Assembly (NCBI GenBank): GCA_027307235.1 | Contig: DAHUXH010000006.1 | Location: 1-64,000 of the forward strand | DNA: 64,000 bases | Reading direction: 5' to 3' | Source of the DNA: Vulcanimicrobiota bacterium | GTDB lineage: Bacteria > Vulcanimicrobiota > Vulcanimicrobiia > Vulcanimicrobiales > Vulcanimicrobiaceae | Shown here: in pieces, positions 1 through 64,000 of the stretch | How positions within the stretch are numbered: position 1 is the stretch's first letter | Layout: every line of letters begins with the position of its first letter | The notes under the pieces: model-generated | What the model was told of the DNA's origin: nothing | Databases searched by the model: none | Seen by the model: only the letters and a program-made list of their open reading frames with translations | Program-made: the position numbers and the translations under genes

Positions 1-44
1 CAACGGGGCAGGGCGCGGCAGCGTGTCACATAATCTCCTGCGGT

Positions 45-872
45 ATGAAACCGGTTCACGCATTTCTTGATTTCAATCAGCGGCTGATCGCGCGCTCGCG
101 GTTGTTGGTCCGTTTGGCAATTCTGGTTCGAAATCAGTGCCGGTGCGTGATCAAATACCATCTCGCCGAAAGCCCCGATGTCAGTGAAACGGGTGAGGTC
201 TGGCTGCGCGCGCTTCTCGCACCCCATTGCACGTCGTTCGTCGACGTGGGGGCCAACGTCGGTGACTGGCTGGGTTCCATCGTAAGTGAGAAAGGCCAGA
301 CGCCGTTTCGCGCGCTTGCCTTTGAGCCATCATCGAGTGCGTTTCAAGCGCTCAGCGCGCGTTTCGGAAGCGATCCACGAGTTGAATTGATCAATCTTGC
401 GCTCGGTGATGCTCCCGGCGAATCGACGTTCTTTGAAGAGGATGCCGCGGGAAAGGGCAGCACGATGCTCTCCCAATTCAGCCGCAGCGCGGGTGTGAAC
501 CGGACGGTCACGATCACGACCCTGGAGCACGAGTTGGCCGCGCGCGGTTGGAGCGGGATCGATTTCCTGAAGATCGACGCCGAGGGCTACGATCTGCGCG
601 TTCTCGAGGGCGGCTCGTCGCTGCTGCGCGACCAACACATCGGCATCGTGCAATTCGAATATAACCGTGGCTGGCAACTGGCCGGAGACACGCTTTTCGG
701 CGCGCTCACGCTGCTGCAGAGTTTCGGGTACGACGTATACGTACTCAAGCGTGACGGGCTGTATACCCTGAACTACACGCTCTACGAAGAGTATTTCGAG
801 TACACGAACTTCGTGGCGGTCTCAGCGCCGTACGCCGCCATCGTGAAAGAGCGCTTGCGGGGAACGATCTAG
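45..872 (+). CDS. FkbM family methyltransferase
   Basis: A 275-residue SAM-dependent methyltransferase of the FkbM family, which usually O-methylates sugars or other small or glycan-linked substrates. The SAM-binding loop is visible as FVDVGANVGDW near residues 65-75. A second family block, FLKIDAEGYD, lies near residue 175. No signal peptide or membrane segment is evident, so it should be cytosolic. It stands alone on the plus strand and ends 25 bp before a convergent minus-strand operon. That operon contains FkbH-like and SGNH proteins, so a shared glycan or secondary-metabolite role is possible but not shown. The substrate is unknown. Confidence 0.85.
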   Translation: MKPVHAFLDFNQRLIARSRLLVRLAILVRNQCRCVIKYHLAESPDVSETGEVWLRALLAPHCTSFVDVGANVGDWLGSIVSEKGQTPFRALAFEPSSSAFQALSARFGSDPRVELINLALGDAPGESTFFEEDAAGKGSTMLSQFSRSAGVNRTVTITTLEHELAARGWSGIDFLKIDAEGYDLRVLEGGSSLLRDQHIGIVQFEYNRGWQLAGDTLFGALTLLQSFGYDVYVLKRDGLYTLNYTLYEEYFEYTNFVAVSAPYAAIVKERLRGTI

Positions 873-897
873 TGCCTCGAAGCCTAACGAAACGCTG

Positions 898-3261
898 TCA
901 CTGATCTCCGTCGTCGCTTGACGCGGTGATCGACGGTGGGGCGTCGCCGCGAACCGCGCGCCAATCGTCGGCGGCGATGTGTGCTGCGTCGGGGCCATCG
1001 ATGGCGAATGACAGCGTCTTCGCCTTGCCGGGATTGCGCGTCATCGCAATGTTCGACGGAAGCGGAGTGTACGGACGAACGTCTGGCTGGCGCGCGAACA
1101 TGTCGAGCATCGGCGTTGCCGCGGCATCGTACACATTGAGCGGATCGAGTCCGAAGAGCACTTCAACCGTCCGCAGAATCGACGACTGACTGTAGTGGAC
1201 ATGGCTCACGAAGCCGCGGCGGATGTACGGGCCCATGGCAAACGCGGGCATGCGGTGCGCATCAACATGATCGCCGGTACCCTGCGCGTCGTCGCAGGTC
1301 GTGATCACGATCGTGTTCTGCCAATCCGGACGCCGCGACAGCGCAGCGACGATCTGACCCAACGCCACGTCATTGTTCGCGACGTATGACTGTGGCTGGT
1401 AGAAGCCGGCGCGAAACCCGGCCGTGTGATCGGTCGGCAGCGTGAGGTAGGAATAGGCGGCGAGGCCATGCGCTTTCACGTCAGCGATGAACAGCTTCGC
1501 GCGTTCGGTGTCGAGCACACCGAAGTCGATGTGATCGCCCGGATAGGCGCGATCGGCGTGCGCGGCGAGTCCGGGTGCGATGCTCCCGTCGCGTTCCATC
1601 GTCATCTGTTCGCCGTAGACCCGAAACGAGACGTGCTTGCGCGCCAGTTCGTCGATCAATTCACCGCGCGGACCGAAGACGCCGCTGACGTTGATGCGCG
1701 GTCCGCCCGGCAAATCAGCGAGATTCTTGAACCAGTCGAAATCCATCTGCGCCGGCGTCAGCGCATGTTCACCGGCGATCGGATACGGCCAAATCGCGGG
1801 CGCGACAAACGCATCGACGCCCGGGAACGCAACCTCGCGAATGTGGGCATTGCGCTCGTGATAGTCGTTGACCATGCCTTGCGTCGTCCAGGCATGACCA
1901 TAGATGCTCGCCTCGCCGTCAGTCATGAAGTCGTCGAACAGCGTGAAGCGTTCGGCGAGCGCATGTGCGTTGGGCGTGTACTTGCGACCGAAGACGAGCA
2001 GTGACGGATCGGCATTGGCCTGCGGTTCATCGCCGAACTCTTCGTCAAAATGCTTGTTCTCGCGCACGATGAACACAACATGCTTGATCGGCGGCAAACC
2101 GGCGTGTGACTGCGGCGTCGTCACCGGGTGGTCGTTGCGCGCGACGGAGGCGGTCCAACCGCGCAGAGCATTGGGCGACAGCACCAGATGCTGCACGAAA
2201 CCGGAATACGTCCCGTCCCATTCTCCGCCGGGATCGGGTTGCGACCCCCAGCCCTTGGCGTTGGCGATCCAGAGCTGCGCCTTCATGCGCGGATCCTTCG
2301 ATGCCACCGTCGGCGCACCAACAAACGACACGCTGGTCGGATACCATCCGGTCGGGATGCGTCCACGCACGCGCCCGCTCACGACATCGACCACGGCAAC
2401 ATCGTTGAAGCCGGATTCGGCAACGAAGAGCGTGCGGCGATCGTCCGAGAGCGTCATGCCCGAAGGCGTCTGCCCCGGAGGCGCATTCGGCTCCACAGCG
2501 AGATGGTAGCGACGCGTGACGCGCAACGCCGATGCGTCGATCACCACAACGTCGGAGCCGTCAGCATCGGCCACATAGGCGAGCGTCCCGTCGACGAGCA
2601 TCTGCGTTGGGTGCGCGCCGGTTGGAATCTGCACGGCGCGCGCATCGTCGCTGGTCCATGCATCGACGTGATCGGAGTTATACAACGTTGCGAGCAGGGT
2701 GCCGCCCGCGAAACCGACCGCGAATGGTTGTCCCGACGTCGCGTGCTCCGCGATCACGTCGCCGGTCAGGTTGTCGAGCACCACGACCTGGTTATCGGCG
2801 CTGCGGGCGACCGCGATGCGATGCGTCTGCGGGTCCTCGGCGATGCCGTTGAGCAAGCCGACATACACTTGCAGATTCTCAAGTTTGGTGAACTGCGGCG
2901 CGCTCTTCGAGATCGCGGCCTCGTATCGAAAGCGCGCGATCGTCCCGGTGTAGCCCAACGTCACGAACAGACCGTCGCGCGTCCACGTCATCCCCGTCGC
3001 ATTCGGCACGGAGAGCCGCTCGGCGAGCATCGAACGTTTCGTCGACAACACGTCAACTGCTCCGCCGTCTTGCGAGAGTACGGCCAGCCATTGCCCGTCG
3101 GGCGAGAGCGCCTGCGACGAGGCAAAGCCTTCCACCGGGATCGTAAAACCAGCCGGCGCGATCGTGCGCCCATCCGGAATGACCACCGTCATCGCGGCCC
3201 GCGCAGGTTGCACGACGAGCGCGATCAAGGCGGCGGCTGTAAAGAACCGTACGTGTTGCAT
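898..3261 (-). CDS. YncE-type beta-propeller / phosphoesterase bifunctional protein
   Basis: Exported two-domain protein of 787 residues. The N-terminal half is a YVTN/YncE-like beta-propeller with repeated blades (LSPDGQWLAVLS, VVVIDASALRVTRRY). The C-terminal half is a phosphoesterase/alkaline-phosphatase-superfamily domain beginning at IKHVVFIVRENKHFDEEFG. The start is placed at the internal Met (MQHVRFFTAAAL) because a clear signal peptide ending ARA-A follows it. The longer frame would overlap the upstream DUF1348 gene. It is the last gene of a minus-strand run. The architecture is common in soil bacteria; the substrate is unknown. Confidence 0.85.
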   Translation of the reverse strand: MQHVRFFTAAALIALVVQPARAAMTVVIPDGRTIAPAGFTIPVEGFASSQALSPDGQWLAVLSQDGGAVDVLSTKRSMLAERLSVPNATGMTWTRDGLFVTLGYTGTIARFRYEAAISKSAPQFTKLENLQVYVGLLNGIAEDPQTHRIAVARSADNQVVVLDNLTGDVIAEHATSGQPFAVGFAGGTLLATLYNSDHVDAWTSDDARAVQIPTGAHPTQMLVDGTLAYVADADGSDVVVIDASALRVTRRYHLAVEPNAPPGQTPSGMTLSDDRRTLFVAESGFNDVAVVDVVSGRVRGRIPTGWYPTSVSFVGAPTVASKDPRMKAQLWIANAKGWGSQPDPGGEWDGTYSGFVQHLVLSPNALRGWTASVARNDHPVTTPQSHAGLPPIKHVVFIVRENKHFDEEFGDEPQANADPSLLVFGRKYTPNAHALAERFTLFDDFMTDGEASIYGHAWTTQGMVNDYHERNAHIREVAFPGVDAFVAPAIWPYPIAGEHALTPAQMDFDWFKNLADLPGGPRINVSGVFGPRGELIDELARKHVSFRVYGEQMTMERDGSIAPGLAAHADRAYPGDHIDFGVLDTERAKLFIADVKAHGLAAYSYLTLPTDHTAGFRAGFYQPQSYVANNDVALGQIVAALSRRPDWQNTIVITTCDDAQGTGDHVDAHRMPAFAMGPYIRRGFVSHVHYSQSSILRTVEVLFGLDPLNVYDAAATPMLDMFARQPDVRPYTPLPSNIAMTRNPGKAKTLSFAIDGPDAAHIAADDWRAVRGDAPPSITASSDDGDQ

Positions 3262-3296
3262 CCGCACCAGCCTACGGCGCGCGGTTAAAGAACAGA

Positions 3297-3716
3297 TTAA
3301 GAAGACGCGCGGATGTGGCGCTCGGACTCCTTGATCGGGGTATCGTTGATGCTCGCGATACGCTGGCGCATCAAACCGGATTCGTCGAACTCCCACAGTT
3401 CGTTACCGTAGGCGCGGTACCACTGTCCGCTATCATCGTGATACTCATACTCGAACGTTACCGCAATGCGGTTGCCGGTGTAGCACCACATCGTCTTCTT
3501 CAAGCGGTAATCAAGCTCGCGACTCCACTTGCGGCGCAGGAACGCGACGATCTCTTCGCGGCCGTTGAGAAATTCGACGCGGTTTCTCCACTGCGAATCG
3601 ACCGTGTAGGCGAGCGCGACCCGCTCCGGGTCGCGCGTATTCCATGCGTCCTCTGCCGCCTGTACCTTCGCCCGCGCCGTTTCTTCGGTGAACGGCGGCG
3701 TGATGGGCGTCGTCAC
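3297..3716 (-). CDS. DUF1348 (NTF2-like fold) protein
   Basis: A 139-residue soluble protein matching the DUF1348/SnoaL-like family. Characteristic blocks are [36 protein letters not shown] and [18 protein letters not shown]. The family has an NTF2-like alpha+beta barrel and no settled function. The GTG start overlaps the stop of the preceding propeller gene by 4 bp (GTGA), which implies translational coupling. Length is near the family norm of about 150. Confidence 0.8.
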
Positions 3717-4396
3717 ACGGTCAATCCTGGAATCGTGAACGCGACGATTTCGTGAGCTTCGCGGTGATTGGTCCAGAAGCGTTGACCGTCGAATGCGAGC
3801 GCGCGCGCTTGAAACGGAACCTGCGCGACGTCTTCAACCTTGGGTGTGTCGCCACGCATGTCGATGCGCGTTATGTAGAAGTCGTTGGTGTCTTCGTTGT
3901 CGGTCGTCATCAAATAGAAGCAGCCGTTGACGAAGACTTGGCCGCAGATGCCATGCGGCGACGTGATCACCTTCCCGACGGTCCCGTTGTCGTCGATCGC
4001 GAGCACCTTCTTGTTATACCACTGGCTGACGTAGAGGCGTTCTCCGTCGAAGCCGAGTTGCGAGCCGGTGTTGTCCGGGCACGCAATCACGTGGTTGCTG
4101 CGAAAGCCGTGACCGGGGATATATTGCCGAATCACGCGGCGTTCTTCGCCGTCCTCGAGCAGCACGCGCAGTTCATCTCCCACCACCGTCATCCCGAAGG
4201 TCGGGCCGGGTGCGGACATCTCTTCCTTCACCGTCCAGTGCGTGGGGTCGATGGCGTAGACGCGATTGGTCGCGAGCGAGCCCATCCACAGTGTTTCACC
4301 GTCATGCGCAAGCGCCTGCGGGCGCGGCGCCGGCGACGGAAGCCGAAGCATTTCCTCGATTTTCACCATACCGGAGAATGCGTCACCCGCCCACAA
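3713..4396 (-). CDS. Beta-propeller protein, glutamine-cyclotransferase-like
   Basis: A 227-residue protein with repeated motifs of the type '[24 protein letters not shown]' and '[22 protein letters not shown]', typical of a small beta-propeller such as glutamine cyclotransferase or SMP-30-like proteins. No signal peptide is obvious. The listed TTG start follows a GGGAGAG ribosome-binding sequence at very short spacing. An internal Met at residue 10 is an alternative. It is coupled to the DUF1348 gene by a 4-bp overlap and lies 14 bp after an unknown gene. Function unknown. Confidence 0.6.
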
Positions 4397-4410
4397 CTCT
4401 CCCGCACCGC

Positions 4411-5133
4411 CTACCGATCAAACTCCGCATTCATGATATCGAACAACTCGTCTTCGTCACACATGGGCCGGCGATAGGCGTTCGACTGGTCGTCGGCCGG
4501 CGCGTGCCAAGGCATGAAGCGCTGCGCGAAGATGCGCAGCGCGTGATCGATGAAGGACGCGGTCAGGATGCCGCTTGCATCGTACGGTCGCGGTGCGTGC
4601 GGATCAAACGCGCTTTCGAACAATGCCCAGTACTCGCACGTTTCACGCTGCGTGCGCGCGTGAGCGCATGCGGCGCGCAAGAACGCCTTGGCTTCGGTGG
4701 AGGCGAGCAGCACATGGGTGGGCTGCAACGTCGCCGCGAGCGGTGACGGATCGACCGCGAAGATCCAGCGCACGGCGCCGTCGCCGGTCACGGCGTTCAA
4801 GGTCCCGGCGAGTTCTTCAAATCCGGCGGTTTGAACGCCCGCGTGCGCGCGCCGGGTACGATCGGTGAAGACGGCAATCGCGACGTCAGCCTGCGGATGC
4901 GGCAGTTCCGCGAGATGCGCCGGCGTCAGCGGATCACGCACCGCGTGCGCGTCGACGGTGGCGCCCGCTTCGCGCAGCAGCGTTGCAAGCGCGGTAGCGA
5001 TCGGCTCGTTGGCGACGAGCGCCACCCGCGAGCGCGGCGCGATGAGAAAACGCGTCGGTCCATGCGGATCGACAATGCCGTGCGCCTGTTCAACCGCAGT
5101 CTGCCAAGCGCGAATCGCGCTCAGGTCATCCAT
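4411..5133 (-). CDS. Hypothetical protein in FkbH/SGNH cluster
   Basis: A 240-residue soluble protein that I do not recognise. The N-terminal half has a nucleotide-binding-like beta-alpha-beta pattern (SRVALVANEPIATALATLLREAGATVDAHAV, about residues 33-63). The C-terminal half is helical and ends in an acidic stretch. The reading frame overlaps the upstream FkbH-like gene by 8 bp and the GC pattern is coding. The coupling suggests it works with the FkbH and SGNH proteins. No catalytic motif can be assigned. Confidence 0.6.
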   Translation of the reverse strand: MDDLSAIRAWQTAVEQAHGIVDPHGPTRFLIAPRSRVALVANEPIATALATLLREAGATVDAHAVRDPLTPAHLAELPHPQADVAIAVFTDRTRRAHAGVQTAGFEELAGTLNAVTGDGAVRWIFAVDPSPLAATLQPTHVLLASTEAKAFLRAACAHARTQRETCEYWALFESAFDPHAPRPYDASGILTASFIDHALRIFAQRFMPWHAPADDQSNAYRRPMCDEDELFDIMNAEFDR

Positions 5134-6733
5134 GAACGGTAATCCACGCTGGGAGGTCGTGGACGCGCGGCAAGGCGACGACGTAGCGCTTGGCCTCTCC
5201 GCGGCTGCGCACCGGCGTGCAGCCGAAGCGATCGAAGAGATCGGCGACCTGATGATTGCGTTCGGTCGGCAGATACTCGACGCGCACTTCTTGGAAGCCG
5301 CGCTGCGCGCAGCGTTCGAGCATCTTGGCCCACAGCACGTCTTCGACGCCGCGCCCGATGACGCGGCAGCTCAGCAAGAACGTATCGAGTTCCGCGATCT
5401 TCTTGCCGTCCGCTTTCGCGATGGCAAGACCGACCAGACCGCAGTCCCCAAAGCGATCGGAAACGCCCATCATCACCGCGATCGTTCCAGCGCGTTTCAA
5501 CAATGCGCGAAACTGCAATTGGTTATGGCGGCGCGTCGTCACGTTGAACTGGTTGGTTTTTTGCAGTAATTGGAGCGCGCGCTCAATTTCGCTCTCGCCG
5601 ACCGGCACAATGGTCACCTTGGTCTCGAGTGCCTGCAAGAACTCCGCCGCGTTTCCAGCAAAGTCGTCGCGCATCCGCACACGCGCGGCTCGCGCGGCGT
5701 ACGATGCCGAACGCGCCAAGTCTTCGTTGGTGACGCGCAGCGTGTCGAGTTCCACCGCGCTCAAGAGCGAACGCAGCGTGCCGTCGATGTCGTGATCGCC
5801 GTAGACGCAGACCTGCGGCAACGCCGAGGCAACCTCGGCACGTTCGACCGCGCTGTCATCCACGAAGACGAACGATTCGAGACCCAGATTCAACTCTTCG
5901 GCAATCGAACTGAGGTTTTTGGACTTGCGCGACCAGTTGATGCGATGGGCAACGAAGTCGTCGAATGACAGGTGCAAATCCGCTTTGCGTTGCGCGAACG
6001 CGTCACGAACGATACTCTCATCGTTCTTGCTCACCAGCGCCAGCAGCACGCCGCGCCGCTTGAGATCGTACACGAAGCGTTGCAGCATCTGATGCCGCTC
6101 ATCGATGCGAACGCCCGCGACGCCGTCCTCGTCGAGCGTTCCCGCCCACAGGACGTTGTCCAGATCGAGTGCGAGCACTTTGGCGGGCGTACGCCCCGCA
6201 GCCGTGACAAAGCGGTATAACGCGGTGCCGAGCGCATGCGATGCCGCCGGGGTGAACGCACGTCCATTGCGCGACTCGAATGCGCGGCGCGCGCCGAAGT
6301 GTGACACCCACGCGCCGAAATCGAAGAGATACAACCCGGCCCGTTCGGCGCTCAAGCGAAATAGCGCCGTGTTCGCGCGAACGATCGCGGCTGGAATGCC
6401 TTCGGGATCGTGCGTTTCATAGGGCGTGCTCTCGCGGCTGATCGGAAAGGTCGAGACGACCGAAAGCTGGACGCCCGCTTTCTTGAGTTTGGCGAGCGTC
6501 TCGGCCAGTCCGCGCAGCGCCGTTCCGACGCGTTCGACGCGATTGCGCTCCGTGCCGAGCAACGATTCCAGCTCGGCGAGAAAGACGACCGCATCCTGAC
6601 TGCCGGCCGACGCCGGATCGAATGTCGCCCACTCCGCGACCTCGACGCGGCAACGCATCTGCTCGCGAAAGCCGGGGCCGAACGCCTCGGGAAGCACACC
6701 GAAGGTACTGACGATGATGACGCGCGTGATCAC
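5126..6733 (-). CDS. FkbH-like HAD-IIIC phosphatase with GNAT domain
   Basis: A 535-residue FkbH-type protein. The HAD motif I is DLDNVLWAGTLDEDG (Asp190 and Asp192 are the expected nucleophile and acid/base), followed by VALVSKNDE and FVFVDDSAVERAEV. The C-terminal region resembles a GNAT fold (TNQFNVTTRRHN). FkbH proteins load glyceryl or related three-carbon units onto carrier proteins or act in glycan and polyketide assembly. No carrier protein is seen nearby. It overlaps the SGNH gene upstream by 4 bp and the unknown gene downstream by 8 bp. Confidence 0.85.
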   Translation of the reverse strand: MITRVIIVSTFGVLPEAFGPGFREQMRCRVEVAEWATFDPASAGSQDAVVFLAELESLLGTERNRVERVGTALRGLAETLAKLKKAGVQLSVVSTFPISRESTPYETHDPEGIPAAIVRANTALFRLSAERAGLYLFDFGAWVSHFGARRAFESRNGRAFTPAASHALGTALYRFVTAAGRTPAKVLALDLDNVLWAGTLDEDGVAGVRIDERHQMLQRFVYDLKRRGVLLALVSKNDESIVRDAFAQRKADLHLSFDDFVAHRINWSRKSKNLSSIAEELNLGLESFVFVDDSAVERAEVASALPQVCVYGDHDIDGTLRSLLSAVELDTLRVTNEDLARSASYAARAARVRMRDDFAGNAAEFLQALETKVTIVPVGESEIERALQLLQKTNQFNVTTRRHNQLQFRALLKRAGTIAVMMGVSDRFGDCGLVGLAIAKADGKKIAELDTFLLSCRVIGRGVEDVLWAKMLERCAQRGFQEVRVEYLPTERNHQVADLFDRFGCTPVRSRGEAKRYVVALPRVHDLPAWITVHG

Positions 6734-7539
6734 GCTTGCAGCAACCGTTCCATGGTCAACATCAACGCGTCACGGTTGAGATGCGCGCCGTCGAGGTAGT
6801 ACCGCTGATCGAGCACGCCGTCGACGGTGACGCTCGGCCACAGGTCGATGAAGCGCACACCGATCTCTTCGCTGTACGTGCGATAGATGTGGTTGAACAG
6901 CAGATACGCTTTGTAGCGCAGCAGCTTGGGCCGGAAAAACGTGTTCAGACGAACGAAATCGTCGTCGGAAAGACTGGGCGGCGGCAGACTGTGAACGGCG
7001 ATGCGTTCGAACCCCGCGTTCTTGAGCACCAGCAGTCCCCGGAAGAACGGGCGGATCATCTGCTGCGCGAACGCAAAGACGACCGGCGCGTCAACCGGTT
7101 CCCAGACGCGATCGTCGCGCAATGCCTCCACGCCGGCCGGCGTATCGGAAAGCTCGAAATCCGCATGCTCCGGCAATTGACGCAAGAATTCCGTGCGCAC
7201 GTCGATGTCGCCGCAGAAGAACAGCAGTTGCGTCTCCCGGCCACGCTTGGATGCATGGATGCGCCCGTGAGCGCGGCTGCCGGCGCTGTCGACGACGATG
7301 TCGCGTTCGTCGAGCGCGATCAATCCGTCGCTGATCAAGCCGTCGAGCACCGGAGCATAGAGCTGTCCGTTGTCGTCGGAGAACGTCTTGCTCATCAGGG
7401 AGGCGACGAAGAGCGCTCGCGTGATCACCGGAATGGGCGCGGGATCGCCGTCCAGTTCAAAGAGCAGGTCGCGAAATGCGTATGCATGACTGTCGCCGAT
7501 GACGAAAACGAGCCGCGGACGCCCGACATACCGTAGCAC
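6730..7539 (-). CDS. SGNH/GDSL-like hydrolase-fold protein
   Basis: A 269-residue protein with a SGNH-type N-terminal block FVIGDSHAY (Ser17) and a C-terminal block YYLDGAHLN (Asp250, His253), which together give the expected Ser-Asp-His arrangement. This fits an esterase, acyltransferase or acetylation-related protein acting on a glycan. It has no signal peptide, so it is probably cytosolic. It is coupled by a 4-bp overlap to the FkbH-like gene, a pairing seen in surface-glycan and polyketide loci. It lies 3 bp after hemQ, which probably only shares the transcript. Confidence 0.7.
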   Translation of the reverse strand: MLRYVGRPRLVFVIGDSHAYAFRDLLFELDGDPAPIPVITRALFVASLMSKTFSDDNGQLYAPVLDGLISDGLIALDERDIVVDSAGSRAHGRIHASKRGRETQLLFFCGDIDVRTEFLRQLPEHADFELSDTPAGVEALRDDRVWEPVDAPVVFAFAQQMIRPFFRGLLVLKNAGFERIAVHSLPPPSLSDDDFVRLNTFFRPKLLRYKAYLLFNHIYRTYSEEIGVRFIDLWPSVTVDGVLDQRYYLDGAHLNRDALMLTMERLLQA

Positions 7540-7542
7540 GCG

Positions 7543-8415
7543 CTACTCAGTCTTAGCGGATGTCTTCTTCGAGTTCGGCGCAAGCGCCGGCAGCGCGTCA
7601 CCGTCAAGAAAGACACCGAGCTGGTCGGGTGAGAACTGCACGCCCGACCAGAACTGGCCGAATTCACCGTACTTGGAGCTTGCCTCGTCGAAACGCATCT
7701 CGTAGACGAGCTTCTTGAAAACCAGCGGATCGTCGGCGTAGAGATCGACGCCCCACTCGAAGTCGTCGTACCCGATCGAACCCGAAATGACTTGCGTGAC
7801 CTGACCGTGATACGAGCGCCCGAGCTTGCCGTGCTCGCGCATCAGCCGCGCACGTTCCTCGTACGGCAGCGCGTACCAATTCACGCTCTCGCCTCGCCGT
7901 TTGTTCATCGGATAGAAGCAGACGTAACGCCGCGGCGGAATCTTCGCGAACAGACGCGGTGCAACGTACTGGCTCTCGGCCTGCTCGCGCATCAACTCTT
8001 CGAACTCAGTGACCCAGTTCGGCGAGTTGGGTTCGAGGCCGCGTTCATGCAGCGTCGCGTGCATCTTCGCGGTCGCTTCGTACAAGCCGAGTTCGAGCAC
8101 CGAGACGTACGAATCACGGGGGACGAGCACGTCGCACAGGTCGAGCTTGTCCACCAGCGTCTGCGCGTAGGCGAGTCCGTCGTACGTGCGTGCGTAATGC
8201 ACGATCATCAGGTCGGCCTTGTGCCCGACCACTTGCGCGAGACCGACGTCACCGTCGTCGCCGCGTTTGAGGTGTTCGAATAGGTCCGCCGCATGCTGCA
8301 CGCTGCGCGTGCGTTTCTTTTCGCCGAGCGCGTCCCAGACGCGCCGGTCGAACGAGAACATGCGGTGGAGAATCCACCATCCTTCGAGAGACTCGGGAAC
8401 GTTCGGGTCTCGCAT
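7543..8415 (-). CDS. hemQ: Coproheme decarboxylase HemQ
   Basis: Chlorite-dismutase-family coproheme decarboxylase, 290 residues, the last step of the coproporphyrin-dependent haem route. The family core is intact: FYPMNKRR carries the catalytic tyrosine (Tyr168), and LMREHGKLGR carries the proximal haem ligand (His195). They are followed by ISGSIGYDDFEWGVDLYADDPLVFKKLVYEMRFDE. The start at MRDPNVPE gives the usual N-terminus; longer frames run into the upstream PanE-like gene. No other haem genes lie in the window. Its presence suggests a gram-positive-like or deep-branching haem pathway. Confidence 0.92.
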   Translation of the reverse strand: MRDPNVPESLEGWWILHRMFSFDRRVWDALGEKKRTRSVQHAADLFEHLKRGDDGDVGLAQVVGHKADLMIVHYARTYDGLAYAQTLVDKLDLCDVLVPRDSYVSVLELGLYEATAKMHATLHERGLEPNSPNWVTEFEELMREQAESQYVAPRLFAKIPPRRYVCFYPMNKRRGESVNWYALPYEERARLMREHGKLGRSYHGQVTQVISGSIGYDDFEWGVDLYADDPLVFKKLVYEMRFDEASSKYGEFGQFWSGVQFSPDQLGVFLDGDALPALAPNSKKTSAKTE

Positions 8416-8450
8416 AGCCTCGCTCTTGGATCGGTTGTTTCCGTGTGATT

Positions 8451-9428
8451 CTACGACGTGCGCGCCAGGGCCCGCACGCGCGCCACTTCGGCGGCGACCT
8501 CGGTCTCCAACTGCTCGGGCCGCTCGCGATACTTCGCCCACAACTGCGGCATATTCGCGATGTCGTCGAGGACGCGGGCGTAGACCGCGTTGACCGGCGT
8601 CGGCACGCCGGCCGCGCGACCCGCCGCCGCGACCGCGCCGTTGAGCACACCGACCTCGGTGCGGGATTTTCCCGCCCGAAGATCGAGCAGCAGCGACGGC
8701 GGCTTGGTGCCGCGCCCCGAAGCCACGCGCCCGGCGAGAATGGCGCGCGCGACCGGCGAGGGCAGCGTCGCGATACCTTGCAGCGCGCGCACCGGATAGC
8801 GCGGCAGGTCAATGGCGTGAAGACCCATCGCGGCCATCACCGCGCGGACTTCGCGAATCGCGCGAATCTCCAGCGTGAAGATGCGTTCGAAATGCACGAG
8901 ACGATCGGGCAGCACATTGAGGATCGCGCAGCTTGCATTGGCGACGACGTTGAGCGCGAGCTTACTCCACTTGAGCGATCGCCAATCGTCGACGACTTTC
9001 ACCGTGATGCCGCTGCTCGTGAACGTCGCGTTGAGCCAGTTGAAGGCATCCTTCCCCATCGGCGCGAGCGCGAGTCCACCGTCCTTCGATGCGACCGCAT
9101 GCCCGTCACGGTTGAGATCGACCGCCACCGTCAGCGCGGCGGCGACGACGCGATCTTCGCCGAAGGCAGCCGCGAGTTTCTCCTCGTTGCCGACGCCGTT
9201 CTGCGGGCAGACGAAGACGCAGTTCTCCGGCGTGCGAATTGCGGCGCGCAACGTTTCGATCGCGCCGTCGGTGTCGTAGGCCTTGGTCGCGACGATCGCG
9301 ACATCGGCCTCGACCGGCTGAACCTCGCGCAGTTCGCGCGGCGCGTAGGTGACGTTCACACCGGCCGCCGCGAGACGTTCGCCGAGAAACGATCCGACCG
9401 CGCCCTTGCCGACGACGTAGACGTTCAC
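8451..9428 (-). CDS. panE: Ketopantoate reductase family protein (PanE/ApbA)
   Basis: A 325-residue NADPH-dependent reductase of the PanE family. The Rossmann motif [14 protein letters not shown] is at residues 7-20. PQNGVGNEE near residue 80 and [13 protein letters not shown] near residue 152 match the family block containing the catalytic lysine. The canonical activity is reduction of 2-dehydropantoate in pantothenate synthesis, but paralogues with other substrates are common and no other pan genes are nearby. It starts inside the stop of dut (4-bp overlap). The gene symbol is tentative. Confidence 0.75.
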
Positions 9429-9883
9429 GCGACCCCTGTCGAGCCGAAGCCGCCGTCGGCACGAACCGTCGCGGGCAGTTCTTCTTCGATCACCTCGAAC
9501 ACAGCGCGCACCACCGGTGCGACCACCATCTGTGCGATGCGATCGCCGCGCCGGACGGTCACCGGCTCGGCGCCGAGATTAGCCAGCAGCACGCACACCG
9601 GTCCGCGATAGTCGGCGTCAATGGTGCCCGGCGAATTCAAGCAGGTCACACCGCTGCGCAGCGCAAGTCCGCTACGCGGGCGAATCTGCGCCTCGTAGCC
9701 GGAGGGGAGCGCGATCGAAAATCCGGTCGGCACCAACGCGCGCGCGCCCGGCATGAGCGTCAGATCGTCACTCAAAGCGGCGCACAGATCGGCACCCGCC
9801 GCGAGTTCGCTCATATACAGAGGAAGCGGAAGACCGTCGCCTTCGGGCAGACGGCGGACAGAGACGCGCACGTGGTTCGACAC
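9425..9883 (-). CDS. dut: dUTP diphosphatase
   Basis: Trimeric dUTPase, 152 residues, hydrolysing dUTP to dUMP and PPi. All five family motifs are visible: [36 protein letters not shown], and the C-terminal GGFGSTG arm that closes over the active site. It sits 6 bp after nrdR, so a nucleotide-metabolism regulator and a nucleotide-pool enzyme share a transcript. Confidence 0.95.
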
Positions 9884-9889
9884 CGCCGC

Positions 9890-10342
9890 CTACTTAGAAA
9901 GCAGTGTCGCCAACTCTTCTTGGAATGACTCGACGTCGCGAAACGAGCGGTAGACGCTGGCGAAGCGGATATACGCCACCTTGTCGAGCGTGCGCAGCGC
10001 CTCCATGATCTTCTCGCCGATCGTGGTCGAGGGCACCTCGCTCTCGCCGCGCGCGAACAGCTCGCGCTCCATGTCCGCCGCCACCACTTCCAGCTGGTGT
10101 TCGGAGACCGGGCGCTTCTCACACGCCTTGCGCAGTCCCGAGAGGATCTTCTCGCGGCTGTACTGCTCGCGGCGCCCATCCTTCTTGACGACCATCAGGC
10201 GCGGCGTCTCCATGCGCTCGTAGGTCGTGAAGCGATGCTTGCAGACCGGATCGAGGCATTCGCGGCGCCGGCGAACGACCGTCTCGTCGTCGCGCGAATC
10301 GACGACGCGTGTCTCGCTCTGGCGACAGGTCGGGCAGATCAG
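9890..10342 (-). CDS. nrdR: Transcriptional repressor NrdR, probable CTG start
   Basis: NrdR represses ribonucleotide reductase genes in response to nucleotide occupancy of its ATP-cone. The zinc ribbon uses Cys3, Cys6, Cys29 and Cys34 in ICPTC...ECLDPVC; the ATP-cone follows (VVKKDGRREQYSREKILSGLRKAC). No ATG, GTG or TTG lies at the family start. The nearest in-frame ATG (10426) lies upstream of a good promoter (TTGCGT, 18 bp, TATAAT), so it should not be transcribed from that promoter. Initiation at CTG 10342 gives 150 residues, the normal family length, and aligns the family N-terminus M-x-C-P. A GGGGG run lies about 12 bases upstream. Confidence 0.85.
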   Translation of the reverse strand: MICPTCRQSETRVVDSRDDETVVRRRRECLDPVCKHRFTTYERMETPRLMVVKKDGRREQYSREKILSGLRKACEKRPVSEHQLEVVAADMERELFARGESEVPSTTIGEKIMEALRTLDKVAYIRFASVYRSFRDVESFQEELATLLSK

Positions 10343-10396
10343 CGGAGAGGGCCCCCAAAGTGTTCCAGCATAAGCCCACCGATAGTGGGTGCACCG

Positions 10397-10426
10397 ATTA
10401 TACGCCACAACGTATAGGGAACGCAA
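10397..10426 (-). promoter_or_regulatory. Predicted sigma-70-type promoter of nrdR-dut
   Basis: On the minus strand, TTGCGT (10426-10421) and a perfect TATAAT (10402-10397) are separated by 18 bp. Transcription would begin near 10390, giving a leader of about 50 bases before the nrdR CTG. The leader holds an interrupted inverted repeat (CCCAC-TATCG-GTGGG), a possible operator, though it does not match the usual NrdR box well. Confidence 0.55.
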
Positions 10427-10446
10427 AAGGGCCGTCTCCGGCCCTT
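10427..10446 (-). terminator. Intrinsic terminator after DUF5679 gene
   Basis: A perfect 8-bp stem (AAGGGCCG / CGGCCCTT) with a 4-base loop, followed on the minus strand by TTTT. It lies 28 bp after the stop of the small zinc-ribbon gene and immediately before the nrdR promoter, so it isolates the two units. Confidence 0.7.
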
Positions 10447-10474
10447 CTGTCTCACTGGTCTGGCGGAACGCTAG

Positions 10475-10624
10475 TTACTTGCCGCTACCGATCTTGAAGA
10501 GTTTGGTGCCGCACTCCGGGCACTTGCCCTCGGTGGCCGGGCGACCGTTCTTCATCGTGATCTGCACCGGGTCTTTGATCTCGCGCTTGGTCTTGCACTT
10601 CACGCAATAGGCTTCTGCTGCCAA
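10475..10624 (-). CDS. DUF5679 small zinc-ribbon protein
   Basis: A 49-residue protein starting at TTG 10624 behind a strong ribosome-binding sequence (GGAGGAGATCAAG). Two CxxC pairs (Cys7/Cys10 and Cys35/Cys38) form a zinc ribbon: AYCVKCKTKREI near the start and EGKCPECGTKLFKIG near the end. This is the DUF5679 family, small proteins often near topA/dprA in several phyla, of unknown function but probably nucleic-acid or protein binding. It is followed by a terminator and is divergent from dprA. Confidence 0.85.
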   Translation of the reverse strand: MAAEAYCVKCKTKREIKDPVQITMKNGRPATEGKCPECGTKLFKIGSGK

Positions 10625-10757
10625 CTTGATCTCCTCCGAACTGACCCCAGGCTTGGGTCAAACTTGGCGCGGCCTTTCCCTGGGGCACGGGGGATTCCCC
10701 CCGGTTTGACCACCGAGGCCCCCCTTGCGTCTCTCCCCGAGGGTGGGAAGGGAGAGC

Positions 10758-11633
10758 GTGCTCGATTCCCCCGTCGCCCGCCGGACCGAGGAGATCGCCT
10801 CGCTGCGCGGGCGGGGTCTGGACGTGCGCTTCACCGTGCTGTGGTCGGCGGGCTCGCTCGAAGGACTGCGTCTGCCCTGCGTCGCCATCGTCGGCACGCG
10901 CGCGGCCTCGCCGCTCGGGAAGCGCTTGGCGCGCACGATGGCCGCCGACCTCGGCCGCAGCGGCTGTTGCATCCTCTCGGGGCTGGCGCTCGGCATCGAT
11001 GCGGCCGCGCACGAAGGTGCGCTCGACGCCGGAGCGCCGACGATCGGCATCCTCGGGGGCGGCCACCGCCGGTTCTTTCCGCGCCGCAACCGCGCGCTCG
11101 CGCAGCGCATGGTCGATGGCGGCGGCGCGGTCCTCTCGCCATTTGCGCCGGACCACCCCGCGCTGCCGCCGCAGTTCTTGGAACGCAACGGGGTCGTCGC
11201 CGCGCTCGCCGACGCGGTGGTCGTCATCGAGGCACCGCAGCGCAGCGGGGCGCTCAACACGGCAAACTGGGCGGCTGGGCGAATTCCCGTGCTCGCGGTG
11301 CCGGGCGACGTCGACCGCCCGCAGGTGCAGGGATGCTTGACGCTCCTGCGCGACGGCGCGACGCTTGCGCGCAACGCCGCCGACGTTCTGGAAGCACTCG
11401 GGATCGAATCCGCCCAGCAGACGGCCTTCCCGCCGCAGACAACAGTCGCGCTGCCGCTCCCGCCGGATGCGCGTGCGATCATCGCTGCGCTCGCGAGCGG
11501 CGAGCTGGGCTTCGACGAGATCGTGGAACGCTGCGGGCTGGGCGTGGCTGCCACCAGCGCTGCGCTGATTCGCCTCGAAGTCGACGGCGCCATCGAACGG
11601 CGCGACGGCACGCGCTTCGCACGCACGCGCTGA
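10758..11633 (+). CDS. dprA: DNA-processing protein DprA
   Basis: DprA/Smf, which loads RecA onto incoming single-stranded DNA during natural transformation. The Rossmann-like core is clear: VAIVGTRAASPLGKRLA, ILSGLALGIDAAAHEGAL, TIGILGGG and SGALNTANWAAG, with a C-terminal winged-helix segment (AIIAALASGELGFDEIVERCG). The GTG at 10758 is chosen because AAGGGAG lies 4-5 bases upstream, giving 291 residues. A TTG at 10725 is the alternative. It shares a direction with rlmH and argS and is divergent from the DUF5679 gene. Its presence hints at competence. Confidence 0.9.
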   Translation: MLDSPVARRTEEIASLRGRGLDVRFTVLWSAGSLEGLRLPCVAIVGTRAASPLGKRLARTMAADLGRSGCCILSGLALGIDAAAHEGALDAGAPTIGILGGGHRRFFPRRNRALAQRMVDGGGAVLSPFAPDHPALPPQFLERNGVVAALADAVVVIEAPQRSGALNTANWAAGRIPVLAVPGDVDRPQVQGCLTLLRDGATLARNAADVLEALGIESAQQTAFPPQTTVALPLPPDARAIIAALASGELGFDEIVERCGLGVAATSAALIRLEVDGAIERRDGTRFARTR

Positions 11634-11668
11634 CGGGAAAATGCCGGCCGTGGGCGCATAGCCCCGGC

Positions 11669-12130
11669 GTGATCATCCGTCTGCTCGCGGTCGGAAAGCT
11701 GCGCGAATCCTCCGTCATCCAGACCTGCGCCGAGTTTCGCAAACGCCTGCGGCCGTATGTGCCGTTCGAAGAGCAGGACGTGCGCGCAAGCGACGGCAGC
11801 GACCGGGTGCGCGCGGTGCGAGAGGAAGGTGAGCGCCTTCTCAAAGCGTTGCGCCCCGACGAACGCGTGTGGCTGCTCGATCGCGGCGGCACGCAGCTTT
11901 CGAGCGAGGAACTCAGCCGCCGCTTGGACGAGACCGGCGCGAGCGGCATCGGCCGTTTGACGCTGATCGTCGCCGGAACCTACGGCGCTGACGAACGCGT
12001 GCGCGAGCGCGCCGATTTCGTGTGGTCGCTCTCAAGGCTGACGTTCTTGCACGAGTGGGCGCGCATGATCGTGCTGGAACAACTCTATCGTGCGGCGAAG
12101 ATCACCCGCAATGAGCCCTACCACCACTAG
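11669..12130 (+). CDS. rlmH: 23S rRNA m3-pseudouridine-1915 methyltransferase RlmH
   Basis: RlmH, a small SPOUT methyltransferase acting on pseudouridine 1915 of 23S rRNA in intact 70S ribosomes. Beginning at GTG 11669 the protein is 153 residues, as expected for the family. It opens with IIRLLAVGKLRE and keeps VWLLDRGGTQLSSEELS, LIVAGTYGADE, FLHEWARMIVLEQLYRA and the C-terminal NEPYHH. An open frame continues upstream through dprA in another phase, but that is a shadow. It lies 35 bp after dprA and 12 bp before argS. Confidence 0.92.
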   Translation: MIIRLLAVGKLRESSVIQTCAEFRKRLRPYVPFEEQDVRASDGSDRVRAVREEGERLLKALRPDERVWLLDRGGTQLSSEELSRRLDETGASGIGRLTLIVAGTYGADERVRERADFVWSLSRLTFLHEWARMIVLEQLYRAAKITRNEPYHH

Positions 12131-12142
12131 CTGGAGCGCTTA

Positions 12143-13804
12143 GTGCTCCCTACTGATGCTTTGGCGACGCTGGAAGGCGCGCTTGCCGCGGCCGCCGTCG
12201 CGTGCTATCCGCAAGCGCCGGCGCCCGACGTCACGTTTGAAGCTCCGCGCCGTCCGGAGTTCGGCGATTTTTCCACCAATGTCGCGTTCTCGCTGACGAA
12301 GATCGCGCGCCGCTCACCGCAAGACGTCGCGCGCGCGCTGATCGACGCGGCGCTCGCGCATGACGCCGGTCTGCGCGTGCTGTTTTCATCGATCGAACCG
12401 ATGGCGGGGTTCATCAACGTGCGGCTCGCGCCCGCGTCATGGCACGCCGTTCTCGCGCGCATTCTGCGCGAAGGCGCGGACTTCGGCCGCGGTGAGAAGA
12501 CCGGCACGCGCATCTCGCTCGAGTTCGGAAGCGCGAATCCGACCGGGCCGCTGGTGGTCGTGCAGGGACGCACGCTCTCGACCGGCGACACGCTCGCCAA
12601 GACGCTGCGCTTTCGCGGCCGCGACGTCTTCGTCGAATGGATTATCAACGACGCCGGGTCGCAAGTCGACACGCTCGGCCGTTCGATCTACGCGCGCTAT
12701 CGTCAGATTCTCGATCCGTCGTACCCATTTCCCGAAGAAGGCTACCCTGGCGATTATCTGCGGCCGATCGCGCGTGCCATCTACGACCGTGACGGCGAGG
12801 ATTGGGTCGATCGCGATGAATCCGCATGGCTCCGGCACTTTTCCAAGTTCGGGCGCGACGAATTGGTCGCGCAGCAACAGCGTACCGCACTGCGTTTCGG
12901 TGTGCATTACGATCTGTGGCAGAGCGAGAAGGAGATGCATGATCAAGGGCGCGTCACCGCCGGTCTGCAGCGCTTGATCGATCTAGGCGCCACCTACGAA
13001 CAAGACGGCGCGGTCTTCTTTCGCGCGACCGCGTTCGGCGACGACAAGGATCGCGCGATCGTCCGTTCCGACGGCCGCCCGACGTACTACGCGGCCGACA
13101 TCGCCTATCATTACGAAAAGCTGCAACGCGCCGATCGCGTGATCGACATTCTCGGCCCCGACCATCACGGCTACATCGGCCGTCTGAAGGGGCTCGCGGC
13201 GGCGCTCGGTTACGAAGGCAAGCTCGAGGTCACGATCGCGCAGCAGATCACGCTGATGCGCGGCGGCGAGCAGGTCAGCATGAGCAAACGCGCCGGCGAC
13301 ATCATCACGCTCGACGACATTCTCGACGAAGTCGGCGTCGACGCCGCGCGATTCTTCTTCATCATGCTCTCGCTCGATTCGCCGCTCACCTTCGATTTGA
13401 AGCTAGCCGTCGAGCAGAGCGCCGAGAATCCCGTGTTTTACGTTCAGTACGGACATGCGCGCATTGCATCGGTGCTGCGGAACGCCGATCCCGGCGATTG
13501 CAGCGAAGCCGCGCGCACCACGGCGCTGGATCGGCTCGACCATCCGGCTGAACTTGCGCTCGCGCGCCGTCTTGCGGAACTGCCAGGCGTCGCCGAAGGG
13601 GTCGCCGTGCATCTCGCACCGCATCGTTTGGCGCGCTATGCGCGCGACGTCGCCTCCGATTTTCACCAGTTCTACACCGAGTGCAAGGTCCTCGGCGACG
13701 ATCGCGAGCTACGCATCGCGCGTCTGGCACTGTGCATCGCGACCAAGACGGTGCTCGCGACTGTGCTTGAACTGTGCGGCGTTACGGCGCCGGAGTCGAT
13801 GTAG
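12143..13804 (+). CDS. argS: Arginyl-tRNA synthetase with degenerate HIGH motif
   Basis: Class I ArgRS, 553 residues, charging tRNA-Arg. The N-terminal additional domain (FGDFSTNVAF), the catalytic core (FGSANPTGPL, EWIINDAGSQVDTLG, DILGPDHHGYIGRLKG), the SMSKRAG signature (residues 379-385) and the DALR anticodon domain are all present. The HIGH signature that normally follows NPTGPL reads VVVQ (residues 138-141), so both histidines are absent; GRTLSTGDTLAKTL then continues normally. The GTG start has GGAG 7 bases upstream. The frame is otherwise intact. The 3' end overlaps the convergent transporter gene by 23 bp. Confidence 0.92.
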   Translation: MLPTDALATLEGALAAAAVACYPQAPAPDVTFEAPRRPEFGDFSTNVAFSLTKIARRSPQDVARALIDAALAHDAGLRVLFSSIEPMAGFINVRLAPASWHAVLARILREGADFGRGEKTGTRISLEFGSANPTGPLVVVQGRTLSTGDTLAKTLRFRGRDVFVEWIINDAGSQVDTLGRSIYARYRQILDPSYPFPEEGYPGDYLRPIARAIYDRDGEDWVDRDESAWLRHFSKFGRDELVAQQQRTALRFGVHYDLWQSEKEMHDQGRVTAGLQRLIDLGATYEQDGAVFFRATAFGDDKDRAIVRSDGRPTYYAADIAYHYEKLQRADRVIDILGPDHHGYIGRLKGLAAALGYEGKLEVTIAQQITLMRGGEQVSMSKRAGDIITLDDILDEVGVDAARFFFIMLSLDSPLTFDLKLAVEQSAENPVFYVQYGHARIASVLRNADPGDCSEAARTTALDRLDHPAELALARRLAELPGVAEGVAVHLAPHRLARYARDVASDFHQFYTECKVLGDDRELRIARLALCIATKTVLATVLELCGVTAPESM

Positions 13805-14894
13805 GCGCCGGCGGCGCGGGCACGTCGCCGCCCCACTGCACCTGCAGCCACGGGTCGGCAAAGTACTTCCACAAGATACGAATCAGCGCGGCGGCGGGGA
13901 TGCCCAGGATCAATCCCGGTAAGCCGAACAGCTCGCCGCCGGCAAAGACCGCGAACATGACTCCGATCGGCGAGATGCCGACGCTGCTGCCCATGATCTT
14001 GGGAACCAGCACGCTGTCGCTGATGCGCGCCGTGACGAACATGATCACCTGAACCCAGATGACAATGCCGGGTCCTTGCGGCGCCGAGATCACGAGCGCA
14101 ATGATCTGTGCGATCAGCATGCCGATGATCGGAACCGAATACGCGATCGCGGTGAGGATGCCGAGAATCAACGCGAATTGGAATCCGACGAGCGCGCTTG
14201 CCACGCCGACGACCAAGCCGGTGATCGCGCTGACGGCGATCTGCCCCGCGATGTAGCTGCCGAACACCTGGCCGATCTCGGCGGCGACGGTGCGCGCGAT
14301 CGCGCGGCGGCGCGGCGGAAATATCTGCGCGAAGCCTTCAGCGACCTGGCGATCGTTGAGGAGAAAGAAGAACGACAGCACGAGCGCCGAGACCGCGATG
14401 AACAACCCCGATGCGGCGTTGACCAGGACCGTGCCGACCGATGCGATCGTGCCTCCGGCGATCGCGCCGAGCCGTTCGCTCAACGCATTTTGAATGTTGA
14501 AGGTCGCTTTCAGATCGACGTGCGGCACGAATCCATGCAACCACGTCTCGAAATTCGTGAGCCACGCCTGCGCGATGCTCACGAAGAGCGGACCGTTGCT
14601 CGCGAGCATATGACCTTGTTCGATCGTCGCGGGAATGATGATCAGCAATGCGATCCCGATCGCCACGAGCAGCCCCACAAACACCATCGAGATCGCCAGC
14701 GGTTTGGGCACGCGGCGCTGCTCCAAGAATACGACGACCGGCTGCACGCCGAACGCGATGAAGGCCGCGATGATGAAGATCGTGACGGTGCGCGGAATCA
14801 GCGTGGCAAGCCATAGTGCGGCGAGCACCGCGAGGATCGCGAGCGCGATCATCACCGCTCGCCGGCGGTTGAAGCCGCCTACAGTTCCTTGCAC
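13782..14894 (-). CDS. AI-2E family transporter (PerM-like)
   Basis: A 370-residue polytopic inner-membrane protein of the AI-2E/PerM family. It has about seven to eight hydrophobic segments, including paired N-terminal helices (AVMIALAILAVLAALWLA and FIIAAFIAFGVQPVV). The family block near VLVPKIMGSSVGISPIGVMFAVFAGGELFGLPGLILGIP is present. Family roles include quorum-signal export and Na+/H+ exchange; the substrate is unknown here. The C-terminal tail is Pro/Ala-rich. It overlaps the upstream GNAT gene by 16 bp, so it is probably co-transcribed with the pyrimidine genes. Confidence 0.85.
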   Translation of the reverse strand: MQGTVGGFNRRRAVMIALAILAVLAALWLATLIPRTVTIFIIAAFIAFGVQPVVVFLEQRRVPKPLAISMVFVGLLVAIGIALLIIIPATIEQGHMLASNGPLFVSIAQAWLTNFETWLHGFVPHVDLKATFNIQNALSERLGAIAGGTIASVGTVLVNAASGLFIAVSALVLSFFFLLNDRQVAEGFAQIFPPRRRAIARTVAAEIGQVFGSYIAGQIAVSAITGLVVGVASALVGFQFALILGILTAIAYSVPIIGMLIAQIIALVISAPQGPGIVIWVQVIMFVTARISDSVLVPKIMGSSVGISPIGVMFAVFAGGELFGLPGLILGIPAAALIRILWKYFADPWLQVQWGGDVPAPPAPTSTPAP

Positions 14895-15346
14895 AGCAAA
14901 CGCCGCTCCGTCGCATACCCGGCCGACTCGTAGAGCGCGCGTGCCGCGGTGTTGTCCTCGGTCACCATCAAGGCCATGTACGGCAGGTTCCGTCGCCGTG
15001 CTTCGTCTTCCGCCTTTTCCAGCAGCGCCCGGGCGACCCCGGAGCGCTGCTCCCCCGGCTCGACAGCCATGTAGGCGATGAACCCCTGCGGCGACATCGT
15101 CACCTCGTCCGGCAGCATGTCAAGCAGGATGAGAAACCCGGCGCGCGCGCCGTCGCGCTCGGCGATGAGCACGACGTGTGGTTGACGGTCGACAAATTCG
15201 AGTAAGCGCTCGAAACCGACCGTGACCATCGCCTCGGGAGCGAAACGCACCGACGAAACGCTGGTCATCATGGTGCGAACCCCCAAGTCTTGGATGAACG
15301 CGCGCTCGTGGGCGAAGGTCGTCGCCCGGATCGCGAGATCGTTCAT
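14879..15346 (-). CDS. GNAT family N-acetyltransferase
   Basis: A 155-residue acetyltransferase of RimI type. Motif A is AYMAVEPGEQRSGVARALLEKAEDEARRR (the acetyl-CoA pyrophosphate loop), and motif B is LMVTEDNTAARALYESAGY. The start MNDLAIRATTF is chosen because ATG 15346 overlaps the pyrE stop (ATGA). The target amine is unknown; ribosomal or other protein N-termini are possible. Confidence 0.85.
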   Translation of the reverse strand: MNDLAIRATTFAHERAFIQDLGVRTMMTSVSSVRFAPEAMVTVGFERLLEFVDRQPHVVLIAERDGARAGFLILLDMLPDEVTMSPQGFIAYMAVEPGEQRSGVARALLEKAEDEARRRNLPYMALMVTEDNTAARALYESAGYATERRLLCKEL

Positions 15347-15921
15347 GCGCTCGCGGTCGTGCGGCGCGAACCGGGGTCGTCGATGGGATCGCCGTTGCGG
15401 CACTGCGGGCATTCGGCGGGATCGAACGAGACGATCGGCAGATCGAGCAATGCGTGCGTCGACACACCGAAATCCACGCGATTGCGCATCACGATGACGC
15501 CGACGCCGACGACGTGCGCGCCGCGCGCGCGGACGACGTCGATCACCTCGCGCGTCGAGCCGCCCGTGGTCACCACGTCTTCGACCACGAGCGCGCGGTC
15601 GTGCGGCGAGAGCGTGAAGCTGCGTCGCAGCGCGGGAACGCCGTTCTCTTTCTCGACGAAGATGGCTTTGGTGCCGAGCTGCTTGGCGACTTCGTACCCG
15701 AGCACGATACCGCCGACCGCCGCGCTGACGACGACCGTCGGATACACGTCACGAAAATGATCAGCGATCTCGCGCGCGACCGCCTCGACCAGCGCGGGGT
15801 CTTCGAGGATGCGGAATTTCTGGATGAAGCGATTGCTGTGGCGCCCCGAACTCAAACGGAAATGTCCGTCGAGCAACGCACCGCGCTCGTGCAACAGCGT
15901 CAGGAGATCGATCGTGCTCAC
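15343..15921 (-). CDS. pyrE: Orotate phosphoribosyltransferase
   Basis: PyrE transfers the ribose-phosphate of PRPP to orotate, giving OMP. The 192-residue protein has the N-terminal FRLSSGRHSNRFIQKF block and the PRPP signature ALVVEDVVTTGGST. A short Cys-containing tail (CPQCRNG) is unusual but is seen in several long-type PyrE proteins. It is coupled to pyrF (4-bp overlap) and to the GNAT gene. Confidence 0.93.
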   Translation of the reverse strand: MSTIDLLTLLHERGALLDGHFRLSSGRHSNRFIQKFRILEDPALVEAVAREIADHFRDVYPTVVVSAAVGGIVLGYEVAKQLGTKAIFVEKENGVPALRRSFTLSPHDRALVVEDVVTTGGSTREVIDVVRARGAHVVGVGVIVMRNRVDFGVSTHALLDLPIVSFDPAECPQCRNGDPIDDPGSRRTTASA

Positions 15922-16667
15922 GCTCCCACCTTTCGACGTGCGGTTTCCATCTCGTCGAGAATCGCGCGTGCGGCCGCGAACGGATCTTCGGCCTCCACGA
16001 TCGGCCGGCCGACGACGAGGTAATCGCTGCCCGCTTCTACCGCGAGCGACGGTGTCGTCACGCGCTTTTGATCGCCGTGCGCGGCGCCCGCCGGACGAAT
16101 GCCCGGCGTCAGCGTGAGAAAATCCTCACCGAAGAAATTCTTCAGATCGCGCACCTCATGCGCGCTGCAGACGACACCTGAGCAACCGGCATCGCGTGCC
16201 AGCGCCGCTAAACGCGTGGCATTTTCACCGGGACCGCCGGTGAGCCCGAGTTCGTTCAGATCTTCGGCCGCGTGACTGGTGAGAATCGTCACCGCGAAGA
16301 CGTGCGGCGGCGTCATTCCCAGTTCGCCGGCGCGTTCGCCGGCCGCCTCGACCGCTTCGCGCATCATCGTGATGCCGCCCAGCGCATGCACGTTGACGAT
16401 GTGCAACCCCGGACGGACGAGCCGCGCGATCGCCGCGCCGACCGTGCGCGGAATGTCGTGCAGTTTGGCGTCGATGAAGAAACGCACGTCCCGCTCCTGG
16501 CAGTAGCGCAGAATGCGCTCACCGTAGCCGAAAAGCGATTCGAGCCCGATCTTGTAGATCAGGTCGAGATCGTACAGCGTATCGATCAGGTGCTCGGCGT
16601 CCTGCGCGTGCGGAACGTCGAGAGCGACAATCAATTGTGACACCGCGCTAGCCCTCGTCTCCTTCAA
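15918..16667 (-). CDS. pyrF: Orotidine-5'-phosphate decarboxylase
   Basis: PyrF decarboxylates OMP to UMP, the last step of the pathway. The 249-residue TIM-barrel protein has LIVALDVP, the catalytic signature FFIDAKLHDIPRTVG (Lys-Asp pair), LTPGIRP and the phosphate loop YLVVGRPIVEAEDP. It overlaps pyrD by 20 bp and pyrE by 4 bp, giving gene order pyrK-pyrD-pyrF-pyrE. Confidence 0.93.
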   Translation of the reverse strand: MKETRASAVSQLIVALDVPHAQDAEHLIDTLYDLDLIYKIGLESLFGYGERILRYCQERDVRFFIDAKLHDIPRTVGAAIARLVRPGLHIVNVHALGGITMMREAVEAAGERAGELGMTPPHVFAVTILTSHAAEDLNELGLTGGPGENATRLAALARDAGCSGVVCSAHEVRDLKNFFGEDFLTLTPGIRPAGAAHGDQKRVTTPSLAVEAGSDYLVVGRPIVEAEDPFAAARAILDEMETARRKVGA

Positions 16668-17613
16668 ATTGATAGGCGTTGGCGAATCCCAGATTCGCTC
16701 TGCCGACGATGTCGCGGATCGACGCCAGCTTGCGCCGCGCCAGATACTCCGAAAGCCCGTCGACGATGGTTTCGGGAACGCGCGGATCGGTGAAATTCGC
16801 CGTGCCGATCGAGATTGCGCTCGCGCCCGCTAAGAAGAACTCCAACGCATCGGTGACGGTTTCGATGCCGCCCTGACCAACGATCGGAATCTTCACGGCG
16901 CGGGCGACCTCGTACACGGCAAGCACCGCGATCGGCCGGATCGCCGGACCCGAGAGGCCGCCGGTGACGTTGCCCAAGCGGGGGTGCCACGCATCGACGT
17001 CGATCGCCATGCCGCGTACGGTGTTGACCACCGCCAACGCATCGGCTCCCGCTGCTTCGGCTTCACGCGCGATCGCAGCAATGTCGGTCACGTTGGGCGA
17101 GAGCTTGACGATCAGCGTCTTGCCGGTGGTCGCGCGCGCCGCGCGCACCACGCGCGCGGTCAAGCGCGGATCGCAGGCGAACGTCTCGCCTTCACTTGCG
17201 ACGTTCGGGCACGATATGTTGAGTTCGATCGCGTGAATTTCGTCGCGTGCCGCGAGCTGCTCGCAGACCACTGCGTAATCGTCAACGGAGAAACCAGCGA
17301 CGCTGCCGATCACCTTGCATGGACGCGATGCGAACTTCGCGACGTCGTGTGCGAGATACCAGGCAATGCCGGGGTTCTGCAAACCGATCGCATTGAGCAT
17401 TCCAGCCGGTGTGTGCACCAATCGCGGCGTCGGATTGCCCAAGCGCGGCGCGCGCGTCACGCTCTTGAGCACGACGCCGCCGATGCGCGCGAGATCGACG
17501 AACGGCTCGAACTCCGCTCCGCTGCCGTAACATCCCGACCCCATGAGCGTCGGGTATGCAAGGTCAAGCTTTCCGATGCGAACCGATAGATCGGGTTGCA
17601 TGCGTGTCACCAT
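16648..17613 (-). CDS. pyrD: Dihydroorotate dehydrogenase class 1B catalytic subunit
   Basis: FMN-dependent dihydroorotate dehydrogenase, oxidising dihydroorotate to orotate. ELNISCPN carries the cysteine base typical of class 1 enzymes, and pairing with pyrK marks the NAD-linked class 1B. Other blocks are NPTPRLVHTPAGMLNAIGLQNPG and PIVGQGGIETVTDALEFFLAGA. The ATG at 17613 overlaps the pyrK stop; an internal Met at 17601 is also possible. Length about 321 residues, normal for the class. Confidence 0.92.
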   Translation of the reverse strand: MVTRMQPDLSVRIGKLDLAYPTLMGSGCYGSGAEFEPFVDLARIGGVVLKSVTRAPRLGNPTPRLVHTPAGMLNAIGLQNPGIAWYLAHDVAKFASRPCKVIGSVAGFSVDDYAVVCEQLAARDEIHAIELNISCPNVASEGETFACDPRLTARVVRAARATTGKTLIVKLSPNVTDIAAIAREAEAAGADALAVVNTVRGMAIDVDAWHPRLGNVTGGLSGPAIRPIAVLAVYEVARAVKIPIVGQGGIETVTDALEFFLAGASAISIGTANFTDPRVPETIVDGLSEYLARRKLASIRDIVGRANLGFANAYQFEGDEG

Positions 17614-18434
17614 CTCAGCTCGTGCGCCCAAAACACCGGGCCCTCCTTACAAACGCGCGCGTTGACGACGTCGCTGCCGCCGAGCACCGCGGGCGGAAAA
17701 CTCGGCGCTTGTGCGCTCGTGCGCACGATCGGAACGACGCAGCCCCAGCAGCCGCCGACACCACACGCGAACGTCTCTTCAAGCGAGAGCTGCGCGGGAA
17801 TGTCTATCTCAGCGGCGACGCGCGCGACGGCACGCAACATCGGCGACGGACCGCACGCGAGCAGCAAGCGCGGCGGACGCGCGGCGCGTGCGAGCAGATC
17901 GGTCACCACGCCGCGATAACCGAAACTGCCGTCGTCGGTCGCGGCATGCACCTCACATCCCGCGCGTGCAAACAGATCCATGTCAACCAAGCGCTCTTGC
18001 GTCCGCGCGCCGTAGTACAACTGAACCCGGCAGCCGTTCTTGAGAAGTTCTTGAGCGCTCGTCAACACCGACGCAACACCGACGCCTCCCGCGACGATTC
18101 CGACCTCACTCGGCGCGTCGTCGAGAAAGAAGCCGTTTCCCAGCGGTCCGGTGATCGTCAGTTCGTCGCCCTCCTGCAAGCGTGCCAACTCGGTGGTGCG
18201 TTTGCCGGAGACGAAAAAGAGGACGGACATGCGATCGCCCTGCGCTTCATATATTCCCAGAGCAACCGAAGCGACTTCTCCGGCGGGGGGAACGACCATG
18301 ACGAATTGTCCCGGCTTGGCAAAACGCGCGAGTTGCGGAGCACGAACGCCCAGCACCACAACGTCGGCGGCCGGTGTCCGGCGGTCGACGATCTTCGTGA
18401 CATGAACGCGCTCGCCAGTGGATAGTGTTGGCAT
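17607..18434 (-). CDS. pyrK: Dihydroorotate dehydrogenase electron-transfer subunit
   Basis: PyrK carries FAD and a [2Fe-2S] cluster and passes electrons from PyrD to NAD+. The 275-residue protein shows the ferredoxin-reductase-like FAD/NAD core (LTITGPLGNGFFL, VGIVAGGVGVASVL). The C-terminal cluster ligands are Cys-x4-Cys-x2-Cys (CGVGGCWGC) plus a later Cys (NARVCKEGP). It heads the operon; carA, carB, pyrB and pyrC are not in the window. Confidence 0.93.
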   Translation of the reverse strand: MPTLSTGERVHVTKIVDRRTPAADVVVLGVRAPQLARFAKPGQFVMVVPPAGEVASVALGIYEAQGDRMSVLFFVSGKRTTELARLQEGDELTITGPLGNGFFLDDAPSEVGIVAGGVGVASVLTSAQELLKNGCRVQLYYGARTQERLVDMDLFARAGCEVHAATDDGSFGYRGVVTDLLARAARPPRLLLACGPSPMLRAVARVAAEIDIPAQLSLEETFACGVGGCWGCVVPIVRTSAQAPSFPPAVLGGSDVVNARVCKEGPVFWAHELRW

Positions 18435-18491
18435 CGTTACACGAATTTCAACAAATTTTCATCATTGCCCGCGAGTATTGGGTCAACTCTC

Positions 18492-18520
18492 TTGCCCCAT
18501 GTGCCGTTATACGGTATAGG
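18492..18520 (+). promoter_or_regulatory. Predicted promoter of small ORF
   Basis: TTGCCC (18492-18497) and TATAGG (18515-18520) with a 17-bp spacer, pointing toward the small gene at 18553. A ribosome-binding sequence (AAAGGAGG) follows. The region between divergent pyrK and this gene is only about 118 bp and must hold promoters for both. Confidence 0.4.
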
Positions 18521-18552
18521 GATACGAAATACCGGAAAGGAGGGGGTCGAAC

Positions 18553-18693
18553 ATGGCAGGTCTCGTGGTCTTCAAAACGTTAGCCGACGCACTCAGAGCG
18601 GGCTATCAGGTCTACGACCGTACCGCGGACGGATATCTGGTCCGAACGCGAACGACCGCCGGCTGGGCTATGGCCCTCGTCACGTGCAAGTGA
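18553..18693 (+). CDS. Small protein of unknown function (46 aa)
   Basis: A 46-residue ORF with a strong Shine-Dalgarno (AAAGGAGGGGG, about 6 bases before ATG), a promoter-like element upstream and an intrinsic terminator 26 bp downstream. These signals make it a convincing single-gene unit. The protein starts MAGLVVFKTLADALRAGYQV and is basic with a hydrophobic C-terminal third (WAMALVTCK). It is too short for a confident membrane call. I cannot assign a family or function. Confidence 0.65.
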   Translation: MAGLVVFKTLADALRAGYQVYDRTADGYLVRTRTTAGWAMALVTCK

Positions 18694-18719
18694 CGATCGG
18701 CGCTTCCCTCAGAAATGAA

Positions 18720-18749
18720 AAGACCGCCGGGCGATTGTCCGGCGGTCTT
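18720..18749 (+). terminator. Intrinsic terminator
   Basis: An 11-bp perfect stem (AAGACCGCCGG / CCGGCGGTCTT) with an 8-base loop, followed by a T-rich run (CTTCCTTTTTC). It is preceded by AAAA, so it can also act on the convergent minus-strand gene that ends at 18777. Confidence 0.85.
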
Positions 18750-18776
18750 CTTCCTTTTTCATCGGCCCCCGAGAGC

Positions 18777-19382
18777 CTAGCGTGTCTCCGGCGGGCGGAG
18801 GGGGGACTCGATCTCAGGAGTGTTGCCCGGGCGCCAGGCGTACGGCCCCGGCGGCGGGGGAGGCGCGGTCTCGTAGGCGCCGCTCGCGGGCGGCGGAGCG
18901 GCCTGTTGCGCGCCTGGGGGCGGCGGGCCGAAGCTAGTGGCCTGAGAGCCGATGCGCAAGCCACCCATCAGGTAGCAGTACGCAAGTTGCGAGAGCCCGA
19001 TGAAGAGCGGGATCAGCCCGCCCAGCATCCACGGACCGGGCGTGAAGCTGCCGCCGTTCCGATAGCCGGCAAACGATAGCCCGACAACGAGCGCGAACCC
19101 GACGGCCACCATCGTCAATCCGGAGCGGACTCGGCGCTGCATCTGCTGCTCTTGGAGGTAGAAGGGAGGCACGGCTCCGGGCGTCCAACCCGGCGGCGGT
19201 CCGCCGAACTTCCGGCTCATCCTGGCGTACATTCTCATCTCGTGCGGATCGGGCGGAGGCATCATGCCGCGGCGGATCGCTTCCATGCGCTCGGTGTGCG
19301 CGAGCACGCGGTGTACGATCCAGACCACGAAAGGCATCCCGAAGATCAGAACGACTGCGATGGTGCCAGTTATTTCTCCCAT
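18777..19382 (-). CDS. Membrane protein with proline-rich C-terminus
   Basis: A 201-residue inner-membrane protein. One N-terminal helix (IAVVLIFGMPFVVWIVHRVL) and two central helices (GLTMVAVGFALVVGLSF, GGLIPLFIGLSQLAYCYL) flank a short cytosolic segment. The last 50 residues are rich in Pro, Ala and Gly. The ERMEAIRRGMMPP segment after helix one resembles DUF6249-type proteins. A strong AGGAGG precedes the ATG. It is convergent with the small gene at 18553. Function unknown. Confidence 0.65.
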   Translation of the reverse strand: MGEITGTIAVVLIFGMPFVVWIVHRVLAHTERMEAIRRGMMPPPDPHEMRMYARMSRKFGGPPPGWTPGAVPPFYLQEQQMQRRVRSGLTMVAVGFALVVGLSFAGYRNGGSFTPGPWMLGGLIPLFIGLSQLAYCYLMGGLRIGSQATSFGPPPPGAQQAAPPPASGAYETAPPPPPGPYAWRPGNTPEIESPLRPPETR

Positions 19383-19524
19383 GAGTTCCTCCTAGATGGG
19401 GGTCCTCCATCGCCGCCGCGAAGGGGCCTTCCCCCGTGATCGTCTATCGAAACTACGCACCAGCCGGCTCATTGTTTCGCACCGTCGAACGAAACATCGC
19501 GCGCCGTGACCACGTACGTGAGGC

Positions 19525-20115
19525 GTGCCGGCAGTTCTGGCGGAGGTGCTGACGATAGACCCACGTACGGGACCGAACGATTCGGAACTCGTCGCGAGAA
19601 CACTTGTCGGTGAGGGTGAAGCATTCGCCGACCTGGTCTCTCGGTACGACCGCGCGGTCTACCATCTCTGCTACCGCACGATGCGCGACGCCGAGGAAGC
19701 GCGGGACCTGACGCAAGAAGCGTTCTTCAAGGCGTTTCGCAGCCTGCGGACGTTCAAGCCGGAGGCAAAGTTCTCGACGTGGATTTTTTCGATCGCCTAC
19801 CACGCCTGCTGCGACCGGCTCGCCAAGCGCAAGCGTTTCGGCGCCGAGGAACTCCCGGATCGGGCCGACCCGGGAGCCGGCCCGGAGACGCTCGCGATCG
19901 CGAGCGACGAGGCGCGGCGGCTCCATGCGGCGATCGGCGAGTTGCCGGAGAAATATCGGGTGGTGATCACGCTGTACCATCTTCAAGGGAAGCAGTACGA
20001 TGAGATCGCGGAGGTTCTCGATCTGCCGATGGGAACGGTGAAGACCCACCTGTTTCGCGCCAAGGAAATGTTGCGGAAAAAGCTTCGCGGGCAAGCAATG
20101 GAGGTACATGAATGA
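19525..20115 (+). CDS. ECF-type RNA polymerase sigma factor
   Basis: A 196-residue group-4 sigma factor. Region 2 is visible as DLVSRYDRAVYHLCYRTMRDAEEARDLTQEAFFKAFRSL; region 4 as LPEKYRVVITLYHLQGKQYDEIAEVLDLPMGTVKTHLFRAKEML. It directs RNA polymerase to a dedicated stress or envelope regulon. A GTG at 19525 is used; a GTG eight codons later is possible. A 6-bp inverted repeat (GTTTCG/CGAAAC, 19474-19495) lies upstream. It is coupled by an ATGA overlap to a membrane protein that is probably its anti-sigma factor. Confidence 0.9.
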   Translation: MPAVLAEVLTIDPRTGPNDSELVARTLVGEGEAFADLVSRYDRAVYHLCYRTMRDAEEARDLTQEAFFKAFRSLRTFKPEAKFSTWIFSIAYHACCDRLAKRKRFGAEELPDRADPGAGPETLAIASDEARRLHAAIGELPEKYRVVITLYHLQGKQYDEIAEVLDLPMGTVKTHLFRAKEMLRKKLRGQAMEVHE

Positions 20116-20477
20116 GCCACGAATCCCAAGACGATCTCGACGCGCTGCTGTTCTCGCTTCCGCTCGAAGAAGCGCCGGCCGATCTGCGCGGGTCGATCCT
20201 CGCGGCCACCGTCTACCGCCCGGCTCCCGCGTTCTCACCGATTGACGTCGGCATCATCGGCGCCTTCGCCGCCATCATGCTGTGGTTCGCGGTCTACCTG
20301 CTCACTGGTCACGGCGGCGCGACCCTGCACTGGCTCAGCAACGCGATCGGCGTCGGATTGCAAACCCTCGAAAACCCCTCGACCTTCATCTGGATTGCGC
20401 TCGGCGGCGCCGTCACCGCGTGGCTGGCATTCATCGGAAATTTCATGCCGCTCTCACGTGGGGTCGCAAGACAATAG
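20112..20477 (+). CDS. Putative membrane anti-sigma factor
   Basis: A 121-residue protein with an acidic soluble N-terminus (SQDDLDALLFSLPLEEAPADLRGSIL) and two hydrophobic helices (VGIIGAFAAIMLWFAVYLLTG and FIWIALGGAVTAWLAFIGNF). The start overlaps the sigma-factor stop, the classic sigma/anti-sigma arrangement. No zinc-binding HxxxCxxC motif is present, so it is not a ZAS-type anti-sigma. The assignment rests on context. Confidence 0.55.
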   Translation: MSHESQDDLDALLFSLPLEEAPADLRGSILAATVYRPAPAFSPIDVGIIGAFAAIMLWFAVYLLTGHGGATLHWLSNAIGVGLQTLENPSTFIWIALGGAVTAWLAFIGNFMPLSRGVARQ

Positions 20478-20501
20478 CGAACGGCCGATAAACTTCTCCG
20501 C

Positions 20502-21185
20502 ATGGAGAAGGAAACAGAACAGCGCCGCAAGGTGCTTATCATCGAGGACGACGCGGCCATCAATCGCGTGCTGCAACTCGAACTCCAACACGAAGGATAC
20601 GACGTCGACACCGCGCTCGACGGCCTTGCCGGCCTTGAAAAGGCACTCAAGGAGCCCGACCTCGTGGTGCTCGACCTGATGCTGCCGCGCATGGACGGGA
20701 TCGAGGTGTGCAAGCGCATTCGCGCCAAAAGCCGGGTTCCGATCATCATGCTCACCGCCAAGGACCGTCTGCCCGACAAGATCGAGGGGCTTGACGTCGG
20801 CGCCGACGACTACGTTACCAAACCGTTTTCTACCGATGAGTTGCTCGCGCGCATTCGCGCGCGCCTGCGCGACCGTCAGCCGCACGCCAACGTGATCGAG
20901 TTCGGCGATCTCGTGATGGATCGCGACCGCCATGAAGTTTCTCGCGCGGGAACCGTGATCAACCTCACCGCAAAAGAGTACGCCTTGCTCGAATACCTCT
21001 TGCTGCACCGCAATAAGGTGCATACGCGCGATGAACTCTTCAACGGCGTATGGGGAAGCGATTTCTTGGGCGATTCGAACCTCATCGACGTGTACATCCG
21101 GTACTTGCGCGGCAAGATCGATGAGGGCCATGACGTCAAGCTGATCTCGACCGTGCGCGGCGTCGGCTACGCGATCAAAGGTTGA
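20502..21185 (+). CDS. OmpR-family response regulator
   Basis: A 227-residue two-component response regulator. The receiver domain has the acidic pair IIEDDA (Asp16/Asp17), phosphoacceptor Asp58 in VVLDLMLP and the conserved lysine in DDYVTKPF. A C-terminal winged helix ends in VYIRYLRGKIDEGHDVKLISTVRGVGYAI. It binds DNA upon phosphorylation by the kinase encoded next, with which it overlaps by 4 bp (TTGA). Confidence 0.95.
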   Translation: MEKETEQRRKVLIIEDDAAINRVLQLELQHEGYDVDTALDGLAGLEKALKEPDLVVLDLMLPRMDGIEVCKRIRAKSRVPIIMLTAKDRLPDKIEGLDVGADDYVTKPFSTDELLARIRARLRDRQPHANVIEFGDLVMDRDRHEVSRAGTVINLTAKEYALLEYLLLHRNKVHTRDELFNGVWGSDFLGDSNLIDVYIRYLRGKIDEGHDVKLISTVRGVGYAIKG

Positions 21186-22627
21186 GCGGCGTCTTTTCGT
21201 CGCTGCGCTGGCGCATCGCAGCCGGCTATGCCGCCCTGCTGATCGTCGCCATCGCGATCGCCGGCATCGTCGTCACGCTGCGCTTTCAAGCGATTCTCTA
21301 CGATCAGGCGCGGCAGCGCGTCGACAACACCATCACCGAGATGGTGACGGCCGCGACGCCGCAGAACAGCCCTTTTGCCTTTAACGCGCTGAGCGGCAAC
21401 CCCGAGCAGGTACTCATCAACGGCGCCAATATCGCGGCCTGGTCGAGTCCGACGATTTTCATCCAAATTTCGACGCCATCGGGCTACCCGGAAGCCAAGA
21501 GTTCAAATCTCGGCAGCGACACATTTCCCAAGAACGGCGCAATCGAGGCGGCGCATCCAAGCGCTTTTCGCATCGTCACCATCGCCGCCGGTCCGTTCGT
21601 CGTCGAGGATCGCTACTTGCGCGTGTCGTCGTCGGGGCGGGCCGTGATTATCTCGGTGGGCGAACCGCTCGATGCGCTCAACCGTGCTTTCGAACAAACG
21701 CGTGTGGCTATCGTCGTCATCCTGACCGTGGCCGGCGTTCTCGTCATCGCCTTCTCGTTTGCGCTGGCATCGCAGGTGACGCGGCCGATCGCGGAACTGG
21801 CCGGGACCATGCGCGAGATCGGCTCGGAGCATCTCGACCGGCGCGTCTCTTTTGCCCGCCAGGCCGACGAAATCCGCGCATTGGCGCAGAGTTTCAACGC
21901 GCTCCTGGAGCGTTTGCAGGAAGCATTCGCGCGCGAGCGCCGCTTCATCTCGGATGCCTCGCATGAATTGAAGACGCCGCTGACGTCCATCAATGCCAAC
22001 GCGCAGATGCTGATGCGCTGGGGTGACAAGGACGAAACCATTCGCACCGAGAGCCTCGCCACGATCGCGCAAGAGAGCGCGACGCTCGCCAACATGGTCT
22101 CGGGAATGTTGACGCTCGCGAAAGCCGACCGCGGCGATGCCGTTCCAAAAGAACCGCTGTCGCTCGCAAGCGTCGCCGCGCAGGCCGTCAAGGCAAGCGC
22201 TCCGCGCGCCGCTGAGAAAGGACTGACGCTTACCTTCGAGCCCGCCGCGGGCTCGACGGTCGTCTACGGCGACGCGAACCTCGTGCGTCAACTGATCGGC
22301 AATCTGGTGGAAAACGCCATCAAATTCACGCCCTCCGGCGGCGTGACCGTGCGCGCCGGCAGCGACGAGACACACGCGTGGGTGGACGTCGAAGATACCG
22401 GTCCGGGGATTCCCGAGGATGAACTCGCGTTCGTCTTCGAGCGCTTCTATCGCGCCGACAAGGCCCATTCGCGCACCATACCGGGAACCGGCCTTGGACT
22501 TGCGATCGTACGTTCGATTGCCCGCGTGCATGACGCGTCGGTTGTCGCCGGACGTGCGGCGGGCGGCGGCGCGCTCTTCCGCGCCACCTTCGCGCGCGCG
22601 GACCTCAACCTCACGGAACTCTCATGA
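21182..22627 (+). CDS. Sensor histidine kinase
   Basis: A 481-residue membrane histidine kinase. The first transmembrane helix is near residues 11-32 (AAGYAALLIVAIAIAGIVVTL). A roughly 130-residue extracytoplasmic sensor follows, then a second helix (VAIVVILTVAGVLVIAFSFAL), a HAMP linker and the H-box SHELKTPLTSI. The N-box (NLVENAIKFTP), G1 (DTGPGIPEDE), F-box and G2 (GTGLGLAIV) complete the catalytic domain. The TTG start overlaps the regulator stop. The signal is unknown. Confidence 0.95.
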   Translation: MSGVFSSLRWRIAAGYAALLIVAIAIAGIVVTLRFQAILYDQARQRVDNTITEMVTAATPQNSPFAFNALSGNPEQVLINGANIAAWSSPTIFIQISTPSGYPEAKSSNLGSDTFPKNGAIEAAHPSAFRIVTIAAGPFVVEDRYLRVSSSGRAVIISVGEPLDALNRAFEQTRVAIVVILTVAGVLVIAFSFALASQVTRPIAELAGTMREIGSEHLDRRVSFARQADEIRALAQSFNALLERLQEAFARERRFISDASHELKTPLTSINANAQMLMRWGDKDETIRTESLATIAQESATLANMVSGMLTLAKADRGDAVPKEPLSLASVAAQAVKASAPRAAEKGLTLTFEPAAGSTVVYGDANLVRQLIGNLVENAIKFTPSGGVTVRAGSDETHAWVDVEDTGPGIPEDELAFVFERFYRADKAHSRTIPGTGLGLAIVRSIARVHDASVVAGRAAGGGALFRATFARADLNLTELS

Positions 22628-22658
22628 ACAGCGCGGCCGTGCAGCGTACGATGAACGC

Positions 22659-23771
22659 GTGAACGGGCGCGTGCGTGTGGGCAGCCTCGCCGCCGGTGCG
22701 GCGCTGGCAGCTGCGATCTTCGTTGGAAACCCGGTACGGGCGCTCGCAGCGCCCGCGTTGCTTGACGTTGGAACCTCGACGGTCGTCAACGTGCAATTGC
22801 AATCGGGGGCGCTCGTCATTCACACCTGGAATCGCAATCAGGTGTCGATCGATAGCCCCGGCGGCATCCAGTGGCAGCAGGCCGGCGCGGGGACGGTCGG
22901 ACCGGCGATTCCCCACGAATTTTCATTCCCGGGGCGCACGGTGCAAACCGTTGACGGGCCGCTGATCATGACGCCGGAAACATTCCAGATGCCCGTGCTT
23001 CCCGATGCTCCGCACGACGCGGTGATCGTGCGCGGAGCGGGAGACGCCACCATCACCGTTCCGGCTTCGACGGCGCTGCTGGTGACGCGCGTCGGGCGCG
23101 GCAGCGTCGAAATCAACGATTTCAACGGTGCCTTCGTCACGGTGGTGCAAAGCGGTCCGGCGGTCTTTCACAACGTGAATGCCAGCGGGTACGTGATGGC
23201 GCTCCACGGCGCGATCGTGGCTGAGCAGTCCACCTTCGCGCGCATTCGCGCGCGCACGGCGGCGGGTAATATGTTCTTCTCACACTGTCATGCGACCCAA
23301 ATCGAAGCCAGCAGCGTGATGGGCTCGATCGTCTACGACGACGGCAGCTTTGAGCCCGGGCTCGCGCGTTTCGAGACGCAGGGCGGCGCGGTCGCGCTCG
23401 GCGTGGGCACGGGCACCGCCGCGATCACCGCGCACTCGGGCGCAGGGCGCGTCTACACGCGCGTCGATCGCACGAGCACCGTCGACGGTGTCGCCGATAC
23501 GCAGGCCGCGGTCGGCGGCGGCAATGGGCCGGTCGTGACCGCGAGTTCGCAGCAAGGCGCGGTGCTGCTCTACAACGGATCGATTCGCAGTCATCCGCAG
23601 ATCGCGCGCCAGTTCCCGACTGCGGCGATGTGGGCAAACGGCCAAGGCGCCCTCGGCGCGCTCAAACGCGGCGCTTCGCCGCAGCGCGCGCATCCGCTGC
23701 CGCAGCGAGCGCAGCCGCCGCGACGACCGCCGGCCAAGCGGCCAAGGGGTGGCGTCTTCGCTCCACCGTAA
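22659..23771 (+). CDS. Exported protein of unknown function
   Basis: A 370-residue protein with an N-terminal signal peptide (GSLAAGAALAAAIFVGNPVRALA). A beta-rich body of short repeated strands (ALVIHTWNRNQVSID, VIVRGAGDATITV, VEINDFNGAF) resembles DUF4097-like or beta-helical autoadhesin proteins. The last 35 residues are Arg/Pro/Ala-rich. The in-frame GTG at 22659 is chosen as the start. A 12-codon ORF (22624-22662) bridges the kinase stop and this GTG by overlaps at both ends, which may couple translation. It is probably a target or partner of the two-component system. Confidence 0.6.
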   Translation: MNGRVRVGSLAAGAALAAAIFVGNPVRALAAPALLDVGTSTVVNVQLQSGALVIHTWNRNQVSIDSPGGIQWQQAGAGTVGPAIPHEFSFPGRTVQTVDGPLIMTPETFQMPVLPDAPHDAVIVRGAGDATITVPASTALLVTRVGRGSVEINDFNGAFVTVVQSGPAVFHNVNASGYVMALHGAIVAEQSTFARIRARTAAGNMFFSHCHATQIEASSVMGSIVYDDGSFEPGLARFETQGGAVALGVGTGTAAITAHSGAGRVYTRVDRTSTVDGVADTQAAVGGGNGPVVTASSQQGAVLLYNGSIRSHPQIARQFPTAAMWANGQGALGALKRGASPQRAHPLPQRAQPPRRPPAKRPRGGVFAPP

Positions 23772-23782
23772 TATCAGCTTTC

Positions 23783-24634
23783 ATGAAGGTGGCAATTGCG
23801 ACCGATGCGCTTCGGTTGCCGATTCCCGATGACGACGCGATCTTTCGCGACGCGCTGATCCGGCGCGGCGCGCAGGTCGATCCCATCATCTGGAGCGACG
23901 TCGCGGATCTCTCAGGGTACGCTTGTTGCGTGATCCGCAGCACGTGGGACTACCAGGAGCACGGCGACGCCTTGCTGTCGTGGGCGCACCGCGCCGCCCA
24001 AAGCACGCGCTTGCATAACGCGTACCCGATCATCGAGTGGAATTTTCACAAGCGCTATCTGCTCGAACTTGCGCATCGCGGCATCGCGATCGTGCCGACG
24101 CACCTTGTCCCGGCCGATTCCGAGGCGAACCTTCATGCCGTCGCCGCATCGTTCGGATGCCGGCGCATCGTGGTGAAACCGGCCGTATCCGGCGGATCAT
24201 GGAACACTAAGGCGTTCGCGTGCGACGATGCGGGCCTGCACGACGCGATGCTGCACCTCGCGACGATTGCGGCTTCGGGGGACGCGCTTGTGCAGCCGTT
24301 TCTCGAAGAGGCGCGCCACGGAGAGAAAGCCGTCGTCTTCATCGCCGGACGATACTCGCACGCATTTTGGCGGTACTCGACCGTCGATACGACCTCCGAT
24401 CCCGGCGACGAACGGCTCGCCGAAGTGGAGGACGACGAACTGTCGACGGCGCGTGCGGCACTCGCGTGTGCTCCCGGAGAAGCGCTCTACGCGCGCGTCG
24501 ACCTCGTGCGCGTCGCCGGCGTACCGGCGGTGATGGAATGCGAACTCATCGAACCTTCACTCGCGTTCGCGCTCGCTCCGGAGTCGGCCGAACGCATGGC
24601 CGACGCGGTGATCGGAAGTTTCGTCGCTTCATGA
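23783..24634 (+). CDS. ATP-grasp domain protein (RimK/glutathione-synthetase-like)
   Basis: A 283-residue ATP-grasp ligase-fold protein. Visible features are CCVIRSTWDYQ near residue 50, the ATP-binding GCRRIVVKPAVSGGSWNTKAF block near residues 128-147, and the metal-binding acidic region ALYARVDLVRVAGVPAVMECELIEPS near residues 235-260. Such enzymes join a carboxylate to an amine using ATP, but the substrates here are unknown. The start at ATG 23783 fits the family N-terminus (KVAIATDA). Its stop overlaps the next start (ATGA). Confidence 0.75.
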   Translation: MKVAIATDALRLPIPDDDAIFRDALIRRGAQVDPIIWSDVADLSGYACCVIRSTWDYQEHGDALLSWAHRAAQSTRLHNAYPIIEWNFHKRYLLELAHRGIAIVPTHLVPADSEANLHAVAASFGCRRIVVKPAVSGGSWNTKAFACDDAGLHDAMLHLATIAASGDALVQPFLEEARHGEKAVVFIAGRYSHAFWRYSTVDTTSDPGDERLAEVEDDELSTARAALACAPGEALYARVDLVRVAGVPAVMECELIEPSLAFALAPESAERMADAVIGSFVAS

Positions 24635-26418
24635 ACGAAGCGATGCGCCGCCTTCTCGACCACGGCGTTGAGCTTCATCAGCGCGGCGACCTGACCGGCG
24701 CGCGGGCAGCCTATCACAAGTTGCTCAAGCACATCCCAAACGAGCCGAATGCTCTCAACTTGCTGGGTGCCATCGCGTTCGCGCAACGGCATTTTGACGA
24801 TGCCGAGCGGTTGTTGCGACGCTCGCTCGGCGTCGATGCTCAGAACATCGGCGCCGCATTCAACCTGGCATTGGTCTGCGAGGTTCGCAAGCGCACCGAC
24901 GAGGCCCACGCGCTCTACACATCCATCGTCGAACGCGAACCCGATCACATCGACGCGCTCATGCGTCTTGGCATCATCGCCTACATGCAGAAGCGTTTCG
25001 AAGAAGCGATCGACGCATTTCAACGGGTGCTGCGCATCGACCCCGAGCACGCCGAAGCCGCGCTCGATCTCGGCATCGCCTACAACCACATGGAACGCCA
25101 CGAAGAAGCCGTCGAGGTGCTGCAGATCGCACTTGCGGCGCTTCCCGACCGCGCGCTCGCGCACCGCGCGCTCGCCGTTGCGCTCAATCGCCTTGGCCGC
25201 CGCGATGCAGCGATGACGACGATCCGCGCCACGCTGGCGCACAACCCGACCGATCCCGAAGCCCTGCTGGTGCTCGGCAACGTGCAACTCGAATCCGATG
25301 CGCTCGATGACGCCGAGCGCACCTTTCTCGCTGCCGCCACGCTCGCATCCGACCGCGCGGAAACGCACGTGAATCTCTGTGCGCTGTACCATCGCACCGG
25401 ACGCACGCGCGATGCGATCGAGGAGGGAACGCAAGCCGTCGCGCTGGCGCCTGAGGATATTTCTGCGCATATCAACCTTGGGATGGCGCATCTGCTTGCC
25501 GGCGATCTCGCACGCGGCTGGCCGGAGCTTGAATGGCGTCTGCTCGATCCGAGCAAACGCGGCGTTTATCGCTTTCTCGATCGGCTGCCGCTGTGGGAGG
25601 GCGACGATCTCAACGGCGAGCGGCTCTTGATCTCGCTGGAACAAGGCATCGGCGATTTCATCTGGCTCTCGCGCTACCTTCCGCTGCTGGCGTCACGCGG
25701 CGTTCGCGCGTCCGTGGAGACACCCGAATCACTCGTCCCGCTCTACAGCGACCTGGACAACATCGAGGTGATACCCGCCGGCTCAGAGATCGATGCGGCA
25801 CGTTTTGCCGCGCATCTTCCGATCGCAAGCCTGCCCCACGTATTCGGCACGACCGCGCAGACCATTCCGAATACTGTGCCATACGTGCGAAGCGATCCCA
25901 CGCGCGCCGCTCGCTTTCGCGAACGATATGCGGTGCTTGGCGAGCGCATGCGTGTCGGCGTCGTCTGGGCGGGCAACGCGCGCTACACGTTGGACCGGTA
26001 CCGCTCGATCCCGCTCGCGCACTTCGATGCGCTGTCCGGCGTCGACGGCATCGGATGGGTGAGCTTGCAGAAGCAACATCCCGTCGGCGACACCTCGACG
26101 CACCTCGATCTGATCGACATCGCTCCCGAGCTGCACGATTTTGCCGACACCGCTGCCGCGATCGACGCACTTGATCTGGTGATCACGGTCGACACCGCGA
26201 TCGCCCACGTGGCCGGCGCGCTCGGCAAACCTGTGTGGATGCTCGTCGGCTTTGCACAGCATTGGCTCTGGCAGTGCGCTCGCACCGACTCGCCGTGGTA
26301 TCCCACTATGCGCCTCTTCCGCGCCGCCCGCCCGCAACAGTGGGAGCCGGTCATAAACGACCTTCGAACCGCGCTGCTGACGACGGCCGGACATACCAAG
26401 GAATCATCGCGGCCCTAA
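24631..26418 (+). CDS. TPR-repeat glycosyltransferase-like protein
   Basis: A 595-residue protein with about nine to ten tetratricopeptide repeats in the first 330 residues (GVELHQRGDLTGARAAYHKLL, LGIIAYMQKRFEEAIDAFQRVL and so on). A C-terminal domain follows (LISLEQGIGDFIWLSRYLPLLAS, MRVGVVWAGNARY, DLVITVDTAIAHVAGALGKPVWMLVGF) that matches the TPR-linked, heptosyltransferase-like proteins of many bacteria. It probably glycosylates an unidentified acceptor. It is coupled to the ATP-grasp gene. The last 64 bp (26350-26413) recur at 26921-26984, downstream of an opposing small gene. Confidence 0.8.
   Translation: MNEAMRRLLDHGVELHQRGDLTGARAAYHKLLKHIPNEPNALNLLGAIAFAQRHFDDAERLLRRSLGVDAQNIGAAFNLALVCEVRKRTDEAHALYTSIVEREPDHIDALMRLGIIAYMQKRFEEAIDAFQRVLRIDPEHAEAALDLGIAYNHMERHEEAVEVLQIALAALPDRALAHRALAVALNRLGRRDAAMTTIRATLAHNPTDPEALLVLGNVQLESDALDDAERTFLAAATLASDRAETHVNLCALYHRTGRTRDAIEEGTQAVALAPEDISAHINLGMAHLLAGDLARGWPELEWRLLDPSKRGVYRFLDRLPLWEGDDLNGERLLISLEQGIGDFIWLSRYLPLLASRGVRASVETPESLVPLYSDLDNIEVIPAGSEIDAARFAAHLPIASLPHVFGTTAQTIPNTVPYVRSDPTRAARFRERYAVLGERMRVGVVWAGNARYTLDRYRSIPLAHFDALSGVDGIGWVSLQKQHPVGDTSTHLDLIDIAPELHDFADTAAAIDALDLVITVDTAIAHVAGALGKPVWMLVGFAQHWLWQCARTDSPWYPTMRLFRAARPQQWEPVINDLRTALLTTAGHTKESSRP
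26350..26413 (+). repeat. Direct repeat B, copy 1 (3' end of TPR gene)
   Basis: The last 64 bp before the TPR-gene stop. The same stretch recurs 571 bp downstream with three mismatches. This copy is the functional gene end. Confidence 0.9.
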
Positions 26419-26804
26419 CGGGGGCTACACATTGCGCTTCGATCGGCGCTTCCGAGGCGGCGAATTGCTGGGATGCTTGGCACCTTCCCCCCGATCGCAC
26501 CCGTGAGGAGATACTCTCGTGCAGAAAAGGACACGCCGCGCGCGTTCGTGATTCGATACAGGTACACGGGGCCTCGTGGAGCGGAACAGCCCGCAAACCG
26601 CCAACGAAGCAGCAATGTATCCGCCCCTAAACGCTGCTCACCAACGACTTGTATGATCGCTTCAGGGGCGTTCGAAAATCTAATCGTTGTGTATTTCATC
26701 GTTCCAAGTAGCTGCGGCGGCTTGGCGGCACGAGCAGAAATCATAGCCGCAAGAACCAGGATTGCAACCCAAAATATGCCGGCGATTTTTCGCCTAGTTC
26801 TCAT
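26415..26804 (-). CDS. Small secreted protein
   Basis: A 129-residue protein with an N-terminal signal peptide (KIAGIFWVAILVLAAMISARA). The mature part is beta-rich (MKYTTIRFSNAPEAIIQVVGEQRL, LLLRWRF) with two cysteines. A GGAGAG lies about 12 bases before the ATG. It is convergent with the TPR gene and overlaps its last 4 bp. Base composition is lower in GC than the neighbours, and the gene lies between two copies of the TPR-gene tail, so it may be a later arrival. No family recognised. Confidence 0.55.
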   Translation of the reverse strand: MRTRRKIAGIFWVAILVLAAMISARAAKPPQLLGTMKYTTIRFSNAPEAIIQVVGEQRLGADTLLLRWRFAGCSAPRGPVYLYRITNARGVSFSAREYLLTGAIGGKVPSIPAIRRLGSADRSAMCSPR

Positions 26805-26920
26805 AGTCTATATCTCTCCAGCTTAGGTGTGATGATAGTAGGAGATTGGGGCGGAGGGTAACGGGGACCGTCGTTAGCGGCAGCCTCGGCATTTTCCGCC
26901 GCAGGGGGCCGTGGGACCCA

Positions 26921-26984
26921 GTCATAAACGACCTTCGAACCGCGCTGCTGACGATGGCCTGACATACAAAGGAATCATCGCGGC
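26921..26984 (+). repeat. Direct repeat B, copy 2 (gene-tail remnant)
   Basis: 64 bp, 61 identical to 26350-26413, the 3' end of the TPR-glycosyltransferase gene. One of the three changes makes a TGA inside the frame. No upstream part of the gene accompanies it, so it is a non-coding remnant. Confidence 0.9.
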
Positions 26985-27010
26985 AAGAATCGTAGGCGAG
27001 GCTCCCGCTC

Positions 27011-27247
27011 ATGAGCGCACAGCCAACGAACCGCGACATCCTCGACGCCCTTCTCGATTTTCGAGATGTGGTCGGCATGCGTTTCGACGCAATCGACCGT
27101 CGCTTTGAGGCGATGGATCGGCGCTTTGATGGAATCGATCAGCGGCTCGATCGACACGAAAACCGGCTGGACGCCATCGAACGCCGTATGGGCCGCCTCG
27201 AAACGCGCGTTGAGACCCTTGAGCAACACTGGCACACTTCACCCTAG
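27011..27247 (+). CDS. Small coiled-coil protein
   Basis: A 78-residue, highly charged protein made almost entirely of heptad-like repeats (FDAIDRRFEAMDRRFDGIDQRLDRHENRLDAIERRMGRLETRVETLE), a continuous coiled coil of about 55 residues. The repeating 7-residue unit (RRFxAxD) suggests internal duplication. Proteins of this type occur near toxin, phage and membrane-anchored systems, but no specific function can be given. It lies directly after the repeat remnant and 61 bp before the peptidase gene. Confidence 0.6.
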   Translation: MSAQPTNRDILDALLDFRDVVGMRFDAIDRRFEAMDRRFDGIDQRLDRHENRLDAIERRMGRLETRVETLEQHWHTSP

Positions 27248-27308
27248 CGGCTGATGCCGCGGTGTCACAGTAGCCTTCCACAACACACAGTCGTGGGAGG
27301 TTTTTACT

Positions 27309-28547
27309 TTGATCGAATCGGTTCGTTCGCCGGAATCGCCTGCACTCGAGTTCGGCATCTATCGCGATGGCGACAACAACCTCGACGCATCGCAAGCGTA
27401 TGTGCTCAAACAGGCTCTCGACACCAGCGGGTCGGATCATAGCATCGCCTTTCACGTCGAAAATACGACCGGGCTGCGCATCCACGGCGATACCCTTACC
27501 AAAGGCGCTCTGCACACCGATACGTTCGACCTCACCGGCGGCGAGATCACGAACGCGCACGTGGGCCGTTCCGCCGACATGTCCTCACCCGACAATCTCG
27601 CGCGATTCGTGGCGCAGACGCTCGATCAAGCCGAGCGCAACGGCGCGAAACAAACCTGGATCGAACTGGTCGATCACGGCGCCGGCGACGGCGGCGGTCT
27701 CGAATCGGATTCGCGCGCTGAAGTCATGTCGATGCCGGCGATCGCCAACGCCATCGCGCAGGGCCAGGCCGAGCATGCGCGCGAGCATCCCGAGGACGCG
27801 GGGCGCACGGTGGACGGCGTTGTCGCCAATCAATGCTTGATGTCAACGCTCGGCTTTGCCGACGCGCTCTCGCGCGCTGGAGTGAAGTACCTTGCGGCAT
27901 CACCCGAGACGATGATCTCGCCGGGAACGCCAACCTCAGTCGCGCATGCGATCGCCGCGAACGTCGACGATCCCGCGAAGATGGCGCATGCCGTCGTTTC
28001 CACGACGATGCGCTATCGCTATGACGGCGGCGATGCGCGGTTCGGGCCGGCAGCGGCGTTCGACGTGCTCGATTGTTCGCCAGAGAAGATCGCGCACGTC
28101 GATGCCGCCGTCAAAGCCTTCAACGACGCCGCCGCTGCCGACGCCCGCTCCGCACCGGCGCAACGTGCGGCGCTGCGCGAGGACGTTGCGTCAATCGACG
28201 GCATGACCCGCGACGAAGATCTCGCTTCGCAGCACCTTCCGTGGCAAGCCGATCGTCCGGCGATCGCGATGTACGATACCATCGCTCATGACGAGCGCCT
28301 ATCCAACTCCGTTCGCGCGGCGGCCGCGGCGGCGTCTTCCGCCGTCGGCGACATCGTGCTCGCGCACCGCGAGAGCGCGCACTTCACGCCGTTCAACGGC
28401 GCATCATATCGTGACGCGGCCGGACCGACCGTTCATGCGCCGGTAACGCAGCGGCAGATCGACCCCTGGGCGCCCAAGATCAGCGAAACGAACAACGCCT
28501 TTGCCGCCGCCACCGACGAAAGCGCGTTCACCGCAGCGATCGCTTAG
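27309..28547 (+). CDS. Clostripain-family (C11-like) cysteine peptidase
   Basis: A 412-residue protein resembling clostripain-related peptidases: FGIYRDGDNNLD at residues 15-26, the histidine in ELVDHGAGDGGG (His123) and the cysteine in VVANQCLMS (Cys176) form the expected His/Cys dyad. No signal peptide is present, unusual for a family that is mostly secreted. The TTG start has GGGAGG 8 bases upstream. The C-terminal 150 residues are Ala-rich and helical. The last ~50 bp recur in decayed form at 31690 and more weakly at 32327. A 10-bp-stem hairpin follows the stop. Confidence 0.7.
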   Translation: MIESVRSPESPALEFGIYRDGDNNLDASQAYVLKQALDTSGSDHSIAFHVENTTGLRIHGDTLTKGALHTDTFDLTGGEITNAHVGRSADMSSPDNLARFVAQTLDQAERNGAKQTWIELVDHGAGDGGGLESDSRAEVMSMPAIANAIAQGQAEHAREHPEDAGRTVDGVVANQCLMSTLGFADALSRAGVKYLAASPETMISPGTPTSVAHAIAANVDDPAKMAHAVVSTTMRYRYDGGDARFGPAAAFDVLDCSPEKIAHVDAAVKAFNDAAAADARSAPAQRAALREDVASIDGMTRDEDLASQHLPWQADRPAIAMYDTIAHDERLSNSVRAAAAAASSAVGDIVLAHRESAHFTPFNGASYRDAAGPTVHAPVTQRQIDPWAPKISETNNAFAAATDESAFTAAIA

Positions 28548-28558
28548 CAGCAAACACG
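28510..28558 (+). repeat. Repeat C, copy 1 (3' end of peptidase gene)
   Basis: The 3' end of the clostripain-like gene plus about 11 bp past the stop. It matches 31690-31739 over about 50 bp with a handful of substitutions and one 1-bp indel. Confidence 0.75.
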
Positions 28559-28564
28559 CCAACT

Positions 28565-28594
28565 GGCGCGGTCGTCGCATCGTTCGACCGCGCC
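28565..28594 (+). terminator. Hairpin, terminator-like
   Basis: A perfect 10-bp stem (GGCGCGGTCG / CGACCGCGCC) with a 10-base loop, 18 bp after the peptidase stop and before the convergent glycine-rich lipoprotein gene. No T-run follows, so termination efficiency is uncertain. Confidence 0.45.
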
Positions 28595-28648
28595 CAGCCG
28601 CGCATCAGTGTATGTATTGCGCTGAAGGCGAAAAACTCCGCGAGCACT

Positions 28649-30874
28649 TCACGGAATCACCGAGCCGAGCGCACGTGCGACAGGTCCCGACGACGTCGAG
28701 CCGTTGACGGTGCCCTGAAAGTTGAAGACGGGTGTGGCATCGGCGGTTCCGGCAGTCGCTGCGCCTCCGCCCGAACTTGCACCCGCGGCACCGCCGGTTG
28801 CGCTCGCGCCGGTTGCATCACTGTTGAACGTGATGAGTGTGCCGGTTGCAACGAAAATCGCCGGGCCTGCGGCCGCCCCTCCGCCCCCACCCCCTGTCTG
28901 GAGTGTTGAACTAATCGTCCCGCCGCTGCCACCGAATACTGCCGGGGTGAGCATGCCGCCGAGGCCGGGCGTGCCCGAGAACCCGCCGCCACCACCGCCA
29001 CCCGCGCCGCCGCTACCGCCAGGGAGTGCGGCCGAACCCATTCCGCCGCCACCACCGCCGAAGCCACCGTTTCCGCCCGACGCCTGTGTGCCGCCCCCGC
29101 CACCGCCAGCGAAGCCGCCGTTGCCACCGGTTGCAACGTTGCCGCCCGCGGCGCCGCCGGGATTTCCGGCGTAGCCGCTACTACCCGCGCCACCGCTAGC
29201 GCTAAAACTCGATCCGCCGCCACCGCCGCCGGCGCCGCCCGCACCACCGAGCGCACCAACCGCGTTCGCGCCGAAACCGAGCATTCCGCCGCCGCCGCCG
29301 CCCGCACCGTCATTCGGGCCGGTTACCGGCGACCCGTCACCGCCGGCGGAGGCCATGCCGCCGCCGCCGCCCCCGCCACCGCCGGAAATCCCAGTCACGA
29401 GACTTCCGCCTGAACCGCCGGCGCCACCGAGTGCCATGGCGTTGACGAACGAACTGTTTTCAACCTCGGCTGCCGCAGTATTGACGAAAAGCCCCGCACC
29501 TGCGCCGAGGCCACCGCCGCCGCCGGTGCCGCCTTCGGCTCCGGCACCGCCGGCGCCACCTTTCGCGAGCACGTTTTGAACCTTGAGATTCGCGAGAACG
29601 ACCATTCCGCTATCTGCCCAGAACGCACGAAAGAGCGAGCCTCCGTCGATCACGACGGTGCCAAACGTTCCGCCATCGATCACCACGTTGCTCGTTATCG
29701 GAGGAAGCGCACTCGCGAGCGTGATCGTGAACGCGCCCGAGAACGTAATGAGATCGCCGGCTGTGCCATTCGCTGTTGCGATCGCCGCGCGAAGCGAACC
29801 CGCGCCTGAGTCGTTACCGTTGGTAACGACGAGCGACGACCCGTTCGCAACGTTGAACGGCACACCGCCGCTGGTACCGGCGATATTCGAGACCGTCACG
29901 TTCTGCGGTCCGAACGCCGCGCCGGGGGCAACGGCGAAACTGGCCGTAAGCGTCGTGGCGCTGGTGACATTGACTGCCGTAACGCTAACGCCCGCGCCGC
30001 TCAAAGCGACGTTCGTGGAACCAGAGGCGAAGTTCGTGCCCGTAAGCGTCTCCGAGACCGTCGCAGCGGCCAGTCCGCTAGAGGTGCTGATCGCCGTCAG
30101 GGTCGGCGGGTGCACGAGTTGCACCGTGCCGTGCGCCGGCGTGATGCCGGTCGCCGAAGCCGTGATCATCGGCGGGGTTGTGAGCGACGCGTTATAGGAG
30201 AGCGTGATTCCGCTCGCCGGTTGTGTCATCGACGTTTGCGAGAGAGCCGAACTGCCGGAGTTATCGGAATCGACAAGCGTCACAAGTACCGGGTTACCGC
30301 CGCCATCGACATAACCTCCGGGAGCGACAATCGTGTTCCCGTCGGCGTCTAGCGCGTTCACGGTCACTGCCACGGTTCCACTCGTTCCGGCCGCGATACT
30401 CGTCGGATTGACCGAGACGGCAAGCGATGCAACGATGCCGTTAAACGTCACATTGACCGTGTTGGCTTGGTCGATGACGATCGTCTGCGTCGTGGACCCG
30501 GTCGAAAGAAGATTTCCACCGCCGCTCTGCCCGTCGAAAAGTTTGAACGCAAACGTATCGCTGCCCAGAGGCGCGGCGATCGTGCCGCTGCAGACGCTCG
30601 CGCAGTTCACGGTGACCGGCGCACTCGCGCTCCCGCCGCTCGGCGCGACGGTGATCGATGCCGATTGCGTGCTCGCCGAAACGTACGCGGGATGGAGTGC
30701 CGCCGATTTCGACGGAACGACGATCGTAAAGGCGACACTCGCGGTTTGCGCGCCGCGCGGCGCAGGCAGCGGGAGCGATTGCGTGGGAAAATTCGACGAT
30801 ACCGATCCGCTGCACCCGGCGATGAGCGCGGCCGTAAGGGCGCATGCAAGTACACGAGCAGTGTGCATACTCAT
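28649..30874 (-). CDS. Glycine-rich surface lipoprotein
   Basis: A 741-residue predicted lipoprotein: signal peptide with lipobox LIAGC (Cys near position 21). Beta-sandwich repeats follow, including a TIG/IPT-like segment (PPTLTAISTSSGLAAATVSETLTGTNF). A right-handed beta-helix start resembles CSLREA-type proteins (NGNDSGAGSLRAAIATANGTAGDLITFSG). The last 300 residues consist of GGxGGxGGGG arrays, similar in look to PE-PGRS or outer-membrane Gly-rich proteins. It starts within the stop of the upstream lipoprotein (ATGA overlap). Role presumably in surface structure or adhesion; not shown. Confidence 0.75.
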   Translation of the reverse strand: MSMHTARVLACALTAALIAGCSGSVSSNFPTQSLPLPAPRGAQTASVAFTIVVPSKSAALHPAYVSASTQSASITVAPSGGSASAPVTVNCASVCSGTIAAPLGSDTFAFKLFDGQSGGGNLLSTGSTTQTIVIDQANTVNVTFNGIVASLAVSVNPTSIAAGTSGTVAVTVNALDADGNTIVAPGGYVDGGGNPVLVTLVDSDNSGSSALSQTSMTQPASGITLSYNASLTTPPMITASATGITPAHGTVQLVHPPTLTAISTSSGLAAATVSETLTGTNFASGSTNVALSGAGVSVTAVNVTSATTLTASFAVAPGAAFGPQNVTVSNIAGTSGGVPFNVANGSSLVVTNGNDSGAGSLRAAIATANGTAGDLITFSGAFTITLASALPPITSNVVIDGGTFGTVVIDGGSLFRAFWADSGMVVLANLKVQNVLAKGGAGGAGAEGGTGGGGGLGAGAGLFVNTAAAEVENSSFVNAMALGGAGGSGGSLVTGISGGGGGGGGGMASAGGDGSPVTGPNDGAGGGGGGMLGFGANAVGALGGAGGAGGGGGGSSFSASGGAGSSGYAGNPGGAAGGNVATGGNGGFAGGGGGGTQASGGNGGFGGGGGGMGSAALPGGSGGAGGGGGGGFSGTPGLGGMLTPAVFGGSGGTISSTLQTGGGGGGAAAGPAIFVATGTLITFNSDATGASATGGAAGASSGGGAATAGTADATPVFNFQGTVNGSTSSGPVARALGSVIP

Positions 30875-31554
30875 GATCCTCCAACGCTTGTCGTGGTGAC
30901 GTCGATGGTGAGCGTTGCGCTCTGGCTTGCCCCGCCGGCGATCGTGAAAGTACAGTGTCCAGCCGCGACCGGCGTTACCGTGAATGCCGTTGCGCTCGAG
31001 GGTGAGATGCTCGCGATGCCGCTACACGAGTTCGTCTGCCCGGGCGCCGCAGTCGTTGCGCTGAACGATCCGGTGTAGCTGACTTGCGACGCATTCACCG
31101 GTTGTGCATGTGCCGCGCCAGCCGCTGTAAACGCGAGCGACGGCGGTGAAAGCACAACCGCGCCGGAAGCCGCGGACGGCGAAACGATTACGCTGAATTG
31201 AGACCTGTTCCCGAGCTGATCGCCAACGAGAATCTGCGTGGTACCGTCGTTCATCGCCGTGACGGTAAACGAAGCCCCGCCCGTCCCGGTGCTCAGTGCG
31301 CTGCGGTTTCGCGAACTTGCTTGAATCGCCGAAGGCGCGACGGCAGCAACATTTGGGTTCGCGGATATGGCCCCGAATCGATCCGCATATCCGGGCTCGC
31401 TGACGCTGAATGTTGCCGTGGCACCTACGATGAGCGCCAGGGACGACGCACCGTTCGGCAACGCGATGGAAACAGCGGAACCTTTCGGTGTGGTTGAACA
31501 AGCAGCGAGGGTCGCCGCGAAAACTCCGGATAGAACGAAGAAAATGCGTGACAT
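30871..31554 (-). CDS. Ig-like domain lipoprotein
   Basis: A 227-residue predicted lipoprotein with lipobox TLAAC. Two Ig-like beta-sandwich modules follow (LALIVGATATFSVSEPGY...FTVTAMNDGTTQILVGDQLGNRSQFSVIVSP and SPPSLAFTAAGAAHAQPVNAS...CTFTIAGG), as in BIG-type domains. It is co-translated with the Gly-rich lipoprotein. Together they form a two-gene surface-protein operon convergent with the peptidase. Confidence 0.7.
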   Translation of the reverse strand: MSRIFFVLSGVFAATLAACSTTPKGSAVSIALPNGASSLALIVGATATFSVSEPGYADRFGAISANPNVAAVAPSAIQASSRNRSALSTGTGGASFTVTAMNDGTTQILVGDQLGNRSQFSVIVSPSAASGAVVLSPPSLAFTAAGAAHAQPVNASQVSYTGSFSATTAAPGQTNSCSGIASISPSSATAFTVTPVAAGHCTFTIAGGASQSATLTIDVTTTSVGGS

Positions 31555-31689
31555 GGCACCTTGAGCTCGTTGCGCTGAGGGTGCCGCATTGCAACCGGGC
31601 GCCTGCGAACTCCTGCCCCTCGGCCTTTCCGTCCGGCGGATTCGCCGGGATTGTCACCGGCCAGTGCGAGTTCAGCGCGATAAGCGCGA

Positions 31690-31739
31690 CCACCGACGAA
31701 AGCACGTTTACCACAGCGATCGCATAAGCAGCAGACACG
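31690..31739 (+). repeat. Repeat C, copy 2 (decayed peptidase-gene tail)
   Basis: About 50 bp matching the clostripain-like gene end, including the encoded C-terminus TDES-F-T-AIA followed by a TAA stop. The changes keep the frame but alter residues (Ala to Thr twice), so it looks like the end of a diverged paralogue rather than a fresh copy. The rest of that paralogue is not recognisable. Confidence 0.7.
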
Positions 31740-31754
31740 CGACAAGGCCATGAA

Positions 31755-32033
31755 CTATTCTTCGATGCCACTGCGGAAGTTCAATGCAATCTGAGCCGCC
31801 TTCCGAGCGAAGAGCCACGCCTCAAAGTCGCTAAACGATGCCAGCGCCATCGCCATCGATACAAAAAATGTCACCCAGGGATAGAAACCACAGCTCCACA
31901 GAACAAACCAAAACGCGGCGCCGCCAGCGCGAAGTAGACAACGCCGACCTCGTACCTGCGCCTCGTTCACTTGCGCGCGGGCCTCGGTGAGGAACGGGTC
32001 GGGATCGGCCGGGTTGTATCGCGTAAGGGTCAT
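31755..32033 (-). CDS. Small membrane protein (2TM)
   Basis: A 92-residue protein: a polar N-terminus (TLTRYNPADPDPFLTEARAQVNEAQVRGRR), then two hydrophobic segments (AAFWFVLWSCGFYPWVTFFVSMAMALASF) and a short cytosolic tail. The start at ATG 32033 is fixed by a strong AGGAGG 8 bases upstream. The longer frame lacks a binding site. Function unknown. Confidence 0.6.
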   Translation of the reverse strand: MTLTRYNPADPDPFLTEARAQVNEAQVRGRRCLLRAGGAAFWFVLWSCGFYPWVTFFVSMAMALASFSDFEAWLFARKAAQIALNFRSGIEE

Positions 32034-32122
32034 CTTTCTGCCTCCTGATGAACCTAGTATGGCGGCCAATGGTGCCAAACGTGTGGCATCAGCGAGTGGT
32101 ACGGTGAGGCTCGGAGGTAGCT

Positions 32123-32269
32123 ATGAAGGGGCTTGTTCGAGGACTCTACAGCGTGGCTCGCATCGGTGCATGGGCAAGCGTGATCGCGTCTGGGAACCCG
32201 ATTCGCGTTGCACGTCGTGCGCGCAACCGCGTGGTACTAGGTTGGCTTAGCCGATGGCTCCGCAAATGA
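32123..32269 (+). CDS. Conserved small basic protein (48 aa)
   Basis: A 48-residue ORF with a clear Shine-Dalgarno (CGGAGG, 5 bases before ATG). The protein begins MKGLVRGLYSVARIGAWASV and continues ASGNPIRVARRARNRVV. This layout (short N-terminal helix, ASGxPxxxARRAxNR block, Trp-rich basic end WLSRWLRK) resembles a small protein I recall from several gram-positive and Chloroflexota genomes. Function is unknown; amphipathic helices suggest membrane or nucleic-acid association. Confidence 0.6.
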   Translation: MKGLVRGLYSVARIGAWASVIASGNPIRVARRARNRVVLGWLSRWLRK

Positions 32270-32326
32270 CCGACGACTCAACGGCGGATCCCAAGGGCTC
32301 CGCGGGATTTTGCGGTTCGGCACGCC

Positions 32327-32352
32327 AGCGATCGCGTAAGCGGCAAGCACGC
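32327..32352 (+). repeat. Repeat C, copy 3 (short, weak)
   Basis: A 26-bp stretch aligned with copies 1 and 2 around AGCGATCGC-x-TAAGC-x-GCA, with about four differences. It is short enough that coincidence cannot be excluded. The surrounding 32270-32525 has no gene that I can support. Confidence 0.35.
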
Positions 32353-32525
32353 TGGCTAACGAACGCGATCATACAGCGTCGAAATCCGGCACGAACAAGG
32401 CGCGCGTATTACGCATTTCGTGCCTGAAGTGCGGCATCTCCGCAGATGTTGCACTGAAAGAAAGAAGCCGTAGCAGTCTGACGCGTCATACGCCTTCAAA
32501 GAAAGACCAGTCGTCGTCGAAAAAA

Positions 32526-32747
32526 CTAGCGCAACAAGGTTAAGTCTGACTTACGAGATCTAAGGGTTATGACAGAATGAGTGCCGGCTGCGAGAAACAC
32601 AAGCGCCATTCCAATAAGAATCCCACACACGAGGTCTGTCGCATTTCCGATCCGGCCCTTTTGCTCAGATACAAAAGGAACTGCAAGCGCAGTCACGATA
32701 GCGAATGCGATGTAGAGATTTCCCTTCATCTTTTTTCCCTTGTTCAT
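32526..32747 (-). CDS. Small membrane protein (2TM)
   Basis: A 73-residue protein with a Lys-rich N-terminus (MNKGKKMKGN) and two hydrophobic helices (LYIAFAIVTALAVPFVS and LVCGILIGMALVFLAAGTHSVI). The start at ATG 32747 has GAGGGAAA immediately upstream. The local sequence is AT-richer than the rest of the window, which fits an acquired gene. Function unknown. Confidence 0.5.
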   Translation of the reverse strand: MNKGKKMKGNLYIAFAIVTALAVPFVSEQKGRIGNATDLVCGILIGMALVFLAAGTHSVITLRSRKSDLTLLR

Positions 32748-32875
32748 TTTCCCTCGGCGCTTGCGGCATCGCTGCAATAAGCTACTCGCCTAATAGCAGC
32801 TGGATGCCTCAAGTTAGCCTATGGAAACTACGTGTGTCAACTTTGCACCGGCGCTGCAGCCCACCGGCGAAAGCG

Positions 32876-33112
32876 CTATTTCTTAGGAGCCGGTTTCTCG
32901 GGTACTTTCGCTCCTGAACGGCGCGCCTCGCTCAGGCCGATTGCGATCGCCTGCTTTCGGCTTTTCACCTTTTTCCCGGACCGGCCGGATTGAAGCTCCC
33001 CGCGCTTCATTTCATCCATGGTCCGCTCGACCGATTCGGCGGATTTGCGCCCGTATTTCCGCGTGGATTTCTTTCGGGTCGTCTTCTTTTTTGAAGCTTT
33101 CTTTGCTGGCAT
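32876..33112 (-). CDS. DUF6496 family basic protein
   Basis: A 78-residue Lys/Arg-rich protein. The N-terminus is a histone-like Lys/Ala/Thr tail (PAKKASKKKTTRKKSTRKYG). The rest matches DUF6496: MDEMKRGELQSGRSGKKVKSRKQAIAIGLSEARRSGAKVP. The composition suggests DNA binding or compaction, but the family function is unknown. Confidence 0.8.
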   Translation of the reverse strand: MPAKKASKKKTTRKKSTRKYGRKSAESVERTMDEMKRGELQSGRSGKKVKSRKQAIAIGLSEARRSGAKVPEKPAPKK

Positions 33113-33130
33113 GCTTGCCTCCGGACAGCG

Positions 33131-33289
33131 TCAAACGCCGGCGCGGCGCCCGGTTAGAAGATCGTACACGAGAACGATGAGCGCCACCACCAGCAGCAGG
33201 TGTATCAGACTTCCGCCGATGCGCAACAAGAAGCCGGCAAGCCATAGAACGACCAGGATCACGACGATGGTCCGCAGCATTCCAGCCAT
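33131..33289 (-). CDS. Lmo0937-family membrane protein
   Basis: A 52-residue protein with two transmembrane helices (TIVVILVVLWLAGFLLR and IHLLLVVALIVLVYDLL) around a Gly-Gly turn, and a short basic tail (TGRRAGV). It matches the Lmo0937 family of tiny stress-associated membrane proteins. The start MAGMLRT has GAAGAGGG upstream. Confidence 0.75.
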   Translation of the reverse strand: MAGMLRTIVVILVVLWLAGFLLRIGGSLIHLLLVVALIVLVYDLLTGRRAGV

Positions 33290-33385
33290 TGCGATACCCT
33301 CTTCCCCAGATCGGCAGCCGCACATCGGCGGTCAGTATCGCACCTCTACCCGTCGGGCACACGTTTCAAACATGCTTGCCTGGCG

Positions 33386-33817
33386 TCACACTTGGCGCAC
33401 GCGCGACCAAGCGATCGCAGCGAAGAGAACGATTGCCGCCAGTTGCGCGACGGAACTCATGAGCAGCGCCGACGTGGTCACCGGCGAGATGCCGGTCGCA
33501 TCGACGATCGGCTCGACGATGATGCGCACGATCAACCCGGCATTGAGCAAGACGAATATCCAACGCACCGCCGCGACCGGGTAGCGTCCGCGATTTTCCT
33601 TGAATGCTTCGCGGTTCACCGGAAGAAACCACAAGGCGATGCCGATCACGAGATTTACGAGAAACCCGACAAAGCCCGCGTGCGCGTGAACCACCGAAAG
33701 ATCGAAGGGCGGTTGATATCCGACCGCCTTGGCGCCGAGCAACGCAGCGCCCAATGCGAACGTGGCGCACAGCCACACCAACCCGGCCTTGACGAACCAG
33801 CGCGTTTCAAGCGGCAT
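33386..33817 (-). CDS. Four-helix membrane protein, heme-copper-oxidase-like
   Basis: A 143-residue membrane protein with four predicted helices. The second contains histidines in VVHAHAGFVGFLVNLVIGIALWFLP, resembling the first haem-binding helix of heme-copper oxidase subunit I or NorB-like proteins. The start MPLETRWF avoids the overlap that a longer frame would have with the divergent gene at 33880. Its position beside oxidase genes supports a respiratory or NO-related role. It is too short to be an oxidase itself. Confidence 0.55.
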   Translation of the reverse strand: MPLETRWFVKAGLVWLCATFALGAALLGAKAVGYQPPFDLSVVHAHAGFVGFLVNLVIGIALWFLPVNREAFKENRGRYPVAAVRWIFVLLNAGLIVRIIVEPIVDATGISPVTTSALLMSSVAQLAAIVLFAAIAWSRVRQV

Positions 33818-33879
33818 CACCGATGCGCTTTGACGATACTCGCATAGCAAACCTTCCGCGACGGGTGTATCCTGGATCC

Positions 33880-35115
33880 ATGATTCGGCACTGGATACCA
33901 CCCGGCGCGCTCGTTTTTTCCCAGCTCGCGCACGGCGCTGCGTGGCTGCTGCTGTGGCGCATCGGCGCGGCCGATGCCGTTCATGTGCCGTCGTTTCTCG
34001 GGATCGCTTGGATCCACGTCGTTGCGCTGGGCTGGGCGACGACGGCGGCGCTCGCGGTTCTCGTGCACGTCATCCCATCGTTTTCCGACATGCAGTGGCG
34101 CGGCGAGCGCGTCGCGCGGGCTGCGGTCGCTCTCTTCGCAGGCGGCACGCTGCTCTTCGTGGTTTCCCTCGCGCTGCGTCCGACGCTCGCGATCGGCGGT
34201 GCCGCGATCATGCTTGTCGCCCTGTGTGCATACACTGCGGCTTCCTACGCGACGCTTCGCCCGGCGCTGCGCGGTGAGCGCGTGCAGCGGGCGGTCGCGC
34301 GCGCCCTGCTCGTCACGCTCGTGTTTCTTCTGTTGACTGCGTCTGCCGGCGTTGCGCTCGCACTGATGCTTTCGGGCTTTGCGACTCCGGCGTGGGTAGC
34401 GTCACTGCCTGCGGCGCATGCGACCCTTGGTCTGTTCGGATGGTTGTCATTACTCATCTTCGGAGTATCCGCGCGCACCGTACGTCCGATCACGGGCAAT
34501 CGCTCGCGCTTCCCGGCAGCCCACATTATCGTCGGATCGCTCACGCTGATCGGCGTGCCGCTCCTAGCCATCGGCGTTTCGGGACTACCGCTGCTCGCGC
34601 GAGTGGGCGGCACGCTGTTTGCGCTCGCTGCGCTCGCCTATGCGCTCGACGTGCTCGACGTGTTGCGTCGCGCCATGGTCACGCATCGCGTGCCGCAGTG
34701 CTTCGTGCTTGCGAGCATCGTCTGGCTGCTGGCCGCGCTTGCGTTGGGTGCGGGCACGTTGCTTGGAGAACCGTGGCAACTCGCGTTCGTGTTCGTGGTG
34801 CTGATCGGTTGGATCGGCCAGATGCTCGACGCGCACATCCATCACATCGGCGTGCGGCTGATCGCAACGATCTATCGCGGAGACGACGACGAGACGCGCC
34901 CGCAGGACCTACTCGACGCCCGACTCTCGTGGGCGGCGTTCTTCACCTTTCAAATCGCGATCGTTCTCGCGACCATCGGCTTGCTGCGCGGCGATGCAGC
35001 GTTCGTCATCACCGGCGGGATCATCGGAACGATCGGATGGATCGTCACGATGGGAAATCTGCTCACCGCTCGTGACCGCGCGATCCGCGCGACGTCGCTA
35101 TCGCTACTTCAGTGA
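33880..35115 (+). CDS. Polytopic membrane protein, heme-copper-superfamily-like
   Basis: A 411-residue protein with about twelve hydrophobic helices. Histidines occur in FSQLAHGAAWLLLW, WIHVVALGWATTAALAVLVHVIP, AHATLGLFGW and MLDAHIHHIGVRL. The pattern (histidines at regular helix positions, HIHH late) suggests a haem-binding protein related to subunit I or NnrS-like proteins. The ATG at 33880 gives a sensible N-terminus (MIRHWIPPGALVFSQLAH). It is divergent from the four-helix gene and convergent with the cytochrome c gene (12-bp overlap). Confidence 0.6.
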   Translation: MIRHWIPPGALVFSQLAHGAAWLLLWRIGAADAVHVPSFLGIAWIHVVALGWATTAALAVLVHVIPSFSDMQWRGERVARAAVALFAGGTLLFVVSLALRPTLAIGGAAIMLVALCAYTAASYATLRPALRGERVQRAVARALLVTLVFLLLTASAGVALALMLSGFATPAWVASLPAAHATLGLFGWLSLLIFGVSARTVRPITGNRSRFPAAHIIVGSLTLIGVPLLAIGVSGLPLLARVGGTLFALAALAYALDVLDVLRRAMVTHRVPQCFVLASIVWLLAALALGAGTLLGEPWQLAFVFVVLIGWIGQMLDAHIHHIGVRLIATIYRGDDDETRPQDLLDARLSWAAFFTFQIAIVLATIGLLRGDAAFVITGGIIGTIGWIVTMGNLLTARDRAIRATSLSLLQ

Positions 35116-35835
35116 TTCGACGAACGCTGCGACGTCCTCGACGTCCTTCTTGGTCAACGGCGTCGGAAAAAGTTTCGGCATAGGCGGCGCCGGGTTTTCG
35201 ATCCACGCGATGGCTTGCGCGAGATTCTTGCGCGATGCTTCGTTGCGTAGCGCCGGGCCGACGCCGCCCTCACCATGCGCACCATGACATGCCGCACAAT
35301 TTTGCGCGAAGACGTGTGCGCCATGTGCGAGACTCGCAGCCGATGCCGGTGCGACCGTGACCGCCGTGGGTGCAACCGCAAGGGGCACACTCGCCGCAAC
35401 CGGCGCCACGCCGTAACCGAACACGGCCGCGAACGCCATGAATTCGAGCAGCACCGCCGATGCCCAGCCGACACCGCGCACGTAGCGCTGCCCCGCGTAT
35501 GCGGTCACCGCCGCGAGTCCGACGAAGACGAGATGATTGAGCGCATGAAGAAACGGAACGGCGTCGACGACCGCATAAAAGCTAGGCGCCATCGCGATCA
35601 TGATGAGAATTGGGCAGAGTACCGCGACCCAAAGCCAAGCCGGCGATTCGCGATCGTCGCGGCGCGCGTAGAGCGCAAGACCGATAACGACGCCGAAGAG
35701 CATGAGTACGGCGTGATCGAGGTGATGCGCGCCAACCGCGATCTCCCGCTCGCCCGTGATGACCGGCAAGACCGAGAGCACGACGGCGACGACGGCCGCC
35801 GCGCCCGCGATCCATGTACGTAAAACCATACTCAT
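35104..35835 (-). CDS. Membrane-anchored cytochrome c
   Basis: A 243-residue protein with four to five hydrophobic segments in the first 150 residues, then a class I cytochrome c domain. The haem motif is CAACH (AQNCAACHGAHGEGGVGPALRN), and a likely distal methionine is in PPMPKLFPTPL. It ends in a typical cytochrome c helix (KKDVEDVAAFVESL). It would pass electrons to the CuA subunit. ATG 35835 overlaps the subunit I stop (ATGA). Confidence 0.8.
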   Translation of the reverse strand: MSMVLRTWIAGAAAVVAVVLSVLPVITGEREIAVGAHHLDHAVLMLFGVVIGLALYARRDDRESPAWLWVAVLCPILIMIAMAPSFYAVVDAVPFLHALNHLVFVGLAAVTAYAGQRYVRGVGWASAVLLEFMAFAAVFGYGVAPVAASVPLAVAPTAVTVAPASAASLAHGAHVFAQNCAACHGAHGEGGVGPALRNEASRKNLAQAIAWIENPAPPMPKLFPTPLTKKDVEDVAAFVESLK

Positions 35836-37301
35836 GCTGCCACCTCCACTTCGTCCGCGCGCGCGAGCCGCACAGCCTCGATCGCGCAGACAATCAACCC
35901 GATGCAAAGAACGATCGCCCCAATCGACGCCCATGACGCAATCGCGGGACCCGGATCGGGCTGCGCCGCGTAACGCCGCGGCACCGATGCCGCGCCGGCG
36001 ACGTACCATCCGAGCAGCAGTACCGCTCCCCCGCCGAAGATGCCGATCCCGGTCAGCCAACGTACCGCGAGTGAGGACACCTGACCCGAGCGCGTTTCGA
36101 GGTTCCAGAAGATCCAGCCGAGCACGAAGAGCGCCACGCCTTCCAGCAAGTACGTGTGGAAGTGCGCGGGCACCCAGAGCGTGTTGTGCAGTGAAAGATT
36201 GATCGGAACCGTCGCGTCGATCAGCGCACCGATACCGCCGATCAGCCAGCCGACCAAGCCCGCGTACAAGAACATCGATCCCATCGTCCAACGCAGCGGC
36301 GAACGATAGACCAAGAGCGCGCCGCCGAAGATGGTGACGACCGCCGGGGGAAACGCAGCCAAGTACGACGCGACCTCACCGACGTATTGCAATGCATGCG
36401 GCTGGACGAAGTCCATGTAGAGATGATGAAAGTACGCCGTTGCAACGAACAGCAGCGTCGCCCACCACGCGACCGCGAGCACGGGCGACGTGTGCCACTC
36501 GCGATTGGCATAGCGCGGGAGCGCGGCGTAGACGAACCCGATCGCCATGTAGATCGTCAGGTTCGCAAACGTGTGCCCGAAGAAATACGTGAGATTCTTC
36601 GCCCAGAGCGGATCGAGCGCGACCGACGGATCGATCCAATGGACGAGCAACGCGACGCCGACGAGCATACCGGCCGCAGCCGATAGCAAACCGTCGATGG
36701 CGGTGACGAGCGCACCGAACGCAAACGGCGGCGGCTCCCGTCGCCCGGATTGTTCAAATGCTCGGTGATGAAAGACGAGATCCCATCCGAGCGCGCCGCG
36801 AAATCCGCCATAGGCTCGCAGCACACACCCCAACATCTGGGTGCACCAGACGATCCACCCCAGCATGACGAGCGCAACGCCGATCAAGAACGCGCCGGTC
36901 GCCCAATTCGGCCAGGTCGCACCGACAAACGGCAACGGATACAAGAACGTCCACGCCGCACCGAAATGCCCGGGCAGAACGCTCAGAAGAACACCGATGA
37001 CACCGAGCACGATCAGCACGTACGCGGCCCATGCGATACCGCGATCGAGCGCGAGTTCACCGTCCATTAAATACCAGAGACCGCCCATACCGCAGAGTAC
37101 CATCGCTGTGATCATTCCGGCACCGTGCAGCGTCATCAGCGCGTAGAAGAGACCGGGATCGACGTTGATCCAACCGGCCTGTTCGGCACGCATCGCAAGA
37201 CCAACCAGTGCGAGAAGACCGAACAGGGAGATGCCGGTGACGAGGTACGCCCACATGATCGTGCGCGAACCGGCGCGGTCGAGTGCCGTTGCGGTCGTCA
37301 T
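35832..37301 (-). CDS. Heme-copper oxidase subunit I, active-site Tyr missing
   Basis: A 489-residue, 12-13-helix subunit I. Low-spin haem ligands are His59 (TLHGAGM) and His382; the high-spin haem ligand is His380 (PAHFHTYLL). CuB ligands are His243 (FFGHTFANLTIY) and His292-His293 (YFHHLYMDF). The usual A/B-type GHPxVY motif is replaced by GHTFAN, so the cross-linked tyrosine is Asn247, and no tyrosine sits at the C-type position in the next helix. This pattern fits nitric-oxide-reductase-type relatives of the superfamily. It lies between cytochrome c and CuA-subunit genes, each overlapping by 4 bp. Confidence 0.85.
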   Translation of the reverse strand: MTTATALDRAGSRTIMWAYLVTGISLFGLLALVGLAMRAEQAGWINVDPGLFYALMTLHGAGMITAMVLCGMGGLWYLMDGELALDRGIAWAAYVLIVLGVIGVLLSVLPGHFGAAWTFLYPLPFVGATWPNWATGAFLIGVALVMLGWIVWCTQMLGCVLRAYGGFRGALGWDLVFHHRAFEQSGRREPPPFAFGALVTAIDGLLSAAAGMLVGVALLVHWIDPSVALDPLWAKNLTYFFGHTFANLTIYMAIGFVYAALPRYANREWHTSPVLAVAWWATLLFVATAYFHHLYMDFVQPHALQYVGEVASYLAAFPPAVVTIFGGALLVYRSPLRWTMGSMFLYAGLVGWLIGGIGALIDATVPINLSLHNTLWVPAHFHTYLLEGVALFVLGWIFWNLETRSGQVSSLAVRWLTGIGIFGGGAVLLLGWYVAGAASVPRRYAAQPDPGPAIASWASIGAIVLCIGLIVCAIEAVRLARADEVEVAA

Positions 37302-37816
37302 TGAACGTCGAACCCTCCCTGCATCGAGGCATGCGCGATGCCGCAGTATTCAAGACATCGGACGAGGTAGTGCCCGGGGCGTGCGAACGTGATCGGAAGA
37401 TGGTTGACGTATTCCGGCATCGCCTGCACTTGCGCGATCAAATGTCCGGCAGGGTCGTAGATGCCGAAGCCGTGATTCACGTCGCGCGAACTGACATCGA
37501 AGACGATCGGTGTGTGTGATGGCACGCTCTGCGGCGTCTGAAAACCGTATTGCATCGCGACGATGGCGAAGTGCGGACCGCTCAGCGTTGCCGCGTTCCC
37601 ATACGGAAACGAGGGCAGCGAGATTGCAAACGCCACGACGGCGACGGCGGCAAGCGCCCACAGCCATCCGCGGCGCAATCGGTATCCCCGCGGCTGCACG
37701 ATCGTTTGCGCGATCGAGGGTTCGTGCGTGCTTTTCGCAATAGCAGCCATCACCAGAAGAATGACGGCAGCGGCAATCAGAAACCCGAAGAGAACGGCCG
37801 TTCCATGTGACTCCAT
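37298..37816 (-). CDS. Heme-copper oxidase subunit II with CuA site
   Basis: A 172-residue subunit II with two N-terminal helices (AVLFGFLIAAAVILLVMAAIA and GWLWALAAVAVVAFAISLP) and a periplasmic cupredoxin domain. The CuA ligands are intact: His in DVNHGFGIYD, then the CxxxCxxxHxxM block CLEYCGIAHASM. It accepts electrons from cytochrome c. The Met with GGAGGG upstream (37816) is preferred over a Met six codons earlier. It heads the operon subunit II - subunit I - cytochrome c. Confidence 0.85.
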   Translation of the reverse strand: MESHGTAVLFGFLIAAAVILLVMAAIAKSTHEPSIAQTIVQPRGYRLRRGWLWALAAVAVVAFAISLPSFPYGNAATLSGPHFAIVAMQYGFQTPQSVPSHTPIVFDVSSRDVNHGFGIYDPAGHLIAQVQAMPEYVNHLPITFARPGHYLVRCLEYCGIAHASMQGGFDVQ

Positions 37817-37869
37817 GGTCCCTCCACCCGGCATTGTGGTTGTGCTTGTCGTTCCAGAAGAAACAATGA

Positions 37870-37905
37870 GCGCCTTCTAGGAGTCCGACGGTCTCCTAGG
37901 GGCGC
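37870..37905 (-). terminator. Hairpin, terminator-like
   Basis: A strong stem (GCGCC-TT-CTAGGAG / CTCCTAG-GGGCGC, one bulge) with a 9-base loop, overlapping the stop of the lyase gene on the minus strand. It is followed by a moderately T-rich stretch. It would separate this gene from the oxidase operon. Confidence 0.6.
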
Positions 37906-38732
37906 CGTTCGAACAGGGCGTTGAGGTCGGCGTGGGAGATGCGTTCGGCCGCGAACGTGAACGTGCCGTGATCGCGAACCTCGAGCGCGGCACGCCGGAA
38001 CATTCCCATCGCGTAGCCGAAGGGCGCGCTGCCGCAACTGATGCGCCGGACGCCGAGTGCCCGCAACTCGGTCACTGTTGGACTCGCCGGACCGGCCAAG
38101 ATGTTGATCGGCGCCGCGACCGCGGCAACGAGTTCGCCGATCAGATCAGGGTCGATAAGGCCCGGAACGAAAATTGAATCCGCTCCCGCATCAACGTAGG
38201 CATGCGCCCGTGCGACCGTCGTCGACAGGCGCGAACGATCGTCCGTGCTCGAACGCCAAAAAACGTCTGTGCGCGCGTTGATCACGAGTTCGACACCGCG
38301 CTCTCTTCCGACGGCGCGAATTTCACGAATTCGTTGCGCTTGCAAATCGACGTCGAGCAGTTCATCACCGCCGTCGCCGATGCCGTCTTCGATGTTGAGC
38401 CCGACCGCACCGGCGTCGATGGCACCGTTCGCGGTTGCCACGGCGTCGGCGACGGTGTTTCCATACGCGCCTTCGAGGTCGGCCGTCACCGGCACGTTCA
38501 CGGCACGAGCGACTCGCGCCACCCCTCGCAACATCGCTTCGCGATCGATGCGCTGCCCATCGGGATAGCCTTCGACGTACGCAATACCGGCGCTCGTCGT
38601 CGCGACGGCCGGGTATCCGAGCGTCAGCAAAATCCGTGCGCTCGCGGCATCCCACGCATTGCAGAGCAGCAACGGCGTATCGCGATGGTGCAACGCGCGC
38701 AAGTGCTTCGCTTTGTCAGACTGATTGTTCAT
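37896..38732 (-). CDS. Isocitrate lyase/PEP mutase superfamily protein
   Basis: A 278-residue TIM-barrel protein of the ICL/PEP mutase superfamily, often annotated as oxaloacetate decarboxylase or carboxyphosphonoenolpyruvate mutase-like. It has LLLCNAWDAASARIL, the catalytic loop region TADLEGAYG, GLNIEDG, NARTDVFWR and GADSIFVPGL. The cysteine-containing KKCGH lyase loop is absent, so isocitrate lyase activity is not expected. The substrate is an alpha-keto or phosphonate-like acid, not identifiable here. Confidence 0.75.
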   Translation of the reverse strand: MNNQSDKAKHLRALHHRDTPLLLCNAWDAASARILLTLGYPAVATTSAGIAYVEGYPDGQRIDREAMLRGVARVARAVNVPVTADLEGAYGNTVADAVATANGAIDAGAVGLNIEDGIGDGGDELLDVDLQAQRIREIRAVGRERGVELVINARTDVFWRSSTDDRSRLSTTVARAHAYVDAGADSIFVPGLIDPDLIGELVAAVAAPINILAGPASPTVTELRALGVRRISCGSAPFGYAMGMFRRAALEVRDHGTFTFAAERISHADLNALFERRP

Positions 38733-38815
38733 ACTGATGCTCTACGCCGCGCATCGTCTTCGTACATGCGCGCAGGGAGCAGGCGAGGAGCGCCCTCGCC
38801 GACAACCGAGGGCGG

Positions 38816-39499
38816 ATGATCGAATTTCGCTTGGAGAACGGCGCGACCGAAGTGCTGCTGGTCCGGCATGCCGACGCACGACCGGACGACGGCGCGCTCG
38901 ACGCCGACCCGACGTACCTCGACGCGCCGCTCAATGCGCGCGGACGCGAGCAGGCGGCGCTGCTGGCCGAGCGTTTGGCGAGCGAGCGAATAGACGCGAT
39001 CTACGCCAGTTCGACGCGGCGCGCGGGGCAAACCGCGCACGTGCTGGCCGAGGCAATGGGCCTGAACGTCACGGTCATCCCGGAGTTGCGCGAAGTCGCG
39101 ATCGGACCGGTGGTTGCTCCCCAGAAAGCGGCCGCGGCCACGCCCGCGCAGCGCGCACGCGCGCACCTCGCGTTTCTCGCCGAATTTGCGCTTGCGCACG
39201 GCGGCTGGTCGGAGATAGACGGAACGGAACCAGCGCAGCAGGTGCGCGAGCGCATGAATGAGGCGCTCACCGCGATCGCGAGCGCGCATCCCGGTGGCCG
39301 TGTCGTTGCCGTGAGTCACGCCGGAGCGATCAATGCCTCTGTGGCATCGGCGATCGGCCTGACGAGCGATTTCTTCTTTCCCGCCGCGAACGCTTCGATC
39401 ACCGTGATGCGCGTGCGCGCGTCTCGGCGCATGCTCATCACGCTCAACGACACCGCGCATCTGCGCATCGCGCAGGAGCGGCCTCATGCCGCACGCTGA
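38816..39499 (+). CDS. Histidine phosphatase family protein
   Basis: A 227-residue phosphoglycerate-mutase-like phosphatase. The catalytic motif is LLVRHADA (RHA rather than RHG), with the second histidine in VVAVSHAGAIN and the glutamate in ELREVAIG. Family members dephosphorylate sugars, nucleotides or cofactors. It overlaps the next gene by 14 bp, so the two are co-translated. Confidence 0.85.
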   Translation: MIEFRLENGATEVLLVRHADARPDDGALDADPTYLDAPLNARGREQAALLAERLASERIDAIYASSTRRAGQTAHVLAEAMGLNVTVIPELREVAIGPVVAPQKAAAATPAQRARAHLAFLAEFALAHGGWSEIDGTEPAQQVRERMNEALTAIASAHPGGRVVAVSHAGAINASVASAIGLTSDFFFPAANASITVMRVRASRRMLITLNDTAHLRIAQERPHAAR

Positions 39500-40547
39500 T
39501 CCCGAAGTCATCGACGTCCGCCCCGAAGAGCGCCTCGACCTCGCTCGACTTGAGCCCTACCTTCGCGCGCATCTGCGCGATACCGATGGGCCGATGACGC
39601 TGCGCCAGTTCGGCGGCGGCCATGCGAACCTCACCTATCTCGTCGCATTCGGCGAACATGAGTACGTCTTGCGCCGCCCGCCGCTCGGACCGGTTCCCGC
39701 GCACGCTCATGACATGCGTCGCGAACACAAAGTGCTCTCCGTCTTGCACGACGCCTTCCCGCTCGCGCCGCGCAGCTATCACCTGTGCACCGATGCTGCC
39801 GTCATCGGCGCGGATTTCGTCATCGAAGAGCGCCGTCACGGCATCGCAATCCGGCGCGATTTGCCAGAGACGTTTCGCGAAAATACCGACCTCGCACGAC
39901 GCATGAGCGAGATGCTCGTCGACACACTCGCGGCATTGCACGAGGTCGATCCCGGTGCGATTGGACTCGGCGACCTGGGACGGCCGGACGGATACGTCCA
40001 GCGCCAGCTCGACGGGTGGATCGAACGCTGGGTCAACGCTGAAACGGCACAGCGATTGGACGCCGGCGATGTGATCGCGTGGTTACGCAGTCGCCTTCCG
40101 CCTTCTCCCGCCGCCGCGATCGTGCACAACGACTACAAGCTTGACAACATGTTGCTCGACCCATCCGATCCGGCGCGCATCGTCGCCTTGCTCGACTGGG
40201 ACATGTGCACGATCGGCGACCCCTTGATGGACCTCGGCTACCTGCTCGCGCTGTGGCCGGAGGCCGGCGACGCACCGCAATGGCGTCACAACGCAATGCC
40301 GACCTGGCGCCCAGGCTTCGCCACCCGCGCGCAGACGGTGGAACGCTATGCGGCACGCACCGGCACCGATGTCACGCACATCCACTGGTATTACGTCTTC
40401 AACATCTTTCGCTTCGCCGTGATTCTCGCACAGATCTATGTCCGCTACGAACGCGGCCAAACGCACGACGAGCGCTTCGCCACGTTCGGCATCTACGTCA
40501 ACGCCCTGATCACCCGCGCCACAGACCTGCTCGACGAACGAACGTAG
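39486..40547 (+). CDS. Phosphotransferase family protein (APH/ACAD10-like)
   Basis: A 353-residue kinase-like protein of the APH superfamily, closest in style to the N-terminal domain of acyl-CoA dehydrogenase family members 10/11. Blocks are QFGGGHANLTYLV (nucleotide loop), EYVLRRPP, catalytic HNDYKLDNMLL and metal-binding LLDWDMCTIGDPLMDLGYL. ACAD10/11-type kinases phosphorylate 4-hydroxyacyl-CoAs, so a role in hydroxy-fatty-acid breakdown is possible, but no acyl-CoA genes are adjacent. Confidence 0.8.
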   Translation: MPHADPEVIDVRPEERLDLARLEPYLRAHLRDTDGPMTLRQFGGGHANLTYLVAFGEHEYVLRRPPLGPVPAHAHDMRREHKVLSVLHDAFPLAPRSYHLCTDAAVIGADFVIEERRHGIAIRRDLPETFRENTDLARRMSEMLVDTLAALHEVDPGAIGLGDLGRPDGYVQRQLDGWIERWVNAETAQRLDAGDVIAWLRSRLPPSPAAAIVHNDYKLDNMLLDPSDPARIVALLDWDMCTIGDPLMDLGYLLALWPEAGDAPQWRHNAMPTWRPGFATRAQTVERYAARTGTDVTHIHWYYVFNIFRFAVILAQIYVRYERGQTHDERFATFGIYVNALITRATDLLDERT

Positions 40548-40566
40548 CGAAACCTTCCGGCGAAGC

Positions 40567-42525
40567 TCAACGAAGCAGGTCGATGCGTTCGGGGTAGATC
40601 GGTCGGTTGATGATGCGTTCGAGTGTCGCGGCATCGGCTTCTAGCGCGAGTTGGCAGAATTTTTCGAAGCTTTCGCGTACCGCTTGGCCTTCGGCGTGGC
40701 GTTCGCTGCGTTCCAGGTCGACTTTGCCGTCGATGGTCGTGAAGCGCGCGAAGTCGCCGTCGTCGTCGGCGCCGATCGAGAGCAGGCCGACTTCTTCGAA
40801 GATGCGCAACGCCGCCGCCAGCGTCTTGTCCCGTACTTTGTCGAGTTCGAGCGTACGGTCGAGTCCCGAGCTCAGGCGAACCACGTCGTCGCGCGCAATG
40901 CCTTTGAGCGCACGGAAGATCGCGCGCAACGTCGGCAGCGACGGGTTGTCGAGTTCAATGAGAAATTCGTTGACGCGCCGGTCGTCCTTGCCGTAGAGCA
41001 GATGGATGCTTGCCGCATCGCCGTCACGTCCGGCGCGGCCGGCCTGTTGATTGAACTCAGTGAAGTCGAAGTTCATGTGATAGAGCACGACGTGGCGCAC
41101 GTCGGGGAGATCGATGCCTTCACCGAACGCTGAGGTCGCGACCACGACGCGAATCTCATTGCCGCGAAAGTAGTCCTCAACGGTGCGCCGGTCGCTGCTG
41201 GACATACCGCCGTGGTAGAACATGGTCGTTTCACCGCTTGCCTTGCGCAGCTTCTCGGCGACTTCCATCACTTCTTTGCGCGAGTTGCAGTAGATGATGC
41301 CCTTCTCCTCACGGTCGAAGAGTGCGTGCAGGTAGCCGATCTTGTCTTTGGTCTCGCGAGCATCGACGACATGCAAGTTTTCGCGCACCGTCGGATCGAT
41401 CACCCACGCACCGACGTGCAAGGCGCGCACGATTTCATCGAAGGCTTCGCGTCGAGCGGTCGCGGTCAGTGCGATCGTTTGACGTGCCCCGAGCGCGTCG
41501 ATCGTCTCGCCGAGACGCCCGTATGCGGCGCGGTGACGCGATTCGAAGAGATGGTGCGCTTCGTCGACCACGACCATGCCCGGCCGGCTCTTCCCGGAAA
41601 AAGCGCCCCGATGAAACTCGAGAAATTCGGGCGTCGCCAGCACGATGTCCCACGCACCCGATTGCAGCGCGTCGAACAAGCGCGCTCGGGCATCGCCGTC
41701 GATCGAGCCGTTCGCGCGAAAGACGCGCAGTCCCAGCGGATCGAGCTTGCGCGCGAGCGCTTCGTGCTGATCGTTGGCGAGCGCGCGCAGCGGATAGATC
41801 ACCACCGTTTTCTCGCCGGATTCAAGCGCGGCAAGCGCCGCCGGAGATTGAAAGCAGAATGATTTCCCACGGCCGGTGCCCATAACGACGAGCACGTTCT
41901 TGCCGTCGGCAATGCGCGCGAGCGCCTGACGTTGCGCTGCATGGGGCTGGTGGTCGCCGATGAGGGCATGACGAACGCGATCGCGATCGCCCGCCCAGCT
42001 CGCGCGCAGCGCATCGCGCGCGCGCAGCGCACCGTCCTCGATGCCGGCAGGGTCGCGTTCGACGAAGATGTTGACGCCGCGATGCTTGCCCGAACCGCCG
42101 GTCAGCGTTTCGATGCGCGCGCGATACAGCGCACCGGCATCGATGTGGGGAGCGATGCGCTTGGCAATCGGCGCGCGGATGAAGCCGATCTGCAGCGCGC
42201 CATACCTGACCGCGATCGCATTGGCGTCATGCGGGTTGCCGGGTTGGCGTTCGAGCGTCAGCGCGGCGCCTTCCCGCAGACCCGCGAGCACGTCTTGGCG
42301 TCCCTCGAATGAGACGCCGACGACCTTCGTATGGAAGGTGCGGGCGTCGCCGATCGTCGCGTACGGATCGCGTTGCCGGTACTCCGCGACCTTGGAAAAC
42401 TGCCGGGTAACGAAGGCAGAGACAGAATCGCCCGGCGCAGCGCTGCTGCGACGGGCGACGAGGTCGCGAAGTGCGACGAGTTCGCGCTCGAACGCCGCCT
42501 CAGACGGCGTCGTGCGTGTGCGCAT
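40567..42525 (-). CDS. RecQ-like DEAH helicase with HIRAN domain
   Basis: A 652-residue superfamily-2 helicase. An N-terminal HIRAN domain (residues about 60-160: FHTKVVGVSFEGRQDVL...LERQPGNPHDANAIAVRYG) precedes the motor. Motor motifs are VMGTGRGKSF (Walker A), VVDEAHH (DEAH), ALTATARR (III) and VVVATSAFGEGID with QQAGRAGRDG (V-VI). HIRAN domains bind 3' DNA ends at stalled forks. The fusion suggests a repair or defence helicase. There is no RecQ-Ct/HRDC, so it is not classical RecQ. ATG 42525 overlaps the secF 3' end by 26 bp. Confidence 0.85.
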   Translation of the reverse strand: MRTRTTPSEAAFERELVALRDLVARRSSAAPGDSVSAFVTRQFSKVAEYRQRDPYATIGDARTFHTKVVGVSFEGRQDVLAGLREGAALTLERQPGNPHDANAIAVRYGALQIGFIRAPIAKRIAPHIDAGALYRARIETLTGGSGKHRGVNIFVERDPAGIEDGALRARDALRASWAGDRDRVRHALIGDHQPHAAQRQALARIADGKNVLVVMGTGRGKSFCFQSPAALAALESGEKTVVIYPLRALANDQHEALARKLDPLGLRVFRANGSIDGDARARLFDALQSGAWDIVLATPEFLEFHRGAFSGKSRPGMVVVDEAHHLFESRHRAAYGRLGETIDALGARQTIALTATARREAFDEIVRALHVGAWVIDPTVRENLHVVDARETKDKIGYLHALFDREEKGIIYCNSRKEVMEVAEKLRKASGETTMFYHGGMSSSDRRTVEDYFRGNEIRVVVATSAFGEGIDLPDVRHVVLYHMNFDFTEFNQQAGRAGRDGDAASIHLLYGKDDRRVNEFLIELDNPSLPTLRAIFRALKGIARDDVVRLSSGLDRTLELDKVRDKTLAAALRIFEEVGLLSIGADDDGDFARFTTIDGKVDLERSERHAEGQAVRESFEKFCQLALEADAATLERIINRPIYPERIDLLR

Positions 42526-43816
42526 CACCCGACGGCAGCGGCTGCTCGGGCTCGAAGCCTTCGAGATTGAGCCGAATCTCTTCGTGTCCTTGCTGCAACG
42601 CTTCGTCGTGCAATCCCGACTCTTGCGCGTCCAGCGGATCGATCTCTTCACCGCCATGCGACGCTTCTTGCGCGACCGCTCCGGCGGCGGTCTCGACGCG
42701 CTTACGCTTGTAGCGCGCCGGCCCCGTAGCTGGGGCGACCGCAGCACCCTTCTGCTTCGCGCGACGTTCGCGGCGCGCGGCCGCGATGTCTTCGCGAGCG
42801 ACGCCGCCGCGCGCTTGCAGCGACGCGTTCTCAGCCTGTCCGCGCGCGCTGGTCGTGCGATCGACGGCCAGTCCGCTGCGGCGCTTACGCGCGGCTGCCT
42901 CGAGTTGACGCTTGCGGAAACCGAGCACGAGCGGCGCGGAGTAGAAGATCGAATGGTAGCCGCCCGAGCAGATGCCGACCAAGAGCGCGAACGCGAAGTT
43001 CTTCAGCGACGCACCGCCCAGCGCAAGCAATGCGACCAGCGTGATCACGACCGTCGCCAGCGTGTTCACCGAGCGCGTCATCGTCTGCAGAATCGAGGTG
43101 TTGACGATCTTGTCATACACCTCGCCGGCCATCAGTTTGGTGTTCTCGCGGATGCGGTCGAGGATGACGATGGTATCCATGACCGAGTAGCCGATGACCG
43201 TCAGCACCGCTGCGAGGAACGCATCGTCGGCTCGCTTGTCGGCGAGCGCATAGATGCCGATCATCATCGCCGCGTCGCGGACGAGCGCGATCACGGTCAC
43301 CAATCCGAAGATGTAGTTCCAACCGAAGCGGAACGCGATGTACAGGAATTGGATGCCGAGTGCGATCACGAGCGCCCACAGCGCTTTGACCAGATATTCT
43401 TGACCGAGCGATGGTCCGACCGCGGTGATCGACGACGCCGCGCGATCGACCGGCGCGACGGTGCCGAGCGCCGACCACAGTTGCGTCGAGTCGTTCGCGA
43501 ACGCGGTCTGCGTCTCGATGTTGAACTGATCGCCGGTCGTGCCGACCGTCGTCACACGCTCTTCGTTGAGATTGAGTTGCGCGAGCGCGGACTTCACTTG
43601 ATCGATCGCCACCGGTCGTGCGAACTTCACGTCGATCGCGGTACCGCCGGTAAACGATAGCCCGAGCCGCAGCATGTGCGACGGCTGGAACCCGTTCCCG
43701 CCTTCAAAACCGTGATAGACCATCGCGCCGAGGCCCACGGCGATCACCAAATACGAGATCGTCGAAACGATGCGGAACCATCCGACGATGTTCCAATTCA
43801 GACGGCGAAACAACAT
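42500..43816 (-). CDS. secF: Protein translocase subunit SecF, long C-terminal tail
   Basis: Partner of SecD in the proton-driven step of Sec export. The six-helix RND-type core fills the first ~290 residues (LGLSFTGGTAIDVKFARP, TAVGPSLGQEYLVKAL, FGWNYIFGLVTVIALVRDAAMMIGIYAL, GYSVMDTIVILDRIREN, TRSVNTLATVVITLVALLALGG). About 145 more residues form a charged, probably cytosolic tail rich in Arg, Lys, Glu and Ala, much longer than usual. It lies 3 bp after secD. Confidence 0.92.
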   Translation of the reverse strand: MLFRRLNWNIVGWFRIVSTISYLVIAVGLGAMVYHGFEGGNGFQPSHMLRLGLSFTGGTAIDVKFARPVAIDQVKSALAQLNLNEERVTTVGTTGDQFNIETQTAFANDSTQLWSALGTVAPVDRAASSITAVGPSLGQEYLVKALWALVIALGIQFLYIAFRFGWNYIFGLVTVIALVRDAAMMIGIYALADKRADDAFLAAVLTVIGYSVMDTIVILDRIRENTKLMAGEVYDKIVNTSILQTMTRSVNTLATVVITLVALLALGGASLKNFAFALLVGICSGGYHSIFYSAPLVLGFRKRQLEAAARKRRSGLAVDRTTSARGQAENASLQARGGVAREDIAAARRERRAKQKGAAVAPATGPARYKRKRVETAAGAVAQEASHGGEEIDPLDAQESGLHDEALQQGHEEIRLNLEGFEPEQPLPSGDAHTHDAV

Positions 43817-43819
43817 CGC

Positions 43820-45181
43820 TTATGCTCCCGCTTTCGCAAAGATGCCGACGTCGTCGCGCTTGACGCCGTAGAGTTCAGGCGCGGTCAGCACGTCGGCATC
43901 GACGAGCGCATCGACGAAGAAGCGCGTGATGAAGACGGCCGTTACCAGCGAGAACACGGTGCCCCAGAACAGCGTGAACGCAAAGCCCTTGACCGTTCCG
44001 GTTCCGAGCGAGAACAGCACGCCGGCGCCGACGATGGTCGTGAAGTGACTGTCGAAGACGGCGGAAAACGCGCGCTGGAAGCCGACGCGCACGGCTGCGC
44101 GCAGCGTCTTGCCGTTCCACAACTCTTCCTTGATGCGCTCGAAGATGAGGACGTTCGCGTCGACCGCCATACCGATCGAGAGCACGAACCCGGCGATTCC
44201 GGGCAGCGTCAGCGTCGCTTTCGAGAGCGCCAAGAGCGCGAGCATCATCAACACGTAGATGACGAGCGCCACGTCGGCGAGCACGCCCGGCAGGCGATAA
44301 TAGAGCGCCATGAACAGCAGCACCAGGCCCAGGCCAAGCATGGAAGCGTAGAGCGACTGAACGAGGTCGATCTTGCCGAGCGTCGGACCGATCGTTTCCT
44401 TCTCGACGATCTTGGTCGAGACCGGAAGCGCACCGGCATTGAGCTCGTTGGCAATCGTGATCGTCTCCTCTTGCGTGAACGAGCCGTGAATCTCGCCGCT
44501 GTCGTAGATCGGACCTTGAATGACCGGCGCGGTGACATAGCGATGATCGAGAAAGACGCCGAGCAGTTTGCCGAGGTTTTGTGTCGTCAGCTTACCGAAT
44601 TTGGCAGGGTCTTTGGTCTGGAACAGAATGTTCGGCTGATTGCTCTGATCGAAACCGGGTTGCGCGCCTTTGAGATCCTTGCCGCTGTACACGACCGGTC
44701 CTGAGAGCGCGTATGCGGTCTGCGCCACGTACTTCTCGGCGGCGGCGCGATCTTTCGCGGGCGCGGCCGGATTAGCGAGGATCGCAAGCGCGGTCTCCGC
44801 CTGCTGTGAGACCTGCGGCGGCACGATCTTGTACTCGAGCACCGCGACGTCTTTGAGCACCTTCTCAGCTTCGTCGGGGTTCTTCACCGCCGGAAGCTCG
44901 ACGAGAATGCGATCGACGCCGACCTTGCTGATCGACGGCTCGGCGACGCCCAGCCCGTTGATACGGCGATCGATGACCTCAAGCGTCTGCTGCTGGATCT
45001 GTGAGGTGATCTGCGGCACTTCGGCGGTCGGATACAATTGCAGCAGCAATCGCGAGCCGCCTTGCAGGTCGAGCCCGAGATGAATTTTCTGTTGAAGCGG
45101 TAGCATCAGCCACAGCGACAAGGCGAGCGTGCCAATGACGACCAGCGCCTTGACGAGCGGTTTCATTCGATTCCAGGTCAT
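43820..45181 (-). CDS. secD: Protein translocase subunit SecD
   Basis: SecD, 453 residues, the short form. The N-terminal helix leads to LGLDLQGGSRLLLQL, the periplasmic P1 domain (VIDRRINGLGVAEPSISKVGVDRILVELPAVKNPDEAEKVL) and the membrane domain (LPGIAGFVLSIGMAVDANVLIFERIKEEL, FTTIVGAGVLFSLGTGTVKGFAFTL). With SecF it helps pull exported proteins out of SecYEG. The cluster secD-secF-helicase is contiguous. Confidence 0.95.
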   Translation of the reverse strand: MTWNRMKPLVKALVVIGTLALSLWLMLPLQQKIHLGLDLQGGSRLLLQLYPTAEVPQITSQIQQQTLEVIDRRINGLGVAEPSISKVGVDRILVELPAVKNPDEAEKVLKDVAVLEYKIVPPQVSQQAETALAILANPAAPAKDRAAAEKYVAQTAYALSGPVVYSGKDLKGAQPGFDQSNQPNILFQTKDPAKFGKLTTQNLGKLLGVFLDHRYVTAPVIQGPIYDSGEIHGSFTQEETITIANELNAGALPVSTKIVEKETIGPTLGKIDLVQSLYASMLGLGLVLLFMALYYRLPGVLADVALVIYVLMMLALLALSKATLTLPGIAGFVLSIGMAVDANVLIFERIKEELWNGKTLRAAVRVGFQRAFSAVFDSHFTTIVGAGVLFSLGTGTVKGFAFTLFWGTVFSLVTAVFITRFFVDALVDADVLTAPELYGVKRDDVGIFAKAGA

Positions 45182-45214
45182 GTGAAAACCCCAAGAAGTT
45201 TAGCAGCCGACGAT

Positions 45215-47275
45215 TCAGCCTGCAAGCGCCGTCGGCCTGCGCTCGCCGCCCTCGTCGAGGGTCAGCACGCCCGCGGGGTCGATTCCCATCTCCGGCGGAA
45301 TCTCTGCGAAGGCCAGAACGTCGACGCGGATGCCTGAGCGAATCAGGAAATCCGCCAGCAGCGGGCGCAGCGCGGCGGTGCTGACCAGCACCCCGCCCCG
45401 CTCCTGCGAGAGGAACGCCTGCACGCGCTCGCGGACGCACAGGGCCGTCTGGGGATCGGCGACACCGCCTCCGAGCGGCCCGCCGCCCCATTGGGCAGCC
45501 AGCCGGCGTTCCGTCTGCGGATCGAGCACCAGCGCCCGCAGGCGCGCTTCGCCGCGGCGCTGCAGGTGCGCGGGCACGATCGCCTTGCGCGCCGCTTCGG
45601 CCAGCTCGCGCGGTTCGCCCGTCCGGGCGTCGATCATCGCTTCGAGCACGGCGATCGGATCGCGCGGCCAGGCCCGCTCGCGCAAGAGCAGGGCGAATGC
45701 CTTGTGAACCGCGGCCAGCGGCAGCGTCTCCCCGCCGATCTCCTTGACGACGCTCGGAACGCTCGCGCGCAGATGTTCGAGCAGCGTGTGCAGTTCTTGG
45801 CGTCCGAGCAATGCCGGAGCGTGCGCGCGCGTCACCTCAGCCAGATGCGAACCGAGAATCGAGATCGGATCGAAGACGAGTGCGCCCGCGCCGCGGGCAG
45901 CGCTCTGCGCGCTCGGATCGATCCACTTTGCCGCAAGATCAAAGACCGGATCGCGTCCATCCTCACCGGCGATGCGCGCGAGCGTCGCCTCGTCGCCGAC
46001 CGCCAGCACGCGGTCGACGCGTAGATGCCCCTGCGCCGCCAGCGTGTCGCGGACGCGAATCGCGTACGTCGCGGGCTCACGATGAAGATCGTCGCGCAAA
46101 CGAACGCCCGGGAGCACGAGGCCGATCTCGGCGGCGAGCGCACGGCGCACCTCACCGATGCGGTCGAGTAACGCGTCGGCATTGGGCGACGCCAGCAACG
46201 GCGCGAGATCGGCGCCGAACTCGATGCTCACCGCATCCACGCCGACCAGCGCGATCGCGGTTTCCGGACGGCGCACAGCGCGGCGTTTGACATGCTCGCG
46301 CAATGCGGCGTCGGCGTCGCGCCGTCGTGTGCGGCGCACGTGCGCTGCCTGCGCTGCCGCGAACGCGGCCGCTCCAAGCGCAAGAAACACCGGACGCGGG
46401 AGCGCCGGAACGAACGCCAGGACCAGCAGCAATGCGCCGGCGCTGCGAAGTATCTCCGGCCGCGCGAAGAGTTGCGCCGCGAGATCAGCGCCGAGCGAAC
46501 CGTCGCCCGCGACGCGCGTGACCATCATGCCCATCGCGATCGAGATGAGAAATGCGGGAAGCGTCGTGACCAGCGCGTTGCCGATCGAGAGCAGCGCGAA
46601 GGTGGAGAGCGCATCGGCCGGAGACATCGCGTGATAGACCGTGCCGACCACGATTCCGCCCAGCAGATTGAGCACGACGATGACGAGCGCCGCGATCGCG
46701 TCGCCTTTGACGAACTTTCCGGCACCGTCCATCGCGCCAAAGAAATCCGCTTCCTTCTGCACCGCTTCGCGTTTCCGGCGCGCGCCGTCAGCATCGAGCA
46801 AGCCTGCGTGCACGTCGGCTTCGATCGCCATCTGCTTGCCGGGCATGGCATCGAGCGTGAAGCGCGCCGCGACCTCGGCGACGCGCTGCGAGCCGGTCGC
46901 GATCACGACGAATTGAATCGTCACCAGTATGACGAAGACGATCAAGCCGACCACCAGATTGTTCTGCACGACGAATTGACCGAAGGCGGGGATGATCGCA
47001 CCGACCCCGCCGGGTTCGGCGCCATGCGTGAGAATCACGCGCGTCGCCGACACGTCGAGCGCCAAGCGAAACAGTGTCGCGATGAGGAGTGCGGGCGCGA
47101 ACGCCGAGAACTCGAGCGGGTTCTCGACGGTCACGCTGAGCAAGAGCACCAGCGCCGCACCGAAGATGTCGACGCCGAGCAGCGTGTCGAGCAGCCACGG
47201 CGGCAACGGAATGATCAAGATCGCCACGATCGAAAGCAGCAGCGCCGCGAATGCGTAGATCGGAAGACGGCTCAT
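45215..47275 (-). CDS. flhA: Flagellar-type export gate protein FlhA
   Basis: The largest membrane component of the flagellar-type III export gate, 686 residues. The N-terminal part has eight helices and the conserved loop (RVAEVAARFTLDAMPGKQMAIEADVHAGLLDADGARRKR). The cytosolic domain (from about residue 330) keeps the order of FlhA subdomains (LLASPNADALLDRIGEVRRALAAEIGLVLPGVRLRD). It is coupled to flhB by a 4-bp overlap and is the last gene of the export cluster. Confidence 0.95.
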   Translation of the reverse strand: MSRLPIYAFAALLLSIVAILIIPLPPWLLDTLLGVDIFGAALVLLLSVTVENPLEFSAFAPALLIATLFRLALDVSATRVILTHGAEPGGVGAIIPAFGQFVVQNNLVVGLIVFVILVTIQFVVIATGSQRVAEVAARFTLDAMPGKQMAIEADVHAGLLDADGARRKREAVQKEADFFGAMDGAGKFVKGDAIAALVIVVLNLLGGIVVGTVYHAMSPADALSTFALLSIGNALVTTLPAFLISIAMGMMVTRVAGDGSLGADLAAQLFARPEILRSAGALLLVLAFVPALPRPVFLALGAAAFAAAQAAHVRRTRRRDADAALREHVKRRAVRRPETAIALVGVDAVSIEFGADLAPLLASPNADALLDRIGEVRRALAAEIGLVLPGVRLRDDLHREPATYAIRVRDTLAAQGHLRVDRVLAVGDEATLARIAGEDGRDPVFDLAAKWIDPSAQSAARGAGALVFDPISILGSHLAEVTRAHAPALLGRQELHTLLEHLRASVPSVVKEIGGETLPLAAVHKAFALLLRERAWPRDPIAVLEAMIDARTGEPRELAEAARKAIVPAHLQRRGEARLRALVLDPQTERRLAAQWGGGPLGGGVADPQTALCVRERVQAFLSQERGGVLVSTAALRPLLADFLIRSGIRVDVLAFAEIPPEMGIDPAGVLTLDEGGERRPTALAG

Positions 47276-48288
47276 GCGCGCAATGCCCCCGCGCGTGTCA
47301 GCGCTGCCACGATCTCGGCTACCGCGACGTAGCTCTGCACGGCGATCGGATCGCCGGCGCGCGCGGCGGCGTGCAGTTCGCGCGCCAGCGCCACGTTCTC
47401 GACGACCGGGATGGCATGCCGTGCGGCGATTTCACGAACGCGCAATGCTTGTTCGTCGATCGCGCTCACGAGCACAACCGGTACCGGAACGTCGGGCGGC
47501 CGGTAGTCGAGCGCCACCGCGACGTGGGTCGGATTGACGACGACGAACGCGGCATCTTTGGTGCGCGCGATCGCGCCCCGGGAGAGCTCGCGGTGCAACT
47601 GCCGGCGGCGCGAGCGCGCCTGCGGATCGCCGTCGTGCTCCTTGATTTCGCGCTTGAGTTCCGCGAAGCTCATGCGCAGCTTGCGCAGCCACGACGCGCG
47701 CACGAGCAAATAGTCGAGACCAGCGAACAGCGCACCGGCGGCGATGCACACTCCGACGATGCGAACGATTCCGCCCCACGCCGTCTCCGCCAGCGCGCGC
47801 ACGTCGCCACTCTCCAGTGCCGCGCCGAAGATTGCGAGGATCGCCGGAGCGGCGGCGCACACCGCGCACGTGAATGCGACCGCGGCCCGAACAAGCGCAA
47901 TCGCACTCTCACGCGAGAACATGCGCTTGAACCCGGCGACCGGATTGCAGCGTTCGAACTTCAGGGAGATCGCAACGACGCGCACGCCGCCGCTTTGCGC
48001 CAATCCCGCGCACGCGGCGCCGGCCCCGGCGAGCGCGACGGTCGCGAGCGCGCACGCGAGCACGATCGCGAGGCGACCGCCGTCGATTCCGCCGCTCGCC
48101 GCCGCCATCAGCGCCGAACGCGACGCGTCACCGATCGTGCCGGCGAGCGCGGCGCACGCGACACTGCCCGCGCACGCGGCCGCGACCGCCGTGACTTCCT
48201 GCGAGCGCGCGATGTTACCGTCGCGCTTGGCCTTGGCGATGCGCGACGGCGTCGGCGCGAACGACTTCTCGCCGGCCGGCTCATTCAT
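47272..48288 (-). CDS. flhB: Flagellar-type export switch protein FlhB
   Basis: A 338-residue export-gate protein that switches substrate class after self-cleavage. The N-terminus has the family signature APTPSRIAKAKRDGNIARSQEV. Four helices follow. The cytosolic domain contains the autocleavage motif NPTH (residues 252-255, FVVVNPTHVAVAL). ATG 48288 overlaps the fliR stop. An intact NPTH argues that substrate switching, hence secretion of at least two substrate classes, is retained. Confidence 0.95.
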   Translation of the reverse strand: MNEPAGEKSFAPTPSRIAKAKRDGNIARSQEVTAVAAACAGSVACAALAGTIGDASRSALMAAASGGIDGGRLAIVLACALATVALAGAGAACAGLAQSGGVRVVAISLKFERCNPVAGFKRMFSRESAIALVRAAVAFTCAVCAAAPAILAIFGAALESGDVRALAETAWGGIVRIVGVCIAAGALFAGLDYLLVRASWLRKLRMSFAELKREIKEHDGDPQARSRRRQLHRELSRGAIARTKDAAFVVVNPTHVAVALDYRPPDVPVPVVLVSAIDEQALRVREIAARHAIPVVENVALARELHAAARAGDPIAVQSYVAVAEIVAALTRAGALRA

Positions 48289-49010
48289 CGGTGCGCTCCT
48301 TCGAGAAACGGCATGGAGAGCCACGGGTGCGCCGAGCGCGCGATCGCGAGCGGGACCGCGATCAGCGTCGCCGTCAGCGCGGCCGCGAAGACCACCGGAA
48401 ATGCCAGCGTGAACGACGAGAAACGCGGGATGACGCGCGAAAGGATGCCGAACGTGACGTGCACGACCAGCGCGAGCGCAATCGCCGGTCCCGCGATCGC
48501 CAATGCCGCGCCGACGACGGCAACGGGAAGCGCGAACGCGAAATCGCGCAGGCCGTGCACCGCGATCGCGGCCCCGGCGGGAACGCGCCGGAAACTCTCG
48601 GCGAACGCCACGATCACCACACGATAGCCGCCCAACAAGAAGAACCCGGCGGTGAACGTCATCGACCAGATGCGCCCGAAACCCGATGGCGCGTAGAGCC
48701 GCGCGCTCGGCATCGCGCCGCGAATGCCGACGTAGTCGTCGAGCATGCGGCCGGCCGTGTACGCGGCGTCGTAGAGCACCGACGCGGCGCAGCCGATGCA
48801 CCAGCCGATCGCGCCCTCGAGCGCCAGCGCGAAGACATAGGCAATTCCGCTCGGCGCCTGGGTCGCGCGGGATGCCGGAGCGAGCGCGATCGCGAGCACG
48901 AGCGCAAGCCCGGCGCGCGCGATACGCGGCACGTCTGGATACGAGAAACCCGGCGCCTTCGCCATGAATCCGGCGCAGCGCGCGAACACCAGCGCGAAGA
49001 CCGCGCTCAC
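48285..49010 (-). CDS. fliR: Flagellar-type export protein FliR
   Basis: A 241-residue gate component with six helices (FALVFARCAGFMAKAP, ARAGLALVLAIALAP, YVFALALEGAIGWCIGCAASVL, GFFLLGGYRVVIVAFAESF, ALPVAVVGAALAIAGPAIALALVVHVTFGILSRVIP). A GTG at 49010 that overlaps the fliQ stop (GTGA) is chosen as the start. A longer frame would run into fliQ. It forms the central export pore with FliP and FliQ. Confidence 0.9.
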   Translation of the reverse strand: MSAVFALVFARCAGFMAKAPGFSYPDVPRIARAGLALVLAIALAPASRATQAPSGIAYVFALALEGAIGWCIGCAASVLYDAAYTAGRMLDDYVGIRGAMPSARLYAPSGFGRIWSMTFTAGFFLLGGYRVVIVAFAESFRRVPAGAAIAVHGLRDFAFALPVAVVGAALAIAGPAIALALVVHVTFGILSRVIPRFSSFTLAFPVVFAAALTATLIAVPLAIARSAHPWLSMPFLEGAHR

Positions 49011-49276
49011 GTGCCGTTCGCAAGCATGGGAATGCGTGCGATTACGTCGTCGAAGAGCTGCACGCAAAGGTGGAAGCCGAACGGCCCGCACGCGGCGAGC
49101 GCACAGCCCACGACAAGAAACTTCGGCAACAGCGTGAGCGTCTGTTCCTGTACCTGCGTGGCAGCTTGCATCGCAGCGACCACGGTGCCGACCGCCGCCG
49201 CGAGCGCCAGCAGGGGAAGCGCCAGGATCGCGGTGACCACGACCGTTTCGCGCAGCAGCGCATCGAAAGCTTCCAT
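49007..49276 (-). CDS. fliQ: Flagellar-type export protein FliQ
   Basis: An 89-residue two-helix protein typical of FliQ (LLRETVVVTAILALPLLALAAAVGTVVAAMQAATQVQEQTLTLLPKFLVVGCALAACG). The QATQVQEQTL block between helices is the family hallmark. In most genomes it directly follows fliP; here about 1.77 kb (metF, a gene-tail copy and a toxin-antitoxin pair) separate the two. Confidence 0.95.
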   Translation of the reverse strand: MEAFDALLRETVVVTAILALPLLALAAAVGTVVAAMQAATQVQEQTLTLLPKFLVVGCALAACGPFGFHLCVQLFDDVIARIPMLANGT

Positions 49277-49336
49277 GCCGTCACGCTACACGTGCGACGT
49301 TGCCGAATTGCTACGCCGCGATGAGCGTGCGATCGA

Positions 49337-50257
49337 TTACGAGTAGCGCGTGCCGAGCAGGTGCGCGGCGTCGAACTGCGGACGCCATGCCGACGCGGCC
49401 AGCAGCGCGGAAACGATCGCGCGCGTCGCCGGCGACTTGTTCAACGTATAGAAGTGAATGCCGGGCGCGCCGCGCGCGAGGAGGTCGGTGCATTGCAGCA
49501 CCGCGTAGGCGACGCCGAGATCTTCAACCGCGTCCACCTGCCCGCGACGCGCTTCGAGCTCGACCAGCAGCTTGGGCGGGATCGTCGCTCCGCACATCGC
49601 GGTGAACCGTGCCAACTGCTCGTAGTTCGTGATCGGCATGATGCCGGGGATGATCGGCACGGTGATGTCCGCCGCACGTGCGCGCCGCACGAAATCAAAG
49701 TATCTGTCATTGTCGAAAAACAGTTGCGTGATGAGAAACGATGCACCCGCGTCGACCTTGTCCTTCGCACGACGCAGATCGTCGTCGGCGCTCGCTGCTT
49801 CGACGTGCGTTTCCGGATAGGCGGCGGCGCCGATGCAAAAGTCGTAACTGCGATGCAGCATCGCGATCAGTTCGCTCGCGTGGGCGAAGCCGCCAACCGC
49901 CGGAGCGAAGCTCGTCTGCCCCTTGGGCGGGTCGCCGCGCAGTGCTAGGACGTTTTCGATCTTCGAGCGCGTGAGATCGTCGAAGAGCGCACGCAACTCA
50001 GCACGCGAGGAGCCGACGCAGGTGACATGGGCCAACACCGTTAGGCCGATGTCATGCGCGATTTGCTTGGCGAGCGCCACGGTGCGCTCGCGCGTCGAGC
50101 CGCCCGCGCCATACGTGATCGAAACGAAGGCCGGGCGCAACGGCCGCAGCGCTTCGACCGTGCGGCGAACCTGCTCGAACCCCGCTTCATCCTTGGGCGG
50201 AAAGAATTCGAAGGAGAAGAACGGCCGAACCGAATCCAGAGCGTCGCTGATACGCAT
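49337..50257 (-). CDS. metF: 5,10-methylenetetrahydrofolate reductase
   Basis: A 306-residue FAD-dependent TIM-barrel enzyme reducing methylene-THF to methyl-THF for methionine synthesis. The blocks are SFEFFPPKDE (catalytic Glu), FVSITYGAGGSTRERT, ENVLALRGDPP, GAAAYPETHVEA and FLITQLFFDN. It sits inside the flagellar export cluster between fliQ and the copied tail of fliP, an unusual site for a housekeeping gene. No clear ribosome-binding sequence precedes its ATG. Confidence 0.93.
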   Translation of the reverse strand: MRISDALDSVRPFFSFEFFPPKDEAGFEQVRRTVEALRPLRPAFVSITYGAGGSTRERTVALAKQIAHDIGLTVLAHVTCVGSSRAELRALFDDLTRSKIENVLALRGDPPKGQTSFAPAVGGFAHASELIAMLHRSYDFCIGAAAYPETHVEAASADDDLRRAKDKVDAGASFLITQLFFDNDRYFDFVRRARAADITVPIIPGIMPITNYEQLARFTAMCGATIPPKLLVELEARRGQVDAVEDLGVAYAVLQCTDLLARGAPGIHFYTLNKSPATRAIVSALLAASAWRPQFDAAHLLGTRYS

Positions 50258-50275
50258 TATCGGCCCATTTACCGA

Positions 50276-50374
50276 AAGCTCGCGGCAACGCCTCCGCAGA
50301 CCAGGGCCCAGCCGTCGACCATTACGAAGAGCAAGAGCTTGACCGGCATTGAGACGATCGGCGGGCTCAACATC
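50276..50374 (-). repeat. Direct repeat A, copy 2 (fliP gene-tail remnant)
   Basis: A 99-bp stretch identical to 51053-51151, the 3' end of fliP, displaced by exactly 777 bp in the same orientation. Only one more base differs as the match extends to 50273. No upstream fliP sequence accompanies it, so it is a non-functional tail copy between metF and the antitoxin gene. Confidence 0.95.
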
Positions 50375-50385
50375 GTCGCCACGCT

Positions 50386-50724
50386 TCAGGAGAGTGCGTC
50401 AGCCAGCGCCTTCGGTTTCCTGGAGATCGCGAGCAACAGCGTCATCGTGCCGGGTGCGGGATGCTTGCGTCCTTGCTCCCACTCTTGCACGCTACGTAGC
50501 GGAACACGGTAACGCCGCGCAAACTCCTCTTGCGTAAGACCGAGACGCTCGCGAAGGGCACGCACATTCACATTGCGGACAAAGCGCGCGCTATCACTAA
50601 ATTCGAAATCCCGGTCGCCGTCTTCTTCCTTCCACTTCTGGATTTGCGCTTCTGTCGGCCGCCGGTAGCCTTTGGGCAGTTTGACCGGTTCAAGTTCAGA
50701 AAGTTTCTTTCTCACAATAGCCAC
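50386..50724 (-). CDS. XRE-type antitoxin of BrnT module
   Basis: A 112-residue DNA-binding protein. The N-terminus resembles BrnA-like linker segments (GYRRPTEAQIQKWKEEDGDRDFEFSD); a helix-turn-helix of XRE type follows (RALRERLGLTQEEFARRYRVPLRSVQEWEQGRKHP). It would neutralise the adjacent toxin and repress the module. The start (GTG 50724) lies 29 bp inside the toxin gene, so the two are translationally coupled. Local GC is lower than in the flagellar genes. Confidence 0.85.
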   Translation of the reverse strand: MAIVRKKLSELEPVKLPKGYRRPTEAQIQKWKEEDGDRDFEFSDSARFVRNVNVRALRERLGLTQEEFARRYRVPLRSVQEWEQGRKHPAPGTMTLLLAISRKPKALADALS

Positions 50725-51004
50725 GGTAAATTTTTCGCTCCCTTCTCGACGCAGGCCGAGCCGAAATAATGCGCCTGCAGGATCCGCGCGGAGTCCAAAT
50801 GACGGCGAGTATCACAGAGCCAACCGCGCCTACCGCGACGAAACGTTGCTCGCCGAAGTCTTCGTTACGGTTCTCCTCTTCGAGGTAATCACCGAGAAAC
50901 ACGTGGGCGGCGAAGTCAAAACCAAATCCCCGCAGCAGTGCGTTCCTTGCACTCTTTCGTTCGTCCCATTCAACCCCGTCAAACTCGCCGTCCATACATA
51001 CCAT
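50696..51004 (-). CDS. brnT: BrnT family toxin
   Basis: A 102-residue RelE-fold RNase toxin of the BrnT family: VEWDERKSARNALLRGFGFDFAAHVF at the start, EDFGEQRFVAVGAVGSVILAVIW in the middle and the hallmark RRIISARPASRRERKIY at the end. It cleaves RNA under stress. A second Met at residue 4 (50995) may be the true start of a leaderless transcript, given the promoter position. It precedes its antitoxin, the usual BrnT order. Confidence 0.9.
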   Translation of the reverse strand: MVCMDGEFDGVEWDERKSARNALLRGFGFDFAAHVFLGDYLEEENRNEDFGEQRFVAVGAVGSVILAVIWTPRGSCRRIISARPASRRERKIYRGYCEKETF

Positions 51005-51029
51005 ACTCCGCTACTAGCGTATGAGTCAA
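51000..51029 (-). promoter_or_regulatory. Predicted promoter of the toxin-antitoxin module
   Basis: On the minus strand, TTGACT (51029-51024) and TATGGT (51005-51000), spacer 18 bp. The predicted transcription start falls near the toxin's second ATG, giving an essentially leaderless message. The element lies between the fliP stop and the toxin gene, so the module carries its own promoter. Confidence 0.45.
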
Positions 51030-51045
51030 GGGCGCGTGCGCTTCA

Positions 51046-51702
51046 CTAGCGGAAGCTCGCGGCAACGCCTCCGCAGACCAGGGCCCAGCCGTCGACCATT
51101 ACGAAGAGCAAGAGCTTGACCGGCATTGAGACGATCGGCGGGCTCAACATCATCATCCCCAAACCCATCAGCATCGCTGCCACCGCAAGATCGATGGCGA
51201 CGAACGGCAGATAGAGGGCGAAGCCGATAGCAAACGCCGCACGCAGTTCGCCGACGACGAAGGCAGGCACGAGCACGTAGAACGGGGCGCGCGACGCAGG
51301 CTCCGCGCCGCGGTGCGCGACCCGCTCGAAGAGCATCATGTCGGCGACACGCGTCTGACGCACCATGAAATCGCGTAACGGACGCGAGGCACGGTCGATG
51401 AACTGCGCCTGCGCGATCGCACCATGGCTATAGGGCGCGATCGCTTCGCCGGAGATCCGTTCGAAGGTCGGCGCCATGATCACCATCGTCAGCACGAGCG
51501 CGATGCCGGCGAGCACGGCGTTGGGCGGTAGAGATGGCGCGCCGATCGCCGAGCGCACCAGCGAGAGCACGACGACGATACGCACGAACGACGTACACAT
51601 GACGAGCAGAAACGGCGCGACACCGAGCAGCGTGAGCGCGACGAGGACATCGAGCGGGACGGCACCGTGCGCGTGGCCGGCGATTGCGAGCAAGTCCGAC
51701 AT
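51046..51702 (-). CDS. fliP: Flagellar-type export protein FliP
   Basis: A 218-residue export-pore protein with four helices. The blocks are [131 protein letters not shown]. The intact 3' end is one of the two 99-bp repeats. The ATG is preceded within 3 bp by a 30-bp perfect palindrome and has no free Shine-Dalgarno, so its translation may be controlled. fliO, the usual partner, is not seen. Confidence 0.95.
   Translation of the reverse strand: MSDLLAIAGHAHGAVPLDVLVALTLLGVAPFLLVMCTSFVRIVVVLSLVRSAIGAPSLPPNAVLAGIALVLTMVIMAPTFERISGEAIAPYSHGAIAQAQFIDRASRPLRDFMVRQTRVADMMLFERVAHRGAEPASRAPFYVLVPAFVVGELRAAFAIGFALYLPFVAIDLAVAAMLMGLGMMMLSPPIVSMPVKLLLFVMVDGWALVCGGVAASFR
51053..51151 (-). repeat. Direct repeat A, copy 1 (3' end of fliP)
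   Basis: Nearly the last 33 codons of fliP; 99 bp identical to 50276-50374. Between the copies lie only the BrnT/antitoxin genes and their promoter. Confidence 0.95.
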
Positions 51703-51705
51703 GCT

Positions 51706-51735
51706 ACGAGGGTAACGCGCGCGCGTTACCCTCGT
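51706..51735. promoter_or_regulatory. 30-bp perfect palindrome before fliP
   Basis: A perfect inverted repeat with 15-bp half-sites (ACGAGGGTAACGCGC and its complement), no spacer, in the 58-bp gap between fliN and fliP and ending 3 bp before the fliP ATG. In RNA it would fold into a very stable hairpin occupying the ribosome-binding region. As DNA it could be an operator. There is no T-run for termination. Confidence 0.85.
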
Positions 51736-51760
51736 GTGAACGATCGGTGGCGAAGAAGCG

Positions 51761-52039
51761 CTATCCGGGCTTCTGAATCAGCTCCGTGACCCGCACGCCG
51801 AAATTCTCGTCGACGGCGATCACTTCGCCGCGCGCCACGAGCTTGTCGTTGACCAGCAAATCGACCGGACCGCCGGCCAGACGATCGAGTTCGATGATCG
51901 AACCGGTGCCGAGCTTGAGCACTTCAGCGACCGACATGCGGCACTTGCCGAGTTCGGCGCGCACGTGCAGCGGAACGTTCATCAACACTTCCAAATTGGA
52001 GGCGTCGACGGCGCCGCTCTTTATCAAGTCGTTGATCAT
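51761..52039 (-). CDS. fliN: Flagellar switch/C-ring protein FliN
   Basis: A 92-residue SpoA-domain protein: LEVLMNVPLHVRAELGKCRMSVAEVLKLGTGSIIELDRLAGGPVDLLVNDKLVARGEVIAVDENFGVRVTEL, highly similar to FliN across bacteria. It forms the lower C-ring and a docking site for the FliH-FliI ATPase complex. It is well conserved compared with FliM and FliG, which suits a role in export more than torque. GGGAGAA precedes the ATG; it lies 21 bp after fliM. Confidence 0.93.
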   Translation of the reverse strand: MINDLIKSGAVDASNLEVLMNVPLHVRAELGKCRMSVAEVLKLGTGSIIELDRLAGGPVDLLVNDKLVARGEVIAVDENFGVRVTELIQKPG

Positions 52040-52060
52040 CGTGTTCTCCCGGCCAGCCCG

Positions 52061-52834
52061 CTAGTGAATGATGAAGGCATACTGACTGCCGCGTACGCCA
52101 CAGGTTCCTCGCCCGAGCGCTGCACCCGCCACATTGAGCGTCGCGTGCTCGCTCACCTCTGAGCGCGCCGCGATATGGTCTCCGCACGCAAGCGTAAGCA
52201 GACGTGCCGCCGGGATGTCCCCGAGCGCGATCGACGCGCACAGTTCTATCTCGATATCACCAATATCGTCGAACCGCAGATTTCCATGAGTGAGCGCGGA
52301 GGGTTCGCGCGCGAGCGCCACGCCGATGCGCGCCTCCACCGGGCGCTCGAGCAAGATTTCAAAATAGGTCGCATACTCCCCGAGTGCGGCGCCCGGATCG
52401 ACCGCGAGCGGGTCACCGGCGCCGCAGACCGGGCTCAAGCATGTGGCAATGGCGCGCACCGCGCGCGCGAGAACTTCGCGTTCGATGCCGGAGAGCGTAC
52501 CGTCGCCGGGCGCGCGTTCGCCGAATGCGGCGGCGACGAGCGCCTGCGCGTCCTGCGGTCGCAAGACGATCGCCGCGTCGGCGACGTGGCCGCGCACCGT
52601 GAATAGCGATGCACCCGTGCAGATCGTCTCCCACGCGCGAGGGTCGGGAATGCGCGGTTCAAGCAACCGGACGGACGCCGTGCTCGCGTATGCCGACGAC
52701 AGCGTTTCGCGCATCGCATTTGCGACCAAGCAGGCGGCCGATACCGAAAAGAGCGAGCGCGCTTCAAATCGCGCGCGGCGCACGCGCCGTCCGCCGACGA
52801 TCGACGCTCCCGGTTCGAAAGTTAGGACGTTCAC
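52061..52834 (-). CDS. fliM: Divergent, short FliM/SctQ-like C-ring protein
   Basis: A 257-residue protein with a CheC-like middle region (SACLVANAMRETLSSAYASTASVRLLEP) and a C-terminal SpoA domain (IEIELCASIALGDIPAARLLTLACGDHIAA). Typical FliM is about 330 residues and begins with a LSQxEIDALL CheY-binding peptide, which is missing here. The GTG start overlaps the stop of the FlgF/G-like gene. Loss of the CheY-binding N-terminus suggests no chemotactic switching. SctQ is an alternative name. Confidence 0.7.
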   Translation of the reverse strand: MNVLTFEPGASIVGGRRVRRARFEARSLFSVSAACLVANAMRETLSSAYASTASVRLLEPRIPDPRAWETICTGASLFTVRGHVADAAIVLRPQDAQALVAAAFGERAPGDGTLSGIEREVLARAVRAIATCLSPVCGAGDPLAVDPGAALGEYATYFEILLERPVEARIGVALAREPSALTHGNLRFDDIGDIEIELCASIALGDIPAARLLTLACGDHIAARSEVSEHATLNVAGAALGRGTCGVRGSQYAFIIH

Positions 52835-53550
52835 TTGACGAGGTCCATCGACGTCTTGCTCGTCGAATCGCGCGCGGTGCGCACGGCGGTGAGCGCATCG
52901 AAGGCGATGTACGCTTGCGTCAGTTGTTCGAGACTCCGATCGATGTCGATGTTGCTCGCGCTCTTGCGAAACGGCGTGAGTTCAGCGAAGTTTCCGTCCT
53001 TCGCGAAACCGACGTGCGGCGGCACGCCGTCGGGTGCGAGGGAGTGTGCGGCGTCGAGCGGTCGCAGCGACGAACCGGCGGGAAAACGCGCGAGCGCGAT
53101 GCGGCCCACGGTGACGCGCAGACGTTCGCGCGCACCGCTGCGCGGATCGATGCTGTCGCGTGCATAGGAGAGCGTTCCGTCGCCGTCGATGCGGACATCG
53201 GCGACGCGGTCGAGTGCAACGTCGACCGGATCGATGCGCAGCGCCGCGAGCGCATCGCTTCCCGGCCGCGCGCCGCAGACCGGACGGCCCGAAGCATCAA
53301 CGAGCGCGCCGTCGTGCACATGAAAACGGCCATCGCGCGTGTAGACGCGCCGGCCCGCGTCGTCGAGTTCAAGAAAGAATGCATCGTTCGGAGGCGTGAC
53401 AGCGAGCGGATCGAGCGCGAGGCCGGCCGCTCCGGGCCGCTCGACGTCGCGATTCTCCGGCGTCGCACCCGGCGTGAAGGCTGCATCCGCATCACGCTTG
53501 CGGCTCTCGATGCGCTCGAAGGCGAAGGCGAACGCTGGATCGATCATCAT
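52831..53550 (-). CDS. FlgF/FlgG-like rod protein, divergent
   Basis: A 239-residue protein of the flagellar rod/hook family. The block FFLELDDAGRRVYTRDGRFHVHDGALVDASGRPVCG near residues 58-93 corresponds to the family 'TRxGxFxxDxxGxLVxxxGxxV.G' motif. The C-terminal helix (ASNIDIDRSLEQLTQAYIAFDALTAVRTARDS) corresponds to the usual NVDxVxEMxxMIxAxRAYExN helix. The canonical N-terminal helix is not conserved. It is coupled to neighbours by 4-bp overlaps at both ends. Confidence 0.65.
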   Translation of the reverse strand: MMIDPAFAFAFERIESRKRDADAAFTPGATPENRDVERPGAAGLALDPLAVTPPNDAFFLELDDAGRRVYTRDGRFHVHDGALVDASGRPVCGARPGSDALAALRIDPVDVALDRVADVRIDGDGTLSYARDSIDPRSGARERLRVTVGRIALARFPAGSSLRPLDAAHSLAPDGVPPHVGFAKDGNFAELTPFRKSASNIDIDRSLEQLTQAYIAFDALTAVRTARDSTSKTSMDLVK

Positions 53551-54104
53551 GACGCGGAGGCTTTCGCTTCGGCGACTAGGCGCACGCCGCGCAACGCGAG
53601 CGCGTAGCGCGCCTGCGCCAGCGCCTGCTCGACGCGCTCGCGCACGGCCGGCGGACAGATCGCCACCAGCCGCATCTGCTCGTCCGCGCGCTGCAAGACC
53701 ACGTGAACGCGCCCGCCCGCACCGTCAACGGCGAACGTCGCCGACCGGCGCGCAGCGTTGGGCCGCAAGAATGTGCGTTCGATCTTCCGCGCAAGCGGCG
53801 AGCGCGCGACACGCCGATCGCTCTGCTGCGTATCGTGTGCGTCCACGCGTGTTTCGCGGAATGTGGGTGCCGGGAGTCTCTCCGCTGACGTTCTTTCGAC
53901 CGCGCATTCGCGCCCGGATGCGCGCGGCGATCTGCGTGTGTCATTGCCTGCTGAAAGCAAGCCCGGCGCGGCGCCGTTGTGCGACGCATGGTCATGGGCC
54001 AAATGCAATGCGGAGAACCAGGCTTGTGAGAGCACGCGGCGATCGATGGCAGCGAGCGGTGCTTGCAGAATGTCGAACCGGAGATCGTCTTGAATCGAGT
54101 TCAT
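53547..54104 (-). CDS. Possible FliK-like protein
   Basis: A 185-residue protein with an Arg/Ser-rich, low-complexity middle and a folded C-terminal third (RSATFAVDGAGGRVHVVLQRADEQMRLVAICPPAVRERVEQALAQARYALALRGVRLV). That region resembles the C-terminal core of FliK-type hook-length/substrate-specificity proteins in its order of strands and the final 'RexLEqAlxxLrxaLxxxGlxL' helix. The position between rod and transglycosylase genes agrees. The similarity is weak, so the call is tentative. Confidence 0.35.
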   Translation of the reverse strand: MNSIQDDLRFDILQAPLAAIDRRVLSQAWFSALHLAHDHASHNGAAPGLLSAGNDTRRSPRASGRECAVERTSAERLPAPTFRETRVDAHDTQQSDRRVARSPLARKIERTFLRPNAARRSATFAVDGAGGRVHVVLQRADEQMRLVAICPPAVRERVEQALAQARYALALRGVRLVAEAKASAS

Positions 54105-54169
54105 GCTGCGATCGTAGATCGCACGCGTGAACGTTGCGTCGGCGGATTGTTACCGCCGCATGATCGCGC

Positions 54170-54826
54170 TTACGGTTGTTGCGTCCGGTACTTTTCGTAA
54201 CTTGCGAGCACGTTCTGCACGTAGTTCTGTGTCTCGGCGTACGGCGGAACTCCATCGTATTTTTCGACCGCGCCGGGACCGGCGTTGTACGCGGCTACCG
54301 CGAGCTTCATGTCGCCGCCGAAGCGGTCGAGCAGACCGCGCAGATAGCGCGTGCCGCCCGCAACGTTCTGGACGGGGTCATACGCGTTGGCGACGCCCAG
54401 GCCCGCGGCCGTCCCCGGCATGAGCTGCATCAATCCTTGCGCCCCGACACGAGAGGTCGCATTCGCGTTGAAACCGGATTCGTTGGCGATCACCGCTTTC
54501 ACGAGCGCGGGATCGACGCCGTAGGCTCCCGCGTTGGCGGTCACAAGCCGCTCGATCTCCTCGGGAGGCACCATCGCGGGGGCATCCGCACGGGCACCCA
54601 ACGCGGCGGCCTCGTCGTTGAACGACGCTGCCGGGGTTCCACCCGCCGATGCCAGCGCCGCCTGGACCAGCGACGCGAAGCTTCCCGCGTTGCGCGGGTC
54701 GATGACCGGCAGGCCATCGATGCCGCTTCCCGCAGCGGGCCCGCTCGCAGGCGCCGGTGCCGCCGAGGCGCCGGTGATCTCCGCGATGCGCTGCTGGATG
54801 GCAGCGATGTTGCTTGCAATATCCAT
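54170..54826 (-). CDS. Lytic transglycosylase (SLT domain)
   Basis: A 218-residue peptidoglycan lytic transglycosylase. The SLT domain covers the C-terminal 110 residues: GVDPALVKAVIANESGFNANATSRVGAQGLMQLMPGTAAGLGV (catalytic Glu in ANESGF) and LAVAAYNAGPGAVEKYDGVPPYAETQNYVQNVL. The first 100 residues are Ala/Pro-rich, with no standard signal peptide. This suggests export through the flagellar-type system itself to open the cell wall for the rod, a job done elsewhere by FlgJ. It begins immediately after the fliI stop. Confidence 0.85.
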   Translation of the reverse strand: MDIASNIAAIQQRIAEITGASAAPAPASGPAAGSGIDGLPVIDPRNAGSFASLVQAALASAGGTPAASFNDEAAALGARADAPAMVPPEEIERLVTANAGAYGVDPALVKAVIANESGFNANATSRVGAQGLMQLMPGTAAGLGVANAYDPVQNVAGGTRYLRGLLDRFGGDMKLAVAAYNAGPGAVEKYDGVPPYAETQNYVQNVLASYEKYRTQQP

Positions 54827-56065
54827 CTAGTCTCCTTCCAGCATATCGGCAAGTCCGGCCAGTTCCGCCAGCATGCGCGCTGGCTGCGCCGGTCGAGCGT
54901 CCTGAAGCAGAAAGTCGTCGAGCACGGGTTGCGCCGCGACCGCCCGCGCCAGATCCGCTCGGGAACCGGCGATGCCGAGCGCGCGTGCGTCGGCGGTGCG
55001 TTCCAGCAGTTCGATCGCGCGCCGGACGGTCGCCGCCGCGCGGCGGTGCGCATCGTCGATGACGTCGTTCATGGTTCGGCTCGCACTGGCGCCAACGTCG
55101 ACGGCCGGAAACCGGTGGGCGCGCGCGAGCTGCGGCGAGAGCGCGACGTGTCCGTCGAGCAGCGAGCGCGCCGCATCGCTCACGGGATCGCGCGCGTCGC
55201 CATCGTCGAGCACGGTCGCGATCAGCGTGATCGATCCGCTGTGCGCAGGCCCGGCGATCTCGACGCAGCGCGCGAGTTCGGCGAAGACACTCGCCGGATA
55301 CCCGCCGCGTCCGACACTCTCTGCGCACGCAAGCGCAAGTTCGCGCTGCGCGGCGCAGAAGCGCGCGAGACTGTCCACGACCAGCAGCACGTCGAGTCCG
55401 CGACGGCGCAACGCATCGGCCTGCGCAAGCGCCGCACGCAACGCGCGCGTTCGTTCCGCCGGCGGACGGTCGCTGGTAGCGCAGATGATCGACGTTCTCG
55501 CGTCGCGGTGCGCGATCCATTCCTGTGCTTCGCGCCCGCGTTCGCCGACGAGCGCGATCACGCTCGCGTCGGCACCGATACCGCTCGCCAGGCAACGCAG
55601 CAGCGTCGATTTTCCAGCGCCCGGTGCGCCGAAGATGCCGATACGTGCGCCGCGTCCGATCGTGAGCAATCCGTCGATGACACGAACGCCCGTCCACCAC
55701 GGCGTGACGATCGGTGCGCGCGCCGCCGGTGCGGGAGCCGCGCGGACAAGCGGCACCCGCGCACCGTCGAGCGCAGGACCGTCGTCAAGCGGACGTCCCA
55801 AGGGATCGATGGCGCGGCCGAGCGCGACGGTACCGAGCACGAGTGCGAGCGCGCGCGGATCGGCAACGACAGCCGAACCCGCACCGATCGCGTCCAGAGC
55901 GCCGTGCATGGCGATCGACGCGCGCTCGCCGTGCACGGCCACGATCTCACCGCACGCCGAACCGCGCGCGGTCTCGATGCGCACGCCCGCGCCGATGCGC
56001 GCACAGGGAAACTCGGCGTGAACGAAACCGCCGCTTGCCGCGGTCACCGTTCCCCGTGCGATCAC
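54827..56065 (-). CDS. fliI: Flagellar-type export ATPase FliI
   Basis: A 412-residue F1-beta-like ATPase that energises export. The Walker A motif GAPGAGKST is at residues 146-154; LLVVDSLARFC gives Walker B. GERGREAQEWI, RTSIICATSDRPPAERTRAL and GGYPASVFAELARCVE are family blocks. It is about 30 residues shorter than common FliI proteins. It is coupled to fliH by a 4-bp overlap. Confidence 0.93.
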   Translation of the reverse strand: MIARGTVTAASGGFVHAEFPCARIGAGVRIETARGSACGEIVAVHGERASIAMHGALDAIGAGSAVVADPRALALVLGTVALGRAIDPLGRPLDDGPALDGARVPLVRAAPAPAARAPIVTPWWTGVRVIDGLLTIGRGARIGIFGAPGAGKSTLLRCLASGIGADASVIALVGERGREAQEWIAHRDARTSIICATSDRPPAERTRALRAALAQADALRRRGLDVLLVVDSLARFCAAQRELALACAESVGRGGYPASVFAELARCVEIAGPAHSGSITLIATVLDDGDARDPVSDAARSLLDGHVALSPQLARAHRFPAVDVGASASRTMNDVIDDAHRRAAATVRRAIELLERTADARALGIAGSRADLARAVAAQPVLDDFLLQDARPAQPARMLAELAGLADMLEGD

Positions 56066-56517
56066 GACGCGGTGTACGCCAGCAGCATCTCCACCCGCGC
56101 GCCGAGCGTCACGTCGAGAGATCCGTCACGCACGTCGATCACCGCGTCACCGCGGCGCAACGCCTCATCCGCGACGACCGGCACCATGAGATCGGCGAGC
56201 AGCGCGCACTCAGCCGGATGCGCGCGCACACGCAGCGGCTGCGCGTGCGCATACCTGTCGAGCGCGCGCACCACGATGCGCGCGATGTCGCATGGCTGCA
56301 GCAGCAGTTCGCGCCCGAGAATCTCCGCGACCACGTCGCCGCGCAAGCGTTCGACGGCGGCGTCGAGCGCATCGGCGATGCGCGCGTGAAAGAGCGCGAG
56401 GTCACGGCGCAGTTCGTCGCCTTCGTCATCCGGCGAGGCGGTTTCGCCGACGGGCTCCGGCACGGGCGCCGCTTGCGCGACCGGCATCTCCACCGCCACG
56501 GCGCGAGCGTCGCTCAA
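56062..56517 (-). CDS. fliH: FliH-like ATPase regulator, short
   Basis: A 151-residue protein with an Ala/Pro/acidic N-terminus, a central helix (LRRDLALFHARIADALDAAVERLRGDVVAEILGRELL) and a C-terminal V-ATPase-E-like domain (IARIVVRALDRYAHAQPLRVRAHPAECALL...RRGDAVIDVRDGSLDVTLGARVEML). FliH links FliI to the C-ring. Typical length is about 230, so the N-terminal coiled coil is reduced. The TTG start is inferred from frame; fliI overlaps its end. Confidence 0.7.
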   Translation of the reverse strand: MSDARAVAVEMPVAQAAPVPEPVGETASPDDEGDELRRDLALFHARIADALDAAVERLRGDVVAEILGRELLLQPCDIARIVVRALDRYAHAQPLRVRAHPAECALLADLMVPVVADEALRRGDAVIDVRDGSLDVTLGARVEMLLAYTAS

Positions 56518-56541
56518 CCATCCGTGAGTGGCACAAAATCA

Positions 56542-58011
56542 TTAGGCATCCAGCAACACCTCGTGCGCCTGCGGAACGAAGCTCGCGTGCGCGCGCTGCA
56601 TGCGCGTGACGATGGCGCTGCGCTCGTGGGGCGGATAGAGATCGAGCACGGCGGCTGCCGTGGCAGCGGGTAGCGCGCTGATGACGGCCGCCACCGCGTG
56701 CGGCGGCTCGCCGGCGAGCGCACGGCGCACGTTCGCGGGTGCATACCCGGCAACGCTGCGTCTCGCGCGCGCGATCGACGCGCGCTCGCATGCGGTTCGC
56801 GCAAGCGTCAGCAGCGGCGGGTAGGCGACCCGCAGCGCGACGAGGGCGCCGATGACCCACACGAGCGTCGGAAGGAGCGGCACGATCGCGCCGTACGCGA
56901 GCCACCAGCCGTCACGTTTGCCGGCCGGCTCGTGCGTGAAGTCGACGGCTTGCACCGCCAGCGTGTCACCGCGCCGCGTATCGACTCCAAGCGTCGCCGC
57001 CGCGAACGCTCGCACCGCCGCCAGATCGGCCGCCCGGCGCGCATCGACGAAGACCGCAGCCGAAACGCGTGCAACACCGCCCGCTTCTTGCGTTGTGGTC
57101 AGTTCGCTCGTCAGGCTGCCGCGATCTTCGGTGCGAACGTCTTTGTCGTACCGCTTTCCGTCGCCGCTGTACTGCTCGACGTTTGAACTAGAGGTAATGG
57201 CGCTCGCGGAAAGCGGGACGCGCCGCTGCGTGGTGCTCGACGTCGCGCGCGGATCGCGGTCGATGCGCACGCGCACCAGCGCGACCCCGCTGCCGAAGGC
57301 CGTGTCGAGCGCCGACTGCAACGCGCGCTGCAAATCGCTCGCATCGTCCTCGCCGCTGCTCGCCGCGCCGAGCGCAATACCGCGATCGTCGACGATGGTC
57401 ACGTGCGCGGGATCGAGTCCCGGAACAGCCGCTGCCACGTAGCGGCGAATGCCGTCGATCGCGTCGCGCGAGAGGCGCGCGCCGGCGCGCGTCGTCAGCC
57501 GAACGCTGGCGCTGGCGTCATGTGATGTTTGATCGGCGAACTGCGCCTGCGTCGCCGGCGCGACGATGACGCGTGCGTCGTCGATGCCGTCGATGCCGCG
57601 CAGCCCAAGCTCGATGTCGCCAGCTAACCCCGTGCGCGCCTGTTCGTCGATCACCGATTGCGGGGTGAGTGCGCCGACGCTGGCGAGCGCCTCGCCGCTG
57701 CTCGCAACGTGCGTATGCGGTATCCCGCCGAGTGACAAGCGCAACAGCAGCGTGTTGCGCGCTTGGGCATCGACCACGATGTTGTCGGGCAGGGGCGTGA
57801 ACGGCACATTCCATGCCGCCAACCGTTCTTGCACCTCGAGCACTTGCTCGGGAAAGAGTTTCTGCGAGAAGAGCGGCACGCGCGCCGGATGCGCAGCTAC
57901 GCCTGCGATCACGGCGATGACGATGACCGCCGCCAGGGCTGCCGCGCCGCCCACGCGCACCGTGCGCGGCAGCGCGGCCACGCGGGCGGCGAACGTTTCC
58001 ATGCGCACCAT
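56542..58011 (-). CDS. fliF: FliF-FliG fusion, MS-ring protein
   Basis: A 489-residue MS-ring protein. Helix one (VGGAAALAAVIVIAVIAGVAA) is at residues 20-40; the ring-building motifs of FliF/YscJ span 45-215 (LFSQKLFPEQVLEVQERLAAWNVPFTPL, ARVIVAPATQAQFADQ). Helix two (WWLAYGAIVPLLPTLVWVIGALVALRVAY) is at 369-397. After a short linker, residues 424-489 resemble the FliG middle domain (ALAGEPPHAVAAVISALPAATAAAVLDLYPPHERSAIVTRM). The FliG torque domain is absent and no separate fliG exists in the window. Coupled closely after fliE. Confidence 0.8.
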   Translation of the reverse strand: MVRMETFAARVAALPRTVRVGGAAALAAVIVIAVIAGVAAHPARVPLFSQKLFPEQVLEVQERLAAWNVPFTPLPDNIVVDAQARNTLLLRLSLGGIPHTHVASSGEALASVGALTPQSVIDEQARTGLAGDIELGLRGIDGIDDARVIVAPATQAQFADQTSHDASASVRLTTRAGARLSRDAIDGIRRYVAAAVPGLDPAHVTIVDDRGIALGAASSGEDDASDLQRALQSALDTAFGSGVALVRVRIDRDPRATSSTTQRRVPLSASAITSSSNVEQYSGDGKRYDKDVRTEDRGSLTSELTTTQEAGGVARVSAAVFVDARRAADLAAVRAFAAATLGVDTRRGDTLAVQAVDFTHEPAGKRDGWWLAYGAIVPLLPTLVWVIGALVALRVAYPPLLTLARTACERASIARARRSVAGYAPANVRRALAGEPPHAVAAVISALPAATAAAVLDLYPPHERSAIVTRMQRAHASFVPQAHEVLLDA

Positions 58012-58013
58012 CG

Positions 58014-58292
58014 TCAAATTTGCATGCCGGTAATCGACTGCACGGCTTGCACGGTCCGTTGCGCCGTCGCGGTTGCGACCGACAGCACGACGTCGGCACG
58101 CGCGCGTTCGTACATCGCGTCGACGAGCGACCCATGCCCGGATGCAAACGCATCTTCGGCGTCGTTTGCGGCACCGAGCACGCCGCCGAGCGCATCGAGC
58201 GCCTTTGCGAAGAGTTCGCTCTGCGGCGCGGGCGAGGTGGTGGCGACAGTATCCGGCATGCTGGTGTCCGGCGTCAGATTCACGACCTTCAT
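58014..58292 (-). CDS. fliE: Flagellar basal-body protein FliE
   Basis: A 92-residue adaptor between the MS ring and the rod, and the first export substrate. The C-terminal two-thirds match FliE (SELFAKALDALGGVLGAANDAEDAFASGHGSLVDAMYERARADVVLSVATATAQRTVQAVQSITGMQ). The last helix has the usual 'A-x6-R-x-V-x-A-x-x-x-I-x-x-M-Q-I' pattern. It overlaps flgC by 4 bp. Confidence 0.85.
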   Translation of the reverse strand: MKVVNLTPDTSMPDTVATTSPAPQSELFAKALDALGGVLGAANDAEDAFASGHGSLVDAMYERARADVVLSVATATAQRTVQAVQSITGMQI

Positions 58293-58615
58293 GCGCGCTC
58301 CAGGTCGATCGTCTTCTCGGCCACCCGTTTGCCGACATCGAAAATGGATGCGTCAGCTTCATACGCGCGCGACGCGTTCATGACGGCGATCATCTCCGTC
58401 AGCGCATCGACGTTACTCCCGCGTTCGGTGTGCGTCCCCGTGAAGGTCACAAGCGCGGTGCCGTCGCGATCGCTCACGCGAAAATCCGGAACGCTGCGCG
58501 GATACGAACCGCGCGGTCCCGCAGCCTGCGCCGCGGCCATGTTGCGCGCCGCGACGTCGAGAGCGGCACGTTGCGCGGCCATGCCGCTCGCGGCGGTAGC
58601 GAGCAGATCGCTCAT
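58289..58615 (-). CDS. flgC: FlgC-like proximal rod protein, short
   Basis: A 108-residue rod protein. The N-terminal helix (DLLATAASGMAAQRAALDVAARNMA) and C-terminal helix (GSNVDALTEMIAVMNASRAYEADASIFDVGKRVAEKTIDLE) are clear FlgC signatures, including the NVD-x-x-x-EM motif. The middle domain is reduced to about 45 residues, against about 140 total in common FlgC. Confidence 0.8.
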   Translation of the reverse strand: MSDLLATAASGMAAQRAALDVAARNMAAAQAAGPRGSYPRSVPDFRVSDRDGTALVTFTGTHTERGSNVDALTEMIAVMNASRAYEADASIFDVGKRVAEKTIDLERA

Positions 58616-58827
58616 TTCGCCACCTGCTTGATCTCGCTCAAGCGCGCGTGCATCGCGCTCAGCACCGCTTCGGTGAACACCGCCTGCTGCGCGGTCTCAG
58701 CCATCGCGGTGTCGAGCGCGTGCGCTCCCGCTCCGGTGTTGGCGTGCGCCACCGAAGCAGCCGCGTGCGCGAGATGATCCGCGCTTGCGTCGAGCGCGCC
58801 TCGGAGAGATGAAGCTATGTCGTACAT
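58612..58827 (-). CDS. flgB: FlgB-like rod protein, very short
   Basis: A 71-residue protein consisting of little more than the two terminal helices of an FlgB-type rod protein (SLRGALDASADHLAHAAASVAHANTGA and AETAQQAVFTEAVLSAMHARLSEIKQVA). Typical FlgB is about 130 residues. Position directly before flgC and fliE supports the call. It is the first gene of the cluster; no obvious promoter fits in the 45 bp before it. Confidence 0.6.
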   Translation of the reverse strand: MYDIASSLRGALDASADHLAHAAASVAHANTGAGAHALDTAMAETAQQAVFTEAVLSAMHARLSEIKQVAK

Positions 58828-58872
58828 GCGTCGACTCTAGCCGCACCGCATGTCGAAGAGACGGCGCGCGTG

Positions 58873-59982
58873 TTACCGCGGCGTGAACGTTACCGCCTGC
58901 ATGAGCGGCAGGCCGCTTGCGTCGCGGGGAATCCCAATGAAGAGGCGCGTGACTTCGTTGTAGTTGGCGATGCCGCTCGCGATGCCGTTGCTCTTTAGGT
59001 AGGTGTTGTAGGTGCGCCAGGAGAGCGTCGCGAGCAGGCGGCTGAGATGCCGCGCATTCCGCTCGCGAATCGCGCCGAAGTCTTGCCACACCAGCGGCGA
59101 GAAGGTCGATGCCGTGTATGGCCCCGGCGGGAGAACGAGAAACAGTTCCATCCAGCCTGAATACTGCTGCACGGGATCGGGTGAACGCAAGCAGGTGAGC
59201 GCGGCGACGTAGTTGGCTTCGTCTTCGCGCGCGAAGGCCGCGACGTGCGTCCACTCGTGCGCCAAATCGAACGGCCGCTCGAACCACAGCAGGTCGGGCG
59301 CAAGCTGCGATTCGAGCGTGAACGGGTTGATGAAGCCGCTGGTGCCGGTGGCATTCATGAACGGACCGGCGATCGTCCACTTCGGATTGCCGACATTGGG
59401 CGTCCATGAGTCGCCCAAGCGCTGCACCACCGGCAGCCACGACAAGCGCAAACTAGTGAGATCGAGAGCCGCATCCGAACGCGCGTGTGCGAGCGGCGCC
59501 AAGCGATTCATCTGCGCGATCGCCTGCGTGCGCACGCGCCCGATCGCATCGTCGTTCAAGCGCGCGGGTTCAAAGCGCGCGCGCACTTCAATCGGGGTGC
59601 GTTGATAGTTCCATCCCCAACCCGCCTCGAACCACACGGCGAGGATGCCGGCGATCGCGAGCAGATCGAGCGCGAAGGTCGCGGCCACACGCCACCACCC
59701 CAGGCGCTGCCGCGCGCGCAACGAGCGATACGCGCCCCAGACGACCGCAATCGCCGCGGCCAGCCCGACCAGATCGCCGCACGAGAACGGCACGAGCAGC
59801 GTCACCGTCGAGGCCGCGTGCTGCCACACCGCATAGGCACCGTCGGCGTAAGCGGATTCCAGCCACGCCGGATCGGGGTGCCACAGCAGCGCGACCCCGC
59901 CCGCGACGATCGCGAGCGCACGGCAGAGAAACGCACAAAGGCCGCGCGAACGCGGCCCTTGTGTGTGGCTGGATGGCTGCAA
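58873..59982 (-). CDS. DUF3810 family membrane protein
   Basis: A 369-residue protein with three N-terminal helices (ALAIVAGGVALLWHP, LVGLAAAIAVVWGAY, AATFALDLLAIAGILAVWF) and a large outward-facing domain containing HEWTHVAAFAREDEANYVA. That is the zinc-peptidase-like HExxH-type core of DUF3810 (here HEWTH with a downstream ExxE). The first dozen codons overlap the rpsI terminator, so the true start may lie downstream; no better ATG/GTG is evident. Function unknown, presumably a membrane metallopeptidase. Confidence 0.75.
   Translation of the reverse strand: MQPSSHTQGPRSRGLCAFLCRALAIVAGGVALLWHPDPAWLESAYADGAYAVWQHAASTVTLLVPFSCGDLVGLAAAIAVVWGAYRSLRARQRLGWWRVAATFALDLLAIAGILAVWFEAGWGWNYQRTPIEVRARFEPARLNDDAIGRVRTQAIAQMNRLAPLAHARSDAALDLTSLRLSWLPVVQRLGDSWTPNVGNPKWTIAGPFMNATGTSGFINPFTLESQLAPDLLWFERPFDLAHEWTHVAAFAREDEANYVAALTCLRSPDPVQQYSGWMELFLVLPPGPYTASTFSPLVWQDFGAIRERNARHLSRLLATLSWRTYNTYLKSNGIASGIANYNEVTRLFIGIPRDASGLPLMQAVTFTPR
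59938..59960 (-). terminator. Terminator after rpsI
   Basis: A 7-bp stem (GGCCGCG / CGCGGCC) extended by AA/TT with one bulge, with a UUCG tetraloop on the minus-strand RNA and TTT after it. It is 31 bp past the rpsI stop and lies within the first codons of the DUF3810 frame. Confidence 0.75.
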
Positions 59983-59990
59983 CGTCGCGA

Positions 59991-60380
59991 TTAGCGCTTG
60001 CTGAACTGAAAGCGCTTACGTGCGCGCTTGCGCCCGTACTTCTTCGACTCTTTTTCGCGCGGGTCGCGCGTGAGGAAGCCGTTGCGGCGCAAGATTTCTT
60101 TGAACGCGACGTCGACTTCGAGCAACGCGCGCGCGATGCCGTGACGGACCGCGCCGGCCTGCCCGGCGACGCCGCCGCCGATCGTCTTCACCGAGATGTC
60201 GAAGCGCGATCCGCTCTGGGTCGCCTCCAACGGCTGGCGGACGATCTGCTGCCACTGCGGCCGCGGAAAGTACTCGTCGATCGGCTTTTGGTTGATCGTG
60301 ATCACACCTTGCCCGAGCGCGAGCTTCACGCGCGCGATGGCGCGCTTACGACGACCTGTGGCTTGAACGGCTTCGCTCAC
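59991..60380 (-). CDS. rpsI: 30S ribosomal protein S9 (uS9)
   Basis: A 129-residue ribosomal protein: TGRRKRAIARVKLALGQGVITINQKPIDEYFP near the N-terminus, VKTIGGGVAGQAGAVRHGIARALLEVD in the middle and the basic C-terminus EVRAKKYGRKRARKRFQFSKR-like ending (KSKKYGRKRARKRFQFSKR) that reaches the P-site tRNA. It follows rplM by 8 bp, the universal L13-S9 operon. Confidence 0.97.
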   Translation of the reverse strand: MSEAVQATGRRKRAIARVKLALGQGVITINQKPIDEYFPRPQWQQIVRQPLEATQSGSRFDISVKTIGGGVAGQAGAVRHGIARALLEVDVAFKEILRRNGFLTRDPREKESKKYGRKRARKRFQFSKR

Positions 60381-60388
60381 GTAGACTC

Positions 60389-60814
60389 CTAGAACAGGGG
60401 GGTGGGCTTCTGTGCATCGTGCGGATGCTGCGCTCCGGCGAACACGGCCAGACGGTTGAGATGAACGTTGCGCATCTTGTTGGTCGGCAGCATGCCGCGC
60501 ACCGCGTTCTCGATCAACTTGGTCGGATGCTTCTCATGGATCTCGCGCGCCGTCTGCACTTTCAGACCGCCCGGAAAACCGCTGTGGCGGTAATACAACT
60601 TGTCTTCCCACTTGTTGCCGCCCAGTTCAATCTTGTCGGCATTGATCACGATGACGTGATCGCCGTCGTCGATGTGGGGCGTCCAGGTGGGCTTGTGCTT
60701 CCCGGAGAGCGCGCGCGCAATACGCACCGCCAGCGTGCCGAGGCGTTGGCCGGCGGCATCGACGATAAACCAATCGTGGTTGGTCTCAGCCGTCTTCTGT
60801 TGGTAGGTGCGCAT
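60389..60814 (-). CDS. rplM: 50S ribosomal protein L13 (uL13)
   Basis: A 141-residue ribosomal protein starting MRTYQQKTAETNHDWFIVDA, with GQRLGTLAVRIARALSGKHKPTWTPHIDDGDHVIVINADKI, KLYYRHSGFPGG and AVRGMLPTNKMRN. ATG 60814 with AAGGAA upstream gives the standard length; the longer frame is not needed. Confidence 0.97.
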   Translation of the reverse strand: MRTYQQKTAETNHDWFIVDAAGQRLGTLAVRIARALSGKHKPTWTPHIDDGDHVIVINADKIELGGNKWEDKLYYRHSGFPGGLKVQTAREIHEKHPTKLIENAVRGMLPTNKMRNVHLNRLAVFAGAQHPHDAQKPTPLF

Positions 60815-60912
60815 GGTCAGGTCGATTCCTTCGCGTTCGAGGGGAAACAGCAAGCCGCCGCCACCGGGGCGGCAGACAGCCGTAAGAACATACCGAACAA
60901 CGGGCCCCGGCG

Positions 60913-61221
60913 TCAAGGTCGCGGAGCGGACCGGGCGTGGACCAGGTCGTCGAAGGCCCGGAACGGGCCGACCGGGATGTACTCAAACGTCAGCAGGCCG
61001 TGGGCCACGTAGGGGAAGTCGGCGAAGCGCCGGCGGACCTGCTCGACCGACTCGGCCTCCACCACGAACACCACGCCCCGGTTGTCGTCCCGGAAGTAGG
61101 CCTCGCGGATGAAGCCCTCCATCATCAGCCGCCACGCGGCCTCGGCTTCGGCCACGTAGTGCGCCTCGATCTTCGCGTTGTCGGCCTGCGGCGCGAGCGT
61201 ACTGACGGCGATGACCTTCAT
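60913..61221 (-). CDS. Muconolactone-isomerase-like small protein
   Basis: A 102-residue ferredoxin-fold protein resembling muconolactone delta-isomerase/YciI-type proteins: MKVIAVSTLAPQADNAKIEAHYVAEAEAAWRLMMEGFIREAYFRDDNRGVVFVVEAESVEQVRRRFADFP. True muconolactone isomerases work in aromatic degradation, but no such genes are near, so the actual role is unknown. It overlaps the truA stop region by 4 bp. Confidence 0.65.
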   Translation of the reverse strand: MKVIAVSTLAPQADNAKIEAHYVAEAEAAWRLMMEGFIREAYFRDDNRGVVFVVEAESVEQVRRRFADFPYVAHGLLTFEYIPVGPFRAFDDLVHARSAPRP

Positions 61222-62036
61222 CGGAACTCTCCTGTGGGCCCTGGGACCAAAACGTCGATACCGCGCGTGATCGGCGGCTCGCTGAACGATTCGTAGTCAG
61301 GATAGGATACCCCGGCAAGGTACAGCCCGTGCGCGGGTGCGGTCAGTCCGGCGGCCGCGCGGTCGCGGGCCGCGAGCATGGCCGGGATGCCGTCGGGGTC
61401 GCGCCGCCCGGCGGCGCATTCGACCAGCGTTCCCACGATCGTGCGGACCATGCGGTGCAAGAAGCCATCGGCGCTGATCTCGAAGCGATATCGTCCGTCG
61501 GCGGCAGCATGCAGCGTTACCGCCTCGAGCCGGCGCACCGTGCCGCCGTTCTCGGGTAGTGTCGCGCAAAACGAGCGGAAGTCGTGCTCGCCGACGAAGT
61601 GGCGCGCACCCTGAACGAAGCGCGCGGCGTCGAACGCGGTCCAGATGTGAAAGGCGTAGCGCGCGATGAGGGCACTGCGCTCGGGACGATGATAGAGCGC
61701 GTACACGTAACGGCGGCGCCGGGCGGTGAAGCGCGCCGAAAATCCGTCCTCGACGAGCGCGACGTCGCGAACGCTCAGATCGGGCGGCAGCACCGAGTGC
61801 AGCGCCAGCGCCAAGCGATCGAACGGGAACGCGCGGCCGGTGCGAAACGACACGACTTGCCCGCTCGCGTGGACACCGGAATCGGTGCGCCCCGCGCCGC
61901 TGATCTTCACCGTCTCTTGAAAAAGTCCGGAGAGCGCGCGTTCGAGCTCACCCGCGACGGTGCGAACGGTGGGCTGATATTGAAAGCCGCAAAAATCCGT
62001 GCCGTCATACTCAACCGCCATGCGAATCGTCGCCAT
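61218..62036 (-). CDS. truA: tRNA pseudouridine(38-40) synthase TruA
   Basis: A 272-residue pseudouridine synthase modifying positions 38-40 of tRNA anticodon arms. The catalytic motif AGRTDSGVHASGQVVSF contains the essential aspartate. YDGTDFCGFQYQ, FDAARFVQGARHFVGEHDFRSFC and the C-terminal FLHRMVRTIVGTLVECAAGR are family blocks. Length is normal. Confidence 0.95.
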   Translation of the reverse strand: MATIRMAVEYDGTDFCGFQYQPTVRTVAGELERALSGLFQETVKISGAGRTDSGVHASGQVVSFRTGRAFPFDRLALALHSVLPPDLSVRDVALVEDGFSARFTARRRRYVYALYHRPERSALIARYAFHIWTAFDAARFVQGARHFVGEHDFRSFCATLPENGGTVRRLEAVTLHAAADGRYRFEISADGFLHRMVRTIVGTLVECAAGRRDPDGIPAMLAARDRAAAGLTAPAHGLYLAGVSYPDYESFSEPPITRGIDVLVPGPTGEFR

Positions 62037-62134
62037 CGCGGGCCGTATTGGCGAAGCGACGCGCAGCTCATGCCGGAACGAGCGCGAGCCCCGGCTAGCG
62101 CCGAGGCTCGCGACACAACTCGTGTCTGAAAAGA

Positions 62135-62626
62135 CTAGACGGCCGTGCGAACCGGGACGTCGCGCTTTTCGTCGAGGTCGAGCATGTCCGGCCAGCGCGT
62201 CACGTCGGTGCGGTCCGGCGCGACCGTGTTGCGCAAACCGATGAGATATGCGAGTGACTCACCTTCGGCTTCGTGATTCAGGTACGCATGGTTCCAGCGC
62301 TCGATTTCTTCAGCGCTCTTTTTGTCAGTGAATCCCTTGATATAGCCTTCGATCTCGGCATCGCTCTTCGCGTTCTTGATCACGTCGAGCAACTGCTCGT
62401 GGTCGATCCCGAGAAAGGTGAAGACCTCTTTGTCCATCGGGCAGTTGTAGTGATAGTCGCCGATGTTGCCGTGCGCAAGCGCCTTGCCTTTGTCGACGGT
62501 GCGCCCGATCTGCACGACTCCGAACAGAGGGTCGCGCACGCTGCGCGGGTATTCCTTGGTCAAATCCACAGCTCGATCTTCTCCTTCACGTTCTGCTTTG
62601 GAAACGATCGCTAGAACCCGGTTCAC
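62135..62626 (-). CDS. DUF5069 domain protein
   Basis: A 163-residue soluble protein matching DUF5069: VDLTKEYPRSVRDPLFGVVQIGRTVDKGKALAHGNIGDYHYNCPMDKEVFTFLGID, then helical segments (LLDVIKNAKSDAEIEGYIKGFTDKKSAEEIERWNHAYL). Family function is unknown. It overlaps the envelope-protein gene upstream by 4 bp. A weak 8-bp-stem hairpin (62083-62112) follows it. Confidence 0.85.
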   Translation of the reverse strand: MNRVLAIVSKAEREGEDRAVDLTKEYPRSVRDPLFGVVQIGRTVDKGKALAHGNIGDYHYNCPMDKEVFTFLGIDHEQLLDVIKNAKSDAEIEGYIKGFTDKKSAEEIERWNHAYLNHEAEGESLAYLIGLRNTVAPDRTDVTRWPDMLDLDEKRDVPVRTAV

Positions 62627-63504
62627 TTTCCGGAGGTTGCGATCGCGGCCGACCAGCCGACGAACGGCATCACGAAGGACTCGCGATCCGCCAGGCTGCC
62701 CGAGTCAGCGAAGCGTGCCACATAGTTGACATAGCGCAGCCCATACGAAAAACGCAGGTTGCGGCGCACGATGCGCGTCACCGAGAGCGCGGTGTCGATC
62801 AGCGACCCCTGCTCGGCCGCGAACTCCGGCCGGCGGACGAACATGCGCGTCCTCGTTCCGATCGTGACGGCATGGCGCAGTTCATCGGTGATGATCGCTG
62901 TCAGATGCGGGCTCGCGGCAAACGACGCGTCGAGCGACCACCGTGGGCGCCCGATCAGGCGGCGCGAGAGCTCGTAGCGTGCACCGACGACGTGCGACTG
63001 CTGCGTCTCGATCTGCTGCTGCGTAAGCTGGGGGAACGTGAAGCGCGAGCCGTCGGGAAACATGACGCTGGATGCTGGGGCGAACGCTCCTTGCAGCGTG
63101 CTCGAACGCTGATTGAGAATCGTTTCTCCGATTCCGATCCGCGTGCCGTCGCGCAGCGCAAACCGGAGGACGCCGAAGAGCACGCTCAAACGCGTCTGCT
63201 CGTAATTCGTGAAGTTGCCGCCGTCACCCAAGCTCTGCGAAAACCGATCGTACTGCACGGGGCCGATCGGCGGGATGCCTTCCAAAAAGATCGACGCGCG
63301 TCCCACCCGGCGTTCGACGGTGAAGCTCGGCAAAGGCAGGAACGGCGTCGATACGGTGTGCCCCGTGCGGCTCGTCGACTGCTCGGTCGAGCCGATCGTT
63401 CCGTTGATCGACACCCCGACCGTCGTCTGGCCGGCGCGCGCGGCCAATGCTGAAAACAGCACCGCGCAGATGAGCGCGGTGCCGGTAAGTCGTGACACCT
63501 TCAC
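62623..63504 (-). CDS. Exported, probable outer-membrane beta-barrel protein
   Basis: A protein of about 293 residues with a signal peptide (LTGTALICAVLFSALAARAGQ). Alternating short amphipathic strands follow (TTVGVSINGTIG, LSVLFGVLRFALRDGTRIGIGETIL, SHVVGARYELSRRL, RFSYGLRYVNYVARF), which look like a transmembrane beta-barrel. The GTG at 63504 follows lysS closely; another GTG two codons later is equally possible. No family recognised. If it is an outer-membrane barrel, the organism has an outer membrane. Confidence 0.6.
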   Translation of the reverse strand: MKVSRLTGTALICAVLFSALAARAGQTTVGVSINGTIGSTEQSTSRTGHTVSTPFLPLPSFTVERRVGRASIFLEGIPPIGPVQYDRFSQSLGDGGNFTNYEQTRLSVLFGVLRFALRDGTRIGIGETILNQRSSTLQGAFAPASSVMFPDGSRFTFPQLTQQQIETQQSHVVGARYELSRRLIGRPRWSLDASFAASPHLTAIITDELRHAVTIGTRTRMFVRRPEFAAEQGSLIDTALSVTRIVRRNLRFSYGLRYVNYVARFADSGSLADRESFVMPFVGWSAAIATSGK

Positions 63505-63509
63505 ATCAA

Positions 63510-64000
63510 TTACCCGTGTTGACGCTGCAGTGGAAACAGTATGACGTCGCGGATGCTTTGCTTGCCGGTGAGGAGCATGACCAATCGGTCCACACCGATG
63601 CCGATGCCGGCGGTCGGCGGCATCCCGTATTCGAGCGCACGCACGAAATCCCAATCCGGTTCGGGAATCTCTTCGTCGCCCTTGGCACGCTCGCGAACCT
63701 GTTGCTCGAAGCGCTCGCGCTGATCGTCCGGATCGTTCAGCTCGGTGAACGCGTTGCTGATCTCCATGTTCGCGCAGAACAATTCATAGCGATCGACCAG
63801 TTCCGGGTCGCCGGCTTTGCGCTTGGCAAGCGGCGAAATCAGCGTTGGATAGTCAACGACGAACGTCGGCTCGATCAGGTGCGGCTCGAGCACGTGCTCG
63901 AAGATCTTGTCGAGCGCATGGCCGTGCGTCGGCGACGGCGGCAGTCCAAGCTCGGCGACGATTGCGGCTGCACCGCCCGGCGAGAGCAACTGCTCGCGCG
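63510..64000 (-). CDS. lysS: Lysyl-tRNA synthetase, class II (partial, C-terminal)
   Basis: The C-terminal 163 residues of class II LysRS; the rest lies beyond the window edge. Motif 3 is complete ([32 protein letters not shown]). Upstream blocks are [71 protein letters not shown]. No internal start should be used; the frame is open to the end of the window. Confidence 0.95.

Follow-up and report, generated by a model that had tools for sequence, protein, structure and literature searches.

A natural fusion of FliF with the FliG middle domain in a second flagellar-type export locus of a Vulcanimicrobiota bacterium and its relatives

The debate on the passage from rotary motor to secretion device rests mainly on the injectisomes, in which the rod genes, FliG and a large part of the C ring are gone. 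The described systems closest to the locus reported here are the natural FliF-FliG_M fusion of the Chlamydiaceae (Bergeron 2016, PMC4768692), the early-branching NF-T3SS of the Myxococcales, which are without FlgB, FlgC and FliE (PMC3459982), and the laboratory FliF-FliG fusions of Salmonella and Vibrio (PMC7355467, PMC11481574). A FliF-FliG_M fusion as such is therefore not new, and the statement in the first-pass annotation of this DNA that such fusions have mainly been seen in laboratory or spontaneous motility variants was incomplete, as the chlamydial fusion is natural. No published description of the second system was found in the open-access literature (subscription journals were outside the scope of the search); PMC7203096, in the part available, mentions Eremiobacterota in the context of photosynthesis. 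The class-wide FliF-FliG_M variant with an intact export operon described below is new.

The window (the whole stretch of 64,000 nucleotides that was analysed) lies on one (C18) of the 20 contigs of a 2.4-Mb genome. On its minus strand a second type III locus was found in the order flgC, fliE, fliF::fliG_M, fliH, fliI, a transglycosylase gene, an ORF without family, a flgF/G-like gene, fliM, fliN, fliP, metF, fliQ, fliR, flhB, and flhA. The features are as follows.

58612..58827 (-): 71-aa protein in the flgB position (assigned by position only; conserved in relatives)
58289..58615 (-): FlgC-like short rod protein, 108 aa
58014..58292 (-): FliE, 92 aa
56542..58011 (-): FliF::FliG_M fusion (FliF2), 489 aa (from ORF frame, Pfam and conservation)
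56593..56736 (-): FliG middle-domain segment of FliF2, residues 426-473 (from Pfam, AlphaFold/Foldseek and PDB profile)
56062..56517 (-): FliH
54827..56065 (-): FliI/SctN-type export ATPase
54170..54826 (-): lytic transglycosylase with SLT domain
53547..54104 (-): conserved ORF (orfK), candidate FliK-type regulator
52831..53550 (-): FlgF/FlgG-like rod protein
52061..52834 (-): FliM2, C-ring protein that has the FliM fold and lacks the CheY-binding helix at the N-terminus
51761..52039 (-): FliN
51046..51702 (-): FliP
49337..50257 (-): MetF (MTHFR), within the operon
49007..49276 (-): FliQ
48285..48992 (-): FliR, start uncertain
47272..48288 (-): FlhB/SctU-type export switch
45215..47275 (-): FlhA of the second system

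The export apparatus of the locus is a full set (FlhA, FlhB, FliP, FliQ, FliR, FliH, and FliI), and neither stators (MotA/MotB), nor a FliG torque domain, nor a secretin was found within it. In the comparison with NCBIfam models, FlhA, FliP, FliQ, and FliR scored as flagellar, FliP being the sole part above the cut-off; outside the curated ranges, FlhA gave 630 bits as FlhA vs 484 as SctV, FlhB 197 bits as FlhB vs 229 as SctU, and the ATPase 335 bits as FliI vs 355 as SctN. An open frame of 583 aa at first pointed to a FliR-FlhB fusion, which was rejected: FliR lies in a different frame from FlhB, and the two are thus separate genes. The position of orfK and the C-terminal pattern of its product, judged by eye, suggest a FliK-type regulator; no FliK or other profile in Pfam matched it. 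The 71-aa protein in the flgB position matched no Pfam family, FlgB included. This protein and the FlgC-like one (58612-58827 and 58289-58615, minus strand; 71 and 108 aa) are unusually short for rod-type proteins and comparable in length to the needle and inner-rod proteins of injectisomes. In nearly all sampled relatives metF is also located inside the operon. A BrnT-type toxin (PF04365) with a helix-turn-helix antitoxin is encoded between fliP and metF in the window (50386-51004, minus strand), unlike in several sampled relatives, where fliP and metF lie side by side. Many relatives have, separating the transglycosylase gene from the T3SS gene that follows, a gene for a secreted protein of ~550 aa with aspartyl-protease domains (PF13650; L037:8637-10343, L038:8496-10163, and the same place in L039, L040, L042, L049, L050, and L053), which may act as the machine's processing enzyme in the periplasm; it is absent from the window locus and from genus g5. 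Secretins, encoded outside the locus in all 16 genomes tested, may belong to pili.

FliF2 has two predicted membrane helices (TM1, residues ~20-40; TM2, ~373-396), and Pfam assigned YscJ_FliF to residues 41-214 (E 4e-24) and YscJ_FliF_C to residues 261-358 (E 1.5e-9); with both domains found, the periplasmic FliF region is not shortened. (In genus g35 [G083-G088] ~55 residues near query positions 255-312 are missing from FliF2, the gap lying inside one open frame of ~430-456 aa in several genomes.) Behind TM2, FliG_M was matched at residues 426-473 with E 5e-6 and 27.1 bits (cut-off 25), covering 48 of the 76 profile positions, and neither FliG_N nor FliG_C was matched anywhere in the 489 aa. 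The C-termini of 36 orthologous FliF2 proteins were searched with the same profile, and FliG_M was detected in every one (best E 7.4e-10). When a profile of the FliF2 C-terminus was compared with PDB chains, FliG was hit exclusively, over its middle domain and with weak E-values (0.011-0.5). The AlphaFold model of residues 365-489 had a mean pLDDT of 75; of its 15 best Foldseek matches in the PDB, 14 were FliG or motor-switch chains and one was MgtE, with probabilities up to 1.00 and weak E-values (0.06 and up) for this small domain, and in one of the matches 50 residues were superposed on Helicobacter pylori FliG at 1.0 Angstrom. A FliG profile aligned with the tail by hhalign covered 69 columns over the middle domain with a probability of 18% from shallow alignments. 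The related MgtE_N was considered in place of FliG_M and rejected as the weaker Pfam match, also in the orthologous C-termini. An ordinary FliF C-tail was likewise rejected, as profile comparison with the tails of canonical FliFs gave no match; the conserved tail found behind TM2 in those proteins is absent from FliF2.

The FliG_M segment is the best-conserved part of FliF2 (mean majority fraction 0.86 vs 0.76 for the FliF domain). Codon-position divergence placed fliF2 under strong purifying selection, the FliG_M segment most of all, and no second codon position in the segment was changed in four of five close pairs. A segment so conserved is not a chance match, and FliF2 is a genuine, selected FliF-FliG_M fusion. 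The first-pass annotation was right in the coordinates and reading frame of 56542-58011, in the likeness of residues 424-489 to the FliG middle domain, and in the lack of the torque-generating domain, and its view that the fusion is natural and fixed in the genome is supported.

FliM2 was matched only weakly, and in its C-terminal part, by sequence searches. Its AlphaFold model (pLDDT 78), however, matched a FliM structure over the full length with E 2e-11 and FliM middle domains with E ~1e-6, and as modelled FliM2 keeps the FliM fold. In the alignment with the canonical FliM of the same genome, FliM2 was without the N-terminal helix carrying EIDVLI, the established CheY-binding motif. The FliM-FliG interface is formed by the EHPQR loop of FliG and the GXXG loop of FliM (PMC7355467). 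At the aligned positions, FliF2 has EPPH, in place of the EHPQ(R) of FliG, and FliM2 has FGE; both are altered, and both are nearly invariant within the family.

The same genome encodes a canonical flagellum. Contig C10 carries FliF, FliH, FliI, the hook protein, MotA, MotB, FliN, FliP, FliQ, FliR, FlhB, and FlhA, together with a full-length FliG (FliG_N, FliG_M, and FliG_C) and a FliM with the full Pfam domain; flagellins and the P-ring protein FlgI are encoded on further contigs. The two systems have a homologous export core and a C ring in common; full-length FliG, MotA/B, full FliM, hook protein, P ring, and flagellin belong to the flagellum alone, and the FlhA of C10 is of a separate lineage. 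It had been noted that no other FliG is seen in the window, which is correct, and concluded that the rotor would be locked and produce no torque. Since a normal rotor is encoded on C10, this conclusion fails for the organism: fliG, motA, and motB all lie on that contig, and a rotor-less organism is ruled out. A full-length fliG elsewhere in the genome is what the first-pass annotation itself had named as refuting evidence, and its genome-level claim is refuted accordingly.

The second system was found throughout one class of Ca. Eremiobacterota, and its gene order was kept in all 20 sampled loci of the window's order, barring insertions and contig ends. Among 103 genomes of the order, FliF2 was found together with FliG in 45 and alone in 44, FliG alone in 4, and neither in 10 (28, 25, 1, and 6, respectively, among the genomes at least 90% complete); FliF2 is thereby present in 89 genomes vs 49 for FliG. 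In the sister family (f3), all 14 genomes had FliF2 and none had FliG, FliG_C included; the FliF2 tail is shorter there, and a similar segment is kept by eye, e.g., ERESPRTAAYVLSTLPSSLRERVL. The FliG torque domain was absent from the 44 FliF2-only genomes of the order, the MotB plug from the 9 FliF2-only genomes searched for it, and FlgI from the 10 searched. Flagellin above the cut-off was missing in 8 of 9 such genomes, the exception being G091 (86% complete). The FliF2 system thus stands alone in many genomes, and it occurs without a flagellum. Vulcanimicrobium alpinus WC8-2, the cultured species of the Eremiobacterota, is reported to have neither flagella nor a flagellin gene (PMC9758169). 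FlhA scores formed two classes, ~830-890 bits alongside FliG and ~600-665 bits alongside FliF2. The FliF2 system is present twice or three times in two genomes, G007 (L139, L054) and G067 (L138, L140); one of the copies is rearranged and has divergent halves. Three genomes of other classes of the phylum (G107, G134, and G136) gave 13 to 15 FlhA matches each, mostly to the cytoplasmic domain (profile positions ~320-655) and in frames of varied length up to 1954 aa; FlhA-C-like domains have apparently expanded into other proteins there.

In the FlhA tree (one gene, six SctV references, rooting uncertain), the second system and family f3 formed one clade with 100% support, apart from both the rhizobial/betaproteobacterial SctV and the present flagellar FlhA of the class, and attached near the flagellar FlhA of other classes of the phylum. 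A tree constrained to join the second-system FlhA with SctV was disfavoured (AU p 0.02, SH p 0.075), and derivation from the present flagellum of the class was rejected (AU p 4e-9). The position of the clade is compatible with descent of the second system from an older flagellum.

We consider it likely that the window holds the core genes of a second flagellar-type export machine that does not rotate, in which the fusion anchors a static FliM2/FliN2 ring. FliF2 would build the MS ring, and the middle domain of the cognate FliM2, as we infer, would dock onto the fused FliG_M (a predicted contact). The FliM2/FliN2 ring would then be attached straight onto the MS ring as a static C ring to which substrates are delivered for export; on top of it FliH/FliI and the FlhAB-FliPQR gate would operate. 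FliG_N would be dispensable because the fusion would stand in for the FliF-FliG joint, and FliG_C, the CheY-binding helix of FliM and the stators would have been lost because nothing would rotate. The role of the machine would be secretion, with a periplasmic conduit for the secreted proteins probably made from the short FliE/FlgC/FlgF-G-like rod proteins and the transglycosylase. The role of SctK in injectisomes may be taken here by the fused FliG_M. In genomes that have both systems, cross-talk between this machine and the canonical flagellum may occur.

Three other readings were weighed against this machine. FliF2 might serve the canonical flagellum as an alternative MS ring, with the FliG, stators and filament of that flagellum completing the structure; the co-occurrence of both sets in 45 genomes, that of the window included, would then be accounted for. 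We hold this to be very unlikely, since FliF2 is found without FliG in 44 genomes of the order and in the entire sister family, the FliF2-only genomes tested have neither MotB nor FlgI, the C-tail of canonical FliF is missing after TM2, and the locus has its own FliM, FliN, FliH, FliI, FliP, FliQ, FliR, FlhB, and FlhA. The absence of several motility parts, the short rod proteins and the toxin-antitoxin insertion between fliP and metF could also be read as decay of an old flagellum that has no function today; to this we give the least credence, given that the export-core genes are all intact and syntenic in the 20 sampled loci, that purifying selection on fliF2 is strong, chiefly in the FliG_M segment, and that more genomes of the order have kept FliF2 than FliG.

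A true injectisome-type (NF-T3SS) machine, delivering effectors into other cells, would fit the scores of FlhB and FliI, slightly higher with the SctU and SctN models than with the flagellar ones, as well as the loss of the CheY-binding helix from FliM2 and of the motility parts. Such a machine is unlikely all the same: the locus is without a secretin, it has FliE and FlgC, which are flagellum-specific markers in Abby and Rocha 2012 (PMC3459982), FlhA, FliP, FliQ, and FliR score as flagellar, and the constrained FlhA-SctV grouping was disfavoured (AU p 0.02, SH p 0.075, from one gene).

Returning to the non-rotating export machine, we propose tentatively, as a serious possibility, that the whole class turned an ancient flagellum into a dedicated, non-rotating secretion organelle by trimming FliG to the middle domain that binds FliM and welding this to FliF, independently of the injectisomes and of Chlamydia. 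If this is true, the class holds a living intermediate with the rod proteins retained and the motor gone. The system retains the export core, the short rod proteins, the fold of FliM and the middle domain of FliG, and lacks only the parts for torque, switching and propeller, class-wide and in many genomes without flagella; the intermediate is thus a testable one. The system also indicates that FliG_M has an important task in an export machine, namely suspending the FliM/FliN ring from the membrane ring, and that this task can be separated from torque. Flagellar marker genes, fliF, flhA, and fliP among them, are no guide to motility in the Eremiobacterota phylum.

Among the known systems, the Chlamydiaceae fusion resembles FliF2 in being natural and fixed, in having the FliG middle domain without the torque domain, and in occurring in bacteria without flagella. 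The chlamydial FliF, however, has ~330 aa with a shortened periplasmic part (PMC4768692), whereas FliF2 retains both FliF domains; few flagellar genes are left in the Chlamydiaceae, beside a true injectisome, whereas FliF2 stands in a complete flagellar-type export operon that also encodes FliM, FliN and rod proteins, and many of its carriers, unlike the Chlamydiaceae, have a separate normal flagellum. With the Myxococcales NF-T3SS (PMC3459982) the second system shares flagellum-derived export, the absence of motility parts and the absence of a secretin from the locus, but it differs in having FlgC, FliE, a FlgF/G-like protein, a transglycosylase and the FliG_M fusion. The laboratory fusions share the joining of FliF to FliG sequence; the Salmonella fusion strains reviewed in the papers cited keep torque with an altered directional bias, whereas FliF2 is a fusion with neither FliG_N nor FliG_C.
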